Origin: Ignavibacteria bacterium
Lineage (GTDB): Bacteria > Bacteroidota > Ignavibacteria > Kapaibacteriales > Kapaibacteriaceae
Direction: 5' to 3'
NCBI GenBank assembly: GCA_016191145.1
Contig: JACPPD010000003.1
Location: 186,001-250,000 of the forward strand
Length of the DNA stretch: 64,000 nt
The position numbers and the translations under genes were made by a program. Under the pieces are notes generated by a model that saw only the letters and a list, made by a program, of their open reading frames with translations, was not told the DNA's origin and ran no database searches. Below are positions 1 through 64,000 of the stretch, one piece after another. How positions within the stretch are numbered: the first letter of the stretch is position 1; each line of letters begins with the position of its first letter.

Positions 1-2126
1 TACATCAATGGAAACACATACTCAAGTGTTAATCTTTCGCGCGGCATTGGTGTGCCAATGGATAATTCAAGCATCGGCAGAACTGCCATACCCATCCGTG
101 CCAGACTGTCTCTTGCAGGCTGCACATTTGCCTGGTATTTCAGCGGAGCTGCAGACGCTTGAATAAACAGGCTGTCGGGATTCGCCGAGAGTTCCAACAA
201 TGGCTCAGGCGCATGCTGAGGCGCCCTTACAGTATTATTCTCTGCAGAGACATCAACAAACACGCCATACGTTGATTTCGTCGTGGTTGAGTTGTTGCCC
301 ATCAGCGTAGAGTATCGGTCTGTACCTCCGCCATCGGCAAACACACCAATCATTCCGTACCAGCGCCGAAAATCGCTGTAACCCATGGTGTTGGCGTTAT
401 CGGAGGTACTATATAAGTCGTCGCCTTCAGCATCAATAAAAATCGAAACGGCGTTTGCATTTCCTGCTCCGAGAGAAAGACTTTCTACGATGTGTGAATC
501 ATCGCCTGATTCATCCACCATAAGACCGAATCCAACATCATGTCCGCATCCCTGCGATACACCATGAGAAACGTAAACATCGTTACCAACTGAGTCAATC
601 AAAACGCCTGTGGCGAAATGAATGCCGGCTCCCTGTGCGTATTGGTATGCCTGATAGTGGTCTTCACCTGCATAGTCTGCCAGTGCCCCAAGCGCAAACC
701 AATATGCAGCACCCTGTCCATAAATATCGGTTGTATATCCGTCGTTCCCTGCCAGGTCTACAAGCAACCCAATGCCGCCGGAGGCCAACGGCCGATATCC
801 AAGCCCTACGCCCTGGGTAAACGTTGTGTAATGTTCGTAATAACGAAGAGCATCAACAAAGGGACTCGAGGCGATGTAGTTGTCGTTGCCGATGCGATCG
901 GCAAGAATTCCAACACCGCGCGTTGCTCCAAATCCCTGCGCTTGTGCATAGGCTTTGTAAACATCGTTACCATTAGAATCAAACAGCAATCCAATGCCAA
1001 AGATTCCGGCGCCCTGAGCGTTCTGCCCGGATGAATACACATCATCACCAGCCATGTCGTGGACGATGCCTATGCCAAACAAACCGCATCCAATGGAAAA
1101 ATTGCCGGCAGAGTATTGATCGTTTCCGGCTACATCTACAACGATACCGATACCGCCGACACCTGTGCCAATACTGAAATCACCACCGAGATAGACATCG
1201 TTGCCTTCGAGATCTATGATACAGTTCAGCGGTTGTTGAGAAGCGACAGACTTGGCAAATTCGCCGCTTGTGTTAATGCGATAGATGTCGTCGCCGCCAA
1301 CGTCAATTATGAAGGCATAGTTTCCCTCAAAGACGTCGTTACCCGGACCGCCAATGCCAATTCTGCCTATGGGTGTTTCGATTAATGTTGTTCTAACACT
1401 GTCGCTCATTAGTTCAGCAGTACCTAGAAGCGATTGAATGAGAGATACAACCCTTCCATGAAATGCAGCTCCGTATCTATACACATCCTGCAGAGATGTG
1501 GGCTCTGCCAACGAAAAGAACACCTCGGCCAGACGTCTTGTTCTTCTGTCATCGGAATACGTTTCCCATAATGTTTTTGTCTCGTCAGCGTTCGTTATCA
1601 ACCACAACGAATCGCAGTAGTCATACAACATTTGCTGCTGTCGCCATCGCTGCTGCAGTGGCCTGCAAACAAAGTACGTTTCGATAAAAGGCACGAGAAA
1701 TTGAGTGAGAATCACGGTTTCAACTAAGTTGAGTGACTTTGGCAGAGAGATCCCCGAGGGCAGCGTACCGTCAGCTTCCTTACTCGTCTTGTTGAACGTT
1801 ACAATGTGCGGCAGCCCCAGTTTCATATCGTTCATTGCCTGCGAAACAACAGATACCACGAACAGCGAGTCGCCGCGTATAATTTGCTGATATGATTGTA
1901 CCGTTTGAAATGCAGAAAATGGATTCACAAACAACGTATCGTGAAACGGAAGCCGTTGAGGATCGGCGTCGATGAGATCCGGCGGCACAGAGCAGTCCGC
2001 TTTCGTCATTCCCATCACCGACAAAGCAGTATCAAGTAATTGATTGGATCGGAGAGAAATACCGTCGACGGCTAAGAGCGATTCAGCGGCAATAAAGAAT
2101 GCAATAATTAACGGCAGTAATTTTTT
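1..2126 (-). other. Exported module downstream of RibD, signal-peptide-like start
   Basis: This is the C-terminal part of the fused frame. It starts with two lysines and about 15 hydrophobic residues ending in SLLA, as a separate Sec signal peptide would. About 230 residues without a recognised domain follow, then the GND-x-Y repeats, then a region beginning SAENNTVRAPQHAPEP. There is no ATG, GTG or TTG at the natural start of the signal peptide. The nearest ATG, at 2132, is out of frame and followed at once by TAA. If expressed with RibD, the positive charges before the hydrophobic stretch predict RibD in the cytoplasm and the repeats outside. Function unknown. Confidence 0.6.
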
Positions 2127-3176
2127 TACATACGTCGAAAGGACGTCACTACCCGCTCGCTGAACATCGTGCAGCGTCCAATGCCGGCCCACTGCAGCGT
2201 CATCGACGCGTATGCCGTCATACAGCGGAGTGGCTGACGTGTGCAGACGTAATTCATCAACAACGTTAGCATTGAGCAGAGATGTTGCAAGGCCGGGTCC
2301 GCCTTCGCACATTATTGAACTTATTGGCTTTGGCACATACAGAGACAAACGAGCAAGCACGGCTACCAGATCGAATTCTCCGTCGGTATCGTCGAAGCGG
2401 AGAATCTCAACTCCGGCAGCCTCCAATGCCGACGTTTTTGACAACTCCGCCTTTGCGCTTGTAATAACGAGCGTCCGAATGTGCCGGGCATGCTGCACAA
2501 AATGGCTTGTTAGCGGAACGTCGGCTCTCGGATCCAATACGATGCGAAGAGGGTTTCTGCCGCCGACGTCTCTCACAGTTAATTGTGGATTATCGGCGAT
2601 AACGGTACCTGCGCCAATCATAACGGCATCGACTTCGCTTCGCAGGCTGTGCACAATCATTCGTGTTTCATCACCCGTCAGTTCCAGGCGCTGCTGGCTG
2701 GAGGGGGCAATGAATCCGTCGACCGACTGCGCCAGCTTTAAGATGACGTACGGCAGACCAGTTGTAACATATTTTATAAAATACCGATTTATCCAACGGC
2801 ATTCTTGCTCGAGTATGCCAATGCGAGTATTAATGCCGAAGGCATTGAGTCTCGCAATACCTGTCCCGTTAACTTGCGGATACGGATCAATCATTCCAAC
2901 AACAACAGTCTTAATTCCCGCTGCAATGATGGCATCTGCGCACGGAGAAGTTTTGTTGTAATGAGAGCACGGCTCGAGCGTAACATACATCACTGCATCG
3001 GTCGGAATTTTACCGCTAACATTTCGTAAGGCGTTCACCTCTGCATGGGCTTCGCCATATCGCTGATGCCAGCCTTCGGCGATAATCGTTGCTCCGGAAG
3101 TAATCACGCAGCCAACGCGAGGATTGGGACTAGTTGTACCGGTACCCTTCAGCGCCAGCCCGAGCGCATGACGCAT
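1..3176 (-). CDS. ribD: RibD fused in frame to an exported GND-x-Y repeat protein (3' end outside window)
   Basis: Residues 1-349 read as a complete bifunctional riboflavin enzyme: diaminohydroxyphosphoribosylaminopyrimidine deaminase followed by 5-amino-6-(5-phosphoribosylamino)uracil reductase. The deaminase zinc site is visible (HAEVNAL, then PCSH and a later PC), followed by a DPYPQV segment. The reductase half shows LKLAQSVDG and CEGGPGLATSLL and ends in GSDVLSTYV, which matches the usual RibD terminus. No stop follows. Codons 350 onward read VKKLLPLIIAFFIAAESLLA, a signal-peptide-like segment, and the frame stays open to position 1, giving about 1,058 codons in the window. The ATG at 3176 was chosen as start; a GTG at 3182 is in frame. 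Typical RibD proteins are about 360 residues, so the enzyme is whole and the extension is extra. It may be a real membrane-tethered fusion, two genes whose stop and start were lost, or a sequence error. RibD identity is strong; the fusion is what the sequence shows. Confidence 0.85.
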   Translation of the reverse strand, partial: MRHALGLALKGTGTTSPNPRVGCVITSGATIIAEGWHQRYGEAHAEVNALRNVSGKIPTDAVMYVTLEPCSHYNKTSPCADAIIAAGIKTVVVGMIDPYPQVNGTGIARLNAFGINTRIGILEQECRWINRYFIKYVTTGLPYVILKLAQSVDGFIAPSSQQRLELTGDETRMIVHSLRSEVDAVMIGAGTVIADNPQLTVRDVGGRNPLRIVLDPRADVPLTSHFVQHARHIRTLVITSAKAELSKTSALEAAGVEILRFDDTDGEFDLVAVLARLSLYVPKPISSIMCEGGPGLATSLLNANVVDELRLHTSATPLYDGIRVDDAAVGRHWTLHDVQRAGSDVLSTYVKKLLPLIIAFFIAAESLLAVDGISLRSNQLLDTALSVMGMTKADCSVPPDLIDADPQRLPFHDTLFVNPFSAFQTVQSYQQIIRGDSLFVVSVVSQAMNDMKLGLPHIVTFNKTSKEADGTLPSGISLPKSLNLVETVILTQFLVPFIETYFVCRPLQQRWRQQQMLYDYCDSLWLITNADETKTLWETYSDDRRTRRLAEVFFSLAEPTSLQDVYRYGAAFHGRVVSLIQSLLGTAELMSDSVRTTLIETPIGRIGIGGPGNDVFEGNYAFIIDVGGDDIYRINTSGEFAKSVASQQPLNCIIDLEGNDVYLGGDFSIGTGVGGIGIVVDVAGNDQYSAGNFSIGCGLFGIGIVHDMAGDDVYSSGQNAQGAGIFGIGLLFDSNGNDVYKAYAQAQGFGATRGVGILADRIGNDNYIASSPFVDALRYYEHYTTFTQGVGLGYRPLASGGIGLLVDLAGNDGYTTDIYGQGAAYWFALGALADYAGEDHYQAYQYAQGAGIHFATGVLIDSVGNDVYVSHGVSQGCGHDVGFGLMVDESGDDSHIVESLSLGAGNANAVSIFIDAEGDDLYSTSDNANTMGYSDFRRWYGMIGVFADGGGTDRYSTLMGNNSTTTKSTYGVFVDVSAENNTVRAPQHAPEPLLELSANPDSLFIQASAAPLKYQANVQPARDSLARMGMAVLPMLELSIGTPMPRERLTLEYVFPLM
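310..1365 (-). repeat. Protein-level GND-x-Y repeats, about ten copies of roughly 33-40 residues
   Basis: The encoded protein repeats the pattern I/V-x-D-x-x-G-N/D-D-x-Y, a variable stretch, Q-G-x-G, then G-I-G-x-L. Clear copies include AGNDQY, AGDDVY, NGNDVY, IGNDNY, AGNDGY, AGEDHY, VGNDVY, SGDDSH and EGDDLY. The regular glycine and Asp/Asn-Asp spacing suggests a beta-solenoid with possible metal-binding turns. It resembles RTX-type repeats only loosely and I cannot name the family. Confidence 0.7.
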
Positions 3177-3190
3177 GAACACTTCATCGT

Positions 3191-3994
3191 TTATTTGGGC
3201 GGCCACGGAACCTCGATGAAGGCTACGTATGGTTTGGGGTTCGCCGGAATAATGACGTCGGCGCGGTACGTTCCATCGGGAACCGCAGACCCTTCCAAAT
3301 CGCGCCCGTTCCAAGGTATAGCGTATCGCTGGACCTGGTTCGGCGTCTGCGGTTCAACAGTAGTAATTAATGTTAGGAACGATGCACCGTAGTCCGAGCG
3401 GTACACTACACGCCCCTTACCATCGGAAATCACCACGCGGAAATTCTCAGATGATGGGAGATATTCGCCTGGCGGAACATAAATTCTTCGTGCCATAGCG
3501 CCTACTTCGACTATTGTGTCTGAAACAGCGTTCGTAAATGGTGTAAGCTCCATTGGCAATGCATCTTCATATTCAAGATGCTGAAGAAAAATCAGATGCT
3601 CCTCTGCAGTTACAACTCCAACGTCGACCCAGCATGATGTGGACAGTATAGCAGCCTTGGTGTCCCACGTTACGTCGCCAATAATATTCTGGATAGTGTT
3701 TGCTTCCGGAGATCCCACAACCATTGTGTGGAATGGAAGCGTATCAACCATCGTCTCCTTTGTGGGACCCACGGCGACTTCCACATAGCGAATGGCACGT
3801 CCTTTCGACCGGAGCGCTGGCGGTCCCACAAAACTTAGCCGCACTGTGGAATCACTCAGGCGTACGGCCTTCATCGTGAGGATGGGATCGCTGACCCTGA
3901 TAGCCTTCTGACTGCGCACCTGAGGGCTGTACTTGGCAGCGCAGCCAGCCACCATAAGACAGCAGACAAATCCTATGATAACATGAGCCTTCAT
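3191..3994 (-). CDS. Putative lipoprotein with FlgD-like C-terminal fold
   Basis: A 267-residue protein that begins with a lipoprotein signal peptide. A hydrophobic stretch ends in VAGC, so Cys18 is the likely acylated residue. The C-terminal 60 residues contain YAIPWNGRDLEGSAVPDGTY, a pattern known from FlgD-like Ig modules and from the tails of many exported Bacteroidota proteins. The middle is a beta-rich region with no motif I recognise. It lies just upstream of ribD on the same strand with about 15 bp between them, so the two may be co-transcribed. It diverges from yicC across about 56 bp. Membrane location is well supported; the role is unknown. Confidence 0.6.
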   Translation of the reverse strand: MKAHVIIGFVCCLMVAGCAAKYSPQVRSQKAIRVSDPILTMKAVRLSDSTVRLSFVGPPALRSKGRAIRYVEVAVGPTKETMVDTLPFHTMVVGSPEANTIQNIIGDVTWDTKAAILSTSCWVDVGVVTAEEHLIFLQHLEYEDALPMELTPFTNAVSDTIVEVGAMARRIYVPPGEYLPSSENFRVVISDGKGRVVYRSDYGASFLTLITTVEPQTPNQVQRYAIPWNGRDLEGSAVPDGTYRADVIIPANPKPYVAFIEVPWPPK

Positions 3995-4050
3995 TAGGCA
4001 AAGATAGCCGTGCTATCTTTGCCCCCTTCCATCACCTAATTTTTGTGTGA

Positions 4051-4926
4051 ATGTTAAAGAGCATGACGGGATATGGCAGAAATGAACTGACGATCGGCAA
4101 CGCACGGTGTACGATTGAAATACGATGCGTTAATGGACGGTTTCTCGACTTCACTGCCAGGCTGCCCAAAGAATGGTCGGATAAAGAAATTCAGATTCGA
4201 GAGTTGATTCACGGCAGGGTAGACAGGGGAACTGTGAACGTGATGGTGCGGTGCGAAGATCTTGGCGGTGAGTCATCGTTGCAAATCGATACGAGCCTGG
4301 CCAAAGGTTACATCGAGGCTCTACAGCGCTTAAAAGATGAATTTCATCTTGCCGGCGAAGTGTCGATCGATCAGTTAGTACTATTTCCCCAAATTTTTGA
4401 AGGCACGAATCCTTCCAACCAAGACACAGATATTTGGTTAGAACTGCAGCCAGCAATTATTTCCGCACTTGATGCGCTCGATGAAATGCGAATACGGGAG
4501 GGGGCTGAAATTTCGCGCGATCTCTCTGCACGGCTCGATGCAATCGCAGATGCTTTAGTAGAGGTAGAACACCTCTCTGCAGAACGCATTCCGCAGGAAC
4601 GCGAACGGCTGAGAGAACGAGTTCGACAGGTGATTGCCGATGAAAATATCGACGAACAGCGGCTACACCTCGAAATTGTGCTGCTGTCGGACAAGCTGGA
4701 TATCTCTGAAGAAAGTGTGCGGCTGCGAAGCCACCTTAAACACTTCCGAGAAGACATGGAAACAGGCGGTGCAGTTGGGAGAAAACTCAATTTTCAAATG
4801 CAGGAAATGAATCGGGAAGTCAACACAATTGGTTCGAAAAGTAACGATGCCACCATAGCACGATTTGTTGTGGGCATGAAGGAAGAGCTTGAACGTATTC
4901 GCGAACAAGTGCAGAATATAGAATGA
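4051..4926 (+). CDS. yicC: YicC-family endoribonuclease
   Basis: A 291-residue YicC protein. The family signature MTGYGR is at residues 5-10. The conserved C-terminal block, GRKLNFQMQEMNRE followed by NTIGSKSND, is near residues 240-265. Length matches the family. YicC proteins are ring-forming endoribonucleases involved in RNA turnover and stationary-phase fitness. The stop overlaps the start of gmk by four bases (ATGA), so the pair is translationally coupled; a yicC-gmk pairing is common in bacteria and supports both calls. The start at 4051 places MLKSMTGYGR at the N-terminus, as expected. Confidence 0.93.
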   Translation: MLKSMTGYGRNELTIGNARCTIEIRCVNGRFLDFTARLPKEWSDKEIQIRELIHGRVDRGTVNVMVRCEDLGGESSLQIDTSLAKGYIEALQRLKDEFHLAGEVSIDQLVLFPQIFEGTNPSNQDTDIWLELQPAIISALDALDEMRIREGAEISRDLSARLDAIADALVEVEHLSAERIPQERERLRERVRQVIADENIDEQRLHLEIVLLSDKLDISEESVRLRSHLKHFREDMETGGAVGRKLNFQMQEMNREVNTIGSKSNDATIARFVVGMKEELERIREQVQNIE

Positions 4927-5510
4927 AGCGGCAGCTCATTGTTCTGAGTGCGCCAAGCGGAGCAGGGAAGACAACGGTAGCCCGACACTTGCTCGAAACA
5001 TTCCCGTTTCTCAGGTTCAGCGTTTCGGCAACAACGAGAGACCGACGCGAGTCCGAAATACATGGCAAAGATTATTTTTTCCTTACACGCGAAGAATTCA
5101 AAGAACGCATAGAAAACGGCGATCTAATTGAATACGAAGAAATCTTCGGTAATTACTACGGCACGCTGCGAAGTGTAGTGAAGGATGCTATAAGCCACGG
5201 AGACTTTATTGTCTTCGACGTCGACGTGAAAGGGGCTCTGTCGCTGCGCCATGAGTTCCCGGACGATACAGTGCTGATATTCATTGCGCCACCCGATATG
5301 CAAACGCTTTCAGAGCGATTGCACCACAGGCACACAGAAACCAACGCGCAGATTGCGTTGCGTCTTGCACGCGCCGAAATGGAGATGGGCCACGAGAAGA
5401 GTTTCGATTACGTTATCGTAAATGGTAATCTCTCCGAAACACTTTCTAAGGCTGAGGAAATTGTCCGCTTCAACGCCGAGGGTTCCCCCGAACAACAGGA
5501 ATTATTCTGA
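4923..5510 (+). CDS. gmk: Guanylate kinase
   Basis: A 195-residue cytoplasmic enzyme that converts GMP and ATP to GDP and ADP in purine nucleotide synthesis. The P-loop reads SAPSGAGKTT at residues 9-18. The GMP-binding region follows (FSVSATTRDRRESEIHGKDYFF), with YEEIFGNYYGT after it. The lid region carries HHRHTETNAQIALRLARAEME. Full length for the family. It overlaps yicC by four bases, so expression is likely coupled. Confidence 0.96.
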   Translation: MKRQLIVLSAPSGAGKTTVARHLLETFPFLRFSVSATTRDRRESEIHGKDYFFLTREEFKERIENGDLIEYEEIFGNYYGTLRSVVKDAISHGDFIVFDVDVKGALSLRHEFPDDTVLIFIAPPDMQTLSERLHHRHTETNAQIALRLARAEMEMGHEKSFDYVIVNGNLSETLSKAEEIVRFNAEGSPEQQELF

Positions 5511-5521
5511 TCTTTGTGTGA

Positions 5522-7990
5522 ATGGCTGACCCTACAAAAACCAAAAAAATTCGAAAGAACATTTCCGGTTCGAATGGAAATGTCAGGCAAGGTATTACAA
5601 CGCAGAATCTCACTGTTGAGGAAATTCTGAACGATTATCGTATTGCCGTTGAAAGTCGGCAGGCATCGTATCTCGGCAGACGTGAGGTGCTCAGCGGTAA
5701 GGCCAAATTTGGAATTTTCGGCGACGGCAAGGAGATAGCTCAGGTTGCAATGGCGCGTGCATACAAGCCAGGCGACTGGCGCAGCGGATACTATCGCGAC
5801 CAAACGTTCATGTTTGCAATTGGCGAAAGTGATGTGCAGAAATTCTTTGCACAGCTGTATGCTCATACCGATGCTGTTGCAGAGCCGTCTTCGGCAGGCC
5901 GTTCAATGAACGGACACTTTGCTACACGTTTGCTTGATGAAAGGGGGCATTGGCTGCCGCAGACCGGACGGTACAATGTCTCTGCAGATGTTTCTCCCAC
6001 CGGATCGCAGATGCCGCGGCTTATTGGTCTTGCCTATGCATCGAGATTGTACCGCGATATTCCCGAACTCAAACAATTCACAGATTTCTCTGAAGACGGC
6101 AACGAAGTTGCATTTGGAACCATCGGAAATGCATCGGCCGCTGAAGGAATGTTTTGGGAAACTGTGAATGCAATTGGCGTGCTGCAGGCGCCTGCCGTTA
6201 TCAGCATCTGGGACGACGGATATGGAATCAGCGTCCCCAATCAATACCAGCACACAAAAGGGAACGTGGGCGATCTGCTTGCCGGGTTCAAACGAACAGG
6301 TAACGGAGGCAGCGACGACGTTAAACAAGGTTATGATTTGCACATTGTCCGCGGATGGGACTACCCGGCGCTTCTTGAAACGTATGCGCTCGCTTCGGAA
6401 ACTGCAAGAAAGTATCATGTACCGCAACTGATTCACGTCACCGAAGTCACTCAGCCGCAGGGACACTCAACATCCGGGTCGCACGAACGCTACAAAACAC
6501 CTGAAAGACTGCAGTGGGAAAAAGATTTTGATGGAATTGTCCGCATGCGCTCCTGGATGCTGGAAAATCACATAGCGGACGAGTCGCAGATCGACGAAAT
6601 TGACGCCCGAGCTATTGAAACCGTGCGAGACATGAAGCAGGCTGCCTGGGATGCCTACATGAAGCCAATCGCTCACGATGTGTCGCTGGGTGTCGAAGTC
6701 ATTCTGAAAGCCGCTTCGATGCAATCGCAGGCTGGGAATTCTCGCCATCTAACATCGATTGCCGATGAGCTTACGGCTATTCGTGAACCATTCCGCCGCG
6801 ACGTCTTCGGCGCCATCCACCGCGCCCTGATGCTGGTGCGCTCCACAAGCTCTGCCGATGACTCGGCCACGACACTCCTTGCGAATTGGCTCGGCGAATA
6901 CGATTCAGGCATTGCACCTCTGTACTCGTCTCATCTTACAAGCGAAACAGATGAGAACGCTGCGATGGTAAACGATGTTAGCATCGTATATGCCGCCGAC
7001 GCTCCTCTTGTTAATGGCAGTGAAGTGATGAATGCCTGCTTCAGGGAAAATCTCAGCCGAGATCCAAGGATTATTGCGTTTGGCGAGGACATAGGAAGAT
7101 TAGGCGACGTCAATCAAGGCTTCGCCGGTCTGCAGGCTTTGTATGGTGAGTTGCGCGTGTCCGATGTTGGCATCCGCGAATGCACCATTGTTGGTCAGGC
7201 CATTGGCATGGCCATGAGGGGACTCAGGCCGATTGCCGAAATCCAGTACATAGACTATCTGCTGTATGCTCTGCAGATATTGAGCGACGATCTTGCAACA
7301 GTTCAGTGGAGAACTAAGGGCGGACAGAAGGCGCCGGCAATCATCCGAACGCGAGGCCACCGCCTGGAAGGCATCTGGCACAGTGGTTCTCCCATGGCTG
7401 GCATTATCAATTTGGTAAGGGGCATCCATGTGTGCGTGCCGCGTAACATGACGCAGGCCGCGGGCATGTACAACAGGCTCCTACGCTCCGATGAACCTGC
7501 TATAATTATTGAAGTTCTCAATGGTTATCGTCTCAAGGAACGACTTCCTTCAAACCCCGGAGAGTTTACCGTGCCGCTGGGTAATCCGGAAATACTGAGT
7601 GAAGGAACCGACGTCACACTCGTTACATACGGCGCCAGTTGCCGTGTGGCATTGGATGCAGCAGCGCAACTGCAGAGGATTGGCATCAGTGCAGAAGTGA
7701 TTGACGTTCAGACGTTGTTGCCATTCGACACAGAACATGTTATTGCATCATCGCTGCGAAAGACAAGCCGCCTTGTAGTGCTCGACGAAGACGTACCCGG
7801 TGGTGCATCGGCATTCATCCTTCAGAATGTTTTGGAAGGCCAGCATGCGTGGAATCTTCTTGATGTCAGCCCCCTAACAATTACAGCACAGGAGCATCGG
7901 CCCGCTTATGGCACTGATGGAAATTTTTGGAGCAAACCAGAAATGGAACGTGTTGTTGAAGCTATTATCGGCATGGGCGAGTGGTTTTAA
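5522..7990 (+). CDS. 2-oxoacid dehydrogenase E1, fused alpha and beta subunits
   Basis: An 822-residue thiamine-diphosphate enzyme that decarboxylates a 2-oxoacid and hands the acyl group to a lipoylated E2. Residues about 30-450 are the alpha part, with GTIGNASAAEG and WDDGYGIS in the cofactor-binding region. Residues about 480-822 are the beta part, with FGEDIGRLGDVNQGF, IQYIDYLLYAL and a transketolase C-terminal domain. The layout matches the single-chain branched-chain-type E1 seen in Bacteroidota relatives. No E2 or E3 gene is adjacent, so the substrate (branched-chain 2-oxoacid or pyruvate) cannot be settled here. It starts 11 bp after gmk. Confidence 0.88.
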   Translation: MADPTKTKKIRKNISGSNGNVRQGITTQNLTVEEILNDYRIAVESRQASYLGRREVLSGKAKFGIFGDGKEIAQVAMARAYKPGDWRSGYYRDQTFMFAIGESDVQKFFAQLYAHTDAVAEPSSAGRSMNGHFATRLLDERGHWLPQTGRYNVSADVSPTGSQMPRLIGLAYASRLYRDIPELKQFTDFSEDGNEVAFGTIGNASAAEGMFWETVNAIGVLQAPAVISIWDDGYGISVPNQYQHTKGNVGDLLAGFKRTGNGGSDDVKQGYDLHIVRGWDYPALLETYALASETARKYHVPQLIHVTEVTQPQGHSTSGSHERYKTPERLQWEKDFDGIVRMRSWMLENHIADESQIDEIDARAIETVRDMKQAAWDAYMKPIAHDVSLGVEVILKAASMQSQAGNSRHLTSIADELTAIREPFRRDVFGAIHRALMLVRSTSSADDSATTLLANWLGEYDSGIAPLYSSHLTSETDENAAMVNDVSIVYAADAPLVNGSEVMNACFRENLSRDPRIIAFGEDIGRLGDVNQGFAGLQALYGELRVSDVGIRECTIVGQAIGMAMRGLRPIAEIQYIDYLLYALQILSDDLATVQWRTKGGQKAPAIIRTRGHRLEGIWHSGSPMAGIINLVRGIHVCVPRNMTQAAGMYNRLLRSDEPAIIIEVLNGYRLKERLPSNPGEFTVPLGNPEILSEGTDVTLVTYGASCRVALDAAAQLQRIGISAEVIDVQTLLPFDTEHVIASSLRKTSRLVVLDEDVPGGASAFILQNVLEGQHAWNLLDVSPLTITAQEHRPAYGTDGNFWSKPEMERVVEAIIGMGEWF

Positions 7991-8100
7991 GCAACTTATA
8001 ACTCTTTAGCTACCAATAGTTTACAAGTGCTATATTTCGGATAAAATTTATTTTTAATTAGTATTTGCGTTTTAAGAATCTTTTATCTGAATTTTGTATC

Positions 8101-8559
8101 ATGATTATCAGCAAATCGTGCATTTATGCCATACAGGCTGCAATTTTTGTTGCAGCGGAGTCGAAGCAGGGATACGTTCCCATCAACATAATTGCTGATC
8201 GACTCAACATTTCGTTTCACTTCCTGACGAAGGTGCTTCAGGATTTTACGCACTCCGGTTTGATGATATCGTACCGGGGACCGAGAGGTGGAGTTGCTCT
8301 TGCAAAGCCTGCAGATGAAATCACGCTGCATAACCTCGTTGAAGCAATCGATGGAACGGACATCTTTACAGAATGCATGCTCGGTCTGCCCGGGTGTGGT
8401 ACTGCTGAGCCATGTCCAACACACGAGCATTGGATAGAGGTCAGGCAGCGATTCACTGTGCTTGCACAACAGCTAACGCTGAAGGACATGGCGACAAAAT
8501 CTTCGCTGATGCATGTCCGATTGGCGAATGGAGTGAAGCATCATAATCAGCTAGCCTGA
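8101..8559 (+). CDS. Rrf2-family transcriptional regulator with a probable Fe-S site
   Basis: A protein of about 152 residues of the Rrf2 family (IscR/NsrR/RsrR relatives). A winged-helix DNA-binding domain begins ISKSCIYAIQAAIFVA, and the recognition region reads ISFHFLTKVLQDFTHSGLM with the wing YRGPRGGVALAKP. Three cysteines, spaced C-x6-C-x5-C in the stretch from ECMLG to EPCPTHEHW, are placed like Fe-S ligands in IscR-type proteins. I chose the ATG at 8101; an in-frame ATG at 8065 would add 12 unlikely residues. The stop is five bases before ccoI, so it leads the oxidase cluster and probably senses oxygen, nitric oxide or Fe-S status to control it. Confidence 0.88.
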   Translation: MIISKSCIYAIQAAIFVAAESKQGYVPINIIADRLNISFHFLTKVLQDFTHSGLMISYRGPRGGVALAKPADEITLHNLVEAIDGTDIFTECMLGLPGCGTAEPCPTHEHWIEVRQRFTVLAQQLTLKDMATKSSLMHVRLANGVKHHNQLA

Positions 8560-8564
8560 TTTCT

Positions 8565-10952
8565 GTGGGACAAACAGATCTGCGCAGTTGTAGCCACTGT
8601 GGAGAGCCGTGCCTTTCGGTAAGTATTTCCGAAGACGGCTTAACGTTTTGCTGTGCCGGATGCAAGAGCGTCTATCTGATTTTACGAGATAATAAACTTT
8701 GTGATTATTATGCCATAGACTCCGGTGCAGGGGTATCGATGCGTGGCGTTAATGCCGATGAAGCGAGGTATTCGATTCTGGAAGATTATCGAATAGCACA
8801 GCATCAGATATCATGGAAACAAGGTTCGCTTATTAAAGCGCATTTCGAGATACCGTCCATGCACTGTGCAAGCTGCATTTGGCTATTAGATCAGCTTCAC
8901 AAATTCGATCGGGGTATTCATTCGTCGGATGTGGATTTTTTGCGCAAGACCGTCTACGTCGAATTCGATGCAACTCTAACGTCGCTCAGAAAAATTGCGC
9001 TCCTGTTGTCGTCACTGGGATATGAACCGCTGCTAAATGCTGAAAGGGGCCATGGAAGCGCGGCAGCGCCGCAAAAAACGGCGATTCGCAGATTGTACAT
9101 GCGCATTGGTGTTGCAGGCTTTGCTGCCGGCAACATCATGATGTTTAGTATCTCGCATTATCTGGCGGGCGACGGAGGGTTGCTTCCCTCGCTCGAGCTG
9201 CTGTTCAATACCTTGAGTATCCTTCTTAGCATACCTGTGCTTGTGTACTCGGCATCTCCCTGGTTTACTTCTGCATATTCGGCGTTGCGCCGGCGTCACA
9301 TCAACCTTGACGTACCCGTTGCCCTGGGCATCAGCGTATTGTTTGTGCGGAGCATTGCCGACATTACTCTCGGCCATGGCGAAGGCTTTCTCGATTCCTT
9401 TGCAGGACTCGTACTGTTCCTGCTTATAGGGCGATTGTTTCATCAAAAAGCATTTGATGCAGTTTCATTCGACCGCACGTTCCGTTCCTTTTTTCCGCTA
9501 TCGGTGCGTGTAGACGTCCGCGGAGAACAGCGAATTATACCCATCGACGATGTTCAAACAGGTGATACCATCCTCATCCGTAATGGAGAAATAGTTCCCT
9601 GCGACAGCGTTCTCATTTCCCCTGCAGCATATATCGATTACAGCTTTGTTACGGGAGAATCTACACCGATTGAATTGGTTGGCGGCTCGGTTGTGCATGC
9701 CGGCGGCAAGGTAGTAGGCAAGACAGCCACGTTAACGGCAACGGCGCCGGCATCTCAAAGTCATCTCGCTTCGTTGTGGGAACGCTACGGCAAACACACC
9801 GAACGTCGGTCATTCACCGACCTCTCCGACAAGTTTGGAGCGAGGTTTACGGCTATAGCGATAACGACTGCAGTCGTGGGCTTCGTTGCATGGCTGCCCG
9901 ACGTTGGCGCAGCGCTCAATGTGTTTACCGCAGTCCTCATCATTGCATGTCCCTGTGCCTTAACCATTGCAGCGCCCGTTACGCTTGGAACGGCGATGGG
10001 AGCGCTTGGCAGAAATAAAATTTTCATCAAGAACACCGGAACGCTACTTGAGTTATCGAAATCCGATACTATCGTTTTTGATAAAACAGGCACATTGACC
10101 GAGCCCCTTAACACCATCACGTTTTCCGGTCGCGAACTTTCCGATGCCGAATGGTATAGCATTCGCGGTATTGCTTCCCACAGTATTCATCCCGTAGCAC
10201 AGAGCATTGCCATTGGCACACCGTCCGTGGAAGTGGATTCTGTTTACGAAGAGATTGGTCAGGGTATCGAAGGTCGTTGCAACGATCATTATGTGCGCTT
10301 GGGTACGCGGCAGTTTGTTGTAAGCGATGGTGAGACCGACGACAGCACTCACATAAGCATAGACGGCGACTACGTTGGATCGTTAACCCTGCAATCGAAA
10401 CTGCGCGACGGGATGCATGAGATGATGGACGAGTTACGGCGTGTACCGGCACGCCGTCCGCTGCTGACGCTCGTTGCAACAGGCGATTCGGAGCGGGACA
10501 AGCCTGTGCTCTGCTCCTTATTCAGCAATCACCAAATGTCGTTTCGTTTGTCGCCCGAAGACAAGGTCCGTTCCGTACAAGAACTTCAGACGTTGGGGCG
10601 AGCAGTGATGATGGTTGGCGACGGACTCAACGATGCAGCAGCGATGGGTTGTGCAAATGTGTCCGTTGCCGTTACCAACGACACATCAACGCTTGTGCCT
10701 GCATGCGATGTGGTGATGCCTGCAGGATTGCTACACCGCCTGCCTGCAATCCTCAAATTCGCCGGCAGTATGATAACAGTCATAAGAGCAAACCTCATTT
10801 TCACAATAGCCTACAATGTGCTTGGAATTGCGCTTGCGCTGGCCGGTCTTCTAACGCCAGTACTCACGGCTATCATGATGCCAGTGAGTTCCTTGGTAGT
10901 TGTTGGTCTGAGTGTAGGCGGAGCCCGCCTGTATTCACGGAGGATTCGGTGA
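8565..10952 (+). CDS. ccoI: Copper-transporting P1B ATPase for cbb3 oxidase assembly (CcoI/FixI type)
   Basis: A 795-residue metal-transporting P-type ATPase. The N-terminus has a cysteine-rich segment (CSHCGEPC and CCAGCKSVY) typical of CcoI. A heavy-metal-associated domain follows with MHCASC near residue 100. The transmembrane CPC motif (IIACPCALT) is near residue 460, the phosphorylation site DKTGTLTE near 506, and the hinge MVGDGLNDAAAM near 685. In cbb3 systems it delivers copper for CuB of CcoN. It starts at GTG 8565 directly after the rrf2-like gene, and its stop overlaps the ccoS start (GTGA). Confidence 0.93.
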   Translation: MGQTDLRSCSHCGEPCLSVSISEDGLTFCCAGCKSVYLILRDNKLCDYYAIDSGAGVSMRGVNADEARYSILEDYRIAQHQISWKQGSLIKAHFEIPSMHCASCIWLLDQLHKFDRGIHSSDVDFLRKTVYVEFDATLTSLRKIALLLSSLGYEPLLNAERGHGSAAAPQKTAIRRLYMRIGVAGFAAGNIMMFSISHYLAGDGGLLPSLELLFNTLSILLSIPVLVYSASPWFTSAYSALRRRHINLDVPVALGISVLFVRSIADITLGHGEGFLDSFAGLVLFLLIGRLFHQKAFDAVSFDRTFRSFFPLSVRVDVRGEQRIIPIDDVQTGDTILIRNGEIVPCDSVLISPAAYIDYSFVTGESTPIELVGGSVVHAGGKVVGKTATLTATAPASQSHLASLWERYGKHTERRSFTDLSDKFGARFTAIAITTAVVGFVAWLPDVGAALNVFTAVLIIACPCALTIAAPVTLGTAMGALGRNKIFIKNTGTLLELSKSDTIVFDKTGTLTEPLNTITFSGRELSDAEWYSIRGIASHSIHPVAQSIAIGTPSVEVDSVYEEIGQGIEGRCNDHYVRLGTRQFVVSDGETDDSTHISIDGDYVGSLTLQSKLRDGMHEMMDELRRVPARRPLLTLVATGDSERDKPVLCSLFSNHQMSFRLSPEDKVRSVQELQTLGRAVMMVGDGLNDAAAMGCANVSVAVTNDTSTLVPACDVVMPAGLLHRLPAILKFAGSMITVIRANLIFTIAYNVLGIALALAGLLTPVLTAIMMPVSSLVVVGLSVGGARLYSRRIR

Positions 10953-11137
10953 GCGTTATACCCTTGCTCGTGATCTGCAGCATAATAATTGCCGGTGGTT
11001 TTCTAGTGGCATTTTTGTGGGCTGTTGGAAGGGGTCAGTACGACGATCTTCACACACCGGCGATGAAAATAATTCTTGACGACAGAAACACTGAACAAAA
11101 TGATAATAATGACAACAAAAGGCCGAGGACATCATGA
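10949..11137 (+). CDS. ccoS: cbb3 oxidase assembly protein CcoS
   Basis: A 62-residue single-span membrane protein. A GTG start overlaps the ccoI stop, and the ATGA at the end overlaps ccoNO. The sequence runs SVIPLLVICSIIIAGGFLVA, then FLWAVGRGQYDDLHTPA; the W-x(5)-GQYDDL..PA pattern is the CcoS signature. An acidic, Asn-rich tail follows. CcoS is needed for cofactor insertion into cbb3 oxidase. Both overlaps point to translational coupling. Confidence 0.93.
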   Translation: MSVIPLLVICSIIIAGGFLVAFLWAVGRGQYDDLHTPAMKIILDDRNTEQNDNNDNKRPRTS

Positions 11138-13308
11138 GTGAGGTTGGCGCTGGAGGTAGTCGAACTGAGACGATTGCGTATGACAATGCGATTGTGCGTT
11201 GGTTCGCCATGGCAACGCTTGTTTGGGGAATTGTGGGATTCCTTGTGGGTATTGTTGTTGCTGTCAAGTTATACCTCCCGGATTTTCTTGGGGGACTCAA
11301 CTTCCTCTCGTACGGAAGGCTGCGCCCCCTACACACAAATGCGGTAATCTTTGCTTTTGCAGGGAATGCCATCTTTGTTGGCGTGTATTATTCGCTGCAG
11401 CGATTATGCAAGGCGAGAATGTTCAGCGATTTGCTGAGCAAGGTACATTTCTGGGGATGGCAACTGATTATTGTAAGTGCTGCCGTTACCTTGCCGCTTG
11501 GGATTACCACGAGCAAGGAATATGCAGAACTTGAGTGGCCCATTGATATTGCGATTGCCCTTGTTTGGGTGGTCTTTGGATGGAATATGATGGGAACTAT
11601 TGTCCGCAGAAGGGAAAAGCATCTCTATGTGGCAATATGGTTTTATATCGCCACATTCCTCACCGTTGCGTTATTACACATTGTTAATTCTTTCGAACTT
11701 CCCGTTTCGCTGCTGAAAAGTTATTCTATGTATGCCGGTGTTCAGGACGCCTTAGTACAGTGGTGGTATGGGCACAATGCCGTAGCGTTCTTTCTTACGA
11801 CTCCATTCCTGGGAATTATGTACTACTTTATTCCCAAGGCTGCCGACCGGCCCATCTTTTCCTACCGACTATCGATCGTACACTTTTGGGCGCTAATCTT
11901 TCTGTACATCTGGGCTGGTCCGCATCACCTGTTGTATACGGCACTGCCGGGATGGGCACAGTCTCTCGGAGTAGCCTTTAGCTTTATGCTCATCGCACCT
12001 TCGTGGGGAGGAATGGTAAATGGCTTGATGACGCTGCGCGGTGCCTGGGATAAGGTGCGAACCGATCCTGTGTTAAAGTTTCTCGTTGTTGGGGTCACGG
12101 CTTACGGCATGGCAACGTTCGAAGGTCCAATGATGTCGTTGAAGAACATCAATGCCATAGTGCACTACACCGATTACATCATTGGCCACGTGCATCTGGG
12201 AGCACTACTGTGGAATGGTGGGCTTGCGTTTGCAATGCTGTACTACATTTTTCCGCGCATATACCGGACGAAGCTGCACAGCGTGCCGATGGCGAACTGG
12301 CATTTCTGGCTCATGACGCTCGGAGTTCTCGCATACGTGATTCCAATGTACTGGGGTGGAATCACACAATCGTTGATGTGGAAGCAGTTCCAGCCCGATG
12401 GATCGTTACAATACCCGAACTTTCTGGAAACGGTAACGCAGCTCATTCCGATGTATGTGATGCGTTCCATTGGCGGAGTCATGTATTTGTCGGGTGCAAT
12501 ACTTGGTGCATGGAACTTGTACAAGACGGCGCGCAGCGGAAAACTCGTTGCGAACGAAGAAGTGCAGGTTGTTAATCGTATGGCTGAGTTCAGGGAAGCA
12601 CAAGCTCACAAGGAAGGCTGGCACAGGATTTTGGAGGGGGCTCCGTTACGCTTCAGTGTCTTTGTTTTTGTTGCAGTGGCAATCGGAGGTATCGTTGAAT
12701 ACGTGCCAACTGCACTGATTAAGAGCAATGTGCCCACAATTGCATCGGTGATGCCATACACACCGCTGGAGCTGGAAGGGCGCGACATCTATGTTCGAGA
12801 AGGATGCTATACATGTCACTCGCAGATGGTTCGCCCCTTTCGAAGCGAGACTGAACGGTACGGTGAGTATTCCAAGGCTGGTGAGTTTGTGTACGATCAC
12901 CCGTTTCAGTGGGGGTCTAAACGAACCGGACCCGACCTGCACCGTGTTGGGAAAAAGTATCCCGACGCGTGGCATTGGAAGCACATGCAGGATCCGCGTT
13001 CGACGTCGCCGAATTCCATTATGCCTGCCTATCCATGGATGTATTCAACAGACCTCGATGTATCGCATACCGAAGGTAAGATTCTCACCATGCAATTACT
13101 CGGAGTCCCATACCCAGATGGCTTTGCGGCTAAAGCTGTAGCTGATGCCAAAACACAGGCCCAGAAAATTGCAGACAACCTTTCTTCATCGGGTATCAAG
13201 GGAGTAGATCCTGGCAAGGAAATCATCGCCGTGATTGCATACCTGCAGCGGCTCGGCACAGATATTAAAAAAGATCAGAATGTTTCAAATAAGGCTAATT
13301 CGAGGTAG
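11134..13308 (+). CDS. ccoNO: cbb3-type cytochrome c oxidase, fused subunits I and II (CcoN-CcoO)
   Basis: A 724-residue fusion. Residues about 1-490 are CcoN, the heme-copper subunit with many membrane spans and the conserved histidines, for example YGRLRPLHTNAVIFAF, WWYGHNAVAFFLT and HYTDYIIGHVHLGALLWNG. Residues about 505-724 are CcoO, a membrane anchor plus a c-type heme domain with GCYTCHSQMVRPF near residue 558. Together they reduce oxygen at the inner membrane with high affinity and pump protons. Fused CcoNO is known in Bacteroidota-type cbb3 loci. It overlaps ccoS by four bases and is followed three bases later by ccoQ. Confidence 0.96.
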   Translation: MSEVGAGGSRTETIAYDNAIVRWFAMATLVWGIVGFLVGIVVAVKLYLPDFLGGLNFLSYGRLRPLHTNAVIFAFAGNAIFVGVYYSLQRLCKARMFSDLLSKVHFWGWQLIIVSAAVTLPLGITTSKEYAELEWPIDIAIALVWVVFGWNMMGTIVRRREKHLYVAIWFYIATFLTVALLHIVNSFELPVSLLKSYSMYAGVQDALVQWWYGHNAVAFFLTTPFLGIMYYFIPKAADRPIFSYRLSIVHFWALIFLYIWAGPHHLLYTALPGWAQSLGVAFSFMLIAPSWGGMVNGLMTLRGAWDKVRTDPVLKFLVVGVTAYGMATFEGPMMSLKNINAIVHYTDYIIGHVHLGALLWNGGLAFAMLYYIFPRIYRTKLHSVPMANWHFWLMTLGVLAYVIPMYWGGITQSLMWKQFQPDGSLQYPNFLETVTQLIPMYVMRSIGGVMYLSGAILGAWNLYKTARSGKLVANEEVQVVNRMAEFREAQAHKEGWHRILEGAPLRFSVFVFVAVAIGGIVEYVPTALIKSNVPTIASVMPYTPLELEGRDIYVREGCYTCHSQMVRPFRSETERYGEYSKAGEFVYDHPFQWGSKRTGPDLHRVGKKYPDAWHWKHMQDPRSTSPNSIMPAYPWMYSTDLDVSHTEGKILTMQLLGVPYPDGFAAKAVADAKTQAQKIADNLSSSGIKGVDPGKEIIAVIAYLQRLGTDIKKDQNVSNKANSR

Positions 13309-13311
13309 AGC

Positions 13312-13512
13312 ATGTACAAAAACGTCATCGCAGACATCCCCGGAATAGAATACTATCCCATTGTTGCACTCATATTCTTCTTTGGATTCTTTATCTGTCT
13401 GATGGTCTGGTATTTCAGAGCGGACAGACAGAAGCTGGAATCGATAGCGCTCATGGCCATCCGAGACGATTACATGCCGGAGCAGGTCCCGAATTCATCG
13501 GAAAGGAATTGA
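13312..13512 (+). CDS. ccoQ: CcoQ-like cbb3 oxidase small subunit
   Basis: A 66-residue protein with one membrane span (YPIVALIFFFGFFICLMVWY) followed by a basic and polar tail (FRADRQKLESIA). It sits between ccoNO and ccoP, where CcoQ is normally found, and has the right size. Small cbb3 subunits are poorly conserved in sequence, so the call rests on position, length and topology. Confidence 0.8.
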   Translation: MYKNVIADIPGIEYYPIVALIFFFGFFICLMVWYFRADRQKLESIALMAIRDDYMPEQVPNSSERN

Positions 13513-13514
13513 AT

Positions 13515-14126
13515 ATGGGCAACAATGATAAAGAGCCGCTGCTGGACCATGATGCCGACGGTATCCGCGAATACGACAATAGCCTGCCACGATGGTGGTT
13601 GTATGGATTCTACTTTACAATCATCATGAGCGTTATTTACATCTTCTATTACCACGTCTATAGCGGTCCCGATTGGAACTTCTTATGGTATGGCGAAAAG
13701 AGTCAGGAAGCCGAGTACGATGCAGAGGTTGCCGCCGCAAAGGCTCTCATGCCTGCCTCGCCAAAGGGACCTGCCGTCAAGATGGCGCTGCTCACGGATC
13801 AGGAATCGCTCAGCAGGGGCAAGACGATTTTTAACAGTACGAATAATCTCTGCTTCACCTGCCACCGCAGCGATTTAGGCGGTCAGATTGGCCCCAACCT
13901 CACAGATCAATTCTGGATGCACGGCTGCTCACTGCAAGAGATTGTAAAAAATATTACAAGCGGTTTTCCCGAAAAAGGAATGCTTCCGTTTGGAAGCGGT
14001 AACAAATTGTCGGATAGGGAACTGTTGGAGGTTGCTTCCTATGTGTTAAGTAACAGGGGAACGAATCCTCCCAATCCAAAGCCAAGAGAAGAAGAGCGTG
14101 AAATAGAATGCAATGGCGATAGTTGA
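13515..14126 (+). CDS. ccoP: cbb3 oxidase subunit III (CcoP), one heme motif
   Basis: A protein of about 203 residues. Its N-terminal domain, DGIREYDNSLPRWW followed by a membrane span, is the CcoP anchor. A cytochrome c domain carries CFTCH near residue 117 and a later methionine region (PEKGMLPFGSG). Proteobacterial CcoP has two CxxCH motifs; only one is present here. CcoP passes electrons from soluble cytochrome c to the CcoNO core. The ATG at 13515 is used; a TTG two codons earlier overlaps the ccoQ stop. Its 3' end overlaps ccoG by 14 bases. Confidence 0.93.
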   Translation: MGNNDKEPLLDHDADGIREYDNSLPRWWLYGFYFTIIMSVIYIFYYHVYSGPDWNFLWYGEKSQEAEYDAEVAAAKALMPASPKGPAVKMALLTDQESLSRGKTIFNSTNNLCFTCHRSDLGGQIGPNLTDQFWMHGCSLQEIVKNITSGFPEKGMLPFGSGNKLSDRELLEVASYVLSNRGTNPPNPKPREEEREIECNGDS

Positions 14127-15564
14127 ACTTGATGTCCTAGAGGATCACGAACGATTCCGATCCGAACTTTCCAGCATCCTACCAGATGGGAGAAGACGTT
14201 GGATTTATGCCCGGAAACCGTCGGGTATTTATTACACGGCGCGAACAATTCTCAGCGTTGTGCTTGTTGCCTTTCTGTTGTTAGCCCCCTTCATAAAAAT
14301 TGGTGGACATCAGTTCCTGCTGCTGAATATTCTTTCCCGAGAATTCGTCTTCTTCGGTGTTCCATTCTGGCCAAACGATTTCTATCTGGTGGCGTTGATC
14401 TTTCTGGCGGTAATTGTAACTATTGTTCTGTTTACCGCAACGCTCGGCAGAATATGGTGCGGATGGCTGTGCCCGCAAACAATTTTTATGGAAATGGTTT
14501 TCAGAAAAATTGAATGGATGATTGAAGGGGGCCCGAAGGAGCAGGCAAAGCGGCATTCAGGTCCGTGGACGTGGGATCGTATCTGGAGAACATCTGTCAA
14601 GGTTGGCATCTTCTTCGCGATATCGTTCATCATTGCAAATACTTTCCTTTCCTATGTGATTTCGAGCGACACACTCTTGTTGTATGTACGAGAAGGACCA
14701 TTCAGCCATGCAAGCCTGTTCGTGGGTTTGCTGTTCTTCACGTTTGTGTTCTTTATGGTGTTCTACCGATTCCGCGAACAGGCATGCGTTGTGGCGTGTC
14801 CGTATGGACGGTATATGTCTGCGCTTGTAGATGAAACCACCGTTGCCGTTACCTACGATTACATGCGCGGTGAACAGCGGGCTAAGTGGAGTAAGGCAGA
14901 CAACGCAGCGCGCAAATCCATGCACGGTACCGATGGTGAATTTCGCCGACCCCACGGCAGAGGCGATTGCGTTGACTGTTATCAATGTGTAACTGTATGT
15001 CCAACCGGAATAGACATTCGGAATGGTATTCAGTTGGAGTGTGTTAACTGTACAGCATGTATCGATGCATGCGATGAAGTGATGACCAGGGTTGGCCTGC
15101 CCAAAGGCTTGGTCAGGTACTCGAGTCAGCAGCAAATAGAGCAGCACACGACGTCGTGGTTAACTGGCCGTATTAAAGCATATCTCATTGTCTGGACGTT
15201 ACTGATGGTTGCCGCAATAACACTGTTTGCAATGCGCTCAACGCTTGACGTAGGGATACTGCGTCAGGAGGGCACTACGTGGGTTACAACAGCCACCGGA
15301 ATGGGAAATTTTTATCGCCTTCAGATTATTAACAAAAGCAACAAAGACCTGCCGTATGTGCTGAATGTTGTAGAGCCCGCCGGAGCAGTGATTACTCCGA
15401 TAGATTTGCCCAAGGTTGTTCATGGGGGGCAGATTATGAAGGGCAGGTTCCTTGTTACAATTCCGACCGACATTGCAACATCGTTCGACAAAAAACTTGT
15501 CCTTTCAATTCAATCGAATGGAGAGATTGTTAAAACCGTCACGACATCATTTGTGATGCCATGA
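14113..15564 (+). CDS. ccoG: cbb3 oxidase accessory ferredoxin-like protein CcoG
   Basis: A 483-residue polytopic membrane protein with a ferredoxin module. WCGWLCPQTIFME lies near residue 114 and ACVVACPYGRYMS near 225. Two 4Fe-4S motifs, CYQCVTVCPTG and CVNCTACIDAC, lie at about 290-320. A C-terminal Ig-like domain (DUF4405/FixG C-terminal type) follows the last membrane span. CcoG acts in copper reduction and maturation of cbb3 oxidase. It overlaps both neighbours by a few bases, as in a coupled operon. Confidence 0.94.
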   Translation: MAIVELDVLEDHERFRSELSSILPDGRRRWIYARKPSGIYYTARTILSVVLVAFLLLAPFIKIGGHQFLLLNILSREFVFFGVPFWPNDFYLVALIFLAVIVTIVLFTATLGRIWCGWLCPQTIFMEMVFRKIEWMIEGGPKEQAKRHSGPWTWDRIWRTSVKVGIFFAISFIIANTFLSYVISSDTLLLYVREGPFSHASLFVGLLFFTFVFFMVFYRFREQACVVACPYGRYMSALVDETTVAVTYDYMRGEQRAKWSKADNAARKSMHGTDGEFRRPHGRGDCVDCYQCVTVCPTGIDIRNGIQLECVNCTACIDACDEVMTRVGLPKGLVRYSSQQQIEQHTTSWLTGRIKAYLIVWTLLMVAAITLFAMRSTLDVGILRQEGTTWVTTATGMGNFYRLQIINKSNKDLPYVLNVVEPAGAVITPIDLPKVVHGGQIMKGRFLVTIPTDIATSFDKKLVLSIQSNGEIVKTVTTSFVMP

Positions 15565-16013
15565 AAAAGTTTGATTTTCACTGGGGCTGGCGGATTGGTA
15601 TCGTCTATACCTTGTTTGCACTGGCAACATTGGGTTTCGTTGCCTTTGCCATGATGCAGAGTGTGGACCTTGTACGTCCTGATTACTATGAACAGTCGCT
15701 GCAATACGACGCAACACAAACTGCACGATCGAATGCAGCCCGCCTTGCCGACGGCATCTCGATTTCGTATCTGCGTGGTGGTGCCGTCGCGGTGCAACTA
15801 CCTCGGGACCATGCCGGGTATGCCGTTGGATCAGTGCTGCTATACCGCCCCGACGAACCGAATGCCGACGTAACGCTGAAGCTGAATCTTGCCGCAGATG
15901 GAACGATGATCATCGATGCACTACGATTTAAAAAGGGTGTCTGGAAAGTCACTGTTAGCTGGAGAGCTTATGATAAATATTATGAGTATCAATCGTCACT
16001 TTACATTGAGTAA
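15561..16013 (+). CDS. ccoH: CcoH/FixH family protein
   Basis: A 150-residue protein with an N-terminal membrane anchor (WRIGIVYTLFALATLGFVAFAM) and an extracytoplasmic beta domain containing VRPDYYEQSLQYD, the usual FixH N-terminal pattern (D-Y-Y-x-x-x-L). FixH/CcoH is required for cbb3 oxidase stability and assembly. It overlaps the ccoG stop (ATGA) and is followed six bases later by the SafE-like gene. Confidence 0.9.
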   Translation: MKKFDFHWGWRIGIVYTLFALATLGFVAFAMMQSVDLVRPDYYEQSLQYDATQTARSNAARLADGISISYLRGGAVAVQLPRDHAGYAVGSVLLYRPDEPNADVTLKLNLAADGTMIIDALRFKKGVWKVTVSWRAYDKYYEYQSSLYIE

Positions 16014-16019
16014 CCATTG

Positions 16020-16724
16020 ATGGAACTGCTTGCAGGATTATTGCTTGGGCTGGCCGGGTCCTTGCACTGTGTGGGCATGTGCGGTCCCATTGTGGTTGGC
16101 CTGCAATTAGGCAGGCTTACGTACCAGGTGGGGAGAGTTGTAACCTACATGCTGCTTGGATTGGTAAGCGGATTGGGTGCTGGTTTGGTTGCGTTATCTG
16201 TAGCGGAGAGCACGGTAAGTATTGTTGCCGGTATTCTGATGATTCTTTCGGCTGGAGTTCAAATATTGTTGCACAGATCCATTATTCCCGGCGCATTGCT
16301 GATGAAGATTACGCGGCCAGTGAGCCTTGCTATGAGGCGTGCCGTTGGGAAGCGCTCTGTGGCAGCATCGTTTGGTATGGGGCTGTTAAACGGTTTGCTG
16401 CCGTGCGGACTAGTTCTTTCGGCAGTTCTTGGAGCGGCGTCTGTAGTAGACCCGATTCGCGGAGCCCTGTTCATGGGATTGTTTGGAGTTGGTACCATCC
16501 CTGCCATGTGGCTCCTATCATGGAGCGGCAGAAAGTTATCCGAACGTTTTACGAGATCACTTCGCATCATTCTTCCGTCTCTTGCCCTCGCAGTTGGAGG
16601 CATTCTTGTTATTCGGGGAATGGGGCTGGGAATACCGTATCTCTCGCCACCTTCATACACGCATCAAGGCAATGATGCATGCTGTACGCCAGCCGTTCAA
16701 CCTAATATTCAAACGACACAGTAA
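16020..16724 (+). CDS. SafE/TauE-type membrane protein linked to cbb3 assembly
   Basis: A 234-residue membrane protein with about six spans and short cysteine motifs: HCVGMCGPIV near residue 18 and GLLNGLLPCGLV near 125. This is the sulfite-exporter/DsbD-like family gene regularly found at the end of ccoG-ccoH clusters, where copper handling or heme delivery has been proposed. The C-terminus has a short Cys-Cys pair (NDACCTP). I used the ATG at 16020 because the preceding TTG gives only one more residue. A run of eight T follows the stop, without a clear stem. Confidence 0.85.
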   Translation: MELLAGLLLGLAGSLHCVGMCGPIVVGLQLGRLTYQVGRVVTYMLLGLVSGLGAGLVALSVAESTVSIVAGILMILSAGVQILLHRSIIPGALLMKITRPVSLAMRRAVGKRSVAASFGMGLLNGLLPCGLVLSAVLGAASVVDPIRGALFMGLFGVGTIPAMWLLSWSGRKLSERFTRSLRIILPSLALAVGGILVIRGMGLGIPYLSPPSYTHQGNDACCTPAVQPNIQTTQ

Positions 16725-16765
16725 TTTTGTTTTTTTTTGAATTAATCGAAAAAGGAGACTATCCC

Positions 16766-17179
16766 ATGGGCAAGAGACAATTCATTGTATTTCTAACATG
16801 TTTTGCCTTTGCTGGCACCGCATACACATCTGCACAGGATGTAAACAATGGTAAAAAAATATTCAATGAATACTGCAGGACCTGTCATCAGGAAAATGGC
16901 CAGGGCCTGGGCGTTGTTTATCCACCACTAGCCAAGAGCGACTACATTTCCAAAACCGACAAACAGACTATTATACGCGAAGTTGTTTTTGGAAAGACTG
17001 GCAAGGTGAAGGTTAATGGTAAGGATTTTAATGGCATGATGATGCCGCTGCCGCCAAAGTATAAGGATAAAGACATTGCCGACGTTATCACGTTTGTCTT
17101 TACAAATTTTGGCAACAAAAAGGGGAAGGTTACAGAAAAAGAAGTCACGGCCGCCAAGAAGAAAGGAAAAATCAAGTAA
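16766..17179 (+). CDS. Exported monoheme cytochrome c
   Basis: A 137-residue c-type cytochrome with a signal peptide cleaved after TAYTSA, a heme site CRTCH near residue 38 and a candidate axial methionine in GMMMPLPP. The C-terminal tail is lysine-rich (KKGKVTEKEVTAAKKKGK). It is a plausible electron donor to CcoP, given its place directly after the oxidase genes. The ATG at 16766 is supported by an AAAGGAG ribosome-binding site; an upstream in-frame TTG would break the signal peptide. Confidence 0.9.
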   Translation: MGKRQFIVFLTCFAFAGTAYTSAQDVNNGKKIFNEYCRTCHQENGQGLGVVYPPLAKSDYISKTDKQTIIREVVFGKTGKVKVNGKDFNGMMMPLPPKYKDKDIADVITFVFTNFGNKKGKVTEKEVTAAKKKGKIK

Positions 17180-17206
17180 CAATTGTAAGACCCATAATTG
17201 TGTAAA

Positions 17207-17232
17207 TTTGTGGTTTAAGAAGAAACCACAAA
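17207..17232 (+). terminator. Perfect 10-bp hairpin after the cytochrome c gene
   Basis: Arms TTTGTGGTTT and AAACCACAAA enclose the loop AAGAAG. It has no following T-run, so it may be a weak terminator, a processing site or an mRNA-stabilising hairpin between the oxidase cluster and the next gene. Confidence 0.4.
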
Positions 17233-17239
17233 ACATCCC

Positions 17240-17539
17240 GTGAGTATGCCCCGAGTCTTGTTTCGCGTTACATATTTGATACCCGATGGCAAAAGGTCAG
17301 AGTACCTATCGCTCGTGGGGAAGCTTCGAAAGCACTACGCCTCTAATGGCATTGACTATGCCGTATATGAGGACAAAGGGAAGCATAATCACTTTCAAGA
17401 GGTGTATGTATATCCTTCTATGGAAGCATACGAAGCATCGGACGATCCATCGACGCTTACCGATGTTTCCGAAACCATCGATGCTGTATATGCAATGGCT
17501 TCCAAAGTAGAATATGACGTGGCGAAAGAAGTTACGTGA
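17240..17539 (+). CDS. Small protein resembling a dimeric alpha/beta-barrel (ABM-like)
   Basis: A 99-residue cytoplasmic protein from a GTG start; an ATG at 17246 is two codons on. The order is a beta-strand (RVLFRVTYLIPDGKRSEYLS), a helix, VYEDKGKHNHFQEVYVYPS and a helix ending near SETIDAVYAMASKV. That matches the ferredoxin-like fold of antibiotic-biosynthesis-monooxygenase or EthD-type proteins, but I see no catalytic signature. Its 3' end overlaps the glycosyltransferase start by 26 bases, so it is probably in that operon. Confidence 0.6.
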   Translation: MSMPRVLFRVTYLIPDGKRSEYLSLVGKLRKHYASNGIDYAVYEDKGKHNHFQEVYVYPSMEAYEASDDPSTLTDVSETIDAVYAMASKVEYDVAKEVT

Positions 17540-18617
17540 CCGCCTCCGTGAGATAACATACAGCGTTGCCACAGGACGGGCTTCGTCGAAGCCTGAACGA
17601 CGGATTAAGCTGCGTCCTGATGAAGTTCAGCGTGTCGTTATCCTGCGTTACGATGCAATCGGGGATTACATCGTAACTACTCCCCTAATAGCCTGGCTCA
17701 AAAAATATGTGCCGGGAGTTGAGATCGATGTTATCGGCTCAACGCGAAACAAATCGCTGTTAGAACTCGACCCGAACATTCAGAGGGCTATGTTCATCGA
17801 AGCTAAGCACAGCCCCGAGGCTTCATGGCTTGATGTGCGGCGTTTTATGTTGGGACGCAACTACGATGTTGTGTTTGCAACGGTGGTGGAGCGTATGACG
17901 AAGGCTTTGATTATGTCGCTCTTCGCAGGACGTGCCGCACGAAGAGTAGCGGTCGAACATGTTCAACGCAGGAAGACATACGCCGAAGCTTTCGACTTTC
18001 TCATCAGGCACGATCAGCCGCTCATGCATTGGGTAGACACATTTAAACATGCAGGACCATCGGTGATTGATGCACCGTTCGACGATACACTGCGTCCGTA
18101 CATTACCATCACCGATGAAGCACGTCGGGCTGTACAGCAGGTCTCCGATGCCCCCTACATTGTTGCCAATATCAGCGCACAACAGCGAGTGAAGAGATGG
18201 AATGTAGCATCTGTAGTTCAATGCATCCGAGAGGTAATAGACCTTAAGAAGGAATTCGATGTATTGGTTATGTGCGGACCAGACGATATCGACGAGGCTC
18301 ATACTATTGTAAATAACGTTAATTCTCTTCGATGCAGAGTATTCCAACGGTCTCTGCCTGAAGCATGCGCTGTTATCGAACGTGCCCGCATGCTTATCTC
18401 GCCCGATACTGCCGCAATACACATTGCATCTGCCTTCAGTGTGCCAACTGTGGGGTTGTATCTGGAACAGTCTAATGTTATTGAATGGGGCCCATATAGA
18501 ACCCCGGCAAAGATTATTCTAAGCAATGATGGCAAGACGAATAATGCCATTGATCCTTTATTCGTAGCACAAAATGCAGTTACGCTGCTGAATGAGTTGG
18601 CTGCCATACCTGTATGA
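17514..18617 (+). CDS. Glycosyltransferase family 9 (heptosyltransferase-like)
   Basis: A 367-residue cytoplasmic or peripheral membrane protein. The N-terminal GT9 signature is VVILRYDAIGDYIVTTPLI at residues about 41-59. The C-terminal donor-binding region holds PDTAAIHIASAFSVPTVGLY. GT9 enzymes add heptose or related sugars to lipopolysaccharide cores. It starts inside the previous gene and its stop overlaps the next start (ATGA), giving a three-gene glycosyltransferase operon. The sugar and acceptor cannot be read from the sequence. Confidence 0.88.
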   Translation: MTWRKKLRDRLREITYSVATGRASSKPERRIKLRPDEVQRVVILRYDAIGDYIVTTPLIAWLKKYVPGVEIDVIGSTRNKSLLELDPNIQRAMFIEAKHSPEASWLDVRRFMLGRNYDVVFATVVERMTKALIMSLFAGRAARRVAVEHVQRRKTYAEAFDFLIRHDQPLMHWVDTFKHAGPSVIDAPFDDTLRPYITITDEARRAVQQVSDAPYIVANISAQQRVKRWNVASVVQCIREVIDLKKEFDVLVMCGPDDIDEAHTIVNNVNSLRCRVFQRSLPEACAVIERARMLISPDTAAIHIASAFSVPTVGLYLEQSNVIEWGPYRTPAKIILSNDGKTNNAIDPLFVAQNAVTLLNELAAIPV

Positions 18618-19735
18618 CAATTGGATACGATTTATCGATGGTGTTTGGCGCCGGCGGCATCCAGCGCTATGCCCGAGAGCTGGTGTCTCACATCGTGGCA
18701 CTAGACCAACCGTTTGATTTTCGTATCCTCACCCGAAGCAGTAAAGAAAATGAAATACGAAAAATTGCAGGCTCTAGCCGCAGTGATATCAGGCCTGTGT
18801 TGCCCCATGAGTTAGCTCTCGGTCCTTTGCTCAAAGGCGTTACACGAAAGATGATAGCGCGGCAATGGGCACGGCACATGAGTGATGTTGATCTTGTTCA
18901 TTATCATGAAGGGGGCAGGTGGTTCCCTTCTGTTAAACGCTTTGTAGTTACCATCCACGATTTGTTTCCATTGGATGAATCTATAGAAGTTTATCATAAT
19001 CTGCGTGCGAGTTTTCCCAAGGTAGTGTCGGCAATGGTTGAACATGCCGAGCATATCATTGTGCCGTCTGAATACGTTAAACAGACGTTCAGCACATATT
19101 TCCCAAACGCGGCAAGTCCCATTTCTGTAATACCACTTGCAGCCGGCGATGACTTCGCACCATTGCATTCAGCACCGTCTACAGTGAAGGGTCCATACCT
19201 GCTGTGGGTGGGCAGGCTTGATCCGCGGAAAAATCTCAGGCGAATTCTTCAGGCATGGATGCAGATCCCAACGTCTCTTCGCAGGGCTTCGAAGTTTGTG
19301 CTCATTGGACCTTGGGAGCAAAAGCATTTCAACCGTGAATACGATGAAGTAAAGAAATTTATTAATGAACCGAATCTTGAATTGCGAAGCCACATTTCGC
19401 ATGCCGAGCATCTCTCATTGTTGTCGAATGCCTGTGGCTTGGTGTTCCCGAGCATCGCCGAGGGCTTCGGTCTGCCCGTTCTCGAGGCAATGAAGTGCGG
19501 ATGTCCGGTGCTTACATCATCGCTGAGTTCTCTGCCCGAAGTTGCAGGCGATGCGGCGCTTTATGTTGACCCATTCGATACAAATTCTATCGCCCATGGC
19601 ATGGAAGTTCTGCTCACTGATCCTGACGTCCGAAATAATCTCCGTGTAAAAGGTCTCACCCAGGCGCAAGAGTTTTCCTGGAACATCACGGCTAAAAAAA
19701 CATGCGATGTTTATAAAGCTGTCCTTGGAATCTGA
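18614..19735 (+). CDS. Glycosyltransferase family 4
   Basis: A 373-residue GT-B enzyme that uses nucleotide sugars. The N-terminal part carries GAGGIQRYARELVSH and a later VTIHDLFPLDESIEVYH. The C-terminal donor site carries WVGRLDPRKNLRRILQAW and the E-x7-E region FPSIAEGFGLPVLEAMKCG. It is overlapped by four bases by the upstream GT9 gene and followed five bases later by a second GT9, so the three likely act on one surface glycan. Confidence 0.9.
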   Translation: MTIGYDLSMVFGAGGIQRYARELVSHIVALDQPFDFRILTRSSKENEIRKIAGSSRSDIRPVLPHELALGPLLKGVTRKMIARQWARHMSDVDLVHYHEGGRWFPSVKRFVVTIHDLFPLDESIEVYHNLRASFPKVVSAMVEHAEHIIVPSEYVKQTFSTYFPNAASPISVIPLAAGDDFAPLHSAPSTVKGPYLLWVGRLDPRKNLRRILQAWMQIPTSLRRASKFVLIGPWEQKHFNREYDEVKKFINEPNLELRSHISHAEHLSLLSNACGLVFPSIAEGFGLPVLEAMKCGCPVLTSSLSSLPEVAGDAALYVDPFDTNSIAHGMEVLLTDPDVRNNLRVKGLTQAQEFSWNITAKKTCDVYKAVLGI

Positions 19736-19740
19736 TCCTC

Positions 19741-20868
19741 GTGCCGAAGCAAACATCACCATACAACCGGTTGAAGCGCTTAGAGCTTCGGGTACGCAAG
19801 TGGTTTATTAAAACGCACCGGCGCGGTTTTACTCCTGTTGTAGTCGCTCATCCGGCTGATGTTCTGAATCTGCCTGCAAAGCCGAAAATTCTTGTTTTAC
19901 GCCAGGACAGAATTGGAGATGTAATCGTCTCGACATTTATCCTTCGCGAGCTGAAGACGCGTTATCCAGATGCCCAAATAGATATGTTGCTCAGCAGTAA
20001 CAACGTTGCCGTCGAGCGCATTGTTAGCGAGTACACACAAACAAGGTATGTGTATCGAAAATCTCTTACCAGCCTGATTGAATTGATTGTTCGAATGAGG
20101 CAGCAGCATTACGATGTAGTGGTAGACCTGATGGATAATCCCTCGTCAACCAGCGGAATTTTTGTTACCCGCTGCAATGCGCGGTATTCCGTTGGTGTGT
20201 TGAAAGAAAATGCAGGGGTTTATACCCATTGTGTTCCACTGCTGGATAAAGCCACGGTTCATATTTGCCGACGCGTTGCAAACTTGCTGATGCCCTTCGG
20301 AATTGATCCCGACCGGATAGATATGACGCCACACTATTCCGTCGAAACCAGGGAGCAGACGGCGGCGCAGCAGGCGTTAGGAATTCCCGCAGATGATACT
20401 CGGTTCCGGCTCGGCGTAAACATTAGCGGCAGCAATGATTTTCGCTCATACGATGTTTCGAAGACATGTATCGTTTTGAGCCATATTCGCGAGAAGTATC
20501 CGAAAGTCAGCATGTATTTGTTTGCAGCTCCACGGCACGGAGAACGTGCTGCTGCCATAGCAAGAAGCATTGACGGTTTGAAGTTGGTTAAATCATCTCA
20601 GTCATTCGATGTGTTTGCAGCAAGGCTGCACGAAATGCATGCACTCTGGACGCCCGACACATCGGCAGTACATTTGGCAGCCGCATGGAAAACGCCATCG
20701 TGTGTGATGTTCAACCAGCCAAATCCGTCAATCATGCCGTGGTATCCGATCGGCTCGCATTGCGAAGTGATTATTAATAAAGGTGAGGTTCTTAGCGATG
20801 TGCCTATCGAAGAAGTGACGGCTGCCATCGACAGACTGTTTGCATATTGCGGTATTGAAGCAGGTTAA
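19741..20868 (+). CDS. Second glycosyltransferase family 9
   Basis: A 375-residue GT9 protein from a GTG start. The signature is KILVLRQDRIGDVIVSTFIL near residue 50, and the C-terminal region TPDTSAVHLAAAWKTPSCVMF is the usual GT9 donor-binding block. The basic N-terminus (RLKRLELRVRKWFIKTHRRG) may associate with the membrane. It is distant from the first GT9 in this operon, so the two probably add different residues. The stop precedes aspS by one base. Confidence 0.88.
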   Translation: MPKQTSPYNRLKRLELRVRKWFIKTHRRGFTPVVVAHPADVLNLPAKPKILVLRQDRIGDVIVSTFILRELKTRYPDAQIDMLLSSNNVAVERIVSEYTQTRYVYRKSLTSLIELIVRMRQQHYDVVVDLMDNPSSTSGIFVTRCNARYSVGVLKENAGVYTHCVPLLDKATVHICRRVANLLMPFGIDPDRIDMTPHYSVETREQTAAQQALGIPADDTRFRLGVNISGSNDFRSYDVSKTCIVLSHIREKYPKVSMYLFAAPRHGERAAAIARSIDGLKLVKSSQSFDVFAARLHEMHALWTPDTSAVHLAAAWKTPSCVMFNQPNPSIMPWYPIGSHCEVIINKGEVLSDVPIEEVTAAIDRLFAYCGIEAG

Positions 20869-20869
20869 C

Positions 20870-22642
20870 ATGGAATTCCAAAAACGAACGATAACATGCG
20901 GTGAGTTGCGTCCCAAGGATGCTGGGCGCACCGTAATTCTCAACGGCTGGGTAAATGCGCGGCGCGATTATGGAGGAGTCATCTTCATTGACCTGCGCGA
21001 CCGTAATGGCGTTACGCAGTGCGTTGTTGATTCATCGGCAACTCCACTGCTTGCCCCCTCCATAAAAGATGTGAGGAATGAATGGGTTGTGTGGGTGAAG
21101 GGTTTAGTGAGAATGCGTGAAAACCCCAACCCAAACATTCCTACAGGGCTTATCGAAATCATTGCGGAAGACATTGGTATTATTAATAGCGCTGATGTAA
21201 CGCCGTTCGAAATCGTAGATGATTTAGGGACGAACGAAGAGTTACGACTGGAATATCGTTATCTGGATTTGCGTCGGCGAGTACTTCAGAAGAATTTCGA
21301 AGTACGAAATACGCTGTATCAGATCACACATCAGTTCTTTGCCGAAGAAGGATTCACGGAAGTCGAAACGCCAGTGCTTACCAAGAGCACGCCTGAAGGA
21401 GCACGCGATTATCTCGTGCCAAGCCGCGTGAATAAGGGTCGCTTTTACGCCTTGCCGCAGTCGCCACAACTCTTCAAACAACTTCTCATGGTGAGCGGCT
21501 TCGATAAGTACATGCAGATAGTGAAATGTTTCCGCGATGAAGATTTGCGAGCGGACAGGCAGCCGGAGTTCACGCAGATAGACGTCGAGATGTCGTTCGT
21601 CGATCAGGAAGACATCATTGCCCTAACCGAACGATTCATTGCGCGTGTATGGCACGAGGTTTTAGACGTGAAGCTCACGATGCCGCTGAGACGCATCTCG
21701 TACGAGGATGCAATGAATTTGTATGGTTCAGACAAGCCGGATTTGAGACTCTCGGGTGAGATTGTTGATGTAACAGCATCAAGCGCAACGTCTGGATTTT
21801 CTGTTTTCACAAATGCAGTTGAATCTGGCGGCGTTGTAAAAGCTTTTGTTGCATCAGGCAGCGCATCGTTCTCCCGTAAGCAAATAGATGAGCTTACAGA
21901 GCATGCCCGAACGTATGGAGCTAAGGGTATGCCGTGGCTTAAATATTCGAATGGCGAGATTACCGGTTCGTTTGCGAAGGCAATAGATCAGTCTGAATTG
22001 CAGGCAATCATTAAGAATGTTGGTGCTGCAGATGGAGATCTGATTGTTTTCGCAGCAGGCGAATGGGAACGCTCGTGTATAGTCCTTGGCGCTTTGCGTC
22101 AGAAAATTGCGATACAGAATGGCGAATTTGAACGCGTTGCAGACTCATACGCATTATGTTGGGTCACAGAATTTCCGCTGCTTGAATACAGTGATGAAGA
22201 GAAACGATGGGTGGCACGCCATCATCCTTTTACAAGTCCAATGTCGGCCGATGTTGCTTTATTAACAACCGATCCATCGCGGGCGAGAGCGATGGCCTAC
22301 GATTTGGTGATCAACGGATACGAAGCGGCAGGCGGATCAATACGCATTCATAAAAATGAAGTGCAAAATGAAATTTTCTCACTGCTTGGCATGAGCAATG
22401 ATGAAGCCCAGACAAAGTTTGGATTTTTGTTGAAGGCGTTGCGTTATGGTGCACCGCCGCATGGAGGCATAGCATTCGGGTTCGACAGGCTGGTGATGGT
22501 GCTTGTGGGCACTGACAACATTCGAGATGTTGTTGCGTTTCCCAAAACCACATCGGGTCTGTCGTTAATGGACGGCTGCCCAACGCCAGTGGCACAATCG
22601 CAATTGGATCAGCTTGGCATTCAAGTGAAAGCATCATCGTAA
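20870..22642 (+). CDS. aspS: Aspartate--tRNA ligase
   Basis: A 590-residue class II synthetase that charges tRNA-Asp. The N-terminal OB-fold shows NGWVNARRDYGGVIFIDLRD. Motif 2 reads CFRDEDLRADRQPEFTQIDVE. A bacterial-type insertion (GAD) domain lies in the middle, at about residues 285-420. Motif 3 reads GIAFGFDRLVMVL near the C-terminus. The ATG at 20870 gives the standard start; longer frames run into the upstream gene. Whether it also charges tRNA-Asn cannot be told from this window. Confidence 0.96.
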   Translation: MEFQKRTITCGELRPKDAGRTVILNGWVNARRDYGGVIFIDLRDRNGVTQCVVDSSATPLLAPSIKDVRNEWVVWVKGLVRMRENPNPNIPTGLIEIIAEDIGIINSADVTPFEIVDDLGTNEELRLEYRYLDLRRRVLQKNFEVRNTLYQITHQFFAEEGFTEVETPVLTKSTPEGARDYLVPSRVNKGRFYALPQSPQLFKQLLMVSGFDKYMQIVKCFRDEDLRADRQPEFTQIDVEMSFVDQEDIIALTERFIARVWHEVLDVKLTMPLRRISYEDAMNLYGSDKPDLRLSGEIVDVTASSATSGFSVFTNAVESGGVVKAFVASGSASFSRKQIDELTEHARTYGAKGMPWLKYSNGEITGSFAKAIDQSELQAIIKNVGAADGDLIVFAAGEWERSCIVLGALRQKIAIQNGEFERVADSYALCWVTEFPLLEYSDEEKRWVARHHPFTSPMSADVALLTTDPSRARAMAYDLVINGYEAAGGSIRIHKNEVQNEIFSLLGMSNDEAQTKFGFLLKALRYGAPPHGGIAFGFDRLVMVLVGTDNIRDVVAFPKTTSGLSLMDGCPTPVAQSQLDQLGIQVKASS

Positions 22643-22655
22643 ATTTATTTAGGTA

Positions 22656-23522
22656 ATGAACAGAAGAGAATTATTGTCGCTTATTTCATTGGTTCCCCTG
22701 GCACGAAGGGCTTGGGCTGCTCAGGATGCGTTTGCAACAGATTCTACCGAAGCAGTCTTTGAGCGTTTGATGTCGTACGCAGTAAATCACCACTGGGTAA
22801 GCCTTCCCATCGGTGAACTGATGGGTAAGATTGGAATGGAGTTAAGGGGCACACCATACGTTGCGGGAACGTTGGAGAAAGACGGTCCGGAGGCGTGCAG
22901 GATTGACCTCACCGGATTAGATTGTGTAACATTCTTCGAAGATGTGATGTGTATTGCACGAATACTAAAAAAAGGTAGTAAGGCGTACACCGATCTCGTG
23001 AACGAAATTACATTTACACGATACCGCGATGGCAAGCTGGATGGATACCTATCGCGGTTACACTACACGGCTGAGTGGATCAGTAATAATGTTTCTAAGG
23101 GCGTCGTAAGAGACGTCACGTCAGACATGGGTGGTGTTCCTCTTAAGATCAACGTTAGCTTTATGTCGAAGAATCCGAAGTTCTACCCATCCCTCGTTAA
23201 CAATCCTGATCTCGTAAATGAAATTGCCTTTATCGAACGGCTAATAAACAACACCCCTCGGATATACATTCCCAAGGCAAGTATTGCCAAAGCAGAGCCG
23301 ATGATGCAGACCGGAGACATCATTGCAGTTGCAACGTTGAAGGCTGGTCTGGACTATGCCCACACAGGGATGATTTACAGGGATGAGCATGGGGAAGCAC
23401 GTCTGCTGCATGCTTCCACCGTTCAACAAAAAGTCGTGCTCGACAAGAGAGTCAGCGAGTACGTTGGAAGCGTAGCATCACACACGGGGATAACCGTTGT
23501 GCGGCCGCTGTCGGTAGGCTGA
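22656..23522 (+). CDS. DUF1460 amidase-like exported protein
   Basis: A 288-residue protein with a twin-arginine-like leader (MNRRELLSLISLVPLARRAWA). The body matches DUF1460 (N-acetylmuramoyl-L-alanine amidase-like, NlpC/P60-related fold): GLDCVTFFEDVMCIAR holds the likely catalytic cysteine, and DYAHTGMIYRDEHGEA holds the likely histidine. Such proteins cut peptidoglycan peptides. A minisatellite begins directly after the stop. Confidence 0.8.
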   Translation: MNRRELLSLISLVPLARRAWAAQDAFATDSTEAVFERLMSYAVNHHWVSLPIGELMGKIGMELRGTPYVAGTLEKDGPEACRIDLTGLDCVTFFEDVMCIARILKKGSKAYTDLVNEITFTRYRDGKLDGYLSRLHYTAEWISNNVSKGVVRDVTSDMGGVPLKINVSFMSKNPKFYPSLVNNPDLVNEIAFIERLINNTPRIYIPKASIAKAEPMMQTGDIIAVATLKAGLDYAHTGMIYRDEHGEARLLHASTVQQKVVLDKRVSEYVGSVASHTGITVVRPLSVG

Positions 23523-23523
23523 A

Positions 23524-23580
23524 CGGGAGAAACGCCGGGAGAAACGCCGGGAGAAACGCCGGGAGAAACGCCGGGAGAAA
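23524..23580 (+). repeat. 12-bp minisatellite, about 4.75 copies, non-coding
   Basis: The unit CGGGAGAAACGC is repeated head to tail without mismatch: four full copies and a nine-base partial. It lies one base after the DUF1460 stop codon. The same unit recurs in the same orientation at 23901-23949. Confidence 0.95.
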
Positions 23581-23676
23581 TATTCGCTTCGAAGGCTTCA
23601 GTGAACCCATTCTGCCGTTGTTTCCTTTATTACATGTTGAAAAGTTTAAAGGTTAGGATTCAATTCCACACAATGA

Positions 23677-23961
23677 ATGAACCGAAATACACTGCTGATT
23701 AAACAATTCATCTCATCCTGGGTTTATTACTCAGGCGCCCTGTACATCTCAGATGTATTGTTCCAATACGTGTTAACTCCAGGCGGCGCATACCATCGCG
23801 AATGGTGGTCGCCTCTGATTGGTGGATTCGTGGTGGCACTTTCTGAGCGAGCATTTACTGTGTATAACACATGGATTGATCGCAACAAGGCAGTGACATC
23901 GAAACGCCGGGAGAAACGCCGGGAGAAACGCCGGGAGAAACGCCGGGCGTTGTTTAGCTAG
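23677..23961 (+). CDS. Small membrane-associated protein with a KRRE repeat tail
   Basis: A 94-residue protein of unknown function. It has two moderately hydrophobic segments (FISSWVYYSGALYISDVLF and SPLIGGFVVALSERAF) and ends in four K-R-R-E repeats plus RRALFS. The tail is encoded by the 12-bp minisatellite, so copy number changes alter its length without shifting the frame. The ATG at 23677 is used; one four bases upstream is in another frame. I am not certain the gene is real: the support is an open frame, a sensible hydrophobic pattern and the lack of a competing frame. Confidence 0.5.
   Translation: MNRNTLLIKQFISSWVYYSGALYISDVLFQYVLTPGGAYHREWWSPLIGGFVVALSERAFTVYNTWIDRNKAVTSKRREKRREKRREKRRALFS
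23901..23949 (+). repeat. 12-bp minisatellite, about four copies, inside a coding frame
   Basis: The unit is the same as at 23524-23580 (CGGGAGAAACGC): three full copies flanked by partial ones, in the same orientation about 330 bp downstream. It is translated as repeated Lys-Arg-Arg-Glu. Confidence 0.93.
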
Positions 23962-23977
23962 AGGAATAGCTCCCAAA

Positions 23978-24757
23978 CTATTCATGAATTGCAGACAAAG
24001 AAGGATATACGACATCGATTTGTTCAATTTCCCTGGCCACAGTCAGCGGGTCGATGCGTCTGCCTGCAATCTCCGACAACGATATGCTCAATTTGTTTAG
24101 CTGTTGTTTGATTTCGGACCGATCATTTTCTTTCACGGCCAGGATGTCGGCAATAGTCTGGTGCGCAGGTCCGCAGAGTATCGAGCCGTGCTGAAGCACG
24201 ATGCCATCAATAACGCGTTGAGCGCTTCCAACAACCTTCCTTCCATTGTGCATCAGTTCATCCGTGACGCTTGAGGCAAAACAAACCTGGCCAAGCCTAG
24301 TTCCGGAAGCGTAAAACTGACGGAGATCTGGTTGTGCCTTATGCCCGTTGAGTGCATGTGGGACGATCCTGTCAAGAGCTCTGCGAATGACGTCGTGAAC
24401 CCGGCGATACACATCACGGGGGTTGCCCCTCACAGCTACGCAGTACGTGAGCTCGTCTGCGTGCAGGATTGCGCGTCCACCCGTTGGACGCCACACTACA
24501 TCAATTCCCATCTCCCTGGCTTTATCAACATCGATAGCATTTATCGATTGATGCTTACCTAAAGAAACAGCCCATGGTTCCCATGTATATGTTTCAAAGG
24601 CAAACGGAGCGATGCCAGCGCGGACAGTCTCCAACAGTTCCAAGTCTCTGGCCATATTGGCTGAACCTGATGCCGCGCCGCGGTAATATTTTAGTGAAGA
24701 ACGCTGAATGAAGAATGCTAAATAAATGGACGAATTGTTATCGTGCTGCCGGTACAA
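23978..24757 (-). CDS. Lipoate/octanoate protein ligase family enzyme
   Basis: A 259-residue member of the biotin/lipoate protein ligase (LplA/LipM) family, which attaches lipoyl or octanoyl groups to carrier domains. Signatures are GSANMARDLELLE near residue 35, then WRPTGGRAILHADELTYCV, the RPTGG(R)AxxH motif of the active site. A lysine appears after ASGTRLGQVCFASSV, with GRKVVGSAQRV beyond it. The start at 24757 overlaps the end of tyrS by 20 bases and keeps the strand before GSANMA; an internal ATG at 24655 would remove it. It could serve the lipoylated partner of the E1 at 5522. Confidence 0.82.
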   Translation of the reverse strand: MYRQHDNNSSIYLAFFIQRSSLKYYRGAASGSANMARDLELLETVRAGIAPFAFETYTWEPWAVSLGKHQSINAIDVDKAREMGIDVVWRPTGGRAILHADELTYCVAVRGNPRDVYRRVHDVIRRALDRIVPHALNGHKAQPDLRQFYASGTRLGQVCFASSVTDELMHNGRKVVGSAQRVIDGIVLQHGSILCGPAHQTIADILAVKENDRSEIKQQLNKLSISLSEIAGRRIDPLTVAREIEQIDVVYPSLSAIHE

Positions 24758-25958
24758 TTCTTAGGAATCGAAGTTTGCCCACCTTGAGTAGTTGCTGCGT
24801 GGTGACGTCGATCTCTGACGTCATGTCTGTAATCTTCGCTCCATTGATTTGTACAGCTCCCTGCTGGATGAGTCTGCGAGCCTCGCTTTTCGATGGAGCC
24901 ATACCCGTAATTGCAAGCAGATCGACGATGGGAATTGTAACCTGTCCCAATTCCGGACTCCATTCGGGTACATCATCTGGAACATCTTTGTTAACAAAGA
25001 TTCGATCGAATTCAACAGCAGCATCGTTGGCTGCCTGCATGCCATGGTATCGGGCTACTATGCGGCGAGCAACATCAACTTTCGCAGATCGTGGATGAAT
25101 TGCACCGCTGGAAAGCCCCTTATCAACATCATCAACTTCTTTAGCATCTGCAAAACACGCATACTTTAGGTAGCGGACAATAAGCGTGTCGGGAATCGAC
25201 ATTGTTTTTCCAAACATGTCGCGTGGAGTATCGAGAAGTGCAATGTAATTATCAAGAGACTTACTCATTTTTTCAACGCCATCGGTGCCTTCAAGGATGG
25301 GCATGGTGAGGACACACTGTGGTTCCAAGCCGTATGCACGCATAACTTCTCTGCCTACCAGCAGGTTGAACTTCTGATCTGTACCACCGATTTCAACATC
25401 AGCTTCGATTTCAACAGAATCATACGCTTGAGACAGAGGATATAAAAACTCATGAACGCCAATCGGTTCGCCGCCGCGATAACGTTTGGTAAAATCGTCG
25501 CGCTCTAACAATTGCGCAACGGTATACTTAGCTGTGAGCGAAATGATTTGTTTGAACGTTAACTCGTCGAGCCACGACGAATTATAGACTACGCGTGTTC
25601 GCTCATTGTTCAGGATTGCAGCAGCTTGGCTGATGTACGTCTTACCGTTTGCTCGTGTGTCTTCGAGTGTTAGCGGAGTGCGCGTTTTCGACCTCCCGGT
25701 AGGATCTCCAATCATTGCCGTGAAGTCGCCGATGATCAGCACAACGTTGTGTCCAAGATCCTGAAATTGTCTGAGTTTATTCAAAACCACTGCATGACCA
25801 ACGTGGATGTCTGGCCTCGAAGGATCTAAACCGAGTTTTATAGTAAGGGGCTTCCCAGTGGAGACACTTCGTTCCAACTTCTTTACCAGTTCGTCTTCAG
25901 GCAAGAGGTCAACCACGTTGCTTTTAATTATTGCAAGCTGTTCTGGTACCGTCATCAT
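24738..25958 (-). CDS. tyrS: Tyrosine--tRNA ligase
   Basis: A 406-residue class I synthetase. The HIGH-type motif is in DPSRPDIHVGHAVVLNKL near residue 50, and the KMSKS loop is in EGTDGVEKMSKSLDNY near residue 230. A C-terminal S4 RNA-binding domain (KSEARRLIQQGAVQINGAKI) is present. The HVGHAVVLNKLRQFQDLGH form belongs to the TyrS subgroup sometimes called TyrZ. Start at 25958, where two ATG codons are adjacent. It is nine bases from smpB and probably co-transcribed with it. Confidence 0.95.
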   Translation of the reverse strand: MMTVPEQLAIIKSNVVDLLPEDELVKKLERSVSTGKPLTIKLGLDPSRPDIHVGHAVVLNKLRQFQDLGHNVVLIIGDFTAMIGDPTGRSKTRTPLTLEDTRANGKTYISQAAAILNNERTRVVYNSSWLDELTFKQIISLTAKYTVAQLLERDDFTKRYRGGEPIGVHEFLYPLSQAYDSVEIEADVEIGGTDQKFNLLVGREVMRAYGLEPQCVLTMPILEGTDGVEKMSKSLDNYIALLDTPRDMFGKTMSIPDTLIVRYLKYACFADAKEVDDVDKGLSSGAIHPRSAKVDVARRIVARYHGMQAANDAAVEFDRIFVNKDVPDDVPEWSPELGQVTIPIVDLLAITGMAPSKSEARRLIQQGAVQINGAKITDMTSEIDVTTQQLLKVGKLRFLRIVPAAR

Positions 25959-25967
25959 TCAACAAAA

Positions 25968-26426
25968 CTACATCGCGTCGCGGTCGGCTTCCTTTTCCTT
26001 CAGAGACTGACGTTTATCGTATAACTTTTTGCCGCGTGCTAATCCAATTTCAATCTTGATGTAGGGTCCGGAGAAGTACATCTTTGTTGGTACAAGTGTC
26101 AGTCCCTTTTGTTCAATCTGTTTGCGCAGCCGGTGCAGTTCCTGTTTATGGAGAATGAGTTTACGGGGGCGCAGCGGATCGTGATTTTCTCTATTACCGA
26201 ATTCATAATGGCCGATATGAAGATTAATCAGCATCAGTTCATCGGTTGTTTTTGAGGGGAAGGTGGCGTATGCATCGGTGATATTCAGGCGCCCTGCACG
26301 AATAGCTTTCACCTCCGTTCCAGTCAGCACAATGCCTGCCTCGAAGCGATGCAGAATTTCGTAATTGTGCAATGCCTTCCGGTTTGTTGCGATGGGTCGT
26401 ATGGTACGTTCTTGTTGGTCCTGCAT
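25968..26426 (-). CDS. smpB: SsrA-binding protein SmpB
   Basis: A 152-residue RNA-binding protein that works with tmRNA to rescue stalled ribosomes. Typical segments are ATNRKALHNYEILHRFEAGIV, GTEVKAIRAGRLNI, RPRKLILHKQEL and GPYIKIEIGLARGKKLYDKR. Normal length. The ATG at 26426 is chosen; a GTG one codon upstream is possible. No tmRNA gene is visible in the window. Confidence 0.96.
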   Translation of the reverse strand: MQDQQERTIRPIATNRKALHNYEILHRFEAGIVLTGTEVKAIRAGRLNITDAYATFPSKTTDELMLINLHIGHYEFGNRENHDPLRPRKLILHKQELHRLRKQIEQKGLTLVPTKMYFSGPYIKIEIGLARGKKLYDKRQSLKEKEADRDAM

Positions 26427-26429
26427 CAC

Positions 26430-26461
26430 GAAAAAAAGCCCAGCGTCCTCACGCCAGGCTT
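26430..26461 (-). terminator. Rho-independent terminator after tRNA-Ser
   Basis: Read on the minus strand, arms AAGCCTGGCGT and ACGCTGGGCTT pair over 11 bp with two G-U pairs, loop GAGG, followed by seven T. It ends the tRNA transcript and sits directly before smpB. Confidence 0.85.
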
Positions 26462-26479
26462 ACCGATGTTGTGATTCAG

Positions 26480-26570
26480 CGGAGAGGGAGGGATTCGAAC
26501 CCTCGATAGCGGTTTATACCACTATGACGGTTTAGCAAACCGTTGCCTTCAGCCACTCGGCCACCTCTCC
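26480..26570 (-). tRNA. tRNA-Ser(GCU)
   Basis: The gene is about 91 nt on the minus strand. Acceptor stem GGAGAGG pairs with CCTCTCC. The D region GGCCGAGTGGCTGAAGG is typical of serine tRNAs. The anticodon stem ACGGT/ACCGT has loop TTGCTAA, giving anticodon GCT. There is a long variable arm, and the T arm carries GGTTCGAATCC. CCA is not encoded. The long variable arm and anticodon agree on serine, codons AGC/AGU. Confidence 0.96.
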
Positions 26571-26634
26571 CGCAGGAGAAGGACAAAGATACGCCGATGG
26601 CAATACGATTTTCAATCGGTGGTAAATTCACCGT

Positions 26635-29271
26635 GTGAAACAGAAGGATACGCCGCTGATGCGGCAGTACAACCAGATAAAGGCCAAGCATCCCGATACA
26701 ATCTTATTGTTTCGTCTGGGCGATTTTTTCGAAACCTTCGGCGATGATGCAATTGCAACTGCGGCAGCGTGCGGAATAACTCTTACAAAACGCAATAATG
26801 GCGCTGCGGGCGATATGCCGCTTGCGGGATTTCCGCACCATCAAATCGACAACTATCTGCCAAAGCTTGTTCATGCCGGGTATAAAGTTGCTGTGTGCGA
26901 ACAATTGGAAGACCCAAAGCATGCCAGGGGAATTGTGCGCCGAGATGTTGTGGAAGTGGTTACTCCGGGAGTAGTACTCTACGACAAACTTCTCGACTCA
27001 CGCTCGAATACGTTTCTGCTGGCGCTCCATGCAGAAGTCGAGGCGAAGTCCTCAAAGACGACGTTTGGTGTAGCTGTTATCGACGTCAGCACCGGAACGT
27101 TTATCGCTGGAAGTGTCAACAGTCAAAAAATTGCGTCAGTCATCGAGTCGTTTGCTCCTGCTGAAATAATTGTAAATAAACAGATGAAACAGGTGTGGGA
27201 GCCCCTTTTCCAAAAACTTCCCATCAAGCCTGTAATTACACGAATTGATGAATGGCATTTTGCCGTTGAATATGCGCGGACGGCGCTGCTGCGTCAGTTT
27301 CAAACTGCCTCGCTCAAGGGTTTTGGATTCGAGAACGACTCCGATGCTGGTATCGTTGCCGCCGGAGCGGCACTCCACTATGTAAGTCAAACACAGCAGG
27401 GCGCTTTGAGGCAACTGACGGGTCTGCGTGTTTTGCACTCTGACGCGATCATGGTTCTCGACACAGCAACGCGCCGCAACCTTGAAATACATTCGTCGAT
27501 GCGCGATAGCAGTTCGGCAGGCGCGCTAATTGGAGTACTCGATAGAACTGCGACGCCAATGGGCGGACGCATGCTGCGATGGTGGCTGCAGACTCCGCAG
27601 ATTAGCATCAGCGCTATCAACGATCGGCTTTCGGCCGTGAGAGGTTTTGCCGGGCAACCTGCTTCATTATTGACGCTTCGCACTGTGCTCCAAACCGTTG
27701 GTGATGTGGAGCGATTGCTTACGCGAGTTGTTACCGACAGGGCACACCCGCGTGAACTGTCGGCATTGCGGTTGGGGCTTTCAACGTTCGGAGCCATCAG
27801 AAATATCCTGATGGATTTTGAATCGAATGAGGTTCGTGCGCTTGCTACAGCAATTTCGACGCATGACGATGTTCTCTCAATGCTCACAACTGCATTGGTA
27901 GATGAACCCGCAATACAGCCCGGACATGGAAAGATCTTTAAACATGGTTATCATGTTGAATTGGACGAAGTATGTACTGCGCTTACCGAAGGCAAGCGCT
28001 GGATTGCCGAGTATCAGGATAGGGAGCGTGCCGATACTGGTATTGCTTCGCTAAAGGTGGGGTATACAAGTGTGTTTGGCTACTATATCGAGGTCTCGAA
28101 AACGCATGCGGGACGCGTCCCGGACTACTTTGAACGCAAACAGACGCTCGCAAATGCCGAACGGTATACAACAGCCCGACTAAAGGAACTCGAGCACACA
28201 CTCCTTAACGCTGAAGGCCGCGTTACAACATTAGAGGCTGAGTTATTTGCTGAACTGCGAAAGAACATTGCAGCTCATTGTGCAGAGATTCAGCGCTCTG
28301 CAAGTGCAATAGCCCATGTTGATTGTCTGACCACGTTCGCGCAGAATGCCATAGACTTTGACTACACAGAGCCGGTTATTACGGAAAGCGATGAGCTCCA
28401 CATCGAAGGGGCAAGGCACCCTGTGATTGAACAACGTCTGCCTGTGGGAACTCCCTATATCGCGAACTCTGTACGTCTGGATACATCAGCGTCTCAGATT
28501 GCAATCATCACCGGCCCCAACATGTCGGGAAAATCCAGCTACCTCCGTCAAACAGGATTGATTGTCTTTCTGGCGCACGTTGGGAGCTTTGTTCCGGCAT
28601 CTTCAGCGCTGATACCACTGACGGACAGAATCTTTACGCGCGTGGGGGCGCAAGACAACATTACAGCCGGCGAAAGTACGTTTCTTGTTGAAATGCAGGA
28701 ATCGGCCAACATACTAAATAATGCAACTAAACGGAGTTTGATTCTGCTTGACGAGGTAGGCAGGGGAACTGCAACGTTCGACGGAATAAGCATTGCCTGG
28801 GCTATTGCAGAATTTGTGCATGAAGTTGTAGGCGCCAAGACGCTGTTTGCCACGCACTACCATGAGCTGACGTCTTTGGCAGGATCATTCGATCGGATTA
28901 TTAATCTTTGCGTAGAGGTTAAGGAAGTTGGCGACGACATCGTATTCACACACCGCGTTGTGCCCGGATTTACCGACCACTCATTTGGCATTCACGTTGC
29001 ACGAATGGCTGGCATGCCCCCTTCAGTGATAACAACGTCGACTGCTATACTTCATCAACTGGAAGGCAGTGATGAGCAGTCGTTAAGAGTGGGAAGAACA
29101 GCAAGTGTTGAACGTCACTCACTCGAGCGAACCGGTCAACTAACGATGTTTACTGTTCAGGACGATGAGTTGCGAAGGAGAATGAAGAACCTCGACATCG
29201 ACAACATGACGCCGCTGCAGGCGTTACAAGCTCTCGTAGAGATGAAGGAACGTATCGACCATGAGCCTTGA
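26635..29271 (+). CDS. mutS: DNA mismatch repair protein MutS
   Basis: An 878-residue mismatch-recognition ATPase. The N-terminal mismatch-binding domain keeps the F-x-E motif (LFRLGDFFETFGDDA). Connector, lever and clamp domains follow. Walker A is GPNMSGKSSY near residue 627; the signature and Walker B region is STFLVEMQES then LLDEVGRGTATFDG. The HTH region is RMAGMPPSVI. The C-terminal tail ends MTPLQALQALVEMKERI, as in MutS1. The GTG start at 26635 gives MKQKDTPLMRQYNQIK, a standard MutS opening. It overlaps hslO by 11 bases. Confidence 0.97.
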   Translation: MKQKDTPLMRQYNQIKAKHPDTILLFRLGDFFETFGDDAIATAAACGITLTKRNNGAAGDMPLAGFPHHQIDNYLPKLVHAGYKVAVCEQLEDPKHARGIVRRDVVEVVTPGVVLYDKLLDSRSNTFLLALHAEVEAKSSKTTFGVAVIDVSTGTFIAGSVNSQKIASVIESFAPAEIIVNKQMKQVWEPLFQKLPIKPVITRIDEWHFAVEYARTALLRQFQTASLKGFGFENDSDAGIVAAGAALHYVSQTQQGALRQLTGLRVLHSDAIMVLDTATRRNLEIHSSMRDSSSAGALIGVLDRTATPMGGRMLRWWLQTPQISISAINDRLSAVRGFAGQPASLLTLRTVLQTVGDVERLLTRVVTDRAHPRELSALRLGLSTFGAIRNILMDFESNEVRALATAISTHDDVLSMLTTALVDEPAIQPGHGKIFKHGYHVELDEVCTALTEGKRWIAEYQDRERADTGIASLKVGYTSVFGYYIEVSKTHAGRVPDYFERKQTLANAERYTTARLKELEHTLLNAEGRVTTLEAELFAELRKNIAAHCAEIQRSASAIAHVDCLTTFAQNAIDFDYTEPVITESDELHIEGARHPVIEQRLPVGTPYIANSVRLDTSASQIAIITGPNMSGKSSYLRQTGLIVFLAHVGSFVPASSALIPLTDRIFTRVGAQDNITAGESTFLVEMQESANILNNATKRSLILLDEVGRGTATFDGISIAWAIAEFVHEVVGAKTLFATHYHELTSLAGSFDRIINLCVEVKEVGDDIVFTHRVVPGFTDHSFGIHVARMAGMPPSVITTSTAILHQLEGSDEQSLRVGRTASVERHSLERTGQLTMFTVQDDELRRRMKNLDIDNMTPLQALQALVEMKERIDHEP

Positions 29272-30154
29272 TGTGAGGAAACAGTGGGAGCAGCGCGACC
29301 GCGTTACCAGGGCCATTACGAAAAACGGAATGTTCCGAGCCGCAGTAGTTCAGAACTCAACCTCTGCCAGGACGGCACAGGAACGTCATGAGCTCGAGCC
29401 CATCCATGCTCTAATCCTAGGCAGGGCGTTAGCGGGGTCGGCCCTGATGGCTTCCTTTCTACAGGGCGAAGAGCGAGTGGTAGTAACTGCAGAGGGCGAC
29501 GGGCTAATCAAGTTTGTGTATGCCGAAGCTTTGCAGGTAGGTGAGGTTCGAGGTTATGTCCGCGCAAACGCTAATCCCGCAGACAACAGGCGCAGCGCTC
29601 TCGGCGAGGGTCTGCTGAAGGTGCAGCGCGTGTTATACGGCAGGAGAGAGCCAGTTACAGGCATTGTTGAGTTGAGAAGGGGCGATATCACAAGTGATCT
29701 TGGATATTACCTTACGCAAAGTGAACAGATTCCTTCGGCTTTTGTTCTCGACGTATCGTTTAGAGACGATGATAACATCAATCAATGCGTTGGATTGCTC
29801 ATTCAGGCATTACCTGGCGCGCGCCCTGAAGATATTTTTCGGATCTACGATACACTCGATTACCTAGAGAGACTTACAGAGTTTGCTGACAAAGGCTATT
29901 CACCCGAAGACATCCTGAATCAGGTTCTACCGGGAGAGATAGACATCATTTCAACTTCACCTATAGATTTTTTTTGCCGATGCTCGCTGGAAAGATTTAA
30001 GAATGTTTTACTGACGTTGGGCGTCGACGAATTAAATGCGATGCACGAGGGGGGACACAACGAATTAGTCTGTCAGTATTGTAACGAACATTATTATCTC
30101 AGTAACGACGATTTCAGCGAACTCAAAGAGCAGGTGTTGGCACGGAGAAACTGA
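29261..30154 (+). CDS. hslO: Hsp33 redox-regulated chaperonin
   Basis: A 297-residue cytoplasmic holdase activated by oxidation. The N-terminal body carries IHALILGRALAGSALMASFL. The C-terminal zinc switch has CRCS near residue 239 and CQYCNEHY near 271, giving the expected four cysteines. It starts within the last codons of mutS and ends 12 bp from the convergent pta-like gene. Confidence 0.95.
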   Translation: MSLDVRKQWEQRDRVTRAITKNGMFRAAVVQNSTSARTAQERHELEPIHALILGRALAGSALMASFLQGEERVVVTAEGDGLIKFVYAEALQVGEVRGYVRANANPADNRRSALGEGLLKVQRVLYGRREPVTGIVELRRGDITSDLGYYLTQSEQIPSAFVLDVSFRDDDNINQCVGLLIQALPGARPEDIFRIYDTLDYLERLTEFADKGYSPEDILNQVLPGEIDIISTSPIDFFCRCSLERFKNVLLTLGVDELNAMHEGGHNELVCQYCNEHYYLSNDDFSELKEQVLARRN

Positions 30155-30165
30155 GGCAGGCTTAG

Positions 30166-31095
30166 TTACTGACCTACTGCAAGGGGTGCAGACTGAATAA
30201 TTGAGATGCAGGCAACATTGACGATATCTGCCGCAGTGCAGCCGCGGCTAAGGTCGGCGAACGGCTTTTGCAAGCCCTGCACTATTGGGCCAAAGGCTTG
30301 TGCGGCGGCCAAACGTTCGGTGAGTTTATACGCAATGTTTCCGGCATCGAGATTGGGAAATATTAAGACGTTTGCCATTCCTGAAACGGGGGAATCAGGC
30401 GCTTTTCTGTGTGCAACAAGAGGAACAATTGCTGCATCGACTTGCAATTCTCCATCTGCTATAATCTCAGAGTGTTTAGCGGAAAAAATTTCAAAGGCAG
30501 AGCGGACCTTATCAACCATTTCGTGTTGTGCCGAGCCCTTTGTAGAATAACTGAGAAAGGCCACGCGCGGCTCATTGTGTGTAAGCAGTTTGTGATTCAT
30601 CGCCGCAGAGAATGCTATATCTGCTAGCTGTTCGGCAGATGGATTTGGCACTACGCCACAATCGGCATAGGTCAGGGTTTGATGATTGTGCTGCCATACC
30701 ATCAGGAAGAAACTGGAGACGGTGGAGACATCTTCTGCTGTTCCAATCGTCCACAATCCGGCGCGAAGAACGTCCGACGTTGCCGACGCCGCACCTGCTA
30801 CACCTGAATCAGCCTCTCCGTTATGAATCATCCATGCAGCGATGAACAGAGGATCGTGCGAGTACCGTGTTGCCTCCTCCAGCGAGAGCCCTTTAGATGC
30901 GCGCCGCTCAATCAGGTGATGCTGAAGCGCTTTGTGGTCGGCTGGTGTATTAGCGTCAACCAGAATTGTACGACAAATCCCGTGTCTATTCAGATAAAAC
31001 GCTGCATCGGTAACACGAGGATCGTGGGCATCGGCTAGCACTACGGTAGCGTTGAGAACCGAAGCTCTCTGCTGCAAGTCCTGTTCAAGGTTCAT
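30166..31095 (-). CDS. pta: Phosphate acetyltransferase or butyryltransferase (PTA/PTB family)
   Basis: A 309-residue PTA/PTB-fold enzyme that exchanges phosphate for CoA on acetyl- or butyryl-phosphate. Evidence includes HDPLFIAAWMIHNGEADSGVAG, an active-site block with SATSDVLRAGLW, and a C-terminal block with NVLIFPNLDAGNIAYKLTERL then GPIVQGLQKPFADLSRG. Length matches the short PTA form without an N-terminal regulatory domain. No acetate kinase gene is adjacent. Its start overlaps the stop of the propeller lipoprotein by four bases. Confidence 0.85.
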   Translation of the reverse strand: MNLEQDLQQRASVLNATVVLADAHDPRVTDAAFYLNRHGICRTILVDANTPADHKALQHHLIERRASKGLSLEEATRYSHDPLFIAAWMIHNGEADSGVAGAASATSDVLRAGLWTIGTAEDVSTVSSFFLMVWQHNHQTLTYADCGVVPNPSAEQLADIAFSAAMNHKLLTHNEPRVAFLSYSTKGSAQHEMVDKVRSAFEIFSAKHSEIIADGELQVDAAIVPLVAHRKAPDSPVSGMANVLIFPNLDAGNIAYKLTERLAAAQAFGPIVQGLQKPFADLSRGCTAADIVNVACISIIQSAPLAVGQ

Positions 31096-32135
31096 AGCGC
31101 TATACCGACAACTGCAGTAATTGAATCGGGAAGAACCACTGAATTCTTCCGCATATCGCCATATTCACTTAAAACATCAATAGATTTACCATCCGGATAT
31201 ACGCAAATCAATTCAGCCCGTGCAGCATCGTACACTGCCAATCCATAATTAATGAACTGCACAGCGGCAGCTCGATTTCTCTGGGCATTGGGGGCGCGAA
31301 GCAGGCCCGACTGTACCGGTGTAAACGAAAAGCCGCTGGCGTTAACGGCCAAACTTTTGACGATTTGTTGAGGGCCTTCCGAGGCCCGTGCAGTCAGGTC
31401 GATTGTCTTGAGGATCGACCGATCCGCAATTTCGATAAACGTCATCGTTGGAGTACTGGGGGGTTGTTCGTCGGATGGAAGTTTTCCTGCGCCAAGCGCG
31501 ACGACGACGAAGACGCCCACCAGTCCGTCTGCCCCAACAAAGTATGGCGCCTGAGTTGGTATGGAAAGAGTTGCTTCGATGGAGTTTGTGCGTGAATCGA
31601 GGACAACAGCCTGGTTTAGTTTGGGAAGAGCTGCGCAGAGCTGGTTTCCCGCTACAGCTATGCCGGCAGCCACATCAGGCAGTGGTATCGTCGATGCAAG
31701 AACGAAGGTGGTAAGGTCCACGATACCAATGTTCGCCGACGCGGCAAATGTAACGTATGCCGTCGAGGCATTGGCAAATGCGATATCGACTGCAGGTCCA
31801 TAAGTGCCAAGATCAACTGTATCAAGAATTGCGAGTGTTTTTTTGTCGAGGACGATAATCCACGGCTGTTGAACAGCAAGTGCAAACAACTGATCTCGAA
31901 ACGGTTTGATAGCAGAAATTGGATATAATTCAGCTGAAGAATCATTTCGCCAAACCGAAGGATTCAGAAGCTCGCCAGTGGGCATCGAGTAAGACGAAAG
32001 GCCTCGTGCATCGGCCACAACAAAGCGCCATTTGTCATTAAAAGAATTGATGACGGGATTGCTCGGCGTGCAGCTCGACAAAGCGGCAGCGACAAGAAAT
32101 AAAATATAGTTATAATATCTCAACAATTTTTCCAA
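31092..32135 (-). CDS. Lipoprotein with predicted beta-propeller (YncE-like)
   Basis: A 347-residue protein with a lipoprotein signal (YNYILFLVAAALSSC, Cys22). The body repeats segments such as ALFALAVQQPWIIVLDKKTL, NIGIVDLTTFVLASTIPL and AVVLDSRTNSIEATLSIP, the pattern of YncE/cytochrome-D1-like propeller blades. Start TTG 32135 lies inside the end of the upstream PNP gene. No binding partner is evident; it may report on or bind a periplasmic ligand. Confidence 0.72.
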   Translation of the reverse strand: MEKLLRYYNYILFLVAAALSSCTPSNPVINSFNDKWRFVVADARGLSSYSMPTGELLNPSVWRNDSSAELYPISAIKPFRDQLFALAVQQPWIIVLDKKTLAILDTVDLGTYGPAVDIAFANASTAYVTFAASANIGIVDLTTFVLASTIPLPDVAAGIAVAGNQLCAALPKLNQAVVLDSRTNSIEATLSIPTQAPYFVGADGLVGVFVVVALGAGKLPSDEQPPSTPTMTFIEIADRSILKTIDLTARASEGPQQIVKSLAVNASGFSFTPVQSGLLRAPNAQRNRAAAVQFINYGLAVYDAARAELICVYPDGKSIDVLSEYGDMRKNSVVLPDSITAVVGIAL

Positions 32136-32928
32136 TCAAGGATGTCATCAAAGGTTCAGCCATTCTTGCTGCAGCAATTACATCTTCAAGATACAAGGGT
32201 TTTAAAGAATCAGGACTGCATTCGTCTGTTATGATGCTGATCCCAAGCACTTCCATACCCATGTGACGTGCAACAATTGTTTCCGGAACCGTACTCATTC
32301 CCACAACATCGGCGCCAATCAGCCTGAGGAGACGATATTCGGCGCGAGTTTCGATAGACGGACCTATAACTGCCGCATAGACTCCTCGATGGACATTCAG
32401 TTGCATCGACATCGCAATCTCTTCAGCCAGGGAAAGCAATCGCTGCGAATAAGGCTCGCTCATGTCGGGGAATCTTGGTCCAAAACGTTCATCATTAACA
32501 CCGATGAGCGGATTATCGCCTAACAAATTGATATAATCGTCGATCAGCATCAGTTCACCGGATTTAAACAAGGGGTTAATGGATCCGCATGCATTAGTAA
32601 CAATCAGCGTTTTAACGCCAAGAGCTTTCATCACGCGCACCGGGAACGTGACTTGCTTAAGCGAGAATCCTTCGTACTTGTGGAATCGCCCTTGCATGAT
32701 GGCAACATTGCGTCCACCCACTACTCCCATCACAAGTCTGCCTTCATGCGATTCCACTGTACTGACAGGGAAGCCTGGTACAGCGGAGTAGGGTATGGTA
32801 AGGGGCTTATCCAGTGTGGAAGCTAATGCTCCGAGGCCTGTACCGAGAACGATTCCGACTTCCGGCTGATCCTTGGTTACTAACCCGATACTACGTGCTG
32901 CATCCTGAACTAATTCGTATTCACTCAT
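32110..32928 (-). CDS. Purine nucleoside phosphorylase, trimeric (PNP I) type
   Basis: A 272-residue enzyme that splits inosine or guanosine with phosphate into base and ribose-1-phosphate. Motifs are GIVLGTGLG, HEGRLVMGVVGGRNVAIMQG then RFHKYEG, TNACGSINPLFKSGELMLID and GPSIETRAEYRLLRLIGADV then VGMSTVPE, all matching trimeric PNP. It is first in a three-gene minus-strand operon with the propeller lipoprotein and the PTA-like enzyme, with overlapping ends. Confidence 0.95.
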   Translation of the reverse strand: MSEYELVQDAARSIGLVTKDQPEVGIVLGTGLGALASTLDKPLTIPYSAVPGFPVSTVESHEGRLVMGVVGGRNVAIMQGRFHKYEGFSLKQVTFPVRVMKALGVKTLIVTNACGSINPLFKSGELMLIDDYINLLGDNPLIGVNDERFGPRFPDMSEPYSQRLLSLAEEIAMSMQLNVHRGVYAAVIGPSIETRAEYRLLRLIGADVVGMSTVPETIVARHMGMEVLGISIITDECSPDSLKPLYLEDVIAAARMAEPLMTSLIGKIVEIL

Positions 32929-33154
32929 AGGATTTTAATCGAGACAAAAAATCAACAGCGGACCATGTTAAACGATCTGTGTTTACACAATCAAATGCTT
33001 CTCAAAATTTTCTATACTTACATCGTAACGCATTGACCTGCAAAATGTCGTTGTGTGTTGGGACGCAGAAAACCCAGTCCCAGAATTTCGAAAACACCCT
33101 GGTTCCAAATTAGCGCTGTTCTATGAACAGTTCATTGCGCAAGACGCTTGCTGA

Positions 33155-33194
33155 ACCACCATGCCGGGTATCTCTTGATACCCGGCATGGTGGT
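33155..33194. repeat. Perfect 18-bp-arm palindrome, left of the exported giant
   Basis: ACCACCATGCCGGGTATC, loop TCTT, then the exact reverse complement. The inner 16-bp arms are shared with 38899-38940, which has loop AAGA, as if inverted. It resembles a REP-like element. Confidence 0.95.
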
Positions 33195-33204
33195 GGATTC
33201 CAGA

Positions 33205-33235
33205 TTTCGCAGGGCTGGGGTATTTCGTATTTTTG
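33205..33235 (+). promoter_or_regulatory. Candidate Bacteroidota-type promoter for the exported giant
   Basis: A -7 element TATTTTTG at 33228-33235 fits the TAnnTTTG consensus exactly. A -33-like TTTC at 33205-33208 (consensus TTTG, three of four) stands 19 bp upstream, the usual spacing. Transcription would start about 48 bp before the ATG. Confidence 0.45.
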
Positions 33236-33289
33236 CAGACATTACACTCGATACAAAATCATTTACACAACTTCCCACAAGGAAACGGT

Positions 33290-36200
33290 ATGAGCCGTTC
33301 ACTACGCCGTTCGCTGTTGATTTCAATAGCGGTAATATTCTCATTCTTTTTAACCCCTCGAGAGGCTGAGTCCCAGATCTTCTATAACATCGGCGGCGGA
33401 CCAGGCTCTACGAATTATTGGGACTATGTAGATATCTACAACCCTCTAACTGATTGGTATTACACAACCAAGAACCAGTGGTATGTGCGTGCATCTGACT
33501 TGCAATATTATGGGATGACTCCAGGGCAAATCACATCGCTTGCATTTACCATCCAGCAGAACACCTACGTTTTTCCTCAGCGCGATGTGTTCATAAAAAT
33601 CAAAGCCACAACACAGACAACCTTTGCTCCACCGATGACGAATAATATGGTTGGAGCAACAACAGTCTATCAGGCAACGGGATGGAACGTGCCCATTATT
33701 TCATATAACGCAAATGGTACGTATTACACATTCAATTTTCAGACGCCATTCATGTGGGATGGAACCAGCAACCTGATTTTTGAATTTTGCTCATCGCGGA
33801 CTGGATACACATACAGTGCCCCCTACACTCTTATCTCGTACAGTTCCGCATATCCCAGATTGCTCTACCACTGGCAGGATACCTACGGTATTTGCAACAC
33901 TGCAACGGGGTACGGTACCTACTACTATCGGCCAAACATGAGACTCGGTGTTCTGTCTGGCATTGAGCAGTCCTTCCCCGATGAAGTGGATCCGCGGCGA
34001 ATCCTCCGCGCAGGCGCTGTGTACGATGGTTCTTCTGCAACTAATCCTCGCCCATCGCTTTCGTTCCGCCAAACAAATGGACAAAACATTACACTCACAT
34101 ATAAAATTCTGGGACCATATCCAAGTACTAACGTTATTTATGAAGCCCGCAAAAGCGGCAACCCGAGTATTCTGCATACGGCTTCTAACACATCCCTCTA
34201 CACGTATGAATTCACCGAGGCTGTTGGTCCAGCAGCAGGTCCTGGCGGAGAACTGGATCTGACGAATATTGGAGGGGGCTCGTACCGCGTCGAAGCTACC
34301 TTCTCAATCCCCGGCTACAGCCAGAACTGGTCGAAGAACTTCATTATCGCCTTCGACAACGATTTGGCTTTAAGTACAGTTCGATCGCCCCTTGCCATGC
34401 CTAAAAAGTATCCCCGCGGAGTAAACACGCCTGTGTCAGTAGCGATTCAGAACGTTGGTCTCAACAATGTAACCAGTGCATTTGCCACTGCAACCATCAG
34501 AAGAAAATCCGACCAGCAGTTAGTTTATAGCGACAATGTTCTGTGGACTGGAAATCTTGCTACAGGTGAGTCTGCAACCATAGACTTCAAGCCATTTAAT
34601 ACACTTGAAGTCACGCAGTGGGATTTGCAGGTCTGTGCGGAACTGCAGGGAGCATTCGATCAGCAATCGTCCAATGATTGCCTGCCGCGCCCTGGAGAAA
34701 CGCATACGTTCCAAACACTGTACAACCAGGAAGTAGGAGCGTTTTCTATTGGCAGGCCAGTTGGGACAGGAACATACTATGCTCAGCGCCCTTTCCGACC
34801 GTCAGCGAATATCATCAACAGCGGAATGCTCGACCTCACGGATATTCCAGTTCGGATGGAAATCTTCAAGCTTCCTGCACGCACAAAAGTGTATGACGAG
34901 CTTGTTGTTTTCCCCGACGTTGGTGCCGATCCTCCGAACAACATTGCTAGCTCTGAGTTTCCTCCGTTTACACCTGATGTAGGAGGCCAGTATGAAGCCT
35001 GCATGACGGTGGAATATCCCGGCGACCCAATTCTCACCAACAACACAGTTTGCCAAACATTTACCGTTGGCAGTAATCTCAGCGGAACGTACACAATTGG
35101 CACTCTGAAAGCGGGACAGGCTCGTAACTACAACACGGTTCAGGATGCCGTCGACGACCTTTACCGAAAGGGAATTTCCGCTCCGGTAAATTTTGAATTC
35201 ACCGACGCTACCTACTCCGTGGGAAGCATTTCAGTTAACGCTCCGGCGCTCGACCTTACTACAACAATTATCGGCACCAGCGCTACAAACATCATTACCT
35301 TCAAGCCATCGCTGGAGCGTTCGCTCAGCAAGGGCAGTGTGGTGGTGACGCTGAACTCCGGCAAGGGCGTCGGCATCTTGCTGGGTCAGGCACTGACGGC
35401 CGCCAACCCGTATGCAGTACAGCTCGAATTCAGTAAGGATCCGAAGTGGTCGAACTTCAGCGGATACATCACCTTTGATGGCGGTCAGCAGAAGTCGCTG
35501 GTGTTCCAGCTCAATGCTACCACGCCGCATCGTGCTCCATTTTATTTGGGCGATGGTACGCACGACGTGGCCATTCGCAACAGCATTATTCGAAACGCCC
35601 CAGGCGCAGTTCCTTCCTATGCTACCTCACTGCCGAAGATCATTTACGGCTTCAACCTGTTCCAGTACGAGCAGGATGTGCGCCAGGTTGGGTCGACAAT
35701 CTATACATACAGCGCTGGATGCGTAAGCCGACAAAAGATTCCAACTGGCCAAAGCGGCAACAACGCCGAACGTATTGATACGATAATCGGCAAAGACAAT
35801 GATATTATCGGCAACGAGATCTCGGGCTTCGGTTACGGGATCGCGACGATGGGTATCGGCATGGCCATCAAGGGAGGCGTTAATGTATTCATGCCGTATT
35901 ACAGTCAGGGTACGGAAATCCGTCAGAACCTTATCTATGGAGTGCGGGGTTCGGGGATTTTTGTTGCCTACGAAGATGGCGCACAGATCACGGGCAACCG
36001 TATCCACACCGTAGGGAGCGTAGCCACTGGAGGAACCGGTGTCTGGGCTGCGGGGATTACGGCTGGCGGCGTAGAGCGCTACCACAACATTAACCTGACG
36101 GTGAGCTCCAACGAGATCTCAGGCGTAACGGGCGACGTATGGTCGCGTGGCATCGTCGTCGAGCAAGTGGAGAACACCTTCCCGTCGGTTGGTCAGTCTG

Positions 36201-38803
36201 GACTGAATGTGAAGTTCCCGCAGGTGGCAGAATCCACTACGGTGAAGAACAATGTTGTCTGGGGAATCCGGCGCGCGTCGGCCACCGCCGGCTCGGCAGG
36301 GATTCACATGCTCACGCAGCGTGATGCTGCGAAAACCGGGATAGCGTATGTAACGACGCCAACTCCGAGTCACCTCGACTACTTTACCCAAGGAGACCGT
36401 GTGGTAAACAACACGGTGATGATGCAGAACGACAACACGTCGGGTAGCAACCTTGTGTGCGGCATCGGCATCCAGCATGGCAACGGGACCGTGGTGAAGA
36501 ACAACGCCGTGATGATGCTGGGCGGTGCCTCGACTTCGAGCTACGGCCAGGCAGCCTTGTTTTATCAGGGTATCCAGATGACGGACGACGCCGACCCGAT
36601 GGCCCTTTTGTCTGACCGTAATGCGTATGAGCTAGGTGCGGCCTCGCTGGCGCGCTTCGTCGAGATTACAAAGACTTCGGAAACCGTCTCCAACGGCGCT
36701 GCCGACGAGTTTCTAACGCTGGCGCAGTGGCGTGCCTGGACGCAGCGCGACGTCAACTCGGTGTCAGGAGATCTCTCGTCAATGCACCAGTTTACGGGCA
36801 TCGCCCCGAATCAGAATCTGCGTGTCAAAACCAACCCGCTGCCGATTGGTTCGGTGTTGAACAATCGCGGCGAAACTATCGCCGGAGTGACGACGGACAT
36901 CGATGGTAAAGCTCGTGGCGCCTCTGGGCAGTTGATCGACATTGGCGCAAATGAATTCGATGGGCGCGTATACATAAAAGACTATGAAGCAATTACGATT
37001 CTAGACCCTGCAGCCTACCGTTCCTCTACTGGAGCAGCGTCGGATGCCGAGTACATCATGACGTCGGCGCCAGTCAACGTCATCGGCTTGGTGCGCAACT
37101 CCGGCGGACTGGCGCAGTCGAACATCGACGTCACCGTACGTGTCTATCGCGAGACGACTTCGTCGAACAACGCTGGCCTTAGCACACCACAGTTCGAGAC
37201 AGCGCCTGTGGTGGCCAAGACGGTCAAAGTTTCGATCGATGCCGGTGCAGAGTCAGCCGTGAATTTTGCGCTGACGAATCTGACACCTCAGACCTATACT
37301 CAGGCAGTCTCCTACATAGTGCCGCAGCGTTTTTCAGCGATGCAGCAGAACGTGACGATGCGCTACCGCATCGAAGTGACGACGGCCTACGACGAGAACA
37401 ACACCAACAACTCTACGTCGAAGATTGTTCGTTTCTTCCTGGTGCGTTCTGTTCCGCGGATCCTTGTTTCAGGCGTCAATGCAACGATAGCACCGGCCAG
37501 CGGAACGGCTACACAGACGGCTGGACGTTTGAACTTTGACTCACTGACAGTGGGTCTGCGTCGGCTGGGTCTGGACAACACCAGTGGGACGCTGTACTAC
37601 GACGTGCTCGACCGCGAAGCCTTCGAGCAGCGCGCAGTAAACTATGAGCTGTATCGGACACTGTTCTGGAGCGGTAATCAGGATGCCCTGACGCGCTTCG
37701 AGCGACGGGACCTGCGGCAGTATCTGTCCTCGGGTAGTCAGATCGAGAAGAAAAACCTGGCAGTTGGTTCGCAGGAGTATCCGCGCCGCCACATTGGCAA
37801 AGATGTGATCAACGACGAGAGCTTCGTCAACACTGTTCTTCGCGTGCAAAACCAAGCACCGGGAACGCCCGTGCCGACCACGGCCAATTACTCGGGTAAG
37901 CGAGTGCGCGGTAATGCCATCGCCCGCAACAGCCTTGAGACGGTGACGGCCACAACGACGGCCGGCGACGCTGTACCCAACCCGGCGCTGGTTAAACCAT
38001 ATTCGGATCCGACGACTCCAGGATTGGCGCTGCCAGCCTACATCTACGTATTAGGTGACCGTGAAAGCGTGGACTCCGTCGGCGGTGCCGCCTCTGCCTC
38101 GCTGCTGCACAACACTGTGTACATCGGCGTTGACTGGAGGCACTGGAAGAACCTTGGTGTGAAGACAGGCACCGACCGTGTATTGCGCGGGATCATCGAC
38201 TTCTTTGAGAGTAACGGCGGCTCCGTAGTGCCTGTGGAGCTAATGCGCTTCGACGCACGGGCGCGGGGTAATAACGTCGACGTTTCCTGGACGACTGCAT
38301 CTGAGAACGGCGTAGACCACTTCGAAGTCGAGCGCGCTGACGTAATTACGGGCAACAACAGCTTCTTCAGCACTCTGGGAACAGTGACGGCCCAAGGCAC
38401 AACCACGCAGACCACCGACTACGGCTTCAAAGATGCGGGCGTAGCGGCGGGACGCTACCTCTACCGTTTGACAACTGTTGACGCCGACGGCAGTCGCGAC
38501 GCGACTGGAGCTATCGAAGTCGATGTCGTTGGCGCCGACGCTTCATTTAGCATCGAGCGCGTGACGCCACAGCCAGCTTCAACAGAAGCTACGCTGGTGG
38601 TACAGGTGCCCAAGGCATCACAGGTGCGCATTGAAATCGTCAACACCTTAGGCGAGCTCGCCGCCGTAGCCTTCGATGGCATGCTGGCGGTGGGTCTACA
38701 GCCAGTGAAGGTCGACGTCGGCAGTCTCCCAGCAGGAGCCTATACCTTGGTATTAACCTCAGCCGACGGGACGGTAACGAAGCAGATTGCCGTGCGACGG
38801 TAA
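33290..38803 (+). CDS. Giant exported beta-helix protein with type IX secretion-type C-terminal domain
   Basis: A 1,837-residue secreted or surface protein. A Sec signal peptide (LLISIAVIFSFFLTPREAES) is followed by a tyrosine-rich domain, then Ig-like modules (for example NIINSGMLDLTDIPVRMEIF and TNNTVCQTFTVG). A long region of N-x-I/V repeats, such as DNDIIGNEISGFGYGI and NLIYGVRGSGIFVAYEDGAQ, is typical of right-handed parallel beta-helices. Next comes a VELMRFDARARGNNVDVSWT domain ahead of a final 80-residue sorting domain (FSIERVTPQPASTEA up to GAYTLVLTSADG). That ending directs export by the type IX system. The ATG at 33290 has AAGGAAAC upstream. By eye, the 3' two thirds are richer in G/C at third positions than the first 2 kb. 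Flanked by matching palindromes. Confidence 0.88.
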   Translation: MSRSLRRSLLISIAVIFSFFLTPREAESQIFYNIGGGPGSTNYWDYVDIYNPLTDWYYTTKNQWYVRASDLQYYGMTPGQITSLAFTIQQNTYVFPQRDVFIKIKATTQTTFAPPMTNNMVGATTVYQATGWNVPIISYNANGTYYTFNFQTPFMWDGTSNLIFEFCSSRTGYTYSAPYTLISYSSAYPRLLYHWQDTYGICNTATGYGTYYYRPNMRLGVLSGIEQSFPDEVDPRRILRAGAVYDGSSATNPRPSLSFRQTNGQNITLTYKILGPYPSTNVIYEARKSGNPSILHTASNTSLYTYEFTEAVGPAAGPGGELDLTNIGGGSYRVEATFSIPGYSQNWSKNFIIAFDNDLALSTVRSPLAMPKKYPRGVNTPVSVAIQNVGLNNVTSAFATATIRRKSDQQLVYSDNVLWTGNLATGESATIDFKPFNTLEVTQWDLQVCAELQGAFDQQSSNDCLPRPGETHTFQTLYNQEVGAFSIGRPVGTGTYYAQRPFRPSANIINSGMLDLTDIPVRMEIFKLPARTKVYDELVVFPDVGADPPNNIASSEFPPFTPDVGGQYEACMTVEYPGDPILTNNTVCQTFTVGSNLSGTYTIGTLKAGQARNYNTVQDAVDDLYRKGISAPVNFEFTDATYSVGSISVNAPALDLTTTIIGTSATNIITFKPSLERSLSKGSVVVTLNSGKGVGILLGQALTAANPYAVQLEFSKDPKWSNFSGYITFDGGQQKSLVFQLNATTPHRAPFYLGDGTHDVAIRNSIIRNAPGAVPSYATSLPKIIYGFNLFQYEQDVRQVGSTIYTYSAGCVSRQKIPTGQSGNNAERIDTIIGKDNDIIGNEISGFGYGIATMGIGMAIKGGVNVFMPYYSQGTEIRQNLIYGVRGSGIFVAYEDGAQITGNRIHTVGSVATGGTGVWAAGITAGGVERYHNINLTVSSNEISGVTGDVWSRGIVVEQVENTFPSVGQSGLNVKFPQVAESTTVKNNVVWGIRRASATAGSAGIHMLTQRDAAKTGIAYVTTPTPSHLDYFTQGDRVVNNTVMMQNDNTSGSNLVCGIGIQHGNGTVVKNNAVMMLGGASTSSYGQAALFYQGIQMTDDADPMALLSDRNAYELGAASLARFVEITKTSETVSNGAADEFLTLAQWRAWTQRDVNSVSGDLSSMHQFTGIAPNQNLRVKTNPLPIGSVLNNRGETIAGVTTDIDGKARGASGQLIDIGANEFDGRVYIKDYEAITILDPAAYRSSTGAASDAEYIMTSAPVNVIGLVRNSGGLAQSNIDVTVRVYRETTSSNNAGLSTPQFETAPVVAKTVKVSIDAGAESAVNFALTNLTPQTYTQAVSYIVPQRFSAMQQNVTMRYRIEVTTAYDENNTNNSTSKIVRFFLVRSVPRILVSGVNATIAPASGTATQTAGRLNFDSLTVGLRRLGLDNTSGTLYYDVLDREAFEQRAVNYELYRTLFWSGNQDALTRFERRDLRQYLSSGSQIEKKNLAVGSQEYPRRHIGKDVINDESFVNTVLRVQNQAPGTPVPTTANYSGKRVRGNAIARNSLETVTATTTAGDAVPNPALVKPYSDPTTPGLALPAYIYVLGDRESVDSVGGAASASLLHNTVYIGVDWRHWKNLGVKTGTDRVLRGIIDFFESNGGSVVPVELMRFDARARGNNVDVSWTTASENGVDHFEVERADVITGNNSFFSTLGTVTAQGTTTQTTDYGFKDAGVAAGRYLYRLTTVDADGSRDATGAIEVDVVGADASFSIERVTPQPASTEATLVVQVPKASQVRIEIVNTLGELAAVAFDGMLAVGLQPVKVDVGSLPAGAYTLVLTSADGTVTKQIAVRR

Positions 38804-38814
38804 CAATGAATTCC

Positions 38815-38832
38815 GGGGTCAGCTGAGACCCC
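38815..38832 (+). other. Short hairpin after the giant gene
   Basis: GGGGTC, loop AGCTGA, GACCCC, about ten bases past the stop and ahead of the main terminator. It may stabilise the mRNA 3' end. Confidence 0.4.
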
Positions 38833-38848
38833 AGTGTGGTAACATCAC

Positions 38849-38885
38849 AAAAAACGCCTGGCTGGAGTGCCGGGCGTTTTTTTTT
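38849..38885 (+). terminator. Rho-independent terminator of the exported giant
   Basis: Arms AACGCCTGGC and GCCGGGCGTT pair over 10 bp with one G-U pair, loop TGGAGT, flanked by an A-run before and nine T after. The A-run means it may also work for the convergent trhO transcript. Confidence 0.9.
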
Positions 38886-38898
38886 CACCGTGTACTCG

Positions 38899-38940
38899 AA
38901 GCACCATGCCGGGTATCAAGAGATACCCGGCATGGTGCTT
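38899..38940. repeat. Perfect 19-bp-arm palindrome, right of the exported giant
   Basis: AAGCACCATGCCGGGTATC, loop AAGA, then the exact reverse complement. Inner arms match the left palindrome at 33155-33194; the loop is the reverse complement of the left loop TCTT. Confidence 0.95.
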
Positions 38941-38973
38941 GGCTAGGTTGTGGATTATTTGTTTGCGTTCATT

Positions 38974-39894
38974 TTACCCAACCAGCGACTCACGCCGACG
39001 TGCCGAGATACATTCCGCCGAACACGAGCGCTGCATTCTCTCCTCACAGTCGGCACAGACTAAATGCTGTCGGTGGCAGTCGAGATTAGCGCAGTTCACG
39101 TAGCGTTCTGTTGGAGCACTGCAGTGGTAACATTTCCCAACAATGCGCTTGTTGCCGGCTCTGTTGATCTCAATAGAAATACGTTCGTCGAAGACGTAAC
39201 ATCGCCCGTCCCATAAACTTCCTCGTGCTGCTTCATCGCTGCCATAGGTAACTATTCCACCATGAAGCTGATAAACATCCGTGAACCCTTCTGCTATCAT
39301 AAATGATGTTAGCTTCTCGCACCTAATCCCGCCAGTGCAGTAGGTGACAATTTTTCGGGTCTTGTACTTGCTCAATTCCTGCCGTATCCATTCGGGGAAT
39401 TCGCGGAAGCTGGATACCGGAGGCCTCAGCGCTCCTCTGAAATGTCCAAGGTCGTATTCGTAATCTGTGCGACCATCAATTACAATAGCCTCGCCGCTTT
39501 CAAGAAGCGTTAGGAAATCTGTAGGTTCAACGTACTGTCCGCGTTTGCGTTGTATGTGCCCCTTTCCATTGACATGTGATGGGACTGCATCGTCTGCTCT
39601 AAAGGTGACAAGCTCGCGTTTAACTCGTACCGAAAGCTTTTGAAAAACATGGTTTTCAACGCGATCGATTTTGAATTCAATATTGCTGAAACGTTTATCT
39701 GAACGAACAACTTCGATGTATTCTTTGCAACTCTCCTGCCTTCCAGAAACAGTTCCGTTGATTCCTTCATGCGAAACAAGAATTCGTCCAAGCAATCCTA
39801 ATGATGAACATAACTTCCGATGTTCTTCTGCAAAAACTTCAGGAGTATCGATCCAGGTAAAATAATAGTATAACAAGACGTTATAGTCAGTCAT
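38974..39894 (-). CDS. trhO: tRNA uridine(34) hydroxylase TrhO (rhodanese domain)
   Basis: A 306-residue YceA/TrhO protein that hydroxylates U34 of certain tRNAs. The N-terminal UPF0176 domain (LGRILVSHEGINGTVSG) precedes a rhodanese domain with the catalytic loop CTGGIRCEK (Cys186). The tail has several cysteines (KCYHCSAPTE, CANLDCHRQHLVCADC) that probably bind zinc. It diverges from the TPR gene across only 25 bp, so any promoters there must overlap. Confidence 0.93.
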   Translation of the reverse strand: MTDYNVLLYYYFTWIDTPEVFAEEHRKLCSSLGLLGRILVSHEGINGTVSGRQESCKEYIEVVRSDKRFSNIEFKIDRVENHVFQKLSVRVKRELVTFRADDAVPSHVNGKGHIQRKRGQYVEPTDFLTLLESGEAIVIDGRTDYEYDLGHFRGALRPPVSSFREFPEWIRQELSKYKTRKIVTYCTGGIRCEKLTSFMIAEGFTDVYQLHGGIVTYGSDEAARGSLWDGRCYVFDERISIEINRAGNKRIVGKCYHCSAPTERYVNCANLDCHRQHLVCADCEERMQRSCSAECISARRRESLVG

Positions 39895-39919
39895 CGTGCA
39901 AAACTAAGGTAACGGCATC

Positions 39920-42900
39920 GTGCGAGTCTTTGTAGCTTTGCAACGCAGCATTTTCGAGGTAAGACGGTTGTTCCGACACACCAAACGGTGGCTACTCTCC
40001 GTCGGTGCTTTCGCGGCATTGTATACCGCACACCTGTCGGCGCAGATAGTTCCCCATCCATACGTCACCATATCTTCACAGGAGCGATCTGCAGTATTCC
40101 TGATTGAAGGGGGCATGGTACGCCGCGCCCATCAGTTACTGCGCGATGTTCAGGAAAGTGAAAGACTCACCGTCGCGTCGGACGCAGTTACTTTCAGAAA
40201 ATCAGAAACACTTCGCCGATCGGGCAATACAGCCGCTGCAAACCGTATGCTGGCTGATTTTCAACGCCTCCGTACTAACAGTCCAGCAGTACCCACCGCA
40301 AGCTTCGAACGTGGATTGGCAGCTCTGGAGGAAGGTAACGACAGCGCCGCATCGGACAATCTGAATGTTGCCGCGCAATTGAGCAGACGTGAATTTGAAG
40401 TGCGCGCAGACAGCATCTACGTTGCAATGGAACATGCAGCCCGATTCTGGCAGGGGGCGTCGCTGGCACGCTCGGGACACCATGCCGATGCAATCATCAC
40501 TTTTCAGCAAAGTGTTACCGCTGATAGCCTTGGGATGTACAGCGCTGAAGCTTTGTATGCAATTGGACAGGTATATGAACGTAATCAGGAATATGATAAA
40601 TCAATTGAGTATTTCAATAAGGTGCGTGTAGTATATCCGCAGTCGGCAGTTTCACGTCAGGCGCAGATCCGCGAAGCGCAGAACTACATCAGCATTCGCA
40701 AACCGCAACGAGCGCTCGATGTGCTGGCCGATATTGAATCGGACGATGTTGTAAAACTGTTGCGCGCATCGGCATTGATTCAACACGGGCGATATGATCT
40801 GGGGCTCGATACTGTCGGTAAAATTTTTACTTCACAAAACGCCTCGGGCGCCATCATTACAAGCGCCTATCTGCACGCCGGATATGCAGAGCTGCATCTG
40901 GGAAAATTTGAAAGCGCTATCGGACATCTTCGGTACGTTATCGACTCAACAGTTGGGAGCACTTCACCCGAACGGCAGCAAGCGTTGCTTTATCACGCAA
41001 TTGCACTGAAACGAAATGGATCGGCGCAGGAAGCAGAAAGAATTTTCGCCGACCTCGCCGCTCAGGCGGATTATCCGTTTCAGTCGCAAGCATTAGTCGA
41101 AGTCGGTCAGGGGGCCTATGAACGCGGGGAATTTACCGATGCACAAAAAGCATTTGAGCGCGCAGAGAGATCTGCAACCGATCCCAACACACTGATACGC
41201 GCACGATTACTGCTTGGCGCAACACTGATTGAACGACAGTTGTGGGCTAAGGCCGCGCAGACTTATGAGAGAGCTGAAGCACTTGCCCTAACTGCCACAG
41301 ACGCTTATGTGCCAAACAAGGATAGGTTCCTTGCCGAAGCGCGATTGAAAAAAGGTATCTGTCTGGTGCAGGCAAACGATAGAAGAGGAAGTATCACTGC
41401 GCTGACGGAATTTTTGGGTAACCACCCCAACCATCCGCAGCGCGATGAAGCAACGTTTTGGCTTGCAGAGGCCATGTATCGGGCCGACTTATTAAAAAAT
41501 GCAAGTGAACTGTACGACGAAATTGTAAAAAATTATACCGTCAGCATCCGTCGTGAAGAAGCGATGTATGGCCTGGCATGGACGTATTTCCGACGCAGGG
41601 ACTTCAAGCGTTCCGTTGATGCGTTCGGCAACCTTGTAAAGTCGTTCCCAACATCGAAATATGCAGTCGAAGCCATGGTGCGCCGCGGCGATGGTCTATA
41701 CGTTACCAAGCAATTCCAGGCTGCCGCGCAGCAGTACATACAGGCTGCCCGAAAGAGTCCTCGCTCAGAAGAAGGTCAGTATGCCGGGTTCCAGGCGGGG
41801 CACGCGCTCTATCGTGCAGGGGCTCTGGAGCAAGCGTCATCGCAACTGCGCGACTTTGTGGCGTCGAACTCATCAAGTAAGCTTGCCGACGATGCATTGT
41901 TTCTGATTGGCTGGATTGAATTCCAACAGCAAAATGATGCGGGTGCAATTGTTGAATTCAACAAGCTATTGGCTGCATACCCGGAAGGTGATCAGGCTGT
42001 GAGAGCGTTGTACACGATTGCTGATGCACAGTACAATCTTGGCAACATAGACGATGCACTGAACACATACCGCTTAGTGATTGCTCGCTTCCCTGCCCAT
42101 CCACTTGCGGCGGAATCGGCAAAGAGCATGCAGATTGCGTTGATTGGAATGGGGCGAACCGATGAAGCGCTGCAGATAGCCGACTCGCTTATCTCCATCA
42201 ATCCAAACTCAGTTGTTGCCGAAGAATTTGCTTTTAAAAAGGCAGAGATTTTTTACACGGGTCGCAATTATCCCAGTGCCGTTGCCGAGCTGGAGGCATA
42301 CATCAATAAATATCCATCGTCTAAGCGAAATGACGAAGTGCTCTACCTCCTCGGGAAAACGTATTTGAGCATGGACGATGTAAAAAATGCAACACAATCT
42401 TTTGTCGAACTCGAAAAACAGCATCCTGAAAGCCCCCTAATTTCACCTTCGTTGTTAGAGCTTGCCACATATTACGATGGACATGCTAATTCGGCAATGG
42501 CAGATTCGCTCTATGGGTCTGTGATGCAGCGCCACGCCGACGACACATCAAGCGCGTCGCGAGCCGGCTTTGAGCGTGCAACCTTGGCTAAGGCACGGGG
42601 AGATTCACTGAAGGCACTAGAGTTGTATAACAGCACGGCAAATCGGTATGCCGGAACAGAATATGGCGATCAGTCTCGTTACCAGATTGCCATGTATTAT
42701 AGAAAGTTATCAAATACCGATTCGGCAGTGTATCATTTGAGCATTCTGTCTCAGAGCTCCACAAATCCTCTCATTGTAGCCAATGCTCTGTATGATATTG
42801 GAGACATTTATCAGCGGAACAGGCGCTGGACTTCTGCCGCCGAAGCCTTTGAACGCGTCAGAAGAGATTATGCTGGTTACGAAGATTGGTACACGCTCAG

Positions 42901-43051
42901 CCTGCTCGGTTTGGGTAACAGCTACGAGCAGCTCGAGCGGTTCGACGATGCACGGTCTGCCTACCTGGTTGTGCGTGAGCTCAGGCCCGATGATGATTAC
43001 GGCAAAACAGCAACATCACGTCTCGATCGTCTCGAAAGGCGTCGCCCATGA
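39920..43051 (+). CDS. Exported TPR-repeat protein
   Basis: A 1,043-residue protein made almost wholly of tetratricopeptide-type helical pairs: SAEALYAIGQVYERNQEYDK, KSIEYFNKVRVVYPQS, EEAMYGLAWTYFRRRDFKRS and SLLGLGNSYEQLERFDDARS. A signal-peptide-like start (RWLLSVGAFAALYTAHLSAQ) places it in the periplasm or outer membrane. The GTG at 39920 is the longest start; TTG codons near 39938 and 39966 are alternatives. It overlaps the next gene by four bases (ATGA). Such scaffolds often link outer-membrane and TonB/SPOR partners, and those types follow here. Confidence 0.85.
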   Translation: MRVFVALQRSIFEVRRLFRHTKRWLLSVGAFAALYTAHLSAQIVPHPYVTISSQERSAVFLIEGGMVRRAHQLLRDVQESERLTVASDAVTFRKSETLRRSGNTAAANRMLADFQRLRTNSPAVPTASFERGLAALEEGNDSAASDNLNVAAQLSRREFEVRADSIYVAMEHAARFWQGASLARSGHHADAIITFQQSVTADSLGMYSAEALYAIGQVYERNQEYDKSIEYFNKVRVVYPQSAVSRQAQIREAQNYISIRKPQRALDVLADIESDDVVKLLRASALIQHGRYDLGLDTVGKIFTSQNASGAIITSAYLHAGYAELHLGKFESAIGHLRYVIDSTVGSTSPERQQALLYHAIALKRNGSAQEAERIFADLAAQADYPFQSQALVEVGQGAYERGEFTDAQKAFERAERSATDPNTLIRARLLLGATLIERQLWAKAAQTYERAEALALTATDAYVPNKDRFLAEARLKKGICLVQANDRRGSITALTEFLGNHPNHPQRDEATFWLAEAMYRADLLKNASELYDEIVKNYTVSIRREEAMYGLAWTYFRRRDFKRSVDAFGNLVKSFPTSKYAVEAMVRRGDGLYVTKQFQAAAQQYIQAARKSPRSEEGQYAGFQAGHALYRAGALEQASSQLRDFVASNSSSKLADDALFLIGWIEFQQQNDAGAIVEFNKLLAAYPEGDQAVRALYTIADAQYNLGNIDDALNTYRLVIARFPAHPLAAESAKSMQIALIGMGRTDEALQIADSLISINPNSVVAEEFAFKKAEIFYTGRNYPSAVAELEAYINKYPSSKRNDEVLYLLGKTYLSMDDVKNATQSFVELEKQHPESPLISPSLLELATYYDGHANSAMADSLYGSVMQRHADDTSSASRAGFERATLAKARGDSLKALELYNSTANRYAGTEYGDQSRYQIAMYYRKLSNTDSAVYHLSILSQSSTNPLIVANALYDIGDIYQRNRRWTSAAEAFERVRRDYAGYEDWYTLSLLGLGNSYEQLERFDDARSAYLVVRELRPDDDYGKTATSRLDRLERRRP

Positions 43052-44649
43052 TCTGCATGTTTCGTGTTGTTCCTCTGTGGCTTATTGCGCTTATCGTAGC
43101 GTCTCCATGTCTTAATGCTCAACAACAAGCTCCACAACCCAACGCTCCTCTTGAGCTACCAGAATTTATTATTACTGGTAAGGAATCGGTGAACATTCCG
43201 GGAGGAGTAAAGCAACTTCCCAACAGGCCTCCTTTGTTGCAGGCGGAAAAACTTGATAGCATCAACCCTCTTGAAAAACTGCCGCTGCCGGCTTTGAGGC
43301 CGCGTCCACTGCCGACATATTCTTCCGCAGCGCCATACTGGCCCGGTTACATCGACGCCTACGTTGGCAACTATCTAACACCTGGCTTCTCCGCAGGGTA
43401 TTCCTTTAAGCGGGCTGGTTACATGGTCGATATTTATGGAGATTTTGAAGCAAGTAATGGTTGGGTCAGGAATGCCGATTATTCAATGTTTTCTCTAGGC
43501 GCATCCAGTTCTTATGTAGCTCCCGAAAAGTTTATTTTCTTTGGAGGGAGCACAACAGAAGTTGACGTTAGTTTTAGTAATAAGAGTTACAATCTGTATT
43601 CCGACTCTTCAGCCCCTTCCAGAAGCATTGCAGCCCTAAAAGCAGGTGTGGGAACTGAAGGACGTTACAACGGAGTCAGTTACAACGCGAGTATTGCATG
43701 GAAAATGAGCGGCGTTTCGACTTCTAATCGATCGGTTTCCGACAATCTCATCATCGGCAGGATATCTGCGGCAAACAGGTGGAAGTCGTTTGATATTGGA
43801 GCCCTGTTTGACCTTCGATTGCAGACATTTGACTCGAAAGCTTATCCATTTACGTCGGTCGCTGGTACTGGAAGGTACATCACCGAGGACATGAATATTT
43901 CGGTCCAAAGTGGTTTTCAATGGGCATCGGCGACTTCAGCCGCTGATAGGCTAGGTCTTGAAGTTCGGGCTCTTGCAAATTTCAAAATGAGTTCAGACTT
44001 TACATTTACATCGTCGGTTCACAGCGGACTTCGTCCGATATCTTTTACAGATTTGTTGCGAGTGAATCCTTATGTTTCAGACAGTTCAGTCGTCGACATC
44101 CCATACGATGTATTTGATGTCGGCGCTTCTGTGATTTATCATCCGTCTATGCTGTTGTCTGCATCAGTTGGAATTACCATTAGGCGTTCCGATCGCGAAA
44201 CGGTGTGGGTAAAATCTTTGCGTGGAGAGTTCATGCCGGAGTACAGAACTGTAACAGGAGCAAGAACTAGTGCTGAATTCCGCTGGCTTGTTGCATCGTC
44301 CGATGCTCTGGTAGGTGATATTCACTTCATCACCTCGACCGTTGCAGGCGCAAATCAAACTCCGTACATACCATCAGTCGAATCTTCGCTTGGCTACGAT
44401 CGAAGCTGGTCTCAACCACTGCATACTGTTGCATCAATTGTGTATTACGCCGATCGGTATGCCGATATGGCAAACACGATTACGTTAGGGGGCTATGTGG
44501 ATGTAAGGCTAGCCGCTACGTACGCTGTCAAGGCCTTCGTCGATATCAACCTAAGCGCCGAAAACCTGTTCGGAAACACTATTGTGTTGTGGGAAGGCTA
44601 TCTCGAACGAGGTGTATTTGTAAAAGCTGGATTAACCTGGAAGTTTTAA
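43048..44649 (+). CDS. Predicted outer-membrane beta-barrel protein
   Basis: A 533-residue protein with a signal peptide (LWLIALIVASPCLNAQ). A proline-rich segment (LELPEFIITGKESVNIPGG, then LPNRPPLL) resembles the TonB-box or periplasmic linker of outer-membrane proteins. The long C-terminal region alternates hydrophobic and polar residues with many aromatic strand ends. It finishes VFVKAGLTWKF, ending in the aromatic residue expected of barrels. I do not recognise a transporter family. Start coupled to the TPR gene; the SPOR gene follows after one base. Confidence 0.7.
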   Translation: MICMFRVVPLWLIALIVASPCLNAQQQAPQPNAPLELPEFIITGKESVNIPGGVKQLPNRPPLLQAEKLDSINPLEKLPLPALRPRPLPTYSSAAPYWPGYIDAYVGNYLTPGFSAGYSFKRAGYMVDIYGDFEASNGWVRNADYSMFSLGASSSYVAPEKFIFFGGSTTEVDVSFSNKSYNLYSDSSAPSRSIAALKAGVGTEGRYNGVSYNASIAWKMSGVSTSNRSVSDNLIIGRISAANRWKSFDIGALFDLRLQTFDSKAYPFTSVAGTGRYITEDMNISVQSGFQWASATSAADRLGLEVRALANFKMSSDFTFTSSVHSGLRPISFTDLLRVNPYVSDSSVVDIPYDVFDVGASVIYHPSMLLSASVGITIRRSDRETVWVKSLRGEFMPEYRTVTGARTSAEFRWLVASSDALVGDIHFITSTVAGANQTPYIPSVESSLGYDRSWSQPLHTVASIVYYADRYADMANTITLGGYVDVRLAATYAVKAFVDINLSAENLFGNTIVLWEGYLERGVFVKAGLTWKF

Positions 44650-44650
44650 T

Positions 44651-45442
44651 ATGGTACCTACCGATCCAACCTGGGATAACACGGGATTTGAACCCGATCC
44701 TAACGAAAATGAAGGTTTTGCAGGACCCAGACGAGTGCTGCCAGAACCGCCTCAGAAATTTCCAACCCCGCCCAAGCGCAAGTCCACGTTGTACTGGTTT
44801 GCAGTTGCATCTGCCTTGGTCCTTCTCATTGCGCTCATTGGTGGAGGCATCTATTGGCTTTCACAACCAACTGCCGAGGAGCGGGCATTTTATGTTTCGA
44901 AGGACAATGCACCTTCGGTAACGGTCCCATCGACTAATGATGAAGATGTTCAAGCCCCTTCCCAGACGTCGGTAGATAGCGCCGATGTACCGTTGGTGGA
45001 AGAGCATGAACAAGCGGCATCAAGAGAACCGGAGGAGAAGTTAGAAAAACCAAAGCCGATTGTATCGAAGAAAAAAGAACAGCCAGAGATCATGACGGAG
45101 CATTCAACACCAATGGTGCCACCCAAGCCCGAGCCGACACCAAAACGGACTGAACCGGCAACCCAAGCTGTTAAAGAGCCTGCAATGAAAACTACTGCAA
45201 GCACGTCGGGCAACCCGCTCTTTGTGATACAAGTGTTTTCATCTCCGTCTCGCGACGACGCCGACGAATGGCTGCAATCATTGCTGGAGAAGAACGTAAG
45301 TAATGGATACATCACAGAGCAAAAAATTAAAGGGCAGTCATGGTACCGTGTTCGGTTCGGTCAGTTTGCAACTCGTGAAAGCGCAGAATCCGAAGCGATA
45401 CGTCTTGGCTTTCGAGAACCATGGATTGCCCGGATCCGCTAG
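44651..45442 (+). CDS. SPOR-domain inner-membrane protein
   Basis: A 263-residue protein: a cytoplasmic acidic and proline-rich N-terminus, one membrane span at about residues 50-74 (LYWFAVASALVLLIALIGGG), a long charged Pro/Glu/Lys linker and a C-terminal SPOR domain (PLFVIQVFSSPSRDDADEWL to FGQFATRESAESEA). SPOR domains bind denuded glycan strands in peptidoglycan, so the protein can bridge membrane and wall. It lies between the barrel and TonB-like genes. Confidence 0.85.
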   Translation: MVPTDPTWDNTGFEPDPNENEGFAGPRRVLPEPPQKFPTPPKRKSTLYWFAVASALVLLIALIGGGIYWLSQPTAEERAFYVSKDNAPSVTVPSTNDEDVQAPSQTSVDSADVPLVEEHEQAASREPEEKLEKPKPIVSKKKEQPEIMTEHSTPMVPPKPEPTPKRTEPATQAVKEPAMKTTASTSGNPLFVIQVFSSPSRDDADEWLQSLLEKNVSNGYITEQKIKGQSWYRVRFGQFATRESAESEAIRLGFREPWIARIR

Positions 45443-45451
45443 AGCTTATTG

Positions 45452-46204
45452 ATGAATCGGTATAATGATAGTCCAACATTCCAGTTGCGCTTGCAGTGGA
45501 GCCCGAACACATTCAAAGGTTTCGGCTTTGCTCTAGGCATCCTGATACTGTTCATAATTATATCAATGTTTACAAAGATTCAGCCCCCTGAAGCATTTAT
45601 TCTGCCGGGAGAAACTACGGTGTTGCTGTCCTTCGGTGTAGGTGACGGTTCAGGTGGCAGCAAGGGGAATCTGACGGCAGAAGGAAAGGCGAGCCGTGGA
45701 GTTGAATCAACGAATCCGCTGCAGGATGCTCAACGAGCTATGGCATCGAAGTCGAATGTTGATCTTTCAGATCCATCTCAGTCTGCGAACCTTGTTCCGG
45801 TAAAGGATGCGGGAAGAAACAAATCGGATGTGTCCGGGACGGATGCTGTCGACAAAAGTATTGGAATGAAGGATGGCTCTGCGGATGAAACCGGCACCGG
45901 TTGGGTTGGCTTGGGAAAGGGCAGGGGGCTTGGGTACGGTGTTGATTGGGGCGGCGGAGGCAATAGGGTTGTGCTTAACAAGCCCCTGCCTGCGTTTCCA
46001 CCCGGAACATTAAACACAGAGGTGAAATTGCGGTTTCGCGTTCGACCCGACGGATCAGTAAGCTGGGTTGCACCTACACGTAAGGGCGGCAACCCCGCTG
46101 TAGATCAGGCAGCGATACGTGCAATGTATCAATGGCGCTTCAATCCGTTAAACGATGAAATCGATATGGAAGGTACTATCACGTTTGTCTTTAGGAATTC
46201 GTAA
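45452..46204 (+). CDS. TonB-family energy transducer
   Basis: A 250-residue protein with an N-terminal membrane span (FGFALGILILFIIISMF), a glycine-rich periplasmic linker and a C-terminal TonB domain (VKLRFRVRPDGSVSWVAPTR, then AIRAMYQWRFNPL). It would pass proton-motive energy to an outer-membrane partner, perhaps the barrel at 43048. The ATG at 45452 is chosen over the adjacent TTG. No ExbB or ExbD gene is nearby. Confidence 0.82.
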   Translation: MNRYNDSPTFQLRLQWSPNTFKGFGFALGILILFIIISMFTKIQPPEAFILPGETTVLLSFGVGDGSGGSKGNLTAEGKASRGVESTNPLQDAQRAMASKSNVDLSDPSQSANLVPVKDAGRNKSDVSGTDAVDKSIGMKDGSADETGTGWVGLGKGRGLGYGVDWGGGGNRVVLNKPLPAFPPGTLNTEVKLRFRVRPDGSVSWVAPTRKGGNPAVDQAAIRAMYQWRFNPLNDEIDMEGTITFVFRNS

Positions 46205-46218
46205 CAGCGGAACCGGCT

Positions 46219-46392
46219 ATGGATGATGTCTTGTTATGGTATAGCGCCCTGCCGCCAATCTTAAAGATTGCTGTGTGGGTCCTTGTTGTTGTACTAGGTC
46301 TCTCGTTGGTAAAACGTGTTGTGAAATTGGCCATATTGATCACGATACTTCTCATTCTGATTTTTGTGCTTCGAGCATTCACTCTTCCCTAG
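46219..46392 (+). CDS. 57-residue membrane protein
   Basis: A short frame between the TonB-like gene and the UDP-glucose dehydrogenase, with 14 bp before and three bases after. It encodes MDDVLLWYSALPPILKIAVW and two closely spaced hydrophobic segments with a Lys-Arg turn between them (GLSLVKRVVKLAILI), ending RAFTLP. Tight spacing and a clean hydrophobic pattern support a real gene. No family recognised. Confidence 0.6.
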   Translation: MDDVLLWYSALPPILKIAVWVLVVVLGLSLVKRVVKLAILITILLILIFVLRAFTLP

Positions 46393-46395
46393 AAT

Positions 46396-47742
46396 ATGTC
46401 ATACCGAATTGGAGTAATTGGAACCGGCTACGTTGGACTCGTTACCGGGACATGTTTAGCCGATGTCGGCAACAGCGTTGTGTGTATCGATGTAGATCCG
46501 GAAAAGATTTCCCGGATGCGGATGGGCGACACGGTGATCTTTGAGCCTGGACTCGACAAGCTGCTCGAACGAAATCTCCGCGAAGAACGCATTGTGTTTT
46601 CACTGGATCTGGAGGATGCCGTCAGGGATTGCGATATCCTCATGCTGTGCCTACCAACACCACCAGGAAAGGACGGAGAAGCCGATCTCGATGCAGTGCT
46701 CTCCGTGTCGAGCAGAATTGCGTTGTTGTTAAATGAATTTAACATAACAAGTCCGAGAATCATCGTTAATAAAAGCACTGTGCCAGTTGGGACTGCGGCT
46801 CGCGTCAGGGAGATTTATGCCAGGGAAGCTCCTACACGGCAGGTCTACGTTGTAAGCAATCCGGAATTCCTGCGTGAGAGCTTCGCCGTGGAGGAATTCA
46901 TGAAGCCGGATCGCGTCATCATTGGCACATCAGATGAGTATGCAGCCAATGTTATGCGCGATCTCTATGCGCCATTTGTGCGCGGGGGCGCGCCTGTTCT
47001 TGTGTTTGACGAACGGAGCGCGGAAGTTGCCAAGTATGCTGCCAACTCGTTTCTCGCGGTAAAAATATCCTTCATGAACGACCTATCCGAGTATTGCGAA
47101 GCCGTTGGCGCCGATATCGAAAAGGTGCGAATTGGCATTGGAACCGATAATAGAATAGGCCGTCGGTTTCTCTTTGCAGGCATTGGATATGGAGGGAGCT
47201 GTTTTCCCAAAGATGTGAAGGCGCTTGCGTTTGCAGCACGTCAGGCCGGAACACCTTTGGATATCGTGGAAGCAACACAGAAGGTAAACACCCACCAGGT
47301 GGATAGATTCATCAATAAGGTTGAATCACGATTTAATAATGATGTAAGGGGCAGGCAGTTCGCTCTGTGGGGGTTGGCATTTAAGCCGAATACCGATGAT
47401 ATACGAGATGCTCCCTCATTCGGTATAATAAATAAATTGACTAAAGCTGGCGCCAGTATCAAGGCTTACGATCCCGAGGCAATGGACAACAGTAAACGAG
47501 TTCTGGGTGATAAGGTTGTATTTGCACACTCGCCGTACGATGCATTGTTAGAATGCGACGCACTCATCATTGCCACTGAGTGGAATGAGTTTCGGAATCC
47601 TGATTTCGAACGAATGAGAAAGGCGATGAGACAGCACATCATTTTCGACGGACGCAATGTGTTCTCGCTAGCCGAAATGAAGACTGAAGGGTTCGAGTAT
47701 CACAGCGTTGGCCGGGCAATCGTAGAACCACCCAGACAGTAG
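46396..47742 (+). CDS. ugd: UDP-glucose 6-dehydrogenase
   Basis: A 448-residue enzyme that oxidises UDP-glucose to UDP-glucuronate with two NAD. The N-terminal Rossmann motif is GTGYVGLVTGTCLADVG, the substrate and hinge region holds NPEFLRESFAVEEF, and the catalytic cysteine is in GYGGSCFPKDVKAL (Cys269). The C-terminal domain holds LAFKPNTDDIRDAPS. It supplies a precursor for acidic surface polysaccharide. Its end is five bases from the convergent nuoE. Confidence 0.95.
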   Translation: MSYRIGVIGTGYVGLVTGTCLADVGNSVVCIDVDPEKISRMRMGDTVIFEPGLDKLLERNLREERIVFSLDLEDAVRDCDILMLCLPTPPGKDGEADLDAVLSVSSRIALLLNEFNITSPRIIVNKSTVPVGTAARVREIYAREAPTRQVYVVSNPEFLRESFAVEEFMKPDRVIIGTSDEYAANVMRDLYAPFVRGGAPVLVFDERSAEVAKYAANSFLAVKISFMNDLSEYCEAVGADIEKVRIGIGTDNRIGRRFLFAGIGYGGSCFPKDVKALAFAARQAGTPLDIVEATQKVNTHQVDRFINKVESRFNNDVRGRQFALWGLAFKPNTDDIRDAPSFGIINKLTKAGASIKAYDPEAMDNSKRVLGDKVVFAHSPYDALLECDALIIATEWNEFRNPDFERMRKAMRQHIIFDGRNVFSLAEMKTEGFEYHSVGRAIVEPPRQ

Positions 47743-47746
47743 TTAC

Positions 47747-48220
47747 CTAAACACATTTATCAAGCAATGCGTCGGTGGATTGCAGCGTAACGTTTTCGTA
47801 AAAGTCTTCGTTAATGGCAATCATTGGCGCTCCGCCACATGCGCCCATGCACTCTACTTCCTCGAGAGAAAATTTACCGTCGGATGTGGCCTGCGTGTGT
47901 CCCACGCCAAGGCGCTGCTTAACGTGCTCATACACCTCCATGCCCCCTTTTAGCATACACGAAATATTTGTGCACACCTGAACGTGATTGCGTCCCATGG
48001 GTTTTTTGTGGTACATGGTGTAAAACGACGCCACACCCATCACGTGTGCGTATGGCAGATCCATCACCTCTGCAACATGCTTCATCACGTCCTCAGAAAG
48101 CCAATCAAACTTTTTCTGCGCCATCCATAACACGGGCATGATGGCTGCTTTCGACTCTGGATAGAGAGCCTTCAGCTTTTCAATTTGTTCCAGTTCTTCG
48201 GAGGTAAAGGCGATTTCCAT
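47747..48220 (-). CDS. nuoE: NADH-quinone oxidoreductase subunit E
   Basis: A 157-residue thioredoxin-fold subunit of complex I carrying a 2Fe-2S cluster. Ligands are seen as VCTNISCMLKGG (two cysteines five residues apart) and VECMGACGGAPM. The N-terminal half has LPYAHVMGVASFYTMYH. ATG 48220 is preferred over a start at 48238, which would add six atypical residues. No other nuo genes are in the window, so either the locus is scattered or this is a homologue serving another NAD-linked enzyme. Confidence 0.9.
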   Translation of the reverse strand: MEIAFTSEELEQIEKLKALYPESKAAIMPVLWMAQKKFDWLSEDVMKHVAEVMDLPYAHVMGVASFYTMYHKKPMGRNHVQVCTNISCMLKGGMEVYEHVKQRLGVGHTQATSDGKFSLEEVECMGACGGAPMIAINEDFYENVTLQSTDALLDKCV

Positions 48221-48270
48221 AGAACGCAAAAATAACACACTGAGCGGTGGAGTATAGCAGCATAAAATAG

Positions 48271-48306
48271 GTTAGTCACATCCCACAAACAGGTAAGTCA
48301 CATCCC
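48271..48306. repeat. Two direct repeats of about 14 bp, possible insertion-sequence end
   Basis: GTTAGTCACATCCC and GTAAGTCACATCCC, 22 bp apart. Repeated short motifs like this are seen at the ends of some insertion sequences. The position at the left side of the orfA remnant fits, but no matching right end was found. Confidence 0.4.
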
Positions 48307-48420
48307 GCCATTTTTGTTGTATTGTCCGGGTCGCGGTCCCAGATCATCAACAAAATACTGAAGTTTCTTTGGCGCGAAATTCTGCTCAATGACCTTCCCC
48401 CCGTTTGATTGATAGTAGAT
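48298..48420 (-). pseudogene. Fragment of an unknown reading frame
   Basis: An open stretch of 40 codons on the minus strand ends at a stop inside the direct repeats. It reads GGKVIEQNFAPKKLQYFVDD, then LGPRPGQYNKNGGM. It looks like the C-terminal end of a protein, perhaps an IS-encoded one, cut off upstream by a stop. No family assigned. Confidence 0.3.
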
Positions 48421-48456
48421 TTAATCTCCATCACTCAACATCAGTGGAGAGAAATC

Positions 48457-48750
48457 ATGGAAAAAGAGAAACGAAGTATGCGCTATAACGAGGCGTTCAA
48501 ACGTGAAGCCGTTGCGTTGGTACTGGACCGGAGGTTGCCGGTAGCCAAGGCAGCTCAACAGGAGGGAGTGAATATCGACACACTTAACAAATGGATAGCA
48601 GCAGCGGGCGTGCGAGAGACTGAGAAATCGGAGCAAACATTCGAAGCGCGCAACAAGGAACTCGAGCGTGAGAATCGCGCACTGAAAATGGAGCGAGACA
48701 TTGGGCTGGTCCAATCTATCTGCGCCGCGTACATATATTCCCCGAACTAG
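48457..48750 (+). pseudogene. IS3-family orfA remnant
   Basis: A 97-residue product that begins as an IS3/IS911-type OrfA: a helix-turn-helix domain (YNEAFKREAVALVLDRRLPV, then AKAAQQEGVNIDTLNKWI) followed by a coiled coil (ARNKELERENRALKMERDI). Intact OrfA usually continues in phase toward an OrfB integrase; here it breaks off after RDI into unrelated residues and a stop, and no OrfB follows. Degraded insertion sequence. Confidence 0.8.
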
Positions 48751-49051
48751 CTTTCTTTTCCAGCCTCTACCACGCCTAATATTTTTTTCTTGCTTTGTAA
48801 TGGTGCCAGTCATATACTATTATGCGAAATGATTTCATCATATTGATGAATAACAGGTGTACTTGCTGAGGCGGGTACATTTTAATGTTAGTGGACTGTC
48901 AAAACTTAACAACGCTCTTTCTTTTATTGGTGAAGGTGCTTAATTTGTAGAATCTGTTTATTGATAATGCATTTAACCGGTAGGCTTCTTTGCACATCAA
49001 AAAATTCAGATACTACTTCATTTTCCATTTTTATTGTTCGTTGAGGTCCGT
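48751..49051. other. 301-bp gap without a gene
   Basis: The region is AT-rich, with stops in all frames at short intervals. I see no RNA gene, repeat or convincing promoter. It separates the IS remnant from the lipoprotein cassette and may contain decayed IS sequence. Confidence 0.6.
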
Positions 49052-49533
49052 ATGAGAACTATCTTTTTTTAGTAACATGCCTATTGCTGGCTTTGATGGT
49101 AGCATCGATAGGTTGCTCTGGCACTTCAGATCAACCAATTGGGTTGGCAGTTGGCGGGGTAGGAACCTCTCAAAAAAATCCTGGCATTAGTGCAACTGCA
49201 ACTGCAATGACAGTGACAAAGAAGCATTTGAGCGGGTGGAGAGATTGTAAACCACCAAAGTATAATTGTACGGATGTTATTGTCGTTACACCTCACAATG
49301 TCACTCAACTTGCCAACCTCGATGTGGCAATTGCAAATTCAACACTCACTACGTTCTTCATGTCATCATCAAATTATGACGCAATATGGAATGCTGTACC
49401 ACCACTGGTTCTAGGAGACTTGCAATCTGGGGCAACGAAAATGGATAAGGTGCCTGATTCAGACACAGTTTATGTTTGGTATGGGTTCATGGACACAAGT
49501 GGCAACCCTGTTGACTACAGTATGGTTCCCTGA
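49052..49533 (+). pseudogene. Lipoprotein gene with a frameshift in a T7 run in its signal peptide
   Basis: From ATG 49052, with a GAGG ribosome-binding site, the first codons read MRTIFF and then hit TAG at 49070-49072 because the T-run at 49064-49070 has seven bases. One extra T would join it to LVTCLLLALMVASIGCSG, giving a complete lipoprotein signal with lipobox, and on to 49533. Without the shift, translation could only start at TTG 49084, leaving a shortened signal. The mature part (about 140 residues: GVGTSQKNPGISATATAM, then YDAIWNAVPPLVLGDLQSG) is unknown. It may be phase-variable, decayed or a base-calling error. It ends at the next gene's start. Confidence 0.65.
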
Positions 49534-50660
49534 TGAGGTTTAGTCGACTGTCTGCAGCTTTTGTGTTTGTGTCGCTCCTCTTTTATGCAAGTTCATGCAC
49601 ACAGGACAAGACGGAAATTGATTGTTTTACTGAATCAATCATTCTTCTTGATAGTGGAATGGCTGATGATTTTGTTTCAATTAATCGAACTCCGACTGAT
49701 GGTGAAACAGTTCTGGTATGGACTGCTAACCCTCCGGTGTTCCAGATACATCACCTCGACTCAAGAAGAGTCGTCAGGCTTGCTGTACCAACAATTTCCA
49801 AGAATGGCGTCATCGGGGTTGACATTGTAGAAGAAGGCAAGAATCGCGGGATTTTTCTTTTGTCACGAGATGGTAAGTCGATCGCAAGACTGACCCTGAG
49901 TGGTGAGTTCATTGAGAACATAATACTTCCGGAATTCATAGATAGCGACAGCACGCGATACATCGTTTGTGATCCATTCATCGTCATGGATGACGGAATT
50001 CTCGCGATAGTTGGTGCTGACACTGAGCCCAGCGAGTTTGCCAACGGATGGTGTCTTGCTAAGCTAGGTTTTGAATCAGCCACGTGGACTCCGATTCGCA
50101 AGCATCCGAGACATGTTCAAAAGAATCCAGCATACTCCATGTACTACCCACTGCTGGACGTCGTCGACAGAACCAAAGGTGAGTATTTGTTAAAATTCCG
50201 ACAAGACGACACTATTTTCTTGATGAGAAATAGCGAAGAATTAAATGTCACCACTGTGGCCCGAATTGATACAAGTCGGTTTGCTCCCCTTACAGACTTT
50301 ATGAATGCGCGAAGCGCCACTTATTATGAACTGACCACTCCAATGTACAATTCGGTTCATTATCTGAAAAAGACAAAGACAACGGTCGCAACGTTTTTAC
50401 CTGAACAACCTCTGCGTCATCCAAACGGTCGGTTTTCCTCTCCTATTCATAGAAGAATGGATATACATTCTCTATTCAACCTTACTGTTCAAAAGTCCAT
50501 TCGGATGGATTCAAATTGTTTGGCTTTTCGACCCTTTCCGTTTGGAGACGAAACCTCTCTTTGGTTTGCTGAAAGAGTAACCAACTCAGGTGAACATGAC
50601 ACGTTATTTATTGTGCGATATAGTTCGAACCATCTGCTAGGAATATGCGAACATTATTAG
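49533..50660 (+). CDS. Lipoprotein with 6-bladed beta-propeller pattern
   Basis: A 375-residue protein with a lipoprotein signal (AFVFVSLLFYASSC, Cys22). The body holds propeller-like strands: GETVLVWTANPPVFQIHHLD, IFLLSRDGKSIARLTLSGEF and a later FGDETSLWFAERV. It resembles the 6-bladed propeller lipoproteins common in Bacteroidota, which often accompany small exported peptides or thioredoxin-like proteins. The stop lies inside the first copy of a 36-bp duplication shared with the next gene. Confidence 0.75.
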   Translation: MRFSRLSAAFVFVSLLFYASSCTQDKTEIDCFTESIILLDSGMADDFVSINRTPTDGETVLVWTANPPVFQIHHLDSRRVVRLAVPTISKNGVIGVDIVEEGKNRGIFLLSRDGKSIARLTLSGEFIENIILPEFIDSDSTRYIVCDPFIVMDDGILAIVGADTEPSEFANGWCLAKLGFESATWTPIRKHPRHVQKNPAYSMYYPLLDVVDRTKGEYLLKFRQDDTIFLMRNSEELNVTTVARIDTSRFAPLTDFMNARSATYYELTTPMYNSVHYLKKTKTTVATFLPEQPLRHPNGRFSSPIHRRMDIHSLFNLTVQKSIRMDSNCLAFRPFPFGDETSLWFAERVTNSGEHDTLFIVRYSSNHLLGICEHY

Positions 50661-50711
50661 TTTTTACAATTACAAGGAATATGCGAACACTATTAGTTTT
50701 TACTATTACAT
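50640..50711 (+). repeat. 36-bp tandem duplication across a stop/start junction
   Basis: Two adjacent copies, 50640-50675 and 50676-50711, differ at about three positions. Each copy encodes the upstream gene's ending GICEHY plus stop in one frame and the downstream gene's MRTLLVFTIT in another. The duplication thus copied an overlapping gene junction intact. Confidence 0.93.
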
Positions 50712-51136
50712 GCTTGCTGCTGACAAATAATATCGTTCTCGATGCTGAAGTGTTTGTTGTAGAAAGGGATTACAACAATACTGTGCTGTTAAGGAGGTAT
50801 TTCAAAGACACTTTTGGTCGATCCATCTCAAGCAAGGATAGGGTGATTATATTTCTTCGAACTGCGGGATGCCAAGGATGCAGAGATGAACTTATTCGAA
50901 GAATGTCAAAATTGAAGTTAAATTCAGGCGTTGTAATGATAGCATGTCCTGAAAGTATTAACCTGACAAAGCCAATCTTGAAAAAGTGTGAAGTGCTTCA
51001 TGACAGCACATGTCAGTATGATCTTCTGCCTTTCTCAGAAATTGTAACGTTAATAGTGTTTATGAAGGATAAGAAAATTCAAAAGATGGAATTACTTTCT
51101 GCGGAGCTAGTTCCAGCGATAGTTGGCGGACAATAG
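50645..51136 (+). CDS. Exported thioredoxin-like protein with CxxC
   Basis: The product is 163 residues from 50645, or 151 from the second copy of the start at 50681. From 50681 the protein opens with an ordinary signal peptide (MRTLLVFTITCLLLTNNIV); from 50645 the same start is doubled. The mature part has a thioredoxin-like strand and active site (DRVIIFLRTAGCQGCRDELI), with strands VVMIACPES and EIVTLIVFMKDKKI. The CQGC pair suggests disulfide exchange outside the cytoplasm. Sequence alone does not show which start is used; both have AGGAAT upstream. Confidence 0.7.
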   Translation: MRTLLVFTITRNMRTLLVFTITCLLLTNNIVLDAEVFVVERDYNNTVLLRRYFKDTFGRSISSKDRVIIFLRTAGCQGCRDELIRRMSKLKLNSGVVMIACPESINLTKPILKKCEVLHDSTCQYDLLPFSEIVTLIVFMKDKKIQKMELLSAELVPAIVGGQ

Positions 51137-51248
51137 AAGCTTATCCATAGCAGCAAGTACATCTTGCCAATTAACTAAGCAAAGCTTTATGGATACAATG
51201 GGGCAGAAGCTTCATGTTATGCTGAATGCCAGAAGAGGCAGGCAGTCG

Positions 51249-52157
51249 TTACCCACGCAGCCTTTGCACAAACAGTTTTGAACCAAGCCAAATACGAAGA
51301 GCCGTGATGAATTTGTGAGCCGCGCTGACTCGAATGCGCTTCTGATATACGCGGTAATCCGTCAGTTCGATTTTTTCCAGCAACCGGTAGTAGATGGCGT
51401 CCATAATCTCAGCGGCAACCATCGTCATGCGTTCATCCGGACGCAGCAGCGTTCGTGCCTTGTGGTAGAAGTCTCTTGCACGATGTACCTGGAACGACAT
51501 CAATTCAACAAATCTGTCATCGTAAACTTCGTTTATAATATCGCGTTCTGAATATTGGAACTTATCCAGATCTTCGAGAGGCAGATATATCGTACCCCGT
51601 TCCTTATCCTGCCTGATATCACGCAAAATGTTAGTAAGCTGCAGAGCATAGCCCAGGTTGATGGCGTATTGGCGTGTTTCGTCGTACCTGTAACCAAAAA
51701 TTTCAATGCAAATGAGTCCAATGATGCTGGCTACCGAATAACAGTATTCTTTGAGCTCTGAAAACGTTTCGTAGCGCGTGTATGTAAGGTCGCGTTCGCA
51801 GCCGTCTATCAGCGTTAGCAGGTACTGCTTTGGAATACTGAACTGATGAATAACAGACGAGAGTCGGTTTCTTCCATCCCCTTCCATATCAGCGTTGGCA
51901 TTGTTACTCAGATACAACAATTCAATTTCGTTCCGCCACCAATCCAGTCGTACGCGCTTACGAGCAATCTCAACCGGATTCCGCGAAGGGGAGTTGTCTA
52001 CAATGTCATCGATGCGCCGTGCAAACGCATACATAGTCCTGATTGCTCTTCGTTCCTCCCGCGGGAGAAATGAAAATGAGTAGTGAAAACTCGTGGAACC
52101 CTTCAATGTTGAGAGTGCCAGGATTTCATCGTCGGAGCTGACGTATACGTGAGACAC
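51249..52157 (-). CDS. hpnD: Squalene/phytoene synthase family, HpnD-like
   Basis: A 302-residue prenyl-coupling enzyme. Aspartate-rich sites are AFARRIDDIVD near residue 48 and LTNILRDIRQDKERG near residue 175. In bacteria, HpnD joins two farnesyl diphosphates to presqualene diphosphate, HpnC converts that to hydroxysqualene and HpnE reduces it. The GTG start at 52157 gives a normal length. It follows hpnC on the same strand after about 90 bp. A carotenoid phytoene synthase role cannot be excluded. Confidence 0.85.
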   Translation of the reverse strand: MSHVYVSSDDEILALSTLKGSTSFHYSFSFLPREERRAIRTMYAFARRIDDIVDNSPSRNPVEIARKRVRLDWWRNEIELLYLSNNANADMEGDGRNRLSSVIHQFSIPKQYLLTLIDGCERDLTYTRYETFSELKEYCYSVASIIGLICIEIFGYRYDETRQYAINLGYALQLTNILRDIRQDKERGTIYLPLEDLDKFQYSERDIINEVYDDRFVELMSFQVHRARDFYHKARTLLRPDERMTMVAAEIMDAIYYRLLEKIELTDYRVYQKRIRVSAAHKFITALRIWLGSKLFVQRLRG

Positions 52158-52247
52158 GCCCGAAAATAGTGAATCCGGACAAGGCGGAAGAATTGCACCC
52201 GCCGGTTAGGTAATTACTCAAACAACCGAAATCGTAAATAACAATAA

Positions 52248-53033
52248 TTACAAAGGGTTCAGGAGCCTTAACAGGAGTGAAGGGAAATCCCTTGACGTCA
52301 GTGTTACCCGTCTGTTTCCGGACAATCGCTGGCTTTGGTGTTCAATCTTGTCCAGCATTGTCTCTCCACCCGCGATGATGGCCTTCAGCTCCATCTTCAA
52401 TCTGAGTGAAGGAACGCAGCGGACAACTTGGCGTCCGCGTTTGAACAACAACCGTGTCCGATAAATCGTTTCCTCAACGGTAAGGGGCACGTAATTCCTG
52501 CCCCTTGACATATCGACTTCTCTATCCTGCAGAAAATTTGTGATTTGCAACGCTGTGCAAACATCGTTGCTGTAGTCGATTGCCTGCGGTGTTGCGCTAC
52601 CTGAAAGCGACAGAATAATTTCACCTACAGGGTTGGCAGAATAACGACAGTACTCCAGGACTGCATCCCACGTACCATAGGCTACATTTTTTCCTCCTGC
52701 AGCATCGCGGCGGAAGGCTTCAAACAGCCGATGAAATAGGGAAGGACTAAGCCTGCACGTTTTAATCGTATGCTGCACGGCAACGAATACTGGTTCATCA
52801 CGCGGATCGGTGCCGTCGACGATTGAATCAAGGAAGTCCAGTGCGGCCATCCGCTCATCCACGTTTTTATCCCCATGCTCATCGGCGATATCATCGCCCA
52901 TGCGGGCAATAGCATAGACGGCTGCGACGTGCTTGCGCAACTCACGCGGCAGGAGGAAGGAGGCAACGGGAAAATTCTCGTAGTGCGATCGGGCGATCGA
53001 CAAACAATGTGAATATGCGTCGTCGAGAGTCAT
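52248..53033 (-). CDS. hpnC: Squalene synthase HpnC-like
   Basis: A 261-residue member of the squalene/phytoene synthase family. N-terminal HYENFPVASFLLPRELRKHV is characteristic of HpnC, with ARMGDDIADEHGD as the first Asp-rich site and LQITNFLQDREVDMSRGRNY as the second. ATG 53033 gives the usual MTLDDAYSHC opening; an upstream start adds 16 residues without support. Paired with hpnD. No hpnE or squalene-hopene cyclase lies in the window. Confidence 0.88.
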   Translation of the reverse strand: MTLDDAYSHCLSIARSHYENFPVASFLLPRELRKHVAAVYAIARMGDDIADEHGDKNVDERMAALDFLDSIVDGTDPRDEPVFVAVQHTIKTCRLSPSLFHRLFEAFRRDAAGGKNVAYGTWDAVLEYCRYSANPVGEIILSLSGSATPQAIDYSNDVCTALQITNFLQDREVDMSRGRNYVPLTVEETIYRTRLLFKRGRQVVRCVPSLRLKMELKAIIAGGETMLDKIEHQSQRLSGNRRVTLTSRDFPSLLLRLLNPL

Positions 53034-53084
53034 TATACAGAGAGCATTGCGGAATTCCGACGCTAAGCCGCTCGCTAACAATAT

Positions 53085-55247
53085 TTACTTACGGCTGAAA
53101 CGCTTGTCGACGATTTCGGCATTCTCCTTTACTTTTTGGAACCAGGCAAAGTAAGCCTGACCTTTTGCCTGTGATGCCAATGCTTGCGTCTGCTGAGTTG
53201 CCTGCGTCTTATATGCCTTCAAATCAGCGTCGATTCGTGCATCGACTGTGAGCACAAACCATGCACGGTTGCCCTTGATAAGATCACTCACTGTTTTAAG
53301 GGGCTGAGTGAACGCTGCATTAGTAGCGGCAAACTCGTTGCCAAAGCGCTGCAACTGCCCGTTATTACGCAGGCCTGTCTGCACATGCAGCTCAAGTGTG
53401 GAGTCAACCTCACGGTAGGCTTGGATATTTCCTGTGCGTTTACATGCAGAGGCAACCTGTTCAGCAAGTTTCTTAACCTTTTCTAGTTTCTTAATCCGCT
53501 TCACATTCGTTTCAATTTCTTCTTTCACATCTTCGAAAGGTTTAATTCCCGCCTCGCGCACATCAGTGATTTGAGCAAGGACAAGGCCGTAATACTTAAC
53601 GTCTTTGCGAATCACAGAGCCCTTATCTGCCTCAAAAGCCCATGCAGTAAGCTCTGCGGATCCGAGAAATGGGCTTTGAGAAGTTATAAACGGGCTTTCG
53701 AGAGCTTTAAGATGCTGCTCCTTTGCAAGCGTATCAATGGGGGCGCCGTCCTCGATGCGCTTCTGCATCTGTGCGGCTTTGGCAATGATCTGCTGTTTTG
53801 TTGCAGACGACATCACTGGTTTGATGTTGATTTCAGAAAACTTGATTTCGGTGCTCTGCTTGTCCGTAACCTTAATAATGTGATAACCAAATTGTGTTTC
53901 CACCGGACCTACAATAGAACCCACCGGATTATTGAAGGCGGCTTCTTCAAATTCCTTTACCATGCGTCCCTTACTAAAAAATCCAAGGTCGCCGCCTTGC
54001 TGTGCCGATCCAGGATCCTTGGAATGCAATCTGGCCAGCAGCGAAAAATCCTGTCCGCTCTTTGCAAGGCGCAGAAGGGAATCGGCCGTCTTCTTAGCGG
54101 CAGGCTTTGATTGGTCGAATGGTATTAAAATGTGCGAAGCACGTGCCACAACATTTTGCCCTTCGCGCAAACTGTCGAGTCGTACATACTTTATACCGTC
54201 GGCAACGTTAAGGGGGCCAAAAACATCGTGCGGCTTCAGGCTCATCAGTGCAAAGGACATTGTTGCATCTATGTCGTTGATGGCCTTAAAGTCGTTCGTC
54301 GTACCGTTGTATGCATCCATAGCAACGGTGAAAGCAGAATCGCGCTGCTCAATGGTGGCAAGGGCAGAAAAGGCTTCCTGTAGGCTCATCGATCGTTTTT
54401 GCGCCATAGAGGAGTCCTTAGTGCTTGGCACCTGTGGGAAGGTGACGTACTTAAGCCGGCGTGACTTTTTCTGCTCTTTGTAGAGTTTATTCTTTTCGTA
54501 ATAGGCCTGCAACTCATCATCGGTTGGTTTTACCTCGTCATCCTTAATACGATCTGCCGGTATAGCAACAAATCGAATGTCTGCCGTTGAACTGTTAGTG
54601 ATATAATCGCGTTCAGCCACCGTTGGCGACACAATAGTTGCCGTAGCTTCAACGGCAGATTTCAACGCTTCTTCGAGTTTCTGGAGCCTGGTTTGATCTT
54701 CAATCTGTATTAGAAATTCGTTTACCATCTGCATTTGCTTATCAATCTCCTCCTGCGAAGCACCTCTGGATTGCATCTGTTCGGCAATCGAATTAGGATT
54801 CGTAACAAGCTCCTGCCACCGCCTTTTATCGAACCGTCCGGTACTGTCCTGCATGTATTTCTGCAAGTCGGCAGGCGGGTTGTATGCAATCACATCAATA
54901 AGTTCCTGCTTTGTGACCTGCAAACCTAGTTTCCGTGCTTCCTGCCGCCGAAGAACTTCGTTGATCATTTCATCGAACACTTGCTGCCGGATCTGCTCAT
55001 CGTCGATGTCCTGTCCCGGATTGGCGTTTCTCTGCCCTTCCAGAACGTTGGCTACGCGCTTATCATATTCGGCAAGAGAAATAGACTCGCCGTTGATTTC
55101 GGCAACGCTAATTTTATTAGCGGACTTCGGGCCTTGAAATGCTGCATTCCCGGCACAATCTTGCATAACCATAAAGGCAATAAACAAGACTGCGATAGTA
55201 GCCAGCGCATAGGGAGAAAGTTGACGGATTTTTGAAATGGCACCCAT
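53085..55247 (-). CDS. PpiD-like periplasmic peptidyl-prolyl isomerase
   Basis: A 720-residue protein with one N-terminal membrane anchor (YALATIAVLFIAFMVMQ), a SurA/PpiD N-terminal chaperone domain (VAEINGESISLAEYDKRV), a parvulin-type isomerase domain (VARASHILIPFDQSKPAA, KDPGSAQQGGDLGFFSKGRM and PVETQFGYHIIKVTDKQ) and a second PpiC-like C-terminal region. It folds exported proteins. I chose ATG 55247 because MGAISKIRQLSPYALATIA is the normal start; the open frame continues upstream into non-coding sequence. Confidence 0.88.
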   Translation of the reverse strand: MGAISKIRQLSPYALATIAVLFIAFMVMQDCAGNAAFQGPKSANKISVAEINGESISLAEYDKRVANVLEGQRNANPGQDIDDEQIRQQVFDEMINEVLRRQEARKLGLQVTKQELIDVIAYNPPADLQKYMQDSTGRFDKRRWQELVTNPNSIAEQMQSRGASQEEIDKQMQMVNEFLIQIEDQTRLQKLEEALKSAVEATATIVSPTVAERDYITNSSTADIRFVAIPADRIKDDEVKPTDDELQAYYEKNKLYKEQKKSRRLKYVTFPQVPSTKDSSMAQKRSMSLQEAFSALATIEQRDSAFTVAMDAYNGTTNDFKAINDIDATMSFALMSLKPHDVFGPLNVADGIKYVRLDSLREGQNVVARASHILIPFDQSKPAAKKTADSLLRLAKSGQDFSLLARLHSKDPGSAQQGGDLGFFSKGRMVKEFEEAAFNNPVGSIVGPVETQFGYHIIKVTDKQSTEIKFSEINIKPVMSSATKQQIIAKAAQMQKRIEDGAPIDTLAKEQHLKALESPFITSQSPFLGSAELTAWAFEADKGSVIRKDVKYYGLVLAQITDVREAGIKPFEDVKEEIETNVKRIKKLEKVKKLAEQVASACKRTGNIQAYREVDSTLELHVQTGLRNNGQLQRFGNEFAATNAAFTQPLKTVSDLIKGNRAWFVLTVDARIDADLKAYKTQATQQTQALASQAKGQAYFAWFQKVKENAEIVDKRFSRK

Positions 55248-55320
55248 GGGTACGTAGTTGGCAGAGTGGAGAATGAAACGGCAAAGATAAGAAAGAGAGC
55301 AGGACAGGAAGTGAAGTGGA

Positions 55321-56226
55321 ATGGAGGAGACGTTTACAAGAAAGCCTGTACTATTAGATTGCGGGATGGCAATAGAGAAGACAAAAGAGCTGAGATTAAA
55401 ATTTGTTCGGGCAGACAAGGTATTGCTGCATGAGCAAACAGATCCGCAGCGGGTGAAACGGCTGCGGGTTGCAGTAGAGGCCGATGGTGTGCTCAGAAAC
55501 CCGCCTATTACGGCGGAAGCCGGAGATGTGTTTGTTGTGCTGGATGGCGCCACGCGGACAACTGTGCTTAAGGAAATGGGCGCAACAGACATACTGGTGC
55601 AGGTAGTTCCGTACGACGATTCCGAGGTCAGACTACAGGCATGGTACCACATTCTGCCAGATCATGCAGCCCGCGAAGTGATGGACTATGTTCGCGCCCA
55701 CACCGACATTGCTCATAGCGTTGGCATCGAAGATGCACGCAAAGCGCTGGACAACAGAACGGCAGCGGCTGCGATCCTTAATGATGACGGTAGCACGATA
55801 CTCGTAGACGACCATCGTGTTAAGGGGCAGGGAAACGGAGGTATTGCTCCCTTACAGTCCATCAGCGAGCGGTTGCGTTCATTGGTGAGTGTGTATGGCG
55901 GAACAGGCGAAGTATTCCGTATCGTGCACGACGATCTTGTTGAAACTGTGCAGCAAGCGGAGAAATGTCCGTCCGTAGTGATGTTCCCTTCGTTTACCCC
56001 TGAAGAGATAGTAACTATTGCAACTACTGGCGGTGTTCTGCCTGCCGGAATTACGCGCCACCTGATTCCGGGACGCGCACTGAATGTAAACCTTGCGCTC
56101 GAACGGATTATGTCGGAACAGTCCCTGGCTGAAAAAAACTTGTGGCTCCAGGAATGGCTGACTGCCAAGATTATGCAGAAAAAAGTGCGGTACTATCATG
56201 AACCTGTGTTTGTGTTCGACGACTAG
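55321..56226 (+). CDS. ParB-like SbnI/SerK-type protein
   Basis: A 301-residue protein (286 if it starts at ATG 55366). It matches the ParB-fold group that includes SbnI and free serine kinases: LRLKFVRADKVLLHEQTDPQ near residue 30, GVLRNPPITAEAGDVFVVLD next, then DGATRTTVLKEMGATDILVQ. ParB proteins proper have a DNA-binding partner domain that I do not see here. The C-terminal half has SFTPEEIVTIATTGGVLPAG and TRHLIPGRALNVNLALERI. Its role could be serine phosphorylation or nucleotide-dependent regulation. It is ten bases from an MBL hydrolase gene and likely in one operon with it. Confidence 0.65.
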   Translation: MEETFTRKPVLLDCGMAIEKTKELRLKFVRADKVLLHEQTDPQRVKRLRVAVEADGVLRNPPITAEAGDVFVVLDGATRTTVLKEMGATDILVQVVPYDDSEVRLQAWYHILPDHAAREVMDYVRAHTDIAHSVGIEDARKALDNRTAAAAILNDDGSTILVDDHRVKGQGNGGIAPLQSISERLRSLVSVYGGTGEVFRIVHDDLVETVQQAEKCPSVVMFPSFTPEEIVTIATTGGVLPAGITRHLIPGRALNVNLALERIMSEQSLAEKNLWLQEWLTAKIMQKKVRYYHEPVFVFDD

Positions 56227-56235
56227 GAGGTTCGC

Positions 56236-57108
56236 GTGAAGGTTGGCAAATTTCAAATCGACATCATTGAAACCGGTAGGTTCGGTCTTGATGGCGGGGC
56301 TATGTTTGGCGTAGTGCCCAAGGTGCTGTGGGAAAGGGCATACGCCCCGGCCGACAGCCGGAATCGGATTCCCATGGCGGCAAAAGCGATGCTCGTCAGA
56401 TGGGCAGACAAGGTGATTCTGGTCGACACGGGCAATAGTCCCGAAATGCCGGATAAACTTAAAGATATTTATGGTCTGGATTTCACTCAGTACAGTCTCG
56501 AAAAATCTCTTAACGATATCGGCGTTAATGCCGCCGACGTAACCGACGTGATTCTCACTCACCTGCACTTTGATCATTGCGGAGGCGCAACGAAAAAACT
56601 GGACAATGGGGGATCGCAGTCGCTCGAAACGTTTGTACCGACGTTCGTCAATGCGCGGTACTACGTTCAGCGCAAACACTATGAGTGGGCACTGAAGCCT
56701 ACAGAGAAAGACAAGGCATCGTTTATGCCCGAGAATTACATGCCCCTTATCGAACATGGAGTGCTGGAATTCCTCGATGGACCAGGCGAGGTGTTTCCCG
56801 GCATTAGAGTCGACCTAGCCCATGGCCATACGCAGGCGCTGCAGATGGTAACCGTGTCGGACGCATCGGCGACTGTTTTCTATCCGGCAGACCTCATGCC
56901 AACCGGAGCTCATATTGCCATTCCTTATGGAATGGGGTACGACAATTTCCCACTAACAACAATTGCAGAAAAAAAAATAGTACTTCCCAGGATCATTGAA
57001 GAGCGATGGATCGTAATTTTTGAACACGATGCACTGCGTATCGGAGCAAGAATTATTCAGGGGCCGAAAGGTCCTGTGCTCGAAGAAATGCAATTGATGG
57101 TGGACTAG
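56236..57108 (+). CDS. MBL-fold metallo-hydrolase
   Basis: A 290-residue metallo-beta-lactamase-fold enzyme. The metal site is THLHFDHCGG near residue 111, with later histidines in DLAHGHTQALQM and the metal-ligand region FYPADLMPTGAHI. VDTGNSPEMPDKL resembles lactonase-type members. The substrate is unknown. GTG start with a GGAGG ribosome-binding site at 56226-56230. The Rieske gene begins one base after its stop. Confidence 0.85.
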   Translation: MKVGKFQIDIIETGRFGLDGGAMFGVVPKVLWERAYAPADSRNRIPMAAKAMLVRWADKVILVDTGNSPEMPDKLKDIYGLDFTQYSLEKSLNDIGVNAADVTDVILTHLHFDHCGGATKKLDNGGSQSLETFVPTFVNARYYVQRKHYEWALKPTEKDKASFMPENYMPLIEHGVLEFLDGPGEVFPGIRVDLAHGHTQALQMVTVSDASATVFYPADLMPTGAHIAIPYGMGYDNFPLTTIAEKKIVLPRIIEERWIVIFEHDALRIGARIIQGPKGPVLEEMQLMVD

Positions 57109-57109
57109 C

Positions 57110-57484
57110 GTGTTAACCAGAGATACTAAAATTATTGACGGTGCAGAGTGGGTGCGTGTCTGTCGCAGCACCGATGTTAAGGAGCATTGGGGTCATCGTG
57201 TAGACATTGATATTGAGTACGACATCGCACTTTTCCGTCTCGAAAACATTGTCTATGCCGTCAGTAATATTTGTCCGCATGAGAAGCGCCCCATGATCAG
57301 CTCTGGATACGTAGAAAAAGGCGAGATTACCTGTCCCGTTCATTGCTGGATTTTTGATATTCGTACCGGGAAAAAAATTCGGGAGCACATAGATTCAGTC
57401 ATGCACGCGGAAGGGGGCAGAGGGCTGCCGACATATTCCGTTATGGAAATCGAAGGATGGGTGTGGCTGCAGTTGAATCTGTGA
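57110..57484 (+). CDS. Rieske [2Fe-2S] ferredoxin-like protein
   Basis: A 124-residue single-domain Rieske protein. Cluster ligands are CPHEKRPM near residue 58 and CPVHCWIFDIRTG near 76, in the C-x-H ... C-x-x-H pattern. No membrane anchor or signal, so a soluble electron carrier, as for dioxygenase ferredoxins or the NirD family. Its place in the ParB-like/MBL operon suggests a redox step on the same substrate, but no oxygenase gene is nearby. Confidence 0.87.
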   Translation: MLTRDTKIIDGAEWVRVCRSTDVKEHWGHRVDIDIEYDIALFRLENIVYAVSNICPHEKRPMISSGYVEKGEITCPVHCWIFDIRTGKKIREHIDSVMHAEGGRGLPTYSVMEIEGWVWLQLNL

Positions 57485-57499
57485 TGCCGAATGGTATGC

Positions 57500-58231
57500 T
57501 TATTTAACAACTACAAGAGAGACACTCGCTGCGGGGTTCGTTGGAGTGTCTGCTGGTGGATCCTGACCAATGACGGTGCTGGATTCAAACGTTCCGGACG
57601 ATGTGTATTTGATGCTGCCGATCGTCAGACCGCGGTCTGTGAGGAGTACCTGTGCTTCGACGAGCGTCATACCCAACACATCGGGCATCATTGTTGTGCC
57701 GGAACCACGGCTGATAACAACACTGGTAGTTGTCCCTGCCGCAATGTGGGATCCGCTCGGAACTCCCTGAATAATTATTCTGTCGCGGGGTATTGAGTCG
57801 TTGTATTCATAGGAGATGTCGCCAAGCTGAAGCCCCTCTCTCATCAGCGTGAGACGCGCGTCGCGAATCGTTTTGCCGATGAGCGAAGGCATGAGCAATG
57901 TTTGTATCCCGCGGCTGACCGTTAGATAAACACGCCGACCCTTTTTCACAGACGCAAATGCGTACGGCATTTGCGATATAACGTGTCCCTTGGGAACGGA
58001 ATCTGAGTATTGTTCTTTTGAATCTGTTGTAGCCAGCCCTGCGGAAGCAATAGTGGACAGCGCTTCGTCAATGTTTTTATCAACAACACTGGGAACACGC
58101 ACCACATCACCGGCGCCGACGATCATCGGCAGTACAAACTGATCAGCGATAATTCCAATACAAAAGAATAGGAGAACAAACAGTCCGGTTATAACCCCTA
58201 ACTTTCGCCACGAGAGTGTTCCCTTTGCCAT
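57500..58231 (-). CDS. PASTA-domain membrane protein
   Basis: A 243-residue protein with one N-terminal span (LGVITGLFVLLFFCIGIIAD) and three PASTA domains: VVRVPSVVDKNIDEALSTIA, TLLMPSLIGKTIRDARLTLM and TTMMPDVLGMTLVEAQVLLT. PASTA domains bind peptidoglycan or beta-lactams. The protein lacks the kinase domain of PASTA kinases, like the short PASTA proteins common in Bacteroidota. It diverges from nrnA. Confidence 0.9.
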   Translation of the reverse strand: MAKGTLSWRKLGVITGLFVLLFFCIGIIADQFVLPMIVGAGDVVRVPSVVDKNIDEALSTIASAGLATTDSKEQYSDSVPKGHVISQMPYAFASVKKGRRVYLTVSRGIQTLLMPSLIGKTIRDARLTLMREGLQLGDISYEYNDSIPRDRIIIQGVPSGSHIAAGTTTSVVISRGSGTTMMPDVLGMTLVEAQVLLTDRGLTIGSIKYTSSGTFESSTVIGQDPPADTPTNPAASVSLVVVK

Positions 58232-58266
58232 TTAATAATTTAACAATTGCCAACGATGAAACGAGA

Positions 58267-59229
58267 ATGAAAGCAAATCTATTTGAGAGTGATGGACCAT
58301 ACGTTGTCACCAGTCATGTAAATCCAGATGGCGATGCTATCGGAAGTGTGCTGGCCGTGTATCATTTTTTAATCGCCAGGGGCTCTACCGTCAGCATCTT
58401 CCTTCCCTCGCCATGTCCAAGGAACCTGCAATGGCTGCCAGGGAGCGAACACATCGCTGTGTGGAACAACACGGACGACGAAAAAAGGGTTGTGGCAAAT
58501 TCCGCCGTAATCGTGGTCCTGGATTTAAATTCACTGAACAGACTTGAAAGCCTTGGGGCGTCCATTCAGGAATCGGGTGCAACGATAGTAAACATTGACC
58601 ATCACATGCATCCGGAAACATTTGCACATGTCCAAATTAATGACGAATCTGCACCGAGTACTACTTACATGCTTGCAGACCTACTTGACTTTGCAGGCAG
58701 CGATAACCAGTCGGCAATTGCAACATGCTTGTATGTGGGGTTAATGACGGATACTGGCTCCTTTCGCTTTCCACGCACCGATGCAAGTGTGATGAGACTT
58801 GCTGCCGATCTCATTGAATCCGGCGCCGATCCAGTAAAATGTTATGAAATGATTTTCAACGTTGAGAGCATCAACAGGACGCGCATGCTTGGCCAGGCGC
58901 TTGCCAGCATGCAACTGTACCACAACGGTAAGTTATGCGTGATGACGTTGACCAACGATGATTTGATTAAACACCAATGCACGTTGGAAGACACCGAAGG
59001 CTTTGTTCATCACACGTTATCGGTATTGGGAGTACAGATGGGCGTTCTGCTTATAGAAGTACAGGGGACAATTAAATGTTCGTTTCGCTCCAAGGGTGAT
59101 GTTTATGTGCGAGACCTCGCAGCCAAGTATGGTGGGGGAGGTCATGTTTATGCAGCAGGCGCCAGAATCCCGAAAACGTTAAGCGAAGTTGTCGATCTCG
59201 TTGTCAGCGAGGCATCGACGCTAGTGTAA
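58267..59229 (+). CDS. nrnA: DHH-family phosphoesterase, NrnA-like
   Basis: A 320-residue oligoribonuclease/pAp phosphatase-type enzyme. N-terminal VTSHVNPDGDAIGSV, the DHH motif in VNIDHHMHPETFAH, LMTDTGSFRFPRTD, and the DHHA1 motif GGGGHVYAAGARI near the C-terminus are all present. ATG 58267 is chosen; the frame is open to 58216 but that extension overlaps the divergent PASTA gene. It degrades short RNA oligomers or 3'-phosphoadenosine phosphate. The end overlaps the convergent lysine transaminase by 26 bp. Confidence 0.9.
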   Translation: MKANLFESDGPYVVTSHVNPDGDAIGSVLAVYHFLIARGSTVSIFLPSPCPRNLQWLPGSEHIAVWNNTDDEKRVVANSAVIVVLDLNSLNRLESLGASIQESGATIVNIDHHMHPETFAHVQINDESAPSTTYMLADLLDFAGSDNQSAIATCLYVGLMTDTGSFRFPRTDASVMRLAADLIESGADPVKCYEMIFNVESINRTRMLGQALASMQLYHNGKLCVMTLTNDDLIKHQCTLEDTEGFVHHTLSVLGVQMGVLLIEVQGTIKCSFRSKGDVYVRDLAAKYGGGGHVYAAGARIPKTLSEVVDLVVSEASTLV

Positions 59230-60571
59230 GGCGAATAATATCGATTCCGGCATCAATAAGTTCCTCCGTCATGTTCAGCGCGGGACGAAAACGGATGGAC
59301 TGCGTACCAGATCCAACCATAAGCAATCCATTATTGTAAACATCGGTAAGAAACACCTTACGTGCGTCGGGGGATGGCATATCGAATGCGCACATCAGCC
59401 CCCTTCCACGGGCATTACCAACGTAGGTGGGGAACTCGTTGCCAAGCTCAACAAGCTGTTCCAGCAGGTAGTGCCCCACTCGCGCGGCATTGCTTACAAG
59501 GTCTTCTTCGCTGATGATTTCCAGGTACCGCGTTGCCCGTACCATATCGACGAGTGATCCGCCCCATGTAGAATTGATGCGGCTCGAAGTGTGAAAAACG
59601 TTCTCGGGTACGTCGTCGATTCTATCAGTGACGAGTATTCCGCACACCTGCATTTTTTTTCCGAAGCACATAATGTCGGGCTGAACTCCAACTGCTTCGT
59701 GCATCCACCACGAGCCTGTGAGGCCAACTCCGGTTTGAATCTCGTCAAAGATCAATAGCGCTTCATTCTCGTTGCAGAGAGATCTGAGGGCTTGAAAGAA
59801 CTCAGGCCGAAAATGGTTATCGCCACCTTCTCCTTGAATGGGCTCGATGATGATGGCAGCTATTTCGTCCGGATTAGCCCTAAACGCTTGTTTAATTTGT
59901 TCGATGCTTGCCCTTTCGGCATTTACAACATCTTCGATTGCATCGTGGGTCTGAGGAAATTTCATGACAGGGGGCGATACACGCGGCCACGGAAACTTTG
60001 GCCACAGGGCTGTCTTGGCAGGATCGGTGTTCGTAAGTGACATCGAGTATCCGCTTCTTCCATGAAATGCCCGCTCAAAATGTAGGATCTTCGTTCCCCT
60101 TGTCCCACCTTCACTCACTGCCGCAGCGCCTTTGCGGATCTTCCAATCCATTGCAACCTTCAGAGCATTCTCCACAGCCAGAGTGCCCCCTTCAATGAAA
60201 AAACCATACTTGAAGTACGATGGAACGGCAAGCTCAAACAACGTTTTAACAAACGTTGCCTGCGCTTCGCTGTAGATGTCAGAATTTGACGGCTTGTTAA
60301 GTGCAAGCTGACCAATGTGCTCTACAAAATCCGGGTCTGCCATTTTGGGATGGTTAATACCTATTGGCATCGATGCAATGCAAGAAAAAAAGTCGAGATA
60401 CTCCTTTCCTGTGCGTGCATCCACAAACCACGAGCCATGAGACCGTTTCAAATCCAGCACATAGTCGAACCCGTCAATAAGCATGTGCTTCCGAAGCTCT
60501 GAGAGCACATCGTTGGGTCCTACTGCAAATCGTGACTTGTAGGATTGTTCTGTCATATTGTTGAACATCAT
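59204..60571 (-). CDS. lat: L-lysine 6-transaminase
   Basis: A 455-residue class III PLP aminotransferase. Evidence includes SCIASMPIGINHPKM, GGTLAVENALKVAMDWKIRK, IIEPIQGEGGDNHFRPEF, LLIFDEIQTGVGLTGSWWMH and the PLP lysine in MCFGKKMQVCGILV. The pattern is that of lysine epsilon-aminotransferase, which makes 2-aminoadipate semialdehyde from lysine and 2-oxoglutarate. It stands alone here, so the downstream pathway (lysine breakdown or compatible-solute synthesis) is open. Two ATG codons are adjacent at the start. Confidence 0.9.
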   Translation of the reverse strand: MMFNNMTEQSYKSRFAVGPNDVLSELRKHMLIDGFDYVLDLKRSHGSWFVDARTGKEYLDFFSCIASMPIGINHPKMADPDFVEHIGQLALNKPSNSDIYSEAQATFVKTLFELAVPSYFKYGFFIEGGTLAVENALKVAMDWKIRKGAAAVSEGGTRGTKILHFERAFHGRSGYSMSLTNTDPAKTALWPKFPWPRVSPPVMKFPQTHDAIEDVVNAERASIEQIKQAFRANPDEIAAIIIEPIQGEGGDNHFRPEFFQALRSLCNENEALLIFDEIQTGVGLTGSWWMHEAVGVQPDIMCFGKKMQVCGILVTDRIDDVPENVFHTSSRINSTWGGSLVDMVRATRYLEIISEEDLVSNAARVGHYLLEQLVELGNEFPTYVGNARGRGLMCAFDMPSPDARKVFLTDVYNNGLLMVGSGTQSIRFRPALNMTEELIDAGIDIIRLTLASMPR

Positions 60572-60617
60572 GTGACTTGATTGAGGTGGATGGGGACAAC
60601 AAATTTACAGAGGAGGG

Positions 60618-60704
60618 ATGCCGGGAGGCATATGCTGCCGGGGAACATGCCGGGAGGCATATGCTGCCGGGGAACATGCCGGGAGGCATATGCTGCCGGG
60701 GAAG
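60618..60704. repeat. 29-bp tandem repeat, three copies
   Basis: The unit is ATGCCGGGAGGCATATGCTG plus CCGGGGAAC, repeated head to tail, with only the last two bases of copy three changed. Each unit contains the palindrome GCATATGC between two GCCGGG blocks, so the array can fold into hairpins. Confidence 0.95.
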
Positions 60705-60798
60705 GTTTATGCACTACCCTGTAACGGCATATCGGCTGGAACCTGTCTGGAAGGTTGGTTGTCTCAACACCGAAGATTGACTGTTTCCTTTTTGATTC

Positions 60799-60820
60799 AA
60801 GTCGTTATATTGTACGACTT
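60799..60820. promoter_or_regulatory. Dyad, possible operator
   Basis: AAGTCGT, eight bases (TATATTGT), ACGACTT: a perfect 7-bp inverted repeat about 58 bp upstream of the gene at 60878. It could be a dimer-binding operator; no regulator gene is adjacent. Confidence 0.35.
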
Positions 60821-60877
60821 GGCACGAAGGTGCTTTAATGGTAGCATAAGATCATCCACACGGGGATAGGAGTCACA

Positions 60878-62221
60878 ATGGCAGCAGGCCCGCAAGAAAA
60901 GATGTCTAAAAATGGAATGCAGCACTATTTGCTGTTTTTAGCGTTTGTGGTCGTGTTTTCGTACGTTGGTTTTCAGTTCATAATTCCGGCAGCAGTGCAG
61001 GGAGCTGTGTTGGCTTTATTCAAGCCGCACGACGAGCGCCTGCGGGAGAACTTCGTGGCGATTGTGCCGAAGCTTCATGCCGTTAAAACGGACAATTTTA
61101 AAGGATCGTTGCCAGCAGGAGCAAAGCTTAAACCGTATATCAAAACCGATTACATTTTCGACTTTACGTCGGAAAGCCGTTCCGAACGGATGGATGGATA
61201 TACTAAGGGTACAGGAGAGTGGGTAGTAAAAGCTAATGGTGAAGGCGGACTAGGCGAGTCAGCCATCATCCTTGAACCGATCATTGGTTTTACCGTCCTT
61301 TCTCTTGCCTTCGGATTCACAACTGCAATCTTCGTCACGTTTTTCCTTCCCGTAGGCATTGGCTACATGGCATCGAAGGTGGAACGTGAAATTGGTCATA
61401 CGAAATCGAAGATCCGTTTGCAGACGGGCTTTGCAGATGAAGTTGTTGACTTGCTGGTAATGCCGGACACCGATTTGAGCGCGCTCGAACCACACCAGGT
61501 TCGAAGTTCGTTCAAGTTTGTGTGGGAAAGGACGTCGACGGACGATGAAGACCTGGCCTCGACACACGGACGCAGACCGCTGCGCTTCGAAGAAGTCTTT
61601 ACACCAGAAGTTGATCTTGTTGACTTCCGCTCTGAAGTTCTTTTGCTTCGTATTAAGGAATTTTTCTCTGACTTTGTTGTTAAGGAAATCGTCGACACAA
61701 AGAACGGCATCGCGTGGTCGAGAAACCGCATTCATTTTATGAAGGGATTGCGATTGTACATGTCGCATCACTTCACAGAAAAGTATTCCAACAACGTTAC
61801 TGGTTTTGCATACGCTGGCGCCGCCATCCTCATTGTTGTTATTGGTGTGCGCGGTTTGAAATTCATTCCTCCAACGAAACCTTCATTAATTCTTGCTTCG
61901 ATTTCTTTGGAAGGAACGATGCTTGCTCTGCTCGCATTTACACTGATCTATACCGAAGAAGAGGAGCGAATGGACAAGATGATGAAGAAGATGGAAGATG
62001 CAAATCACAGCCAGCTTGAGACAATGAAAGATGTCAGTGTAGACATTCACTCAATGGCTGACGCACTTGTTGGTGAAACATCGGATCTGATTAAGCGCAA
62101 GGTTGAGATGGCAATTGCTGAAGCCCTTGCCAGCGATGAAAACGTGAAACGCGTTGTTTCAGACAAGGTTGCCGAAAAGATTATCATCGCTATGCGTCAG
62201 GCATTTCCCGAACGTTCATAA
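60878..62221 (+). CDS. Unknown membrane protein with C-terminal coiled coil
   Basis: A 447-residue protein. Segments that look membrane-spanning are YLLFLAFVVVFSYVGFQFII near residue 20, FTVLSLAFGFTTAIFVTFFL near 135, FAYAGAAILIVVIGVRGL near 315 and ASISLEGTMLALLAFTLIYT near 345. A soluble central domain holds KSKIRLQTGFADEVVDLLVM, and a long charged C-terminal helix (EEEERMDKMMKKMEDA and on) may form a coiled coil. No family recognised. The pattern of a tail with repeated V-E-MAIAEAL-type heptads suggests oligomer formation or signalling. Confidence 0.7.
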   Translation: MAAGPQEKMSKNGMQHYLLFLAFVVVFSYVGFQFIIPAAVQGAVLALFKPHDERLRENFVAIVPKLHAVKTDNFKGSLPAGAKLKPYIKTDYIFDFTSESRSERMDGYTKGTGEWVVKANGEGGLGESAIILEPIIGFTVLSLAFGFTTAIFVTFFLPVGIGYMASKVEREIGHTKSKIRLQTGFADEVVDLLVMPDTDLSALEPHQVRSSFKFVWERTSTDDEDLASTHGRRPLRFEEVFTPEVDLVDFRSEVLLLRIKEFFSDFVVKEIVDTKNGIAWSRNRIHFMKGLRLYMSHHFTEKYSNNVTGFAYAGAAILIVVIGVRGLKFIPPTKPSLILASISLEGTMLALLAFTLIYTEEEERMDKMMKKMEDANHSQLETMKDVSVDIHSMADALVGETSDLIKRKVEMAIAEALASDENVKRVVSDKVAEKIIIAMRQAFPERS

Positions 62222-62246
62222 GTAACTTCAAAACACGAAACCTGTC

Positions 62247-62282
62247 ATAACGCCGTGGTACAGTCCCGTATCACGGCGTTAT
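62247..62282 (+). terminator. Long hairpin directly before the last gene
   Basis: ATAACGCCGTG pairs perfectly with CACGGCGTTAT, and the pairing extends inward with one G-U pair to about 15 bp around loop AGTCCC. There is no T-run. It ends seven bases before ATG 62290, so it may terminate the upstream transcript or affect translation of the downstream gene. Confidence 0.55.
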
Positions 62283-62289
62283 TCGTTAC

Positions 62290-64000
62290 ATGAGTTCTGC
62301 TACACGTTTCCTTTCGCTGATTCTTCTCCCGATGTTTTCGGTAGGGATGATTCGTGCCCAGAGTGGGGGGAGCACCATGCTCACGTTTAATAACAAGCAG
62401 CATACATACAGGCCGGGCGAACATTTGTACAGGCAAATTGATGTTCCCACGTTTGTTGATTTGAAGTGCACTCTAACCGTCCACACGTGGCTGCCGCGTG
62501 CAGAATACTTTGATACAGTTGATTACGAAGTCTCTGCAACTGTGCGCCCCTTCGGTACCAGGGCGCGTGCTCCTGTGGCGCTTGTAGACGTCAATCCAAC
62601 AAGGGTTTACAACGGAATGCGCTTCACCGCGGATTCGATTTCTGTATCAGTATCGTGGGGTGTTCCTTCTGTACAACCTGTGCCGGTAGTAGCCGGCGGA
62701 CAATGGTACGATCCGGAAACACCTTATGCGCGAGTCAGGACAAAGCGTGATGGCGTGGCATTCATCGCAGCCGAAGATATTCTGCCACTGAATCAGCGCT
62801 TCAGAGGAGTGAACATCAGCAATCTTGCATTGATTTGGAAGGGGGCTGAACAGTATATCGCAATCATAGATTCAGATAATAGCAATACATTTACAATATC
62901 CGATACAATTCTCTTTCAGGGCCGAAGGCCAGTAGGAGATTCAACATTTTTTTATTCGATGACTGACTCCGTGTCGGTTTTTTTTCTTACCACGCGTACC
63001 GTCGGAGAACGCTTGCGCCTTAACCGTATAGGGAGCACCAATCCTTCGGCAGTCGTCGATAGGCTGTCCATTGAAGAACACGTTGAGCTCGATACCGGCT
63101 ATTATCACCTTGGCAGTGCGTACCAAGAGGATTATGGTGAATTCAATACCGACCTTGTGTGGCTTGAAGGTTTTTACTGGGAGCGGCTGAATGCAAATGC
63201 ATATCAGAAAGGAATTAATCGGTACCTGTTAACGCCTGCGCCAGGTGGCAATGTTTCATTCTCAGTTCTGTACGCTACCTCTACCGACGTTCAATCTGCG
63301 AATCCCGATACCAGAGCTGATTTCATCGTAAACGGGTATCAGCAGAAATTTCTCGCGTCTGATGGGTTCGACAAACGTAGAATAACTATTGATGCTTCGA
63401 CAGCCGACGTTGTAAGCGGACAGCAGTCGTTTGCGCTGTATTCTACTGGTATCGATTCTGTTCGGCTGAAGCTCGGATATATTTCCGACGTTTTGCTCGA
63501 TGCATTCGAAATTCAAGGCGACGTATTGCCGGTGCTGGACAGCGGACGCCTGAATGCACGCGTAGGAAAAATGGATGCACCCTATTCGTTGACAGTATCT
63601 AACGCATCATCCCCCGGATATCTGATTGACACAACAAATAAAACGTGGGCGCCCCTTTACACATCCGACGCTGGCAGAGTAATACGTGCGGGTTTATCGC
63701 CACGAGACAGAGCCTGGAGTACAGACGCGCTTACCCAGGGACTGTGGCGCGCTACAGCAACGATAGATAATTCGGTAGTCGAGGTTGATAGCCTTCAGAA
63801 TTTTCTGCTGGCTGTCAAGGGTAGTACCGACAATATCCCTGTAGTAACAATGTTTACTAATGCCGACGATCTTGCAGGTAAGATTGCAGAACTGCCCGCC
63901 AACACAGCTTGTGTTGTGATGAATGCGGGCGGTGCGGTTACCGGCAATCTGCAGAGTTCCATGGCATCAAAGAAACTCACTGTTCCCACTGAGTCAAATT
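62290..64000 (+). CDS. Exported protein, probably C25-peptidase/PorU-like (5' part only)
   Basis: About 570 codons up to the window edge, no stop seen. A Sec signal peptide (FLSLILLPMFSVGMIRAQS) is followed by a beta-rich region. The segment WYDPETPYARVRTKRDGVAF, then LPLNQRFRGVNISNLALIWK, GAEQYIAIIDSDNSNTF and TISDTILFQGRRPVG matches the N-terminal plan of type IX-linked C25 peptidases and PorU (Y-x-rl-x-v-x-x-dGvY, l-x-l-x-G-x-x-x-p-I, D-x-I-x-F-x-G). The catalytic His and Cys would lie beyond the edge, so peptidase activity is not shown. Confidence 0.55.
   Translation, partial: MSSATRFLSLILLPMFSVGMIRAQSGGSTMLTFNNKQHTYRPGEHLYRQIDVPTFVDLKCTLTVHTWLPRAEYFDTVDYEVSATVRPFGTRARAPVALVDVNPTRVYNGMRFTADSISVSVSWGVPSVQPVPVVAGGQWYDPETPYARVRTKRDGVAFIAAEDILPLNQRFRGVNISNLALIWKGAEQYIAIIDSDNSNTFTISDTILFQGRRPVGDSTFFYSMTDSVSVFFLTTRTVGERLRLNRIGSTNPSAVVDRLSIEEHVELDTGYYHLGSAYQEDYGEFNTDLVWLEGFYWERLNANAYQKGINRYLLTPAPGGNVSFSVLYATSTDVQSANPDTRADFIVNGYQQKFLASDGFDKRRITIDASTADVVSGQQSFALYSTGIDSVRLKLGYISDVLLDAFEIQGDVLPVLDSGRLNARVGKMDAPYSLTVSNASSPGYLIDTTNKTWAPLYTSDAGRVIRAGLSPRDRAWSTDALTQGLWRATATIDNSVVEVDSLQNFLLAVKGSTDNIPVVTMFTNADDLAGKIAELPANTACVVMNAGGAVTGNLQSSMASKKLTVPTESN

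Follow-up and report, generated by a model that had tools for sequence, protein, structure and literature searches.

Do two matching palindromes that stand in opposite orientation on either side of a single giant gene mark the ends of a mobile unit, or are they members of a repeat family that extends far beyond this gene? This question is raised by the window analysed here, a stretch of 64,000 nucleotides from an Ignavibacteria bacterium (contig JACPPD010000003.1, positions 186,001 to 250,000), for which a sequence-only reading had proposed a cassette, mobile or recombining, for proteins of type IX secretion (T9SS). Based on copy counts in the genome and on comparison with a sister species, we conclude that the palindromes are dispersed REP-like members and not the ends of a mobile unit, and that many of them occupy old common places, where their loops would probably have been overwritten by ectopic gene conversion.

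Palindromes around the giant gene

The structural part of the sequence-only reading was reproduced. Palindrome 1 (33155–33194, + strand) has perfect 18-bp arms (33155–33172 and 33177–33194) separated by the 4-nt loop TCTT, and palindrome 2 (38899–38940, − strand) has perfect 19-bp arms (38899–38917 and 38922–38940) with the loop read as AAGA on the + strand. Since these loops are reverse-complementary, both sites represent one element in opposite orientations. They are the two longest short-distance inverted repeats within the window. The 16-mer common to all arms, CACCATGCCGGGTATC, has four mismatch-free occurrences, which are the four arms themselves; if up to two mismatches are allowed it occurs 5 times (the fifth with two mismatches), versus 0.02 expected from shuffling. 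Very stable hairpins are predicted for both palindromes at the DNA level (folding z-scores of −9.4 and −10.9), and the predicted RNA hairpin is also very stable (−38 kcal/mol). In the Rfam search of the window tRNA was the sole match, and the palindromes matched no known RNA family.

The segment between the palindromes likewise contains, as had been described, a single large ORF followed by a terminator-like hairpin. The ORF (33290–38803, + strand, with ATG at 33290 and the stop at 38803) encodes a giant exported protein (1837 aa) that ends in a T9SS type A sorting domain (TIGR04183, 30.6 bits at a cut-off of 23). The hairpin, with a T run behind it (38849–38882, + strand), has no relation to the palindromes. 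The neighbours on both sides are transcribed from the − strand: a purine-nucleoside phosphorylase gene upstream (32110–32928) and a gene for a TrhO-like tRNA uridine(34) hydroxylase downstream (38974–39894). Two genes 3' of the giant gene there is a TPR protein (39920–43051) with a sub-threshold match to PorW/SprE, a T9SS component.

The sister species is represented by MAG SW_29 (JAGVJW01), which is 80% complete and split into about 300 contigs, several of them ending near palindromes, so that its hairpin count is a lower bound. Window positions 32624–41902 align with SW_29 as a single collinear block in the same orientation and with 83% identity. Palindrome 1 is missing from the orthologous place (the stretches differ by 38 bp), with the gene start, the terminator and the neighbours all being present, and the place of palindrome 2 is taken by a palindrome with a CCGTA loop. 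Since the gene keeps its place and orientation where palindrome 1 is missing, it is a vertically inherited bystander, and palindrome 1 was gained or lost independently. Inversion of the whole gene, which the palindromes had been suggested to support, has no support; between the species only the 4-nt loop is turned round, and this at two other sites (L051/L295 and L077/L296). In another genome of the genus (G004, C1, about 1.122–1.144 Mb) four matches to the giant sorting-domain gene, evenly spaced at 6–6.5 kb, were registered, which suggests tandem amplification.

A dispersed family of palindromes

A search with the pattern GCCGGGTATC-NNNN-GATACCCGGC at no more than 2 mismatches returned 57 copies in the 2.47-Mb genome, and the backwards control returned 0; with the loop fixed as AAGA/TCTT and no more than one mismatch, 56 copies were found, 51 of them exact. 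The copies group into 46 clusters, which fall into 17 gaps between tandem genes, 12 between convergent and 12 between divergent ones, with 5 being nominally within ORFs; 41 of 46 are thus intergenic according to a crude gene caller. The end of a gene is found 10–30 bp from many copies. Twelve close dimers have start-to-start spacings of either 45–46 bp (8) or 55–57 bp (4), i.e. of two classes that differ by about one helical turn, and 10 of the 12 are inverted (nine TCTT..AAGA and one AAGA..TCTT, the other two being direct). What is constant in the family is the 28-bp core ATGCCGGGTATC-TCTT-GATACCCGGCAT with a perfect 12-bp core stem, outside of which conservation of the feet is loose (AYCAYS and its complement). 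Except at one position, covariation between the outer arms did not exceed that obtained by shuffling, and the 18–19 bp arms seen in the window therefore consist of the 12-bp core, partly conserved feet and chance pairing. Minority loops are represented in this genome by one CCGTG copy (L069:7428) and by a decayed CCGTA copy beside L049:4143. Another decayed copy (L086, position 4412) has a 3-nt loop and falls within a predicted coding ORF.

In the GTDB species collection the core pattern was found in 61 stretches, 6 of them from SW_29 and nearly all others being single matches in unrelated bacteria, so that no further genome with many copies is listed in this collection. Of the 60 relatives covered by the search, SW_29 alone has the exact core. 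A link to phages was considered and rejected, as the core pattern matched 3 times in 2.9 million viral contigs.

A mobile or invertible cassette bounded by both palindromes draws its support from the two nearest copies, which are mutually inverted and enclose one sorting-domain gene. The 57 copies are, however, scattered over the genome. When the C-terminal ~110 residues were inspected for TIGR04183 in 86 genes adjoining palindromes and in 148 other genes of the same regions, the domain was found in 6 and 6 of them, respectively (Fisher p = 0.37), i.e. without enrichment. No gene of a REP-associated tyrosine transposase (RAYT) was found flanked by this palindrome, the genome having three. Together with the collinear SW_29 ortholog of the same orientation and without palindrome 1, which already contradicts it, this makes the existence of such a cassette hardly conceivable. 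Scattered, mostly intergenic palindromes with no link to sorting-domain genes are just the outcome that the sequence-only reading had itself named as contrary to its proposal. The REP-like part of its interpretation is retained, as the copies are numerous, lie mostly between genes and form close inverted dimers in a genome that has RAYT genes, and the part concerning a T9SS cassette has to be abandoned. As a general caution, genomic copies should be counted before matching palindromes around a gene are taken for the ends of a cassette.

Loop types at orthologous places

In SW_29, 31 hairpins match GGGTATCN{2,5}ATACCC; the loop is TCTT in six of them, CCGTA or CCGTG in 22 and another variant in three. 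The contigs carrying these hairpins were aligned to the loci of our genome, and 25 hairpins were found at orthologous places occupied in both species. In 20 of the 25 cases the loop type is different (TCTT here, mostly CCGTA/CCGTG in SW_29), with stems, flanks and some dimer spacers being kept. Mean identity of the 60-bp flanks at the 25 common hairpins is 70% versus 33% in mispaired controls, with low similarity on one side at several sites. In the three regions that were searched irrespective of palindromes and are present in SW_29 (the window, L063 and L066), SW_29 has a copy at six of seven clusters and an empty site at one; both states of an orthologous site, as looked for in an active MITE-like element, were thus observed, 33155–33194 being filled here and empty in SW_29. 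The DNA search for the L054 ortholog in SW_29 gave hairpin matches only, and the two clusters of this locus were left out of the comparison.

The clearest cases are the single hairpins L061/L291 and L063:6740/L221, which have a changed loop and conserved flanks, and two dimers. The dimer L059/L276 differs between the species in each of its loops and has largely retained its spacer; the dimer L055/L275, likewise with a retained spacer, has one loop changed and the other the same, so that the two loop types of SW_29 occur side by side. The same type in both species was registered at five sites (L051, the second copy of L055, L065, L071 and L077), which is about the chance number given the loop frequencies of each genome, and the ancestry of a site therefore says little about its loop. 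At two of these sites (L051/L295 and L077/L296) the loop orientation is opposite between the species, as would be expected if a self-complementary stem could meet its donor in either direction. L052 and L063 differ between the species in being single or dimeric, which means that insertion or deletion acts too.

That the places are common and the loops genome-specific means that loops have passed from one copy to another in one of the lineages or in both. As judged from aligned sequences, 20 loop differences at 25 hairpins point to a genome-wide replacement in place, for which ectopic gene conversion is the most likely mechanism, and mostly stationary repeats with central loops swapped throughout the genome may be regarded as a sign of concerted evolution. 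In the simplest account hairpin copies would pair with non-allelic donors, conversion being confined to the hairpin and perhaps aided by single-stranded hairpins at replication forks. Overwritten loops would drive each genome toward one loop type, and whole copies, like that at 33155–33194, would occasionally be gained or lost. Dispersed sequences of ~30–40 bp are short for RecA-type recombination, which counts against conversion, as does possible assembly error at hairpins in the fragmented SW_29. The lack of an outgroup with the family, the single/dimer differences at L052 and L063 and the poor one-sided flank similarity at several sites also weigh against it.

Short-read assembly of SW_29 (or of our genome) might by itself have homogenised the loops of dispersed hairpins, and the fragmentation of SW_29, with some contigs ending near palindromes, is in line with this. 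However, the core is far below typical read length, so that each copy is anchored by its flanks, and our genome is assembled in only 19 contigs. Moreover, SW_29 has two loop types and point variants, and both types once meet in one dimer (L275), which argues against wholesale collapse. An artefact of this kind is therefore very improbable. Alternatively, the hairpins may be functional, serving RNA stability, termination or protein binding, and be kept by selection, with loops changed in parallel after a change in the recognising protein. Stems intact in most copies, the high predicted stability of the RNA (−38 kcal/mol), the short distance of many copies from a gene end (10–30 bp), the places common to both species and dimer spacings that differ by about one helical turn all fit this explanation. 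Nevertheless, the transition from CTCTTG to CCGTA would require several substitutions and a change in length at each of about 20 sites, gaps between divergent genes also hold copies (12 of 46 clusters), one site is empty in SW_29, and the core palindrome is absent from the other members of the genus that were searched. Parallel selection of loops is thus improbable.

Apart from general ectopic conversion, one can imagine a dedicated process of hairpin homing, or loop conversion, that overwrites the loops of REP-like hairpins genome-wide without moving them, for instance if the single-stranded hairpin of one copy served as a template for others at the replication fork. We regard it as a tentative and rather doubtful possibility. 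No report of loop swaps at conserved places was found in a limited literature search.

Relation to REP systems and their transposases

REPs, BIMEs, REPINs and RAYTs have long been described (PMC3116915, PMC2817692, PMC3733652), and the palindrome family is best described as REP-like: palindromes of 20–40 bp that are multi-copy, extragenic and arranged in close inverted dimers correspond to REPs in the broad sense. With the REP/BIME/REPIN and RAYT systems of E. coli, Pseudomonas and Stenotrophomonas (PMC3116915, PMC2817692, PMC3686654) it has in common short palindromes that number in the dozens and lie mostly between genes, inverted doublets set close together at fixed distances, restriction to a lineage and RAYT genes in the genome. 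It differs from them by a perfect 12-bp core stem without a GTAG-type foot, by RAYT genes none of which was found flanked by the palindrome, and by loops changed in place at orthologous sites.

Three proteins of our genome score above the NF047646 cut-off for RAYTs; in the assembled part of SW_29 the only match is partial and IS200-like. The RAYT motifs NHFH and YIHLNP correspond to subclass 2.1, which is listed without REP structures (PMC6006769). No palindrome of this family was found around the RAYT loci examined, and a GTAG or GTGG foot occurs in 0 of 94 hairpin feet, as does a CGTC, TGTC or CCTC foot. Since neither an adjoining RAYT nor a GTAG, GTGG or CGTC foot is found, the palindromes are not part of a classical REPtron, despite their REP-family look and arrangement. 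One of the RAYT genes (L016; G000 C3, about 10.4–11.3 kb) has arrays of a 29-bp repeat (ATGCCGGGAGGCATATGC...) on both sides, and this repeat, not the palindrome, may therefore be the RAYT cognate. Three tandem copies of the 29-bp unit ATGCCGGGAGGCATATGCTGCCGGGGAAC occupy window positions 60618–60703. This is one of many such arrays here and in SW_29, an 18-mer of the unit giving 65 matches in our genome and 27 in SW_29, and the unit and the palindrome family have the ATGCCGGG start in common. A third, CCGGG-cored repeat forms perfect 12-bp tandem arrays CGGGAGAAACGC (window 23524–23580 and 23901–23947), and the motif of these arrays is also found in a hairpin with 23-bp arms (L086, 7170–7220).

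In the case of classical RAYT-driven REPIN transposition the copies would move or re-insert, so that a new loop type inserts at or near an old copy and the dimer then collapses. Three RAYT proteins, close inverted dimers and one empty site of ~38–40 bp are compatible with such a process, and re-insertion with collapse could explain the single/dimer differences at L052 and L063. It leaves unexplained, however, those dimers in which loops have changed but the spacer has not; besides, a GTAG or CGTC foot was found in none of 94 cases, no RAYT was found beside the palindromes and the RAYT motifs resemble a subclass listed without REPs. We consider this transposition unlikely and give preference to conversion at stationary copies. 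A pair of species with 20 hairpins that are alike in place and stem and have another loop makes the choice between conversion and re-insertion directly testable.

CGTC-tagged REPs, reported from Bacteroidetes and Chlorobi too (PMC3733652), are similar to our family in having AT pairs at the start of the stem, inverted dimers, loops 4 or 5 nt long and no dedicated transposase, and the loops TCTT (4 nt) and CCGTA (5 nt) with the core stem ATGCCGGGTATC agree with their loop and stem type. The stem here is nevertheless longer (12 bp versus 8–9), and symmetric CAYS feet replace CGTC and the CCA tail. The title of Higgins et al. 1988, known from its citation, already proposes that REPs evolve by gene conversion. 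Homogenisation of a genome's dispersed palindromes by conversion would be common to that proposal and to our case, whereas our pattern emerges from comparing two species at individual sites. In the REP “orthoswitch” a lineage changes its REP class and related lineages keep another, new copies multiplying and old ones decaying, by a molecular mechanism that its authors call only a matter of speculation (PMC3686654). A lineage-specific change of class is seen in both systems, but here it is the old places that carry the new loop. If hairpin homing does operate, a repeat family would change its identity in place, and this would provide a mechanism for the orthoswitch.
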